Positions 1-64,000 of a DNA stretch of 64,000 nt are shown here, in pieces. Made by a program: the position numbers and the translations under genes. Position 1 is the first letter of the stretch. Each line of letters begins with the position of its first letter. Below the pieces are notes generated by a model. That model did no database searches. It saw nothing but the letters and a program-made list of their open reading frames with translations, and had not been told where the DNA came from. The stretch comes from Dromaius novaehollandiae (Eukaryota; Chordata; Aves; Casuariiformes; Dromaiidae), in NCBI RefSeq assembly GCF_036370855.1, contig NC_088101.1, positions 68,323,559 to 68,387,558 of the forward strand, in the 5' to 3' direction.

Positions 1-10386
<10,386 letters not shown>

Positions 10387-11989
10387 TGAATTGTTATATA
10401 TAGAAATTGTTTTCAGAGGTTTGCATGAACCAAAATGTTTAGTTGACTTTTCTTGTTCATTGTTTCTAAGTGACCTGAGGTTCTCCCTGTCATAAATAGA
10501 ATGCTTAAGCACCTGAAGTGTATCTTTAATATACATATTCTATGCAAGACTTCTCTAAAATGAAAATTCTCTTAAGTTATTCTGAAATAGAAACCTAGAG
10601 TATGAATCCCAGGTTTGTCCTGAGGTGTATAAAAGTGACTAAATTCAGAAGTTCTGGTGTCTGATAGCATTCAAGCTTTTGATTAAAAGAGTAGTTCTGT
10701 GCTCTTCCTGGATTGTAGAACTCAAGAATAGCACTTTGGTTCTGTTATTTAGACAGCTTAGACAGCTACTAGTCTTCACAAAAATTGCTTTGAGTATTAG
10801 TTTTTTTCTGTACCACAAATATTGGGAGTTTTATCTCAGAAGTGCACTTAGTGATGTGTAGAAGTAGTTTGTAGAAAATAGGAAAAAAACTACAGGAGGA
10901 AAACAGGGTTTTCCAGGAAGTTTTAAATCCTTCACTTGAAATAGACTGTGGCTTTCTTAGTACTAATCTGTTGCTTTGAAACTGTTGTAACCATGCTCAT
11001 TAGTAGTTGGAGGTGGAAGAAAGGTAAGGAAAGGGACAGGTGTTGTGAAAAGTACTTGACTGCATCAACCTGAAATTCATATTTTTAGTAGGGAGAGAGG
11101 ACTCAACTAGCAAGAGTACTTGATTTTTGTATTTCTGTCTAATTAGTTTGCTCTGATGGTAGTGGTGCTGCTAATGAAAGCTTGCAGGTGACTGAAACAT
11201 CTTCATTTCCCCAGAAGGCTTGCTCAGCATTGGTTTACCTGTAGCCAATTTTCCTTTGTCCTGGAATGTTTTGCTGTAGGCACAGCTGTGGGGTTCAGCT
11301 GCGGGGCTCAGTAGCTGGAGTCTTGCCATTGATTTTTCTGGCCTCCAGGCTGGTTTTAGGCAGAAATGTTCGGCAGTTCTTGAAGATTCTGGAAAACTAT
11401 GTGGACAAGGTGCAGGATCGTATGACTTTCCTTATCAGAAGGATGCATCTATGAAGCTGAATAAAGGAAGATACTTAGATAAAAGTATGCAAGTGTAAAA
11501 TGTAAACTCTCTTTTTTTAGAAAGGCTTTTTTAGATGAAGAATTGCAGCAGTCTGAAGCAGAAGGTTCCTTCTAGCTGCTGCCTTCACTACCCACTTAAC
11601 TGGAAGTAACTTACATAGGCAATAAAATGATAGGAATTAGAACAAATTAGTTAAGATTGTATACAAGTTGATGATGGAAGCTGCATTGTCAGGCCCAAAA
11701 CCAAAAAAGTTTTAAGTACATTGGAAATCAAAGGAGTCTTATATTGTATGTCTGTTACTGAATGAAGATAAAATTGTTGTTAATGGTACAGAAATGTTCA
11801 ATTACATTTTCTTCCAATCCTGAAAGAGTAGAGGTATGATTATGTTGAATGGACTGCTTTTCAGTCAGTTAGTACCAAAGAAAATGCTAAAAATGATATC
11901 TATTAGGAATAACCATTTCAAAACCCAACTTGTATCATGTAATCCTTGTAAAGAGGAAAAGTCATGTCTTGATTGTTTTTTTAAAAAAA

Positions 11990-12120
11990 CTTAATATCAG
12001 GGAAATTCCAGCACATGGAAGGAATGTTGATGTGTTGTGCCAATATTCAAAAAGGGAAAGTGAGATGACCTGGATAACTGTAGGCAGAGTTGGAAAATCC
12101 AGGGAATTCAGTTTATAAAG
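11990..12120 (+). mobile_element. LINE (CR1/L2-clade) reverse-transcriptase relic
   Basis: Around 12039-12090 one frame reads PIFKKGK, stop, DDLDNCRQS. This resembles the PIFKKG...W.NYRPVSL segment near the start of reverse-transcriptase domains in CR1/L2-clade LINEs. The element is short, holds a stop and is surrounded by unrecognisable sequence, so it is an old inactive insertion in DHX15 intron 5. The exact family cannot be fixed by eye. Confidence 0.5.
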
Positions 12121-14368
12121 AAATAAAAATGTAATTTGCATTTCAGTCAGTATGTTTCTCCTAGATAATAGGTTTTGTCAAGTTTGTTTTCAGTTGTTGA
12201 AATTGCAAATTTTGTAGATTAATTATGTAGATGTGCATTTGAAGCATGTGATAAAGGACACTTTGAATGTCTCGAGACTGGCTAGCCTGCAGATCTCAGT
12301 TGTCTACTGGAGTTCTGTGAAATCAGTATTAGATTGTACACTCTAGCAAAATGAGCTAATCTGTGAATAAGTTTCATCTATAGTGATTTTACACTTGTGG
12401 GTGATTCATTTTGAAGGAGATGGAGATAAAGGATGACAAGGGAACTGTATAGATCTGTCCACATATCTTAGTAACCCAGGCATTTATGAATTAGGAGTAT
12501 GTTCTCCTCATACCCTTTTCTCCTTACAGCAGAATGCATCTTTATATATTTAGAAGGAAGAATCCAGGATGTACTTGGAGACTGGAAGTGCAGATCAACA
12601 CTGTTGTTCTTGAATGAAAATAAAGATCCTGAAATACATAATTGTGAAGTTCTGATGTCAGTGTTCCAGCAAGGTTTAAAATGTGATGTTGGTAAAACTG
12701 AAGCTGGTGTGGAAAATAGTTGCAAAATACGTTTGAAGTTTTGGCAGAATGCTTTGTAAATGAGCATTTATTTTTAAAGATGCACTTTTTGTTTTCCACA
12801 GTGAGGTTGGTTAAGCACTGGAACTGTGAAAGAAAGTAGCAGAGACTTTCCTATGAGAAAACCGAAGTCAGAATTGAAAACTTTTTGTTGCTCAGTAGTA
12901 GTGATTAAGTGAGGTTAAGGTATAGTATACTGGGCTGCATCTCACACAGATTATATCTTGTTTCAGCTTCACATGGAAGTTATTGGGGAGCTGGGAAACA
13001 TAAACTGAAAGGAGAGTAATACTAATAATTGTGCTAAAGGCAGGATGCTTCTTGCTTTTCATGCATTAGAGATGATGTAAGCATGAAATTTTTCAAGTAG
13101 ACCAAGTTGAAAAGATCTTGAATATTGAATCATGTTCAGACGAGTTCAGTTTTGACTTACTGACAGACCAGCTCTCAGCTGTGCTAAGTGTTGAGTCTTG
13201 CTCCATGGAAGACTTGGGGGTGGGGTGGGGGGGTGACAAGTACTTCATTTTGCAAAGTTTTGTTTTTCTGAATCTGTATTCAGGCCATTCTTGATCTCCT
13301 GAGATGTTATAGCTCAAAAGGCCAGTTGTTGTCTTGCCTGTTTCCTCATCTTACCACATACCATTTTGCTCTCATTGCTGGGAGAAGAAAGGGAAATTGG
13401 TAAAGACCGTGTAGCTTTAGGAACAAAGACAAATATTTTCTAGAAGACTTATGACATCAAAGCCAGATGTGGATGGCTGTGCCCCATCTATGATAGGAAC
13501 TCATAAGAGAAGGGGGAAATTTGAGGTGTCTCCTGAATATTTCTGTTTTGGGAAGCCTTTTCTATTTAAGCATTTATTTTTTTTCCTCACTGTCACTTCC
13601 AACAAGGTAAAATTGCCTCATTTATGTTGATTTTTCAACGTTTTTTTTTCTTTTCCTCTTCAGTGTTAAAGTTATGTCTGCTTGATTCATTTATGTGAGA
13701 TGAAACTCAGTCTAACTATAGTATAGAGGCTGATCTGCTGTAGTTAAAACTGTCATCTCATATTTTAAAAGGTTTTAAAATACTTTAACTGGAACAGTCT
13801 TGAAGTCTTGCTTATCTTGTGAGATAGCATAGGGGGAGAAAAGTGCTCCAGATGAAGGGTCAGCTGAAGAAAGGGTTTCTGAAATAATGTTCCCAAGGTT
13901 CATGGTTACAGAATTGTCCTGTTTGGTTTTGTAGGCCTGAGTACTCTGTGGTGTTAATTATTCCTAAAATAACATCACCTGTCACCATCTTTTTGGAGAA
14001 ACAGTTTTTGTAAAGATGATGGGGTAAGGTTTCAATCATCAGACTGAGCAGAGACTGACTAGCAAGTTAAACAGATGTTCATAGCTACCAGTTTGGCCTG
14101 CGAGCCAGAATGTTTGCAAGCACTTACAGTACCTAGATGGTTCAGCTCAGGGTAATGTACCTTTGGCCATTAGATTACACTGAAACTAAATGAGAGTTAA
14201 TTCAAGCATCATCCATGGCAGCTTTAAAAGCAGTGAAAGCACAGCTCAGTTCTCTTCCTGTGTATTTTCAGAAAGCTTTGTTCTGATGGTTGATATTGTT
14301 GAGAAGCTTTAAAAATGTTCTCTGGTTTAGGGATCAGATGGTCCCTTGCAGTTCTTTCAAAGTCTTGA

Positions 14369-14396
14369 ATAACTACAGTAATAAAACTGTAGTTAT
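14369..14396. repeat. Perfect 11-bp inverted repeat, 6-nt loop
   Basis: ATAACTACAGT, loop AATAAA, then ACTGTAGTTAT. The stem is perfect but AT-rich. It lies within intron 5, with no flanking features suggesting a microRNA or other RNA gene. Confidence 0.7.
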
Positions 14397-17072
14397 CTGG
14401 GTCATTCTTATTTTTAACAAGAGGTCCTGTGTTGCTACTTCTCAGCTTTGAGGTATTACCTCTGTTTTAATTTACCAGTCTTTACTATGGTGACTTTCTA
14501 AATCTTGCTTTTCTTCAGGGTTTTTTTGTAGGTACCATACAGAAACAAAGGGGAAGGGAATTGAGGTTATTGGATTGTATTGTTATCAGGTGGTAATTTA
14601 ACTCAGTAACATAATTTCCGCTAGTCCTCCCTGGTATTTTGGGATGTGGGGTGTTTTTTTTTCTTTTTTGCCACCTCTCAATTTCAGTAGAACTACTTTG
14701 GAGGGGGGGAAGAACTTGATGCAAGTGGATTGTTTGGCACCATCTTGCTTCTTAAAGATGTGATGTGCCAATTGAATAATATATGCAACTGCTTCTGTAT
14801 TTCTGTTCTGTTTTTCTTCAATATGTGCACCTCACTTTTATTGCAGAAATATCAGGGAAAGAAATGAAAGTGAATTTCTACTGAGCATTGTTTGAATAGT
14901 GTAATAAAGACTTTATATTCAACAGCAGATAAGGAACAAAAAATGGGACTATGCGTGATAAGCAAAATTAGTCTCTTGGTTCTGTGACTAATTTTATACA
15001 GCTCCTTTTAGATGAACTGCTAATATTTTCAAACCCTTAGTTTCTGATGCAGAGCTAGGGAATGTTAAGTATTGGAGCAATGAGATGATAAACTTAGGCA
15101 GTGGAGATATGGTATTACTGGAAGAATTTAGGGAGTTGGAGAGGTATTGGTCTGTTGTTCGCTTAGTTCTGAGTCTCTCAGTCTTAGCTGTGTGTTCTGA
15201 CACAGCCTGAGGAACTAATGTGTTCAAATTAAACCTAATGCTGGCACAGACTGCTTAAAAAATCATGTTTGGAAGATTTGCTATGATTAGGCTTTCAAAA
15301 ATGAGGTATTTTAGGAAAACTTGAGTAATCAAGGTATTATTAATAGAAGAGTCTTGTTCACATTTTCAACGTTGTTCTTGTTTTGGTAGTATTCGCTAAT
15401 ATAAATCAAAGGGAATGATGGGAAATTAATCACTTTAGAAGTGCATCACTGAAGGGAAAAGAAGTTAAGCCATAGGAAAACTATTATATCTGACCTTCTC
15501 GGTTTCAAATACTGACAGCTTTTCATAGTATCTTCCTAGCTTGTCTCTGTCAGGTTGAAGGAAGAAGCTTCTTGAAGGAGACCATCCTTTTGCCCTCCTT
15601 TCAGCAATGTGGAAGGCTTTATATTTACTTATGCTGTTAAGAAAAGAAGGAAATTTTAATGTAGTCATAGCATGTAGAAGAAAAGGATTTAGTTTTACAA
15701 ATAACAGGTGGGGCTCAGCTGTGCTTTCAGAAATGTTCTGAACTCATGTTCTAGCTGAAGTAATTCTTCTGCATGTTCTTCTGCGAGCACAAAAATGGTT
15801 ATTAGGATCTTCCTCAGGGATGAGGGTTGCAAGCAGTACTGGGCAGTATGAGACAGAAATGGAGGAGGAAGGGACAAACTACAAGAAGATAATTTTAGGC
15901 ATTAAAGAGACTAACATGCAACCAGTGCTTTCTGTGGTTAGCTTAACTATTGCGAAGGAGTAAGAGGCTGTTGACTGGTGAGCATTGACTGACTTACTCA
16001 GTACTCTCCTTACAAAGAGTAAACACAGCTGTCAGCTTGGTACCCTGCTTTAATTCAGTTCCTCTGCAATGATGCTGAACATACTAGTGTTAGCATGAGT
16101 AGTCTACTTCACCATTGATCCTAAACAATCAGTTTCTAGAAGTCATAGCAAACTTGTGGGAATACTGTGAACCAGTACTGTGGATGTTTACCCAGAGCTG
16201 CATATAGCTGTTAGTACTGACTTCGGCCTGAAGGATTCTGTCAGTATATATGACAGTCATTCCAGTGTTGATAAGGTACCTGGGTCTGTTGCTACTGTCA
16301 CAGTCCAGAAATTTTAATGGTGAAATAAGCATGCTCCTTGTGTCACTGGGAGATATGCCTTATATTAGTGTGATCAGTGGCAGTTTTATCAATATGCTTC
16401 AGTTGGTTCTTTTGCTATCCAGTACAGCTACTGCATCTGACATTGAGGGTATCTAAAATAAAAGGTAAATTGTACTTGTAGGATTCATGTTACAGTGTAG
16501 AAGATGGTACTTTACATAGCCCTCTGAGTGACAGAAGCTGTCTCAATAGCTCTTTGCCAATTCTTTGAAGTGTGGTGTGTTAACTTTTCTTGATTTGAGA
16601 TGAATGTATCAGACATCTTTGTGAGAGGATAGTGGATGGTCTTTAATGGTTAAAGCACCTGTAGCTGTCTGGTTTCATTTTCTTTCATTTTTTTTTCAGT
16701 TACTACACTTAATGCACTCCTCCCCCCAATCTACAGGCTTTATAGCCTTTTTCCAGAATGTGTGCATGTTTTGTGTACTCTTGCTATAGTATTTAACATT
16801 GTTTATGGTGGAGAGTGTGTGACTCTGCGTGTGCTGTTTTGGCTTTTGACTACTTGTAGTTATATACAATTACATGAAGTTTTCTCAATGTATTTCAGTG
16901 GAGCAAAGGTTCTGCTCTGTGTCAGTTTGAATCGTTTAATACCACCAGTTGTTGCACCTGTAGGCATATTGATCACTCATAAGGGAAAATAAAAGAAAGC
17001 AGTGCTCTTGATTTCTTGAGAGGTGGGTTTTTTTTGTTGCTTTTGGGGGTGCAGAGCAGCATTAGTTGTCAG

Positions 17073-17093
17073 CCCACTTCTTGAAGAAGTGGG
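17073..17093. repeat. Perfect 10-bp inverted repeat with 1-nt centre
   Basis: CCCACTTCTT, a single G, then AAGAAGTGGG. It sits in intron 5; function unknown. Confidence 0.65.
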
Positions 17094-17730
17094 TTAAGAT
17101 GGAGTAAAAGTCCTGACAGATTCAGGAGGCACAGGTAACCTCCCTATTGCTTTGTGAAAATACAGAAGCCTCCCCTACCATTTCTAATAAATCAGAAGGA
17201 AATTGTTTGCCTTGTTCTTGCTTGTTTTTTCCAAGACAAGATGCTGCAAAGCACTGGCTCCCCTACATGCTTAGATCTTGCTGAACTTTGTGGCACAAAA
17301 TGGAAGTTCCAGTTGACATTCTGAACTTCTTTGGTATCTCAGAATTGCTTTCTGACACTTAGGCTCCTGATTTGACAGTTAGCTGTTCTAAATACTGCCC
17401 AGTGTCAACCAGTGGTTTGACAACAAAGAAGCCTGTTCAGGGTTTTGTGTAAACAAGCCTTAATCACACCAACTCCTTGGAAGGAAAACTGTTTAAATTA
17501 GCTTAAATTTGGGCACTTAGATTCTCTTTCCTTGGTTAATGCTTTTTTTTGTTTGTTTGTAAACCATGTTTATCTAGTTGTAGGTACAAAACAAGGTATT
17601 GACTCTTGCTTGGATGTTTAGGTGACTTCACTTTTGTTAGTTGAAAAATATTCCTGAAGAGCTTAAGGGATAAAGAAGGCAGGAATGCAGTGGGGGTTTT
17701 CGGACACTTTGAGGAAAATCGGTGGTGCCG

Positions 17731-17758
17731 CCCCCCCCCCCCCCACACACACACACAC
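17731..17758. repeat. C14 followed by (AC)7 microsatellite
   Basis: A homopolymer of 14 C runs directly into seven AC repeats in intron 5. Likely length-variable. Confidence 0.95.
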
Positions 17759-20700
17759 TATGCCCCCACCTACCTCCTTGATCACTTCAGTATCCATGAA
17801 AAGAAATATTCTCTCTTGGATGCTTGCGGGTCTTTGGAGCTAATCCAAGTAGAATAGGTTATGCTGTTGAGTGCGTGAAAGAACATTGAGAACTCCACAT
17901 TAATATTTAAAATATACTGCTGTAGAGCTCTTATCTGCTGCCTGAATCTAGCTTCCACAGTATTTCAGCTGAACTATAGGTGCTGTAAGTATATGATCAA
18001 TACATTTTGATAGGATCAAGCAAGAAGTTTTTGAAAACTTTAATACAGACAGACTGTTGGCTGTGGTAATTCTAATGACTAGATGTGATGAAGTATAGGT
18101 ATAGTATGTTGAAAGTGTGTGGTGCTTGAGATAAATGAGCACTCTGACTAGCATGTAACCTTTTTTCCTGCTGTGGTTTGTTTGCTGATTACTTCTGTCG
18201 GTCAGCTCTTTTTCATATGAATGCATTGATGCACAATGTCATTGACAACAATTTTACTGAGAACTGTTTCTCAAATAATATTCCTAAAAGGTCCTTAATC
18301 TCTTAAGGTACTAGGATCAAATTCACTCCAGCACTGCCTGTGTCTGGCACCTGTTGCATGATAGACCTGCTTTCTTTGATTAATTCTGGAGCAGGTTCTT
18401 GTATGGACACACTAGGCTGACTCAACTGTAACTGTGGTTCCTCTGATCCTGTGCTTGGTCCTGTTGCCAGTACCCTGGTATCCTCTATCTCAAGTAGCCA
18501 GGACTTAAAGGAGTTTTTCTAAGCATAATTTTTAAGTGTAGCACAAGTTCAGTCTACCTTCCTTTTGCCCCTCCCTCCCCCTGCTCAAAGAAGAACCACC
18601 CTTTCTTACATGTGGGTTGACATTACTACTCCAAGTCTATTGCACAACCCCTTGAAAAGGGATTGTTAAGATGATGTGCAGATATTTAAATCTGTAAGAA
18701 AAGTTTTTCATACTTGAGTAATTCGAGGTTATTTAGCTTGTCCTCAGAGGATTAAAGTTAGGATTGTGTATTCAACCATATCTCCTATTTCTAGACTTAA
18801 ATGTTTTCAAGTGATGCAAAGGAATCTTTGACACTTAACTTTGAATGCTTAAATCTTTCAAGCTATTTTTACTACATATGCATCTTAGACTGTGTACTTC
18901 CAGATAGCTTTTTGGAATGGTTTCTCACATAAATCTCAGTTCTAGTCTGATGTTGGAATTGGAGGGTTCTTAAATCTCATCCTTCAGATGAAACTTAGGA
19001 TGAAAGTCAGGTGGTTGTGGATAAAACTGATGTAGAGATTACTTTCCTGGCAATGTGTTGAATACAAGGACCCCCCACCCCACCCACCCACACACTTTTT
19101 TTATTAAAGCAATTCAGTACTACTGGCTTCTTTTTATTAGTGCCTCTAAAAGAGCTTCAGTGGCTCTTGGTGACTCTCATCCTCCTTTCAGCAGCATATG
19201 ATGAAAGGTCCATAGATATCTCCACAAATCTGCAGAGAGTAATGATTATATATGCATTTGTCATCTCTGTGTTGAAGTATTTTAATGAGTTCCGATTAGG
19301 GATACTTAAACTACATCGAGAAACTCTAGGGAGAAAGAAAACTTTATCTCTTCTGAAAGCTGATGGGTAGCTGTGGACACATGCGACCTGGGGAGTGTGG
19401 TGCTCTCATTTATCACTGCTTGCTTGCTTATATTGTATTATGTCTTAAGTATAAACTGTCCTGGAGTCTAGTCATTAGCGTTGAAGATTAAGCATCCTGT
19501 CCATCTTCAGAGCTTTCCCAGTTATGAGTGTAATCTGCTCAGATTCCGTGGAACAGAATGTAGTGATGGTCAGAGCAGGAACTGATGTCTGTGCTATTTT
19601 TTAATTTTAGTATTTGGCTTGTTTTTTGAAAGATAAACTTTAATTTTATATTAAATATTTAATTGATGCCCAAATACCGGATTACCAGTTTATCAAGACT
19701 TTGACTAGGTGAAAATTTAAGGGAACACAGTATACCAAACTAGTTGACTATTTCCTTTGAAATACTTTACTTTTTCACCAGTATGAAAGTATTAATCTGT
19801 TCAGCTACTGTGTATGGTCTGTCAGTTAAGCTGGTTTTTTTTCTTTTACACTTGGAGGATTTTAATGAACTTTCAGAAGGGGTTTGTCAGTAGAATACCA
19901 GGTATTGCCATCTGTTTAAAGAAATTCTTTCTTGTTAGTAGACCAGTAGGGGGCATTCTAGCTCAGTTTCTTATCCAATATACCTTTCATAAAATATAAA
20001 AGGTATATTTCTTGGCAAAGTGCACCTTTGTTTAAAAGGCTTTTTTGTAAATATCTGCAGTTCATTCAAATTTGCAAGATAATGCCAGAAGGCATTAGGC
20101 TTATTAAAGAACTCTGATATCAAAGGGGATAGTCATGTGGCCTTTCTTTTGCCATACTTACGTTAATTCTATATACTGGTCAATATAGAACACAAGTATT
20201 GTACTTCCTATGCGCATTTAAAGCACTGTACGGAATAGTATTAAGCAAAAACTGGAAAGTATTTTTAAGAACAAATGAAGAAGACTCCCACATCTGTCAG
20301 ATTTACTTTATGTTCTATCTGAATGTATAGATTCTGAAAGGGAAGCTGATTTTGCTCTCCTAAATCCTGTTTAAAGCAGTAATTTTACAGAGCCTTTAGA
20401 TTACCTGAAGGTTTGCATGCACATCATTTTAACTTTAGGCTGGTGGTTTATTTATTATAAGGGAGATCTGGCTTACTTATTGGAATATACATGCTAGCCA
20501 TTTTCAGCTTTTTTCTGAATTGCTTCTGTTAATGGTGACTTCATTCTCCCATCAGTGGTTCAGCCAAAATCTCAATAGTTGGTAAGAGTACCTCTTGGTC
20601 ATAGCAATGGAGGCACTGTAATTTTTAAGCTGAAGTTTGAGTTGTTATTCACTGAGCTAATTTATGTGCACTTTAATTTTCTATTTTCATTAAATCTTTT

Positions 20701-21442
20701 CATAGCTACAGGTCATCCAACATAAGTGCAGTTGCTTTAAAATGAAAGTGAGTTTAAATGATTAGGCAGGGTTTAAACTTTCTTGTCTATCAAGTTGGTC
20801 AGAAAATGGGCTTGCAAATACTGTAGAAAATAGTAATATAAGTGCATGAAAAAAATCTTCCTTTGGCGTAGTTCTGACTTTAAGCTTAAATGGAGTTTCA
20901 GTTAAATTTGAAACAAAAATATGAAACGCTGGATTGAGGTTTGGTTCTTGAGCATCGATGTTTATACTGTAAAGGTGTTTGTTCTCATTAGGTACAATGA
21001 AGCAAATCTTCCATATAATTGCATTAGTGATACGTGACATCAAAGCTTAATTGGCTTATTTAAAATATCTTGCACATCAATTTCTTTTAGATTGTGAAAA
21101 TTGAAAAGGTCATGAGTGCAGTTTAATATTCCAGGGTGAGAGATTTCAATTTTAGTACAATTTGTAGGGAATTAATTAGGAAACACGTCTAAAAGAAAAA
21201 GGATGTTGAATGCAAATTAGGCTGTTCATTTGAGTACAGAAGCTGAGGCATCTTGAAGTGTTGTGGAAAATCCAGTGGAAATTCAGCAACCACCTTGATT
21301 TCCCTTCTTCCCCCTCTTTTTAGTAAAAGTTATTGCAATTTATTTTTCTTTGTCTAGACTTAATGTGATTGTCATAGGGTGCTCTAAAATAGAATGTTAC
21401 TGTTTTCATGGGCTTCTTTTAACCAATGCTTCTGTTTTGTAG

Positions 21443-37508
<16,066 letters not shown>

Positions 37509-38019
37509 TAGTCAAGAAGTACATTGTTCAATTTTATATTTGGAAGACAAGTTGTAGGCAATCTTACTAGTTTCAAAATATTTTTTCTGCCATTACCAGT
37601 CAGGAATTGACCATTAACTTATGAGTAGCTGAGAAGGTAATTTCATAAAATATTTTAAAGCAGCTATTAAAAAGATATAAACTACAAAATATGCACAGTT
37701 TTATCATGATTTGTAATCTGATAAAAATAGGGAAAGTATGCTTGTGTAATTCTCCCAGGAGAGGAGTAATTTCTTTTGCATGCTTTCCATATTTGCATTT
37801 CATTTTTAAATTAAATGAGTCACCAGTGCCTGAGTTCAGAGACTTTGAAATATCAGTACATATGTAGATCATGAATGCCTTTGTGCAGTGTGCCAGGACT
37901 TGACATTGAGCTGATCCAAATTGCTTTTTTTAAATCTTGGCTTAGTAATTTTTAAGTATGTCATTTTTTTTTTTTTCCTCCACCTTCAAGTTGCCTGGCT
38001 TCAAGTTGTATATCTATAG

Positions 38020-39115
38020 CCTTGCATTTGCTTTTGGTATTCTTGAACTATGCTGCTGGTATCGGAGGAAGTCTCCAGTCTCAAGATGTGTACTGTTTGT
38101 AACTCATTTGCCTCCTCAGCCGGGATGGGGAGGTGGAAGCCAGTCTCTACTATTACACCCTGGATGCTTTATGTTAGAATTCAGGTCCATTTTTATTTTT
38201 GTTATTATTATGATGTAGTCCCTTTCTGCTGTGTATTTCCTCTTCAGCATATCATCTTATACCTGGGACTAGAGAGTCACCTTCTGGCTCTTGCAGACTC
38301 AGGAGTATAGACCCTCTGCTGGGAGTCTTCATCCTTATCCAGTCCAGACCACTGTGATGGGCATATGGATGTTTCCCCAGCAAATGTGCATTCTGATGCA
38401 TCTCAGGAATGTGTCTGCTAGAGGTTCAGATCTCAGTTCTGAACAACTTTGTTGTTACTGTTTTCTTTGTTAAAGGCTGACCAATGGCCATTGCATTTCT
38501 TAATTTTGCACCTGGGCTGCACTCAGGTGATACTTGAGCACAGAAACTTACCTGTTGAAAAGACACTATTGGTCAGTGCTGTGCAGCTTAGAATGCTAAG
38601 CAGCTTGACAGGTGCTTGTTTACCACATCCTGACTGAGACACAGACTTGGGCACCAGATTATGTTTAAAAACAAAACAAAAAACCCTGAGGAGACTGTCT
38701 TCCCCAGGGTCAGGAAGCCAGCCGTATCTCTAGCATAAACACATTTCTGGGTTTTCAGAATGCATATATGTCAAGAAGTGCATTTCCCTATAATGTGAAT
38801 GGGAGATTAAGACTTTTTTTATGGCTATTTTGTTTAGTCCATGCTCTTGACTTGTGCTTCCCTATTCTTTCATCATGGAAAACTTTAACATACCTTCCCA
38901 CCTACACCTTTAATTCTGTGAACCTTTGCAAGACAAAGCAGTTCTGCCCAGCTGTCCTTGTTGGGCCCCGAGGCTGGCAGAGGCAAGTCTGGTTCCTAGA
39001 GCTTCACTTTTGCTTGGCAGAGTACCCTATGCCTTCCTCTACTTCTTCGGGCCTGTAAGAGGACTGCCCTTGGAAGTTGGTCCACTGTCAGAGTATATTT
39101 TATGCTTCTGAAAGG
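38020..39115 (+). mobile_element. Decayed DIRS-like retrotransposon fragment (tentative)
   Basis: This block is richer in GC than the surrounding intron and holds several overlapping interrupted open frames on the + strand. Around 38930-39030 one frame reads AVLVGPRGWQRQVWFLEL. It resembles the conserved (L/I)VAPRWPRQ.WF.EL segment of DIRS-type polyproteins, which occur in turtles and other reptiles. Frameshifts and stops break the frame throughout, so it is inactive. A Gypsy-like or other pol-derived relic is possible. The limits are approximate. Confidence 0.4.
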
Positions 39116-41174
39116 TAGAGTGAACCTGTTCTTCTAATCAATCCATGTAGTGTAGTTTCACATTCATAACAGGAAAATATTTATCTGGTGAATCAATGGT
39201 TAGCTTTTTTTTGATCTGACGACATGTCACAGGGTGTAGAAGACTACTGTTTGGAGTATCTTACCAATAGAATGAAATTGGCAGTGTAATGTATGCCTCA
39301 ATGTTATCAGTGTTAGCTGTTTTAGATTACTGCCAAACTTTTTAGAGTGAGTCATCGTTGTCCAGTTGAATAAGTGAAATTCCTTAAGAGCCTAGCTGCC
39401 TGACCAAATACTTTGAGGGAGGTCTGATCCTGCCTTGATATCTAGACATAAGCTTCACTTTCTTGATGGAATCACCATTTGACTGGTGTTTCGTCTTTAT
39501 GGTGTCTGTTCTAGAGGCAAGAAAGATTAGGGATAAATAGGAAAATAATAGCAGACCCTCATTTTAAGATCTCTTTTTCCCCTGTAGAAGTTGCCTTGCA
39601 AGTTTATCCCAAAATCTTGCTGTAAACTGTATGTAATTTTGCCTTCAACAAATTACTCTGTAGTTGTTCCATCAACTTCTACTGCTCAGGAGTTTGAGAT
39701 ATCACTGCATATTCTTGCTGTGAATAAAGCAGTAGGCTCATGCTGACGAAAATAGAAGCCTTTCCAGAAGTCTTCTCAGGTTTTTGTTTACATAATCAAA
39801 AGGTTCTCCCTTATCCCCTTACTCTGAGTGCATACTTAAATTTTTGGGCTGAATCAAGACATAGCTATGGCAGACCTGTTGAGGTTTTTTGGAGTCAAAG
39901 CAATATCCGCAGTTTCCCTCTCCTTCTCTGTTTGAGCTTGTTTTATCTTGTGTCTTTCCCTTTAAACTCCATGATAGTGTGATGTTTAGGTGTTGCTTGA
40001 CCTTGATTCTGAACCTTCTCTCATGAATTGCATGTTGCTTTGAGTAACCTCAAATAGAAAATTTGTATTTACAAATGCTCAAAAGAGATGTTATTAGCAG
40101 CTGAAGTACTTAAAAATGTACAGTCAATATGCACATTGTGCCTTCTTTTTACTGTTGTTCAGGCTCTGATATCTTGGGGCTCTTGTTCAGAAAACCTGGG
40201 TAATGAGATGCATGCATCAGTCTTTATCCTTCTAGTATAGAACATGCAGAGAATTCCAAGACTGAGCATTTGCAAAGTATATGCACCTACAGCAGGAAGT
40301 CTGTGCATGCAGAGTAGTAAGTCCCATGGGCAACATGTGCAGATAATTTGATTCTTTAAACTGTTGTTTTTTGCACTTCACATTGGATTTTTTAAACACA
40401 GTAGTAGATGTCTTTCTGAAATAGTTTTCGTCAACTGCATTGTTTTCTACTTTAATTGCCTATTGTCCTGAAAAAACTGAAATTTTACTTGTATCTTGGC
40501 TGTAGGATTTTCTGCTAATCAAGATCCTTGGTTGATGTCTGACAATGCAGATCTGCAGGATAATGTATTAAAATATTGAAATAGTGCTAATTGTATAACT
40601 GTAACTAGTGCAAAGTTTCCCTCCTTCATTTATCTGCCAGTGACTGACAAATACTGAAGTTCAGCTGGTTGACTGATAATCTTTTTAACCTTTGTATTTA
40701 AATGCAAAGCTGAATTCTGTCATAGTCAGGGAAAGGGGATAGAAAGTACTACAAAATTGCAGCCTTCTCTATACAGGAAAAACTTCTGGAATGATAGATC
40801 TTTCCCAACAAGTGAAGTATCTTGTAAAAGTTTTGTGCTAGATCCCCAGTTTCTTCCAGTTCACCAGATTTTTTTATAATAAACTTTTATTGTTTCTTTT
40901 CACTATTTCAGCATCACACATTAGAGTATGCACAGTATATATAAAGTATGTGATGCTTGCTAAATTATTAAGAGACTGCTTATTGAAAATAGAGGGGGTA
41001 GGAGGGGGAAAAGGCAACAGTTTGACTTGTAAAGCAGGAGATGAAATACAATGTAATAAGCAATTTCTTTAAAAGAACTTGCTTTTTATCATATATGAGA
41101 TTTGAGAGTAGAATTGTTTGCATTTTTGAAGGGAAAACATTGTATGCCATATGTATTTCCAGTCTAGTAATGAA

Positions 41175-41435
41175 GGCAGAAAAAAAAATGGATACCTGAA
41201 AAATGAAGTCAGATTTATTTCAAGGTGGAACAAACTACTGTAGTGTGTGGTGGAGGCACCACTGTCCTGGGTTGTTGTCAAGTCAAGCCTGACTACCTTT
41301 TTGGAAAACATTGGCTTAGTCAAATGCAGGTTAGATCAGGGTCATTAGAGAGGATGAAATTAAATGACCTGTGATATACAAGGAGTTAGATTAGATGACC
41401 TGACAGTCCTCACCTGGCTTTAAACTCTGTGAATA
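41175..41435 (+). mobile_element. CR1 LINE 3' end
   Basis: The segment 41370-41430 (GTGATATACAAGGAGTTAGA, TTAGATGACC, CTGGCTTTAAACTCTGTGAA) closely resembles the 3' untranslated end typical of sauropsid CR1 elements. Upstream, 41250-41330 resembles the end of the CR1 open frame and the start of its 3' UTR. CR1 copies are usually 5'-truncated, as here. It lies in the sense orientation in intron 12 and is well diverged. It is the clearest clue that the host is a bird, turtle or crocodilian. Confidence 0.75.
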
Positions 41436-43316
41436 AAATAGAACTGTCACTCAGTTACGCAGAACAAATCTCTCATCTTGCTGAATGCCAGATGATTGGC
41501 CTGCTAATTAAAATCTCATTCTTGCCAAGACTTAGTCTTTGGGGCTACTCAGTGTATAGAATGTGTATATTTTGTAACGTACATAATCAGGCTCCTGCAG
41601 TAACAGAATGGTAATCTACAACATGAAGATAGTCATCAGTGCCTTTAATGGTATTCATTTCTCTTCTTAAAGAATGCAGAAGAATAGTTTGAAACTTTTT
41701 TATAGCTTCAGAAAGTGTTGCATGATGTGCAAGTAGGAATTTCAGAAATCCAAGCAACAGACATTCCTCCTTTGCTGCATACCAGCATCCTTATTTTTTG
41801 TCCGAAAAGGAAAGCCGGAGGAAATTATTATTTCTCTAAACTATCAAGACCGTCTCTCCAGAATTAGTGGTGTTAAGAATCTAATAAAAGATGGGTCTTA
41901 TTTTTGATTATGACTCTTGCTTTTGTCCTTTTAAGTGCATTTGGCTTTACAGTGTTTGATGTATTTGGCTCAGGACCTCAGGTTGGGCCCTCTAGGTTCT
42001 GTGGCATGATAGGTAATTAATAGCACATTTTAAGTTCTAAGGGGAGGGGTGTGTGTGTGTGTATGTGGGGGGGATCATTCTTAATAAAACTATGACAGCC
42101 ACAGAACCTGTATTTACAGGACTTGAACTAAAACATTTTTTTTAAGATGGCAGATGTCATGGTGGCTGTTTCTGCCATGTGGGTTTGTCATCTTGATAAA
42201 AGCATTATAATTGTCTGTAAATTACCAGAGAATTTGCTGGCCTGGCTCTTTCTAGAATTGTTTGTGCAGTTCTTTGTGTGAAGAAACCAGTCTGAAAAGT
42301 GCTTCTTTCTGACTGCATTTGATAGAAATGCACTTTATGATTTTGTAGTTTCAGTAGAAGCTAATGATTTTTGTACTCTGAAAAACATAGTGGCGGGAGA
42401 GTTGTCATTTGGCATACTTTTCGGTGAGGGTGCTGCCTGGTTATCCAGGTGTTATTCTCAAGTCTGATGGAGGTAAAATGTAAATAAAAATACATCTGCA
42501 AAAGACAAACCAGTTAAAATATCTGTTGGAGACACTGCTAAAGAAATTAAGCCTAGGGTTTTTTCTTTTGCTATGTGAAAACAATTAGAGAGGTGTCTGC
42601 TTTATAGCATATTTGTTATGGATTCTTTGTTCCATGTAACTTCATCTATTAGCAAAGAATCTGTTCTTGGTAAAATATTTAGGCTTTATGGGCCTGTCTC
42701 CCATTTGAAGTCTTGGGAGGGGGTGCAGAGGAATTTCATCTTTTTCTTTACAACCTATTTTCTCTTATCCAAGAAAATGTCTAGACTGAAGCAGTGCATG
42801 TTTTAATTGGCATAGAGATGGATGTTTAAAGGTGGTCTTTTTTTGTAAGATGAAATGTTATTTTTTTTCTCGTTAGCAAGTCAAGACCACTTGGTGTCAG
42901 CAAGGGGTTGACACCCTCTTTCCCCACCTCCCCCTCTTTATTCATTTAGGACACACTATTCACCCATGACACTAGACAGTTCATTTTCCCATCCTTCCTG
43001 GCTCCCAGCTGCCGCTGTTTGTCTTGTGCTGGCCTTTGCATGAGACCTCCCTCTCAGTTGGATTTAACCTAATTAACTAAATAAAACAGCAGAAAACACA
43101 GTTGAAGTTCTCTGCCAAGTCAGTGAGTTATATTGTTGAAGGGTCCACCAAACAACTGAGCCTACATGAGGGAGGGAGTAGATCATATAATTACAAGCAG
43201 GAGAGGCAGAAAATGCAAGGCTTCCCTCTTTGGCATTAGTCATTACACTTTCACAGGCACCTGACTTGGTTGCAAGCATGGGTTCAAAGGAGCATAAGTT
43301 TATATGCTGTACCCCT

Positions 43317-43340
43317 CCCCCCCCCCCCCAAAAAAAAAAA
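43317..43340. repeat. C13 A11 homopolymer pair
   Basis: Thirteen C followed by eleven A in intron 12. Prone to length variation and sequencing error. Confidence 0.9.
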
Positions 43341-44264
43341 TCCTTGTTTCCTCCCTTATGTCAAGCTTGGTGCTTGTCTGAGCCCATTCTGCATTCTTTC
43401 AGCACAGTAATCTGGCAAACGACTGACACCTTCAGAAAAGAATCAGAATTAGCTCTTTGTCAGCTGTGCTGAAACAGCTTAGTCCAGGAGGGAGCAGGAA
43501 AATGCAGTAGCTGGTAGTTAGATCATCATTGCTTGCTGTGGAGCCGTAGTTTTGTTGTGTGTATTTCAGTATGGAGTGTTTCCATTAGTGAACCTAAAAT
43601 TCATCTGTAAGCTAACAAGCATACTTAATAGAAACATGTAAATAGGATAAATACTGTAGCTCATTATTGGCTCAAGACTGAAATAAGTCACAGTATTTTT
43701 AACCACTTGAAGGTGATTTATCCCTGACATCTGTCTTCTAAGAACACATTTTTTCTTAATTGGGGTTATTCCGGTCCCTTTCCTACCTTGGAACTGATAA
43801 TATAGGTAATACTTTCCTGCTATTCTGTTCTTTTTTTCTTTTGTGGATTGTTTAATTGGTTATTTCAGAATCTGTGTATTCACTTCAGAATCATACAAAG
43901 TAAACAGGAAATATGGCTTTTTACTATACTTGTAAGGGGGGGGGGGAATTTTAGTGTGCCTTTGGGGAAACCTTGAGGGTGAGACTTTACAGACTTTAAT
44001 GGAGCTAAGGAAGATTAAGGTGATAAAGGTAAATTACATTGATTTTTAAATTTAAGAGCACCCTGTTTCCTAGAATAAAACTTAAATAAGTGGATTGTCC
44101 TTTTATAGGTAGAACTGAAGCAGCTAAAACACACTGAAAGACTCGTGTACACATATGCTTTACTTGCATCAAAAAAATTGAATTGATTTTTTTTTAAAAA
44201 AACTTTAAAAACAGGCATAATCCTAGAGTGACGTGTATGTTATGACTATGCTAAACAGGTCTGA

Positions 44265-44330
44265 GATGGATGAGTTTCTAGTCTAGTCTGGCTTGCCACT
44301 ATACTGCTATGTAATCTTGCAAACATTGGA
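44265..44330 (+). mobile_element. MIR-like SINE relic
   Basis: CTGGCTTGCCACTATACTGC followed by TATGTAATCTTGCAAAC matches the MIR core pattern (CGGCTCTGCCACTTA...GCTGTGTGACCTTGGGCAA) with several differences. Short and old, in intron 12. Confidence 0.5.
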
Positions 44331-44984
44331 TTGAGTTGGATGGAATTGAGCCTAAATTGTTACAGACAGTGCCCTGTTAATCTCCATTTAAAAGAGCCTC
44401 TATTGGCTGTCCAAACTTGAAATAAAATAGTGTGGTTTCAGATCTTTTGTGAAAAAGATTTGCAGACTATTGAAATACTTCTTTCCACTAGCAAAGCATG
44501 TTCTAGATAGTAATGTCACAAAGTATTTAAGAAAAGCACATGCTCTATTTAAAATACATAATTGGTTATTAAGGAAATGTCCTTACTTAAAATTAGAATG
44601 TGAGGTAGGTATTGCTTTAGAAATCTTGGGATTTTAAGCTAATAGATGGAATTCACCTCGAACTAGCAAAAAAATGAAAAGGGAAGTGTTTCCTTAATTC
44701 TAGATATTTCTCCAATGAAGTACAGTCTATAAAGACAGCTAATGATGAAATTATTAAAAACATGTATCTTTCAAAACATACTCTTTTATCTATGGTCTGT
44801 TCTGCTTAATCTTTTACAGGGCTCTGTGTATGTATGTGTATATGTATGTAATCTCAAAATAAATACCGAGATAATCTTGAATTATCAATAACAAAAGGTT
44901 AATTTTAGTTACTTTGTCTATTAGATAAACTATTCTTACAGAGGATATCCCTTTAAGGATAACTGATTGCTCTACCAAATCTTC

Positions 44985-45142
44985 ATGAACTAGGTATCAG
45001 AACATCTCAGTGAGGGTAGGCATTATTCCCTTTCACAGAGCGAAGAGCTTGGTCAGAGAGGTTAATTGATTTTTACCAAGGTCACAGCAGAAGTGTGTTG
45101 CTGAACCTACATTTTTCAGCTCTGAAGCTCATGCTGTAACAA
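44985..45142 (-). mobile_element. MIR SINE relic, reverse orientation
   Basis: The + strand carries CATTATTCCCTTTCACAGAG, then CAGAGAGGTTAATTGATTTT, ACCAAGGTCACAGCAGAAG and CTGAAGCTCATGCTGTAAC. In the same order, the MIR reverse complement has CAGAGAGGTTAAGTGACTTG, CCAAGGTCACACAGC and AAAGCCCATGCTCTTAAC. This is a near full-length core match. An ancient SINE in intron 12. Confidence 0.8.
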
Positions 45143-45664
45143 GGCTGTTCTTATTTTTGACATACTAAACTTCCTATTCTTATTGGAGTGACACTTTTTT
45201 CCTAGATCCACTATGTGAGAGGATTTGTAGAGTAATACATGTAACAGTGAAATTATTACTAAAATACTACCTTAATAAAAACTTAGATACATTGAAGCTT
45301 ACTGGTCCTATAGAAGCTAGTACAATGAGGTGCTTGAAGCAGATTTTTATTGTACCACTGTTGACTTTGTATGATGATATAAATCTCTCCAATAAATATT
45401 CCCTTCCAGTACTTCTGTTTGCATTGCTGCTGTTCTAAAAATGATTATTCTCTTTGGGTGAGGACTCTTAACCATTCTTGTATGTTGCTTGAATTGTTTA
45501 TTAGTATATATGTTTGTTGTGGCAATTAGCAAAAAATTTGGCGATTTTTGTGTATAAAAGAAATTGAATAGTTGCAGTAATCAATGTGCCAAATTCAGAT
45601 GAGGTTTGAAAGCTGGGGTTGTGTATGAATTTGCATGGTAATGAAAGAATGTCTTTTTACATAG

Positions 45665-47191
<1,527 letters not shown>

Positions 47192-47645
47192 ATTTATGCT
47201 TTGAACTGAAGTTATTCAGAGGACAGCTTTAAAAGATGAATGAATTCAAAGTTCAAGTTGTGCTCTTCACTTTGGTTCAATAATGGCCTTTATTTGAAAG
47301 CTTTTTAATTTTTCTTTACAGTAAATATTCCATTCTGATTTCATAAATTAAACATTTATGCCTCCCTTTTGTGTTGACACTGTAGCTCATACTGGAAAAG
47401 CTGATCAATGTTTTGCAGTTTATTGAAAGTAGTTCTATATATAACAATGTTATAAGCATTTCTTTAGAAATGGTTGAAAATGCTTCTAAAAATGTGATTA
47501 TCGACCATGGTATGCATGATCGTTGTAATTGTTGACATTCCTTTTAGAAGTTGTGAAATGTTACAACTTGTGCTTATGTAGACACAATCTTCAGCTTCAG
47601 TACAAAGGTACTGACTTCAATAAAGTCTATTTATACTAATTTTGT
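47192..47645 (+). other. DHX15: DHX15 3' UTR
   Basis: About 450 bp from the stop codon to the probable cleavage site. It contains AT-rich stretches and short open frames only. The end is inferred from the polyadenylation signal 20-25 bases upstream and GT/T-rich sequence just downstream (47641-47675). Confidence 0.8.
47619..47624 (+). terminator. DHX15: AATAAA polyadenylation signal of DHX15
   Basis: Canonical hexamer in CTTCAATAAAGTC, 428 bp after the stop codon, followed by a T/G-rich downstream region. Later signals could be used for longer isoforms, but this is the strongest first candidate. Confidence 0.85.
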
Positions 47646-47843
47646 GCCACAGTATGTCAGTATTTCTATTGTTTTGATCAAAATGTGAGAAACCATTTAA
47701 TCTTCAGTTAAACTGCTATTTTATTGACATGACTAGTTTAAGTAGCACAATTATAGTGACATCAATATAATACAGTGTTAATCCCTTGCAAACTTCTCTG
47801 AATTGCTTAGGAAATTGTTTTAGAAGTGAAATGCATATAAACT

Positions 47844-47869
47844 TGTCTGAAGAATGCTTTCTTCAGACA
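47844..47869. repeat. Perfect 11-bp hairpin, 4-nt loop
   Basis: TGTCTGAAGAA, loop TGCT, then TTCTTCAGACA, 220 bp after the DHX15 polyadenylation signal. Too short for a pre-microRNA. Confidence 0.7.
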
Positions 47870-48458
47870 TATTCCTAGATATTTCTTGGGCAAAATTGTA
47901 ATAATATGTCCTGTAAAGTGAAGTATCTGTGGCCAGTTGGAAATTACCATGCTGAGCCATGTTCAGATACAGTTTCGGATAAAGATCAGCACAAATCGCC
48001 ACACTGTAGGACAAATTATACACTTCACCACTATAATTCTGTAGTGATTTTAGTGAAATACTACTTGACAAGCTTTTCAAGATGGGAATGTTAATCCTTG
48101 GTTATTTTTAGTAAGACTTAACATATTTGGTGGGATTTCAGATTTTTATCTTCCTTGAAATACATTCAAGATTCAGCCCTTCTGGCAAAGGTAAGTTGGA
48201 GTAACTCTTGCCAGAACAGGCTTGTTTTGGAATGGGTGCTGGGTACTTTTTTTTTTTCCTCTCTTCCTTCCCCCTCTCCCCCCATGCTGTAAGGTGGAAG
48301 CAAAAGTAGGGTTATGCTCAGAGAGTAGGATAGTAGCTTAAGATAAACTACTGGAAGACTAATCTTAAGAACTGATGTTTGGGGTATCGTGTTTAAATTC
48401 TAGCAGTCGGCTACAAAACTACTTAGAATGGACTTCAAAAATTCTCTTCTATTTCCAA

Positions 48459-48570
48459 GTTTCTTTCTAAAATGCAGTTTAAATGGTTTTGTTGTTGTTA
48501 GCAATGAAAACAGTGTTTCTTTCTAAAATGCAGTTTAAATGGTTTTGTTGTTGTTAGCAATGAAAACAGT
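48459..48570. repeat. Exact 56-bp tandem duplication (2 copies)
   Basis: Copy 1 is 48459-48514 and copy 2 is 48515-48570. Both begin GTTTCTTTCTAAAATGCAGT and end GCAATGAAAACAGT with no differences. The identity suggests a recent duplication. The unit contains TTGTTGTTG, which may have promoted slippage. Confidence 0.97.
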
Positions 48571-49431
48571 GTGAGGGAAAACATGTCTGAAGATGAAAAT
48601 TTGAGTGGATTCATAAAACAGTGAGACTCATGAGCCTGTCCAGACTTAGAAGTGGGGGACCTCCCACACTTCAGGAATTGAGATCCTTCTGTTCTCTTTA
48701 ATGCACACTGTACTGCACCATCAGATAACTTAACTTTCAGTAGGAAGGAGGGAGATCGACCTTTTTATAAAATGTTTGAATTGATTTAAGTCATCTGACT
48801 ACAAATTAAAACAGATTTATTTAACATGTAGGTATCCTGATCTGTTGAAGCATTTTATTTCAAGCTGGTACTCCTAAAAATAAGACTAAAACAAATTTTG
48901 CTGTAGAGCAAATCTGAAGTCTGATTTGTCAGATTGTGTGTTGTATTTGGTCAGCATTCTCTTCTGGAAGGGGCAGAAGGATGGGGGTGACTGTGAGATG
49001 CTGAAAAATGGCTGTTGTCTAATCCTTACTCCCCAGGTAAGAATTTCTCTAGTACTCATGTGCAGCCTTCAGCTAAATGGTGTAGGACCTACTGTATAAT
49101 TTTTCTTAGATATAGGGCGGTCCACAGACACAGCCAATTCTCAGCATGAAATCGCTTGAGGACCCCAGAAGCAGCTGGCATAAATTACACCAGCTTTGGT
49201 GCTAGAGTACCTTGAGAATTGGGGAGCAGATGGTTATGGCTGTGAGTAGAACTTGACACTGGAGAGACTATGGCCTGTAGGTGGGTGGGGTTTTTTCTTT
49301 CCCTCCCCACCTGCTAATTGTCATACCAACAAACTCAGCTTGGGCCATGACAGCCAACCTGGGATCTTTCACTCTTGTGCATCTTTGCTACCATGAATGC
49401 AAATACTACAGGCCAAATTAATGTCCTCTGA

Positions 49432-49551
49432 CAGCTGTGCAGCCCTGCTATCTTCCAATTAAGTCAGTGACACCTGTGCAGTCCACCTAAAGGCACTAGG
49501 GTGCACTTGTTGTCATTGGCTTAATTGGAAGACTGTTGGGTTGCACAGCTG
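49432..49551. repeat. 41-bp inverted repeat with 38-bp spacer (hairpin or MITE remnant)
   Basis: The left arm 49432-49472 and the reverse complement of 49511-49551 agree at 34 of 41 positions. They share CAGCTGTGCA at the outer end, TCTTCCAATTAAG in the middle and TGACA at the inner end. The spacer can pair further through GTGCA and TGCAC. Such a structure fits a non-autonomous DNA transposon or fold-back element, but no terminal repeat or target-site duplication was identified. Confidence 0.8.
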
Positions 49552-50384
49552 CTGTGGGGGACAGAACAGGCCAGATCCTCTCCTGCTGCCTTTCTGGGGG
49601 GGAGGGGGAGGCATGCTGTGAAGAGCAGCTTGGCTATGGGACCCCCCCTGGAATTGGGGGGCAAGTGATTTGAGGAAATGCTGAGGCTCAAGCATCTTGG
49701 GAATCTAGTGCACTTGATACTTGCGTTGATAGTAGTATGTCATTGTGGTTCCCTGGAAGACATTTTTCTCTTTTAAATTGAAGAACTGATGTTCAAAATA
49801 TTTGCAGTACTTAAGTTTAGGACTAAAACATTTTCTTAGGCAGGGCTATATCTGTTAAATATACAGTAGTTTATTTACCAGCAACTCTAATCATGTAGTA
49901 CGGAATAGACCTAGGGTTGGAGTGGGGAAGCTCATCTTAGTACAGGCATCATGTGCTAGGTGTTTCTTTGGCATAATACTAATTTTTAACAGTAGCAGGA
50001 GTAGTGTTTAAGGGTTTTTCAGCAGTGGCAGGTAGCCTCACTTAAATCTCTGTGGACACCCCTGAGTTAGTGCAAACTTCACTTTTTTTGTAGAGAAGCA
50101 TTTTTTTTTGAGAGTCATATACTATATGGGACATACAGTGCGAATGGGACAAATTAACTAATACCATGTGCTGCAAGGAAAAGTACTGGCCCTTGCTCTG
50201 TGAAGGAGTAATGAAAGGGACAACATGTCTTGTTAGAGACATTTTCCAGTTCCTGAAAAGAAACTACCAGGAGCCCTTTTTTTAACTAAGATCTCAGGGA
50301 CACAATAGATGCAGGTAAAATAACTTGGTTTGGTCCACAGGCCTGTTTTTTTTTTTTTTCCTCCATAAGTTAAGCGTTTTGAAA

Positions 50385-50540
50385 GCTAAAACCTCATTTC
50401 TATTTTTCTGAGGGAAAAACTGAGGGTTGGCAAGATTAGAAAGAGTTGCCCAGAGCCATTAAAGGACACCATGAGAGAGATCCAGGAATCACGCTGCTTT
50501 TCTATGAGCGTACAGAGCTCACTGCCTACTGCTTAGAACA
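50385..50540 (-). mobile_element. MIR SINE relic, reverse orientation
   Basis: TTTCTGAGGGAAAAACTGAG, AGAGTTGCCCAGAGCCATTA and GAGATCCAGGAATC follow the order of the MIR reverse complement (GGGAAACTGAGG, GACTTGCCCAAGGTCAC, GAGCCAGGATTC). Well diverged. Confidence 0.65.
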
Positions 50541-51077
50541 GATTAAAATATCACAGCTACACTCATCATCACAACTTTGGTTTTCGTTGCTTATAATACA
50601 GACTGCAGTAATTGGGGGGAAAACAGTCAGCAATTACAAAATGGAAAAGAATTTGGTATTCTCAAATAAAGTCTCATGCATTTTTTTGTGAAATGCCATA
50701 GCTAACTAAAATTCCAATTTGCTTTATCATGTTACTCTTATGTTCTTAACTGGCAGTAGCCTTGAGAAAACTGGTTAATTTTCTTTTTCCTGGAATGGGT
50801 CAAGTCTGTTCTAGGAAGTTTCAGTGAACAATCCTGAAAATGCCCTGCTGCTCTTTCTGCTGGGCCATGGAATGAGGGGTTCTGAATAAACTACCTTTTA
50901 ATGTGAGTTGCCTGGGACCAACTTTAGCTGTTTGCTGTTCTGCTGTGTTCCCTGCCTTACTAATTTCTTGTACATTGCTTAATGGTATTCAGAGTACTGC
51001 CTAGGGTGAAAGCATGTTCCTTTCAGAAAACTGAAGAATTGGTGTGTTAAGATTAGTTGGCTATCTCCTTTGGGTGA

Positions 51078-51097
51078 TTTTTTTTTTTTTTTTTTTT
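51078..51097. repeat. Poly(T) tract (20 bp)
   Basis: Homopolymer of 20 T. It could be the tail of a minus-strand retroposon, but no body is recognised. Confidence 0.9.
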
Positions 51098-54000
51098 ACA
51101 TGAGGAATTACAGTGTTTTTTGAAAATACTAGGCTTGTATAAGATGAAATATTTATATTGTGTAACTTTTTTTAATATATGTTATGGATTAGTTAGGAAA
51201 ATATTACTAAGCGAAAGGAATATATTTTTTTGAAAAGAGGAGAGTCTTCCATCTTAATAGCGCTTCTACATAATACCTCAAAGCGGTAAAGGGCTAACAT
51301 TAATGTGAGGTAATAAGTATGTTTAGGCTTGTTATACACAGAAGTAGTTACTGATGCTTGACTGCCTAAAGCTGTATTTAGATACGTATTTGCTAACATT
51401 ATGCAGACATTATAAGAAGTGACCAGTTATACTGTGTTTAGATTTCTAAGGATTTTCTAGCATTTAGGTTTTTTGTCAGAGAAAGGAGTAAATGGTAACT
51501 TCATGGTTTACTATGTCTTGATGTCATTAAAAAAAAAAAAAACTTTTGGAAGCTTTGTATATGCAAAAGTGTAAAAGCTGTGCACTAAAGTTTCATTTGC
51601 AGTTACAAGAACATGTATTCATTTCTTTAAAGTGCTGTTGATACAGGACAGTTAGTGTTGATATGTTCAGTTCAGTTTTGCATACTAGAGTAATAGCATA
51701 ATTCTTGATCCTTCTTTCTCACTTTTTAGATCAAGACTTGTGAAACTGACATAGCTTTAGTTTGTGACTTGTAATTCTCAATATGCACCACTCAGTATTT
51801 GTCATAAGAAATGCGACTTAAAAAAGTATGCTGAAATTGGCTCTTAGCACATCATTTAAAAAGATACTGTAACAAAAGTCAAGGGGCAAGTAGTTTTCCT
51901 TCTGTCAAGTCAAGCTGCGATTACTAATTTGTAATCAGATTGCTATAGTTTCCTTCATTTTTCCACAATTCAACAAGTCATATCACACCATGATATTAGG
52001 AAGTGGAGAGCTGTAATCTAAGGTACATTAATTTATTCACTTACTATTATTTGTGAGGGATAGACATCTATCTCAGTTTTAGAAGAGCTGAAGATTTAAA
52101 AATAAACATCTTTTTCTATTAGAAGCAGCATAATGTGTATCACTAGTCTGACCTTTTAAAATTATTTTGCTTCAGGACTACATATGGGACATAAGATTTA
52201 TATGAAAAAAGAGAGGAAAAATGATCAGCTTGGTCAGCCTAGTTCATTTTTCTACAAATACATCTTACACTGGTAGCTTTCTTTTATTGGTATGCTTCCT
52301 AGAACTGTTCTGATACAAAACTGGACATTGGTCCCTAGTAATACAAACTTCAGATATTTTTGAGCTTGATGAACACCTTTAAAAACAGTATTGCACCATT
52401 ATGTTACAGCATTTTTCCCTCTTTTCACTTTCCATTTGCAAATAACAGACTTGGGCTGCCTCTAACTTGCACTGATGCATTTGAGATAAGTGGTGGGCAT
52501 CAAGGAGATCCCAGCTTCCAGTATCAAGGGTTTAAACTAAATATGGTGACAGTAAAATAACATTCGTAGAGCAGTAGTGATAGATTAGTTCCAATGACTT
52601 GATTGCTTTAATTTTGCAATTTCATTTAAGATATGGTAGTTTCTCAGGAACACTGAGTGTATGTTGGATAGATGATAAAATAATTTTCATTTGTGTACAT
52701 CGGTTATAAGTGATTCTTTTAAGTTTTTTCCAGCTATGAAAGCTATGCAGTAGTTATATTGTATAGAGAAATAAAACATAGCACAAATTAATGTTGATAA
52801 TAAATATTTTCTGTGGCTCTAAACATTTGGTTTTTTTGGTTGGTTTTATTCTTTTAGCTAAAGTAGGCTCTTGCCTTCCAGTTGAACTTACTGTCTGTTT
52901 TGTAAGCATATCACATTAATGTTCCTGGCTTCATTGCTTCCAGCAGCATAAACAATAAACACTTGAACCATCAAGCACTTCTCAGGCTTCATACAGTGGA
53001 GGGTTGCTGTTGAACCTGTTTCCTGACTGCTTTGTCTATTTAAATACTCAGTCATGTAGTGAAACCACTTCTACTTATATTAGTGATGGATTTTGTCCTC
53101 AAAAATATCAACCTTTTCAGCTTTATGAAGATGCTAGTTTTCGCTACCAAAATTCATGTGTTTTTTCTGAAGTGCTACAAACTAAACTTGACCTTTCAAA
53201 TCTTAGAATGTTATCTTTGAGATTATTTCATTTTGCATGTTGAGTAACAGGTAATTGATAAGCTTTTTATTGTGAGGGCGACAGTATAGTTCTTTTTAAA
53301 AAAAGTTTAATGTACTGTGAACCTTCCGTGAAAGGCTTACAATTTGTACAGTGGCAGAAGGTTAAAAGCAGTGAAATTCACAAAATGTTTGTACGAGCAG
53401 CTAGCTGTCTAAAGCTATACTGACAACATCATTCTAATGAGTTATTGCGTTATGCAATATAATGGAAGTAAAGTTAAATTACTGCTGCTTTTACAGACTT
53501 TAAGGAATCATTTGATTAAAAGCAGAAACCCAAGAATTGGCAAGAATTTAGCATTTCCCTCTTAATGTTCAAAATAATACATACCCTGTTTGTTGAAAAT
53601 AGCCTACTTTCATTTTGAGTAAATTTATAGACAATAAACAGCTTCTTCCTATAATCAAACCACTGTTAAAGAAAAATCCATAAAGGGAGTGGAAACAAGT
53701 ATACTAAAATATTTAATTTTGGATGTTAGATCATGGCTGCGCCTTACACATTGTGGCTCTAAAGCTCATTGCTGGACTTGCTGCTACATAAATCCAACTA
53801 CTCTTTCAAATGCCTGTTTTCTACAGATGCAGCATTGCCAAATACTAGGTTTAATTGTAATGTGGTGGCAGAGTTGTGATTTTCTCCAGCCTAGAGAAAT
53901 CCTATTTGTCTCTGAAGGAGAATTATGGGAGGAAAAGTGAATATGAAAATAATTATTTTAAACGTTAATGGCCTACTTCATGATCCTCTTCATAATCATA

Positions 54001-55689
54001 TTTGTTCTTCACACAATTGCCTGCAATGAAAATTATTTTTGCAACTAAAGCTTTAAGAATCTAACAGTTCATAGTCTGCTGGCTTGTTATGTGACTAATG
54101 TTTAGCTCTCTCATTAGGCACAGTGTGGTTTTATCAATTTATTTGCCTTTTTTTAGCAGTTTCTTTTGATCAAACTAATCTGATCATAAAGAACAACTTT
54201 ATCAAAGCTGAGCTGTCTAGACATAGAGCAGAACTTCCTAAATTAGCAAAAATTTGGAAGTCGGCAACAAATCTTTGTTCATACTACCTCCAGACCTTTG
54301 ATACAAAAAAAATGTAGAAAATTGCAGAAAAATTCTAATTGCCTTTCATTACATTCATATTAATTTGCTTTAGGAAAAACAAAATGATTCTCTCCCTTGA
54401 TTTTGGGAGACATGTAATGGGAAGGACGGGTGCTTACAAGCTGGACAAGAATGTCTAGTAAAAAAAAGCCTACCTAGCTCAGAATAGCGTTCCTCCTAGT
54501 GAGGTTTGTTTTTATTAATTGGATCAAATAGGATGAGGTTACCAATGAAAAGCAAAGTTAATGATCTGCCAAATCTCTCTGAAATATCTATCAATTATTT
54601 TTGAGGGTATGCTGCCTCTTTGTGGTATTTCTTGTATAAAAATGGAACTCTGTGTTGATCAAAGCTTTTCTTGGGATAGTGCAAAAGAGTTAAATGCAAT
54701 CTCCCTGAACTTTACCGAGTGTGACTGGGAGTCTTTTTTCCCTACTTCAAATTCTTCCCCACATGATACGGTGCATAGTGCCAAAGAGGTAGTCAAATAA
54801 TTTTTGAATGTCCATAATACACTTTGTGATGATGAGGTGCTGCTGCTTTATTGATAAGCTATGAGTAATGTCCTGAACAAAGAAGTCTCTGATCTTTTTC
54901 ATTATCTGAGCAATGAAAAAAGATTTCATCATACCTCTCAGTACCTTCATTCGTAGATGATATCTTTACCATCATTGAAAAAATGGCGTTGATTCTACTC
55001 TGTTTAAATCACACAGTATTTTGCTAAGGACCTGAACGTACCAAGGAGCAGCAAAGTATCAGTGGTTTGTTTTCAGATGTAAAGATAGTTACATAATAGG
55101 CAGCCTCACAACTGGCCAACCATCTTGATTCCTGCTAATTTGGAATATTTTCAGATTTTTTTGCTTTAATTAGTTGCTTTGTGTAGTAACTAATCACAGA
55201 TATGTTATTTTTCAGAAGTTAAAATCTGATAGGCCTTTGTAATTTATTTGCATTGCTAATTGATGGTGAGACTATCAGAGAAAGTTATGAACCACCTCCT
55301 AAGTTCAAGCTTGCCTACATTTGAACAGCATGTATTCACTGCTTGTTATTTATAATACTGGGGTATTGAACACTAATGGAGATTACTCACGTTGAAAAGC
55401 TGCTGGAAGGCCTGAACTAAGAATTAAATTATCATAGTGGCTTCATTTTGTTAACAGTCTCATTGAAAATATCTTGCTTGCAGGACAATCAAACTCATCA
55501 GTGTTCTGCTCTTCCACTTCAGTAGACAAAGTTTTAATCAGTGGCACACTTGATCTTGCAGAATTCAAGGAAAATAATTTCCTGCATTTTTTAGATGAGC
55601 ACAAATTCATGTAATCTAGCTTTTAAACTACTGCAGCTTTCTTTTATTCCTTTTCGAATAATCAGTTTTACTTCATTCAGTTGCTTATT

Positions 55690-55810
55690 ACATGTAACTT
55701 CTATTATCAAGATGACCCAGCGCTTGGATGAGATTAGCTCATGGATGAAGAGTAAGCAATTGAAGCTGAACTCAGGCAGGGCAGGTATTAGACTGATAGG
55801 GATATCGAAA
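55690..55810 (+). mobile_element. LINE (L2/CR1-clade) reverse-transcriptase relic
   Basis: The frame at 55708-55800 reads RLDEISSWMKSKQLKLNSGR then AGIRLIG. It matches the ...I..WM..N.LKLN..KTE.L.IG segment of L2/CR1-clade reverse transcriptases, a thumb-side conserved block. The catalytic region is not visible and the frame decays on both sides. The segment 56935-57000 (GAGAAGCCAATGAAAAAGCA, GGGAAGTAACATGTTCAAAG) resembles 3' parts of similar old LINEs and may be the same insertion. Confidence 0.6.
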
Positions 55811-58212
55811 TATTTTGAAAAATATGCAGTCTTTGAAGCTGTATATTTGCAATTGGTCAATGCACTTACATAGCTTTAGAACACCTTGTTACTCCATTCT
55901 GATGGTCTCACATAGCAGCATTTACCCAAAAAACCCTCTTTTTTTTTCTTGGAGATGCCATTCCATCTTGGTGGCCAGTCTTGGTGGCTTCAACTATCTG
56001 TTGATCTTTGTTATCTTTTGGATGGAGCACAACAGTGTATGGAATCTTCACCATCTAGCAAACTTACAAAAAAAAAAAAGAAAGAATTATATTCCAGATC
56101 TTGGTCTTTATCTTCAAGACACTCAACAGCCTGGATTCGGCTCTAGGATAAGAATCATGAGTGACAAAGCGCCAATGTTTCTTTGGTATGACTGAACTTT
56201 CTGAAATTAGGGTAAAACTTGTCTGTGCAGGAAAAGGAAGAAAGCATGCAGATGCAAGTGCAAGACTGTGCAACAAAATTCAACGGTAATTAATAATCAG
56301 CTAAAATTTCATTGCTTTCTGCTTTAATTGCAAGGAGTGTTTCTTTGACCATTTTGTGTCTCACCATAGACAGCAAAACCTCCAACACAATACTGGTGCG
56401 CACACTTTTCCCTCTGAGGAGAGGCAGATGTTAGTCACCTAGTTTAATACACTGTTTGAAAGTGTTCAGATGCCATGGTGATGTACACAATCTAAAAAGG
56501 ATATTGGACACAATATAAGAAAACTTTAGAAAAACTGACTCTGAAAATTCTCATACCTACATTTAGTACTCACTGAACGGAAAGTATCCATTTGCTGTAT
56601 TTTGATCAATGGCCACCACTGGCTATCATATCCATTATAGAGCAATTTTCTCTATGGAATTTTCCTTCAGCTGCATTCTGCAGAACCTTGTCTTTTTTGA
56701 ATGGTGGCATCTGATTGAAGTTTGGGGCATTATACTAGAATATCCTTGTAAATTTGTATTGCAATTCATCTTGATGTATTTAGATTATACTGGATCTTCT
56801 GCACGTGCAGTTGTATATGTGGTTGAGGCTGATGATTCCAATGTGCAGAAGCTATTCTGGGAACTCAGATCTCTTAATTAACTTGGAACTATCCTATCTA
56901 GCAATTTGAAGATGAGAGAGTGATTTGAATTTTAGCTAGAATACAGTGAGAAGCCAATGAAAAAGCAGAACAGGGAAGTAACATGTTCAAAGTGACTATG
57001 GTTGCTCTGTTCTCATCTACTGGTGGTTTTATTCTCAGTTACGCCTAACTTTACATTTTTGTAAAATTAGAGACATCAATTATCTTGAAAGTTAAACAGA
57101 AACCTAAACATTCTGGAGTCTTCACTTAATTGCAGTGTAAGTAGTTTTCTACTCTTCTGGGACTATTTTCTTTTATAAACATTGTTTAACACTGTTGCCC
57201 ATTTTTTCCATTGGTATCAAGGGAGTAGGGTCTGGTACTTAACTGTTGATCTCCTCAAATATTAAAAGGACGTAATACTTAGCTCCAGAGGTACTTATAA
57301 AATAAAATGAAATCATTTGATAGAAGGTGCTAAGGAAGCTTTAAAGTATTAGCCTAATAGAAAACCTATCAGTGAACTTTTAAAGTCTTTTCTCTTCAAT
57401 TTTTATGTACTGTCTTAATTGAGCCTCATGCACTTATGAACAGGCTAAGTAAAAATATTCTTTTTTTCACCTGCAAATAAGATGCAGGAACAGCTTCTGA
57501 ATTAATTTTTGAATATCTGACAATATAGGCATTTCCCAGTGAGAAGAGATTTTCAATTAATGAAGTCTAGCAAAGTCAGGAATAAAAAAGTACATGTCTC
57601 TGCCAGTGCTGAGAGTTTGAAAAAAAGTGAGGATGGTGAATTAAAAAACGGTGCCCACAAATCATCATGAGGTATTTGTGATTTCAAGCTTTAAAAAAAG
57701 CGGGGAGCTGTTTTTTATAAACAAGACCACAGTATTCTGTTTAAATGCTACACTGATTGTTGGAGGGACACTAAACTACATAAATAAAATGTACAGTCAT
57801 TGAATATCACTTCAAGCTGCTGAATCTTAATTTAGAGGCTATAACTGATTAGAGTTGAATTCGGATCCCCATGGGACTGTTCTGACACAAAGCTGTTTAC
57901 ATGAAATATGAGAGCTAAAGATGAATGTCTCTTCTTCCATCTCAAAGTTCTCCATATGCTTCTCAGACCAAAGACCTCTAGGAGAAGCCTTCCTTTTCAG
58001 GCAATTTCTCAAGAGATCACTTTCCTTAAAGTAAAGATATGCGCTTTTCATGAGGCCCCGGCTTTTGCCTGCAAAACACAGCCTTTCAGTTATGTTTATT
58101 GTTTGAAGGGTCTCTGCTGCAACTTGGCACTGGGTGATACCAGATCTATTTACTGGCTCAAGCAGCAGTCCCAGCCCTTAGCCTTGTCTTCGTGCACCAG
58201 CCTCAGGGGAAT

Positions 58213-58248
58213 GAGGACGTGCTGTCTGTGAGGAGACAGCACAACCTC
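58213..58248. repeat. 13-bp stem hairpin with 2x2 internal loop
   Basis: GAGG-AC-GTGCTGTCT, loop GTGAGG, then AGACAGCAC-AA-CCTC. The GC-containing stem is stable for its size but only 36 nt overall. No known RNA family recognised. Confidence 0.6.
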
Positions 58249-59645
58249 TATTTGAAAGTTTCACCTTGATTCACCTTACTCCCTTACCAGACAGGCTTTT
58301 CAGTAAAAAAAGAAAGCAAAAAAAAAGTAGACTTTGAAACAATTTAGGGCTTCAAGCTGAAAACATGGAAGCAAAGACTAAGCAAAATGAAATTCTGGAC
58401 TATATTTAAAAAGATTCCTTTCTAGCTGATTTGCTATCCTTTATATAGAGGTTCTTTGGCACATCCTAACTGCAAAAGCATCACAGTATCATCCTGTGTG
58501 TGTGTTATCTCAAAAGATTAAAATAATTTCCTCTGTTCTGCCTCCACCAATAGGCTTCTTTTTTTCCACGCAGGTGGAGTATTAATGGTTATCCTGAGGA
58601 GGTTACTTTTGTTATTCAAACATTTCCTGGATTTTCCTCTTCCCTCCATTCATCCTCAAGCCAGCTGTTACAAGTTCTTTACAAGAATTTGTTTCATTTT
58701 ACCTCCAGCTTACTCCTTCCTGGCCAGACTTAATACACCTTACCAGTCTTCTCTACAGAGCTTTTAACACATTGGGATATTAGACATGGGTAATTTGTAG
58801 ACTTTATTTTTAATTTTTATCTTTATCAATTTTTTATAGAGACCATTCAGACTTGACGGCATGGTGTTTTGGCCAATCTGTTTCCTCCACAAACACTGTA
58901 AGTTTGGGGAACTCCAGCATCACACTGTGGCATTCATTGATGCCCAATCACCACTAATTTTAATGAAATGGTCTGTTCTTTTCCAGAGGCAGAGAGAAAA
59001 TTCAGTCAGCAATTTGTCAAGTTTTGTTACAATATAGTCAATACCTAAGTAGTACTGGAAGTGCTGCTTTTTTGCATGATCTTTGTACTTTTCTGTTCTC
59101 CGCCTTCAACAGTAATTTAAAATTCCAACTTAAAATGTTACACATTGTGTTCACTGCTCTTAAAGAACACAGTTCACTGACTGCTTTCCAGATGGAAAAT
59201 AATTTTACTGGTGCTGCTTCCACCATCTTCTGCTGGCAGTGGGGGAAAAGTAAGTGGGAGGTGATATTGGAGGTGGTGAGGTATTGATTTGGACAGCCTG
59301 GGGAGAGATGCTGGATTCGGTACTTGGTGCAGTACTAGTGTTCAGAGCTTCTATTATTTCAGATCTGCTTTGTCCACATGTTGAAGCACAAGGCCATCTA
59401 TTTGGACAAAACCTTTGCTTAGAGGAAAAAAAAAACACATATAAGAGAAAACACAGTGAGCAGCCTTCTGCAATATGTCCAAATATTGCCAAAAACTGTT
59501 CATAAACCTTTTACTGGAATTTAAAAGATAACTGAAATATGTATATTATTTTGAAAAAGATTTCAAATTAAGTTTAGATTTGGACCTTAAGCACCCAGAA
59601 TCTGTTCTGAGGCTTTTAAAGAACACTGCATTGGAGATGCAAATA

Positions 59646-59666
59646 CTCTCTCTCTCTCTCTCTCTC
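59646..59666. repeat. (CT)n microsatellite
   Basis: 21 bp of pure CT dinucleotide repeat. Confidence 0.95.
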
Positions 59667-61544
59667 AGTAGAGACTGGAGATGAAGAGCAGAAGTAGAGT
59701 AAAAGGAGTAGAAAAAAGGCTATCTACTGAAGTGTACAAATACATCAGGGATTAGCAAGACAAAAGAAAAAATCAAACCAGGATTTCATAGTGCAAACTT
59801 CATCTGAACAACACTGACTCCCTCAGAGGGAGGAGAAGGGGACAATTCAAGAATCATGGTGAAGTGTCAAGGAAATTAAATTTTAAGCCTTAATTTTTGC
59901 TCTCTGAAAGGATGAAACAAATTCTTAAACTATGTGAAGTTTTGTGGGCCATTGATGAGCAGCCTTGACAGGCTGAAGGCTCTCAAAGAAAATGCTGGAG
60001 CAATTTGAGAAACAAATCATTGGGATCATAGTGAACAACTTGTTTCAGATGGAGTTTCCATGTTCTATTGTTGGGAACATTCCTACTACGTTTACCTGGT
60101 TTAGGACAGGATGAAAGGCACTTTGACCTGTATGGAACAGAGCTGTCAGTTATGAAAATGCTTCTGGATATCGTTGTCCTTTCAGAGGGAGAAAAGAGGT
60201 TGGCCCATGTGAAAACGCTGATATTTTATTACTACACTCAACTGTGTTTCATGGTATCATTCTGTTTGGAGACTGATTTGAAGAAATTTTTTTTTTTCAA
60301 CAAGTAGAATGGCCAAAGATTGAATGCTTTTTCCTTAAAATGTAGGAAGCAGGTCAGCAGGAGTGAGGAACTTCAGTGGGCCTATGGACAGAGAAATAGG
60401 TCGCAGAAAACTGTCCCTCGTCTTTTCCATCGATTGTTATGGATTGTTACCACTGTGCTGGGCACTGCTCAACAAATCACAGGCATGCACTTGGGACCTC
60501 TTGGGAAGAGAGGCAAAAATAAAGTCTTTTTAAGGAAAAACATATAATACACATATTCTTATATGAAAGAAAATCTTTACTCCCTCCCCCCCAAAATTAG
60601 TATGTACGCTATTTGCTTTCCATTTATAGTTAATCTGCTTTTCGTGACATTAATGTTAACTGATGAGGAAAATGTTTCCTCTTGTTGGTGATTATGCTTT
60701 AGGTGTTGGTTATACAATCCGTGCAAGGAATACTCAAGGAACCTGGTTACTTGGCAAACGCTTTAAAATCATTCTATACAGTGTAACTTCACTGTCAAAT
60801 GTAATTTAGAAACAGTTTATCTGCTGCTACTTTTACCTTTTCTTATGATCCTAAAGTGTTCCCTGTTAACCTGTGGCATTTTTGCAAAATGGCATTGTCA
60901 TTACTATTATTTTAATAGGAGAAGATGATTGTGAATGCCCCGAAATCGGCAGGAGGGAGGTCGCACGGCCGGCGCCACTTCTGTAATTACTTACACGCTT
61001 AAAAAAAGGATCCAACTTCGCCCCCGTTCCTTGAAAACCGGAGCGTGGATGCGAACTGCCCCCGAAAGGAAGACCGGAGGGGAGGAGAGCAGGACACGCG
61101 GGACCGCACCTGACTGGTGCTCTCCCGCGGGCGGCCGTTGGCGGCGGCCGTTGGCGGCGGCGCCCCCGCCCCCCGCCAGGCGCCCGCCCTCGGCGGCCCG
61201 AGCGGGCTGCGCTGTGGGGCCGGAGCCGCGCCCGCCGCGCCGCCCGGCGCCCCCGCTCCTTCACCCACCTCTCGTCGGCCGCGGCTCGCAGCCTGGACGC
61301 TGAGCCCGAACTTTTCGCCAGCGGGCCGGGCCGGGCCGGCGGCCGGGGAGGGCCGGCGGCGGCCGCGCATCGCCACTTGCCCGCTCCTTCCCTGCCCGCC
61401 GCGGTGAGGTCGTAGGTCCTGCCGGCGCCCCCTTGTTTGCTTGCGCAGACTGCTTCGCCGAGGAGGAGACGGGGGTGGGTGGGGATGGAGAGGTCGCCGG
61501 GCGCTGGTGATTTAGCACCGGGGTCGGTAGCAGAGCCCGCGCCC

Positions 61545-61586
61545 GGCGGCGGCGGCGGCGGCAGCAGCGGCGGCGGCAGCAGCGGA
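61545..61586. repeat. GGC/AGC trinucleotide repeat
   Basis: About 42 bp of CGG/GGC units interrupted by CAGCAG, 280-320 bp upstream of the candidate start codon and so in the probable promoter or 5' UTR. Potentially length-variable. Confidence 0.9.
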
Positions 61587-61597
61587 GCGAGCGCGCA

Positions 61598-61603
61598 CAC
61601 GTG
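61598..61603. promoter_or_regulatory. Canonical E-box CACGTG
   Basis: CACACGTGACTC in the CpG island, 262 bp upstream of the candidate ATG. It fits binding by bHLH-zip factors (USF, MYC/MAX, TFE families). Occupancy is not known. Confidence 0.5.
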
Positions 61604-61784
61604 ACTCCGGCGGCGGCTCCTCGGTGCCGCTACAAACAGGCGCACACGCACGCACACACCGCGCACACACAGACACACGCGCTCCCTCCCCGCTCCTCCA
61701 GCCAGCCTCTCTCCCGCTCGCACGCACCGTGCAAGCCGCCGCCAGGGCAAAGCTGTCGGCGCACTCCGCGGCGGCAGCACCCGG

Positions 61785-61807
61785 AGCAGCAGCAGCAGCG
61801 GCGGCGG
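61785..61807. repeat. AGC/GGC trinucleotide repeat
   Basis: Five AGC units followed by three GGC units, just upstream of the candidate start codon. If the in-frame upstream reading frame were translated it would encode a Gln/Arg-rich stretch. Confidence 0.85.
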
Positions 61808-61864
61808 TCGCGCAAGAGCAAGAGTTTGCTGCGTGCCTTCCCGAAGCGGTTTTGCGCCCAGAGG

Positions 61865-61951
61865 ATGGCCGGCTGCGGGCTGTCAGAAGATGCTTTCTTC
61901 TCTTCCTTCTTTTACAACTACACCTCCTCCTGGGAGACCTCCTACAACCAG
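61865..61951 (+). CDS. Candidate first coding exon, possibly a distal PPARGC1A exon
   Basis: The start codon sits in a strong Kozak context (A at -3, G at +4). The frame gives 29 codons beginning MAGCGLSEDAFFSSFFYNY and ending SWETSYNQ. It runs without a break to a good donor CAG|GTATGG in phase 0. The peptide is Ser/Phe/Tyr-rich with acidic residues, unlike the Arg/Pro/Ala translations typical of GC-rich islands. PPARGC1A is the next gene downstream of DHX15 on the same strand in human. It has brain-type first exons several hundred kb upstream, and as I recall its exon 1-2 junction is phase 0. This is inference: no PPARGC1A exon is in the window. The frame stays open upstream to an ATG at 61601. 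An unrelated gene or a non-coding transcript is possible. Confidence 0.5.
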
Positions 61952-62828
61952 GTATGGGGGCCGGTGCTGCGAGGCGCGCTCGCCCCCTCTGCGCCCGCCG
62001 GGCTCCTCGGGGGAGGCAGAGGTGGTGCCGGCGTGTGCGGGAAGGGGGCTCTAAGTAAGAGGCTGCTCAGCGTGGCTTTAAGAGGGTGGAGGAAGTCGGT
62101 CGAGGAAAGAAAAGAAAGAAAAGAGCCTTTTTCATACGTGTCTCTTTTAGCCCCTTTCCTTCCCACCGCCTTCGCCCCTCCTGGGAGGAAGAGGAGCGGG
62201 ATGAGGAAGAGGCGAGGGAGGGGGCTTTGGGAGCGGTAGTGCGGGGGGCTCCGCGTTACCCCGGACAACTCGGAGCGCGGCGAGGCAACTCGAGCGAAGC
62301 CTCCCCGCGGCTCCGCTCGCCGCCTGCCCAGCGCGCTGGGGGCCCGCGGCGGCCAGACCGGCTCGGCGGGGCGGCCTGTGAGTGCCAGCCCTGACTCAGA
62401 AGGACACCCCCACCCTTACCCTTTCCCTCAGAAATGGCTGAATATGCATTTAACGTAGTAATCTCGGAGCCTGCCTCCGTGGCTACAGTCCGGTTTATCC
62501 TTCTCTCCCTCCGATTCCCTCTTCCCCCCTCCACGTACTTAACTTTGATGACTGTGCAATGCGGAGCAGGCACCCAGGCAACCCCGGCTCCTGCTGCCGG
62601 GCAGCCCTGCCTCGCCGGCGCCTCGGCTCGGGCCGTGGGGGCGGCTGGCGAGATGGGTAGGAGAGGCAGTGGGGAAGAGTGAAGAAAAAAGCAGAAATCA
62701 CGTCTGAGATGTAGAGTGCTATTCTGGGAGCCTCCGAAACGTCTTTAATTAAATAACTGCTGTAGTCTGCTGCCCCCGCTGCTTGTTTGGTGAAAGTCTA
62801 CAGGCAACTGTCATTTATAAACTACATC

Positions 62829-62829
<1 letters not shown>

Positions 62830-62876
<47 letters not shown>
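62830..62876. repeat. (GT)n microsatellite, about 23 units
   Basis: 47 bp of uninterrupted GT dinucleotide followed by GAGTGTGAGTG. It lies 0.9 kb after the candidate exon; likely polymorphic and able to form Z-DNA. Confidence 0.97.
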
Positions 62877-62878
<2 letters not shown>

Positions 62879-63751
62879 TGTGAGTGAAAGGGGGGTGTCT
62901 GGTGCCGGCGAGACGGGAAAAGTTGGGCAGCGGGTGGAAGGGGCTGCGGCGGGGGGCGGCGGGGGGGGGCCGTGTCTGTCAGGTGGCGGCGGAGTCGGGG
63001 AGCCTCGCATCTCCTCGCCTCCCGCTCCCTCCCTGCTGGGGGCAGAGCGCCGCTGAGCTCATGGAAAAACGTGCCGCCACAGTCCTGGTTTCCAGGAAAC
63101 TGAAATCCTCAAACTAGCAGTTGCCAGTTTAAGGTTACACCTCATAGCGAGGGATCACGAAACCGCACGCTGCTCTCTGCCTGCGGGAGTTAATAGTACA
63201 GAGCGGCGAGGAGCAGGGCTCCTCCTCCGGCAGCAGGCAGCCGCGGCGCGGGCAGGCGGCGGCGCGGCCGCGGAGTTCGGGTGCTGCCCCCGCCCCGGGG
63301 CCCCGGGGCCCCCCACGGCCGCGTCTGCCCTTGAGGCAGCCCAGTCATGGCTGGTGCCCCGGGTGCGAGCCGATGTGCATCCGGCCCATCTCGGAAGGCA
63401 CCTCGCGGGGGGCAAGCCTGCCTGCTGGCTTTGCTCCCCGGCCTGGGGAGGAGCGTGCCTAAGAGGGAACAAGCGAGCCCCGCTTGTGCCGACGCGCCCG
63501 GGGGCGGGGGGGAGGGGGGGTTAACGCAGAGAGCAGACATACGCGTACCACTCCAGGCGCGGGGCGCGCTGCCGCTCGGTCCCCGAGCGGGCCGAAGCCG
63601 CTCCGCCGTGGCGGATGCATCGGCCGGTGCCGCCCCCGGCCCGGGCCCCGCGCGCCGTGGCAAGGCGAGGCGCTCGCGGCGGGTCCCTGACGGCCACCGC
63701 CAGCCCCGGCCGGCAGCGCAGCGCAGGGCGCCGCGGCGGCAGGCTGCCGGG

Positions 63752-63787
63752 CCTCCCTGCCGGCCTCGCTGCCGGCCTCCCTGCCTG
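63752..63787. repeat. 12-bp tandem repeat, 3 copies
   Basis: CCTCCCTGCCGG, CCTCGCTGCCGG, CCTCCCTGCCTG: three near-identical units in the CpG island. Confidence 0.85.
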
Positions 63788-64000
63788 CCGCCGCGCGGCG
63801 TCCCGCCGCCCCGGGGCGGCCGCGGCGCAAGTTTGCCGCGCGGTCGCCGAGACGAGCCGCGGCTGGGGGTGGCGGAGCCTGCGCTCGTGCGCACACGCGG
63901 GGACGCGCGCCCCTCCGCGCGCAGTGCCGCTGCCTCGCTGCGAGCAGGGACCGTGGAGTGTTACCCTGTTAAATACCAGTCCCCAGAAGTCACAGAAATT

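Follow-up and report, generated by a model that had tools for sequence, protein, structure and literature searches.

In both human and mouse, a far-upstream promoter of PPARGC1A is well known to give rise to CNS-specific transcripts. In human, the distal promoter is placed ~586 kb from the reference promoter, and exon B1 lies in a CpG island. A conserved region around B1 is described as responding to Foxa1 in reporter assays. The human PPARGC1A exon B1 is said to have been described by Soyal in 2012.

The closest described counterpart of the exon that we report here is the mouse SSR exon (Lozoya 2021; PMC8548212), which, going by coordinates, appears to match human exon B1: it is given as 448 bp in length with an ATG at 362, and it contributes 29 new residues that are joined to exon 2. 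The mouse junction peptide, NYGSSWETPSNQC, is the antibody epitope of that study; its B1-encoded part is NYGSSWETPSNQ, which is followed by the C of exon 2 (PMC8548212). Mouse SSR is also described as lying in a CpG island that carries neuronal H3K9ac and Pol II marks. The commonest mouse form is the combination SSR-SINE-exon 2, in which the B1 frame meets a TGA inside the SINE (B4) exon, and translation of this form is thought to begin at MDEGYF in the SINE exon (PMC8548212). As for human, one paper calls B1 ‘noncoding’, and another describes the B1B4 and B1B5 transcripts as having no upstream ORF, which suggests that human B1 is without the start codon that we describe below. On the authority of Wang et al. 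2016, Lozoya 2021 (PMC8548212) further describes both SSR and SINE as conserved in chickens and sticklebacks; Wang et al. themselves name human and mouse in their text and refer to a supplementary figure for different species.

The distal exon and its neighbours

Our analysis centres on a window, the whole stretch of 64,000 nucleotides under study (C4:68323559-68387558), in an assembly of 1.47 Gb and 271 contigs. The first-pass annotation of this DNA had proposed that a 29-codon open reading frame, with a good start context and running into a phase-0 splice donor, is a brain-type first exon of PPARGC1A, situated in a large CpG island ~14 kb beyond DHX15 on the same strand, with PPARGC1A as the next gene in that direction. 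The upstream neighbour is indeed DHX15, the exons of which occupy 4180-47191 (+) by our reading of the ORF list and of the matches; the left boundary is approximate, and the first exon may lie outside the window. In the segment 9580-9750 the best of 56 matched sequences are DHX15 chains (PDB), another DHX15 exon encodes HA2_N and HA2_C domains, and 47078-47188 encodes the C-terminal 37 residues, which match the DHX15 PDB chains to their last residue; the stop codon is therefore placed at 47189-47191. From this stop, the identity of the gene being confirmed by two exons, the distance to the ATG of the distal exon is 14.7 kb on the same strand.

The coding part of the distal exon occupies 61865-61951 (+): its 29 codons translate as MAGCGLSEDAFFSSFFYNYTSSWETSYNQ and are followed by GTATGG. 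The ATG lies in the context AGAGGATGG, with A at -3 and G at +4, and the donor (61952-61957, +), which comes directly after CAG, agrees with the consensus at +1, +2, +3 and +5 and departs from it at +4 and +6. This donor is in phase 0, the same phase as the acceptor of PPARGC1A exon 2: the coding end of the distal exon reads …TCCTACAACCAG, and its exon 2 partner across the predicted junction reads TGTGCTGCTCTGG. A genome-wide search with the 29-residue peptide (E up to 10) returned a single match in the whole assembly, the distal exon itself, and a Pfam scan of the same peptide returned no family at E up to 1.

On the downstream side, the N-terminus of human PGC-1α gave six matches in the assembly: four of these are exon 2 and, behind it, three pieces of later exons, all on the + strand of C4; the two weaker ones, on C15, are read as PPARGC1B. 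The exon 2 match covers C4:68701417-68701617 (+), with its acceptor, ttcttgcag, directly before TGTGCTGCTCTGGTT (TGT GCT GCT CTG GTT) in phase 0. The canonical exon 1, at C4:68696280 (+), was located as the sole genome match of a degenerate pattern; it reads MAWDMCNQDSVWSDIE, followed by GTGAGC, and it lies outside any CpG island in this genome. From the distal exon it is 311 kb to the canonical ATG and 316 kb to exon 2, and all three share one contig and the + strand. Two other features of the interval were noted in passing. A small, separate CpG island at C4:68670759-68671559, ~25 kb before canonical exon 1, overlaps an open frame that is the longest in the interval (271 residues from stop to stop, with a low-complexity look). 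At C4:68464883 (-) there is an open frame, FVSDPEEAT...FEDDTKLGGTVDMPEGRAAIQRD, that we liken to a fragment of a CR1 LINE reverse transcriptase of the avian type, typical of birds. This likeness would suggest a bird as the source of the DNA; the sauropsid origin given in the first-pass annotation is plausible.

Evidence that the distal exon corresponds to mammalian exon B1 was derived from two published mouse fragments. Firstly, the frame in the window ends in NYTSSWETSYNQ, which is identical to the mouse epitope NYGSSWETPSNQ at 9 of 12 residues; the next best match in six frames of the window reaches 6/12, as does the top match of the adjoining 200 kb. Secondly, the forward RT-PCR primer for mouse ‘Exon B1’, TACAACTACGGCTCCTCCTGG (PMC5011687), matches the window once, at 61913-61933, with 19 of 21 bases; none of 100 shuffled primers found a match at up to 3 mismatches. 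An in-frame identity of 9/12 against a next best of 6/12, together with the absence of matches among the primer shuffles, places the agreement with mouse exon B1 beyond chance. On this sequence comparison, which is limited to the two published mouse fragments, we regard the distal exon as established to be orthologous to PPARGC1A exon B1. Gene order, strand, phase, CpG island, the 29-codon length and the mouse B1 match speak together for the candidate, which we regard as supported.

Compared with the mammalian exon, the locus has in common a position far upstream of the canonical promoter, a CpG island, 29 codons (as in mouse) and a phase-0 junction. It differs in three respects: exon 2 is 316 kb away here versus 566.7 kb in mouse (PMC8548212); the B4/SINE partner exon of mammals was not found here (see below); and the frame is open here, whereas human B1 is described as non-coding.

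CpG island and presumed promoter

By a 500-bp criterion, the CpG island around the distal exon begins at about 60801, continues to the end of the window at 64000 and extends ~200 bp beyond it (about C4:68384359-68387759); the stretch C4:68323559-68627558, 304 kb in all, has no other. Across five 200-bp bins from 61000 to 61999, CpG observed/expected ranges from 0.83 to 1.11 and G+C from 0.64 to 0.82. If the 448-nt length of the mouse SSR exon is assumed, the 5' untranslated part of the distal exon would occupy 61504-61864 (+); a tandem repeat scan places a CGG-rich tract (61544-61585) and a CA/CG-rich tract (61636-61682) inside it. An E-box, CACGTGAC, is situated at 61598-61605, in this presumed 5' untranslated part or the core promoter, and we presume that it could serve TFEB/USF or HIF-type factors. 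The segment 60900-61864 contains 10 RCGTG (HIF1A-type) sites, a raw count to which we give no weight. Neither a strict FOXA motif nor one for ERRα was found in this segment, a point against our reading, since such sites are reported to be important for the mammalian promoter.

The same island has a second GC-rich peak at 63200-64000, with G+C of 0.73-0.85 in 200-bp bins. No coding sequence was recognised there; the peak is possibly another alternative start or an exon such as human B2. Also inside the island, at 62830-62886, is a GT microsatellite of ~28 imperfect copies, 0.9 kb downstream of the distal exon and in its first intron. A variable GT repeat upstream of the human start site is described as modulating promoter strength and the response to HIF1A (PMC7031416). 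The tract in this species was considered as its counterpart; as it lies ~0.9 kb downstream, not upstream, of the exon, we do not equate the two.

Partner exon and alternative readings of the frame

The main competitor to a coding first exon is that the 29-codon ORF serves chiefly as an upstream ORF: splicing through an intermediate exon would defer the start of the protein, and the peptide would be a translational brake. The mouse arrangement, with the SSR frame closed by TGA in the SINE exon of the commonest form, speaks for it, and the reported conservation of SINE itself in chickens and sticklebacks (Lozoya 2021; PMC8548212) points the same way. We looked for the coding end of B4, MDEGYF plus a donor. 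When up to 1 mismatch is allowed, the whole genome has 0 matches; the 200 kb that follow the window have none at up to 3 mismatches and a single, unconvincing one at 4; and a further 74 kb of the interval contains none at up to 4. Nor does MDEGYF, even with 1 substitution allowed, turn up in a six-frame translation of those first 200 kb. These searches cover 274 kb of the 316-kb intron at the higher mismatch levels and the other 40 kb (C4:68627559-68667558) through the genome-wide search only, and a strongly diverged B4 would escape them. That the B4 end was not found, either genome-wide at up to 1 mismatch or in 274 kb at up to 3, suggests direct splicing from B1 to exon 2. A second argument is that the frame is in phase with exon 2 both in mouse and in this species, a property for which a pure upstream ORF has no need. 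For these reasons we consider the upstream-ORF explanation to be unlikely, albeit the strongest of the alternatives. If B4 is indeed absent, B1 joined straight to exon 2 is suggested to be the natural product here.

A second alternative would assign the ORF to another gene, or to a non-coding RNA, running from the CpG island to an end within the 316-kb interval. It takes some encouragement from human brain, in which many sense-strand exon-like signals are described across the 0.5 Mb downstream of the distal promoter and are proposed to represent lncRNAs that may start from B1. We rate it as very improbable: within the 274 kb of the interval that we examined, the stop-to-stop frames of 130 residues or more (the longest being the one of 271, at C4:68670639) look like low-complexity sequence, repeats or chance, as judged on their first 90 residues, and the peptide agrees with the coding end of mouse exon B1. 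Finally, as many as 39 ORFs of 25 codons or more (counting both strands, with ATG, GTG or TTG as start) overlap these 3.1 kb of GC-rich DNA (60900-64000), and a 29-codon length is by itself within chance, but a chance ORF without a coding role is scarcely credible against the 9/12 in-frame match, the equal length and phase, and the primer match that 0 of 100 shuffles equalled.

Our preferred reading, that the distal exon is the sauropsid orthologue of PPARGC1A exon B1, driven by a far-upstream CNS promoter and spliced to exon 2, is in our estimation highly probable. Some of this was already in print: bearing in mind that Lozoya 2021 (PMC8548212) states conservation in chickens, the presence of SSR DNA in sauropsids is not new, and the proposal that the promoter predates the mammal-sauropsid split had been partly anticipated there. 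What the sequence comparison would add is the conservation of frame, phase and length, unless the supplementary figure of Wang et al. 2016 already has them. In the open-access literature that we searched, we found no paper that ties a brain-specific first exon of PPARGC1A to DHX15, and none that links exon B1 to PPARGC1B/PGC-1β; a search on an upstream exon in chicken likewise gave none. The mammalian papers that we consulted mostly treat B1 as a leader; because its frame is kept between mouse and a sauropsid, however, we argue that the 29-residue N-terminus is a real part of a protein.

Likeness to PGC-1β exon 1 and the predicted product

Another observation to emerge from this work is that the distal peptide resembles the start of PGC-1β. 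In this genome, PPARGC1B exon 1 is at C15:10667275-10667352 (-), in a GC-rich region 43 kb before its own exon 2, and reads MAEPAPDCSALLDEDLSSFVFNYLADSQ before GTAGGG; we take it to be the ordinary first exon of that gene and not a distal one. The two exons have in common their GC-rich surroundings, a similar length (28 vs 29 codons), a phase-0 donor after CAG, a homologous exon 2 and the pattern MA..C....(D/E)..SSF..NY....Q. A gapped alignment of the 28 with the 29 residues contains 12 identities; 22 of 50,000 shuffles were as good, and a second run gave 6/20,000 (global) and 31/20,000 (local), values to be read in the light of a short peptide and of a comparison that was picked after the likeness had been noticed. 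Against the start of human PGC-1β, 12 of 26 residues are identical (BLASTP E 3e-05, as a single comparison) and 0 of 20,000 shuffles did as well, in both global and local alignment. Furthermore, when the ATG-to-GT frames with 20-40 codons in 264 kb (2,165 on the two strands together) are ranked by their score against PGC-1β exon 1, the distal exon comes first, with 26, and the runner-up has 23. When the distal peptide was searched against the whole genome (E up to 10), only the self-match came back, and PPARGC1B exon 1 did not.

The canonical PPARGC1A exon 1 (16 residues) has in common with the distal exon a phase-0 donor and the same exon 2, and shows no clear similarity with either the distal peptide or exon 1 of PGC-1β. 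Compared with the latter, 18,726 of 50,000 shuffles were as good for the canonical exon of this species, and 6,003 of 20,000 for the human canonical peptide; its homology with PGC-1β exon 1 is therefore unsupported. Human canonical exon 1 compared with the human PGC-1β start gave 425/20,000 shuffles (global) and 9,505/20,000 (local), so the canonical exon may bear a weak resemblance to that start. The first introns of the α and β genes are both in phase 0, and their exons 2, of 180 nt (α) and 174 nt (β), encode proteins that align; nevertheless, intron position and phase do not discriminate between the two α first exons, because canonical exon 1 has the same junction. Taken on the peptide and shuffle comparisons, the chances that the distal exon and PGC-1β exon 1 are of shared origin appear to be about even.

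We envisage the distal exon operating as follows. The CpG-island promoter just beyond DHX15 would start transcription, most likely in neurons, and the 87 coding bases would be joined through their phase-0 donor to PPARGC1A exon 2 over the ~316-kb intron. In the predicted PGC-1α product, the place of the 16 canonical residues, MAWDMCNQDSVWSDIE, would be taken by 29 residues that are rich in aromatic side chains and include an acidic patch (…SEDAFFSSFFYNY…), directly before the activation region of exon 2. The outcome would be a PGC-1α with a PGC-1β-like N-terminus, and this new N-terminus may tune coactivation.

The likeness to PGC-1β also leads us to a broader hypothesis, one that could equally well prove right or wrong: that the first exon of the common ancestor of PGC-1α and PGC-1β survives in the distal exon and, as the regular first exon, in PPARGC1B; that canonical exon 1 of PPARGC1A is a later replacement; and that the SINE-derived B4 was added in mammals, making B1 mostly a non-coding leader, while sauropsids would still make the ancestral form, with its PGC-1β-like N-terminus, in neurons. 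If the link with PGC-1β is true, the brain isoform of PGC-1α would be a retained old form, the N-terminus of which could be studied by analogy with PGC-1β, and species such as this one would offer, if the outcome of the B4 search is right, a natural system that has the B1 form without the B4 exon.
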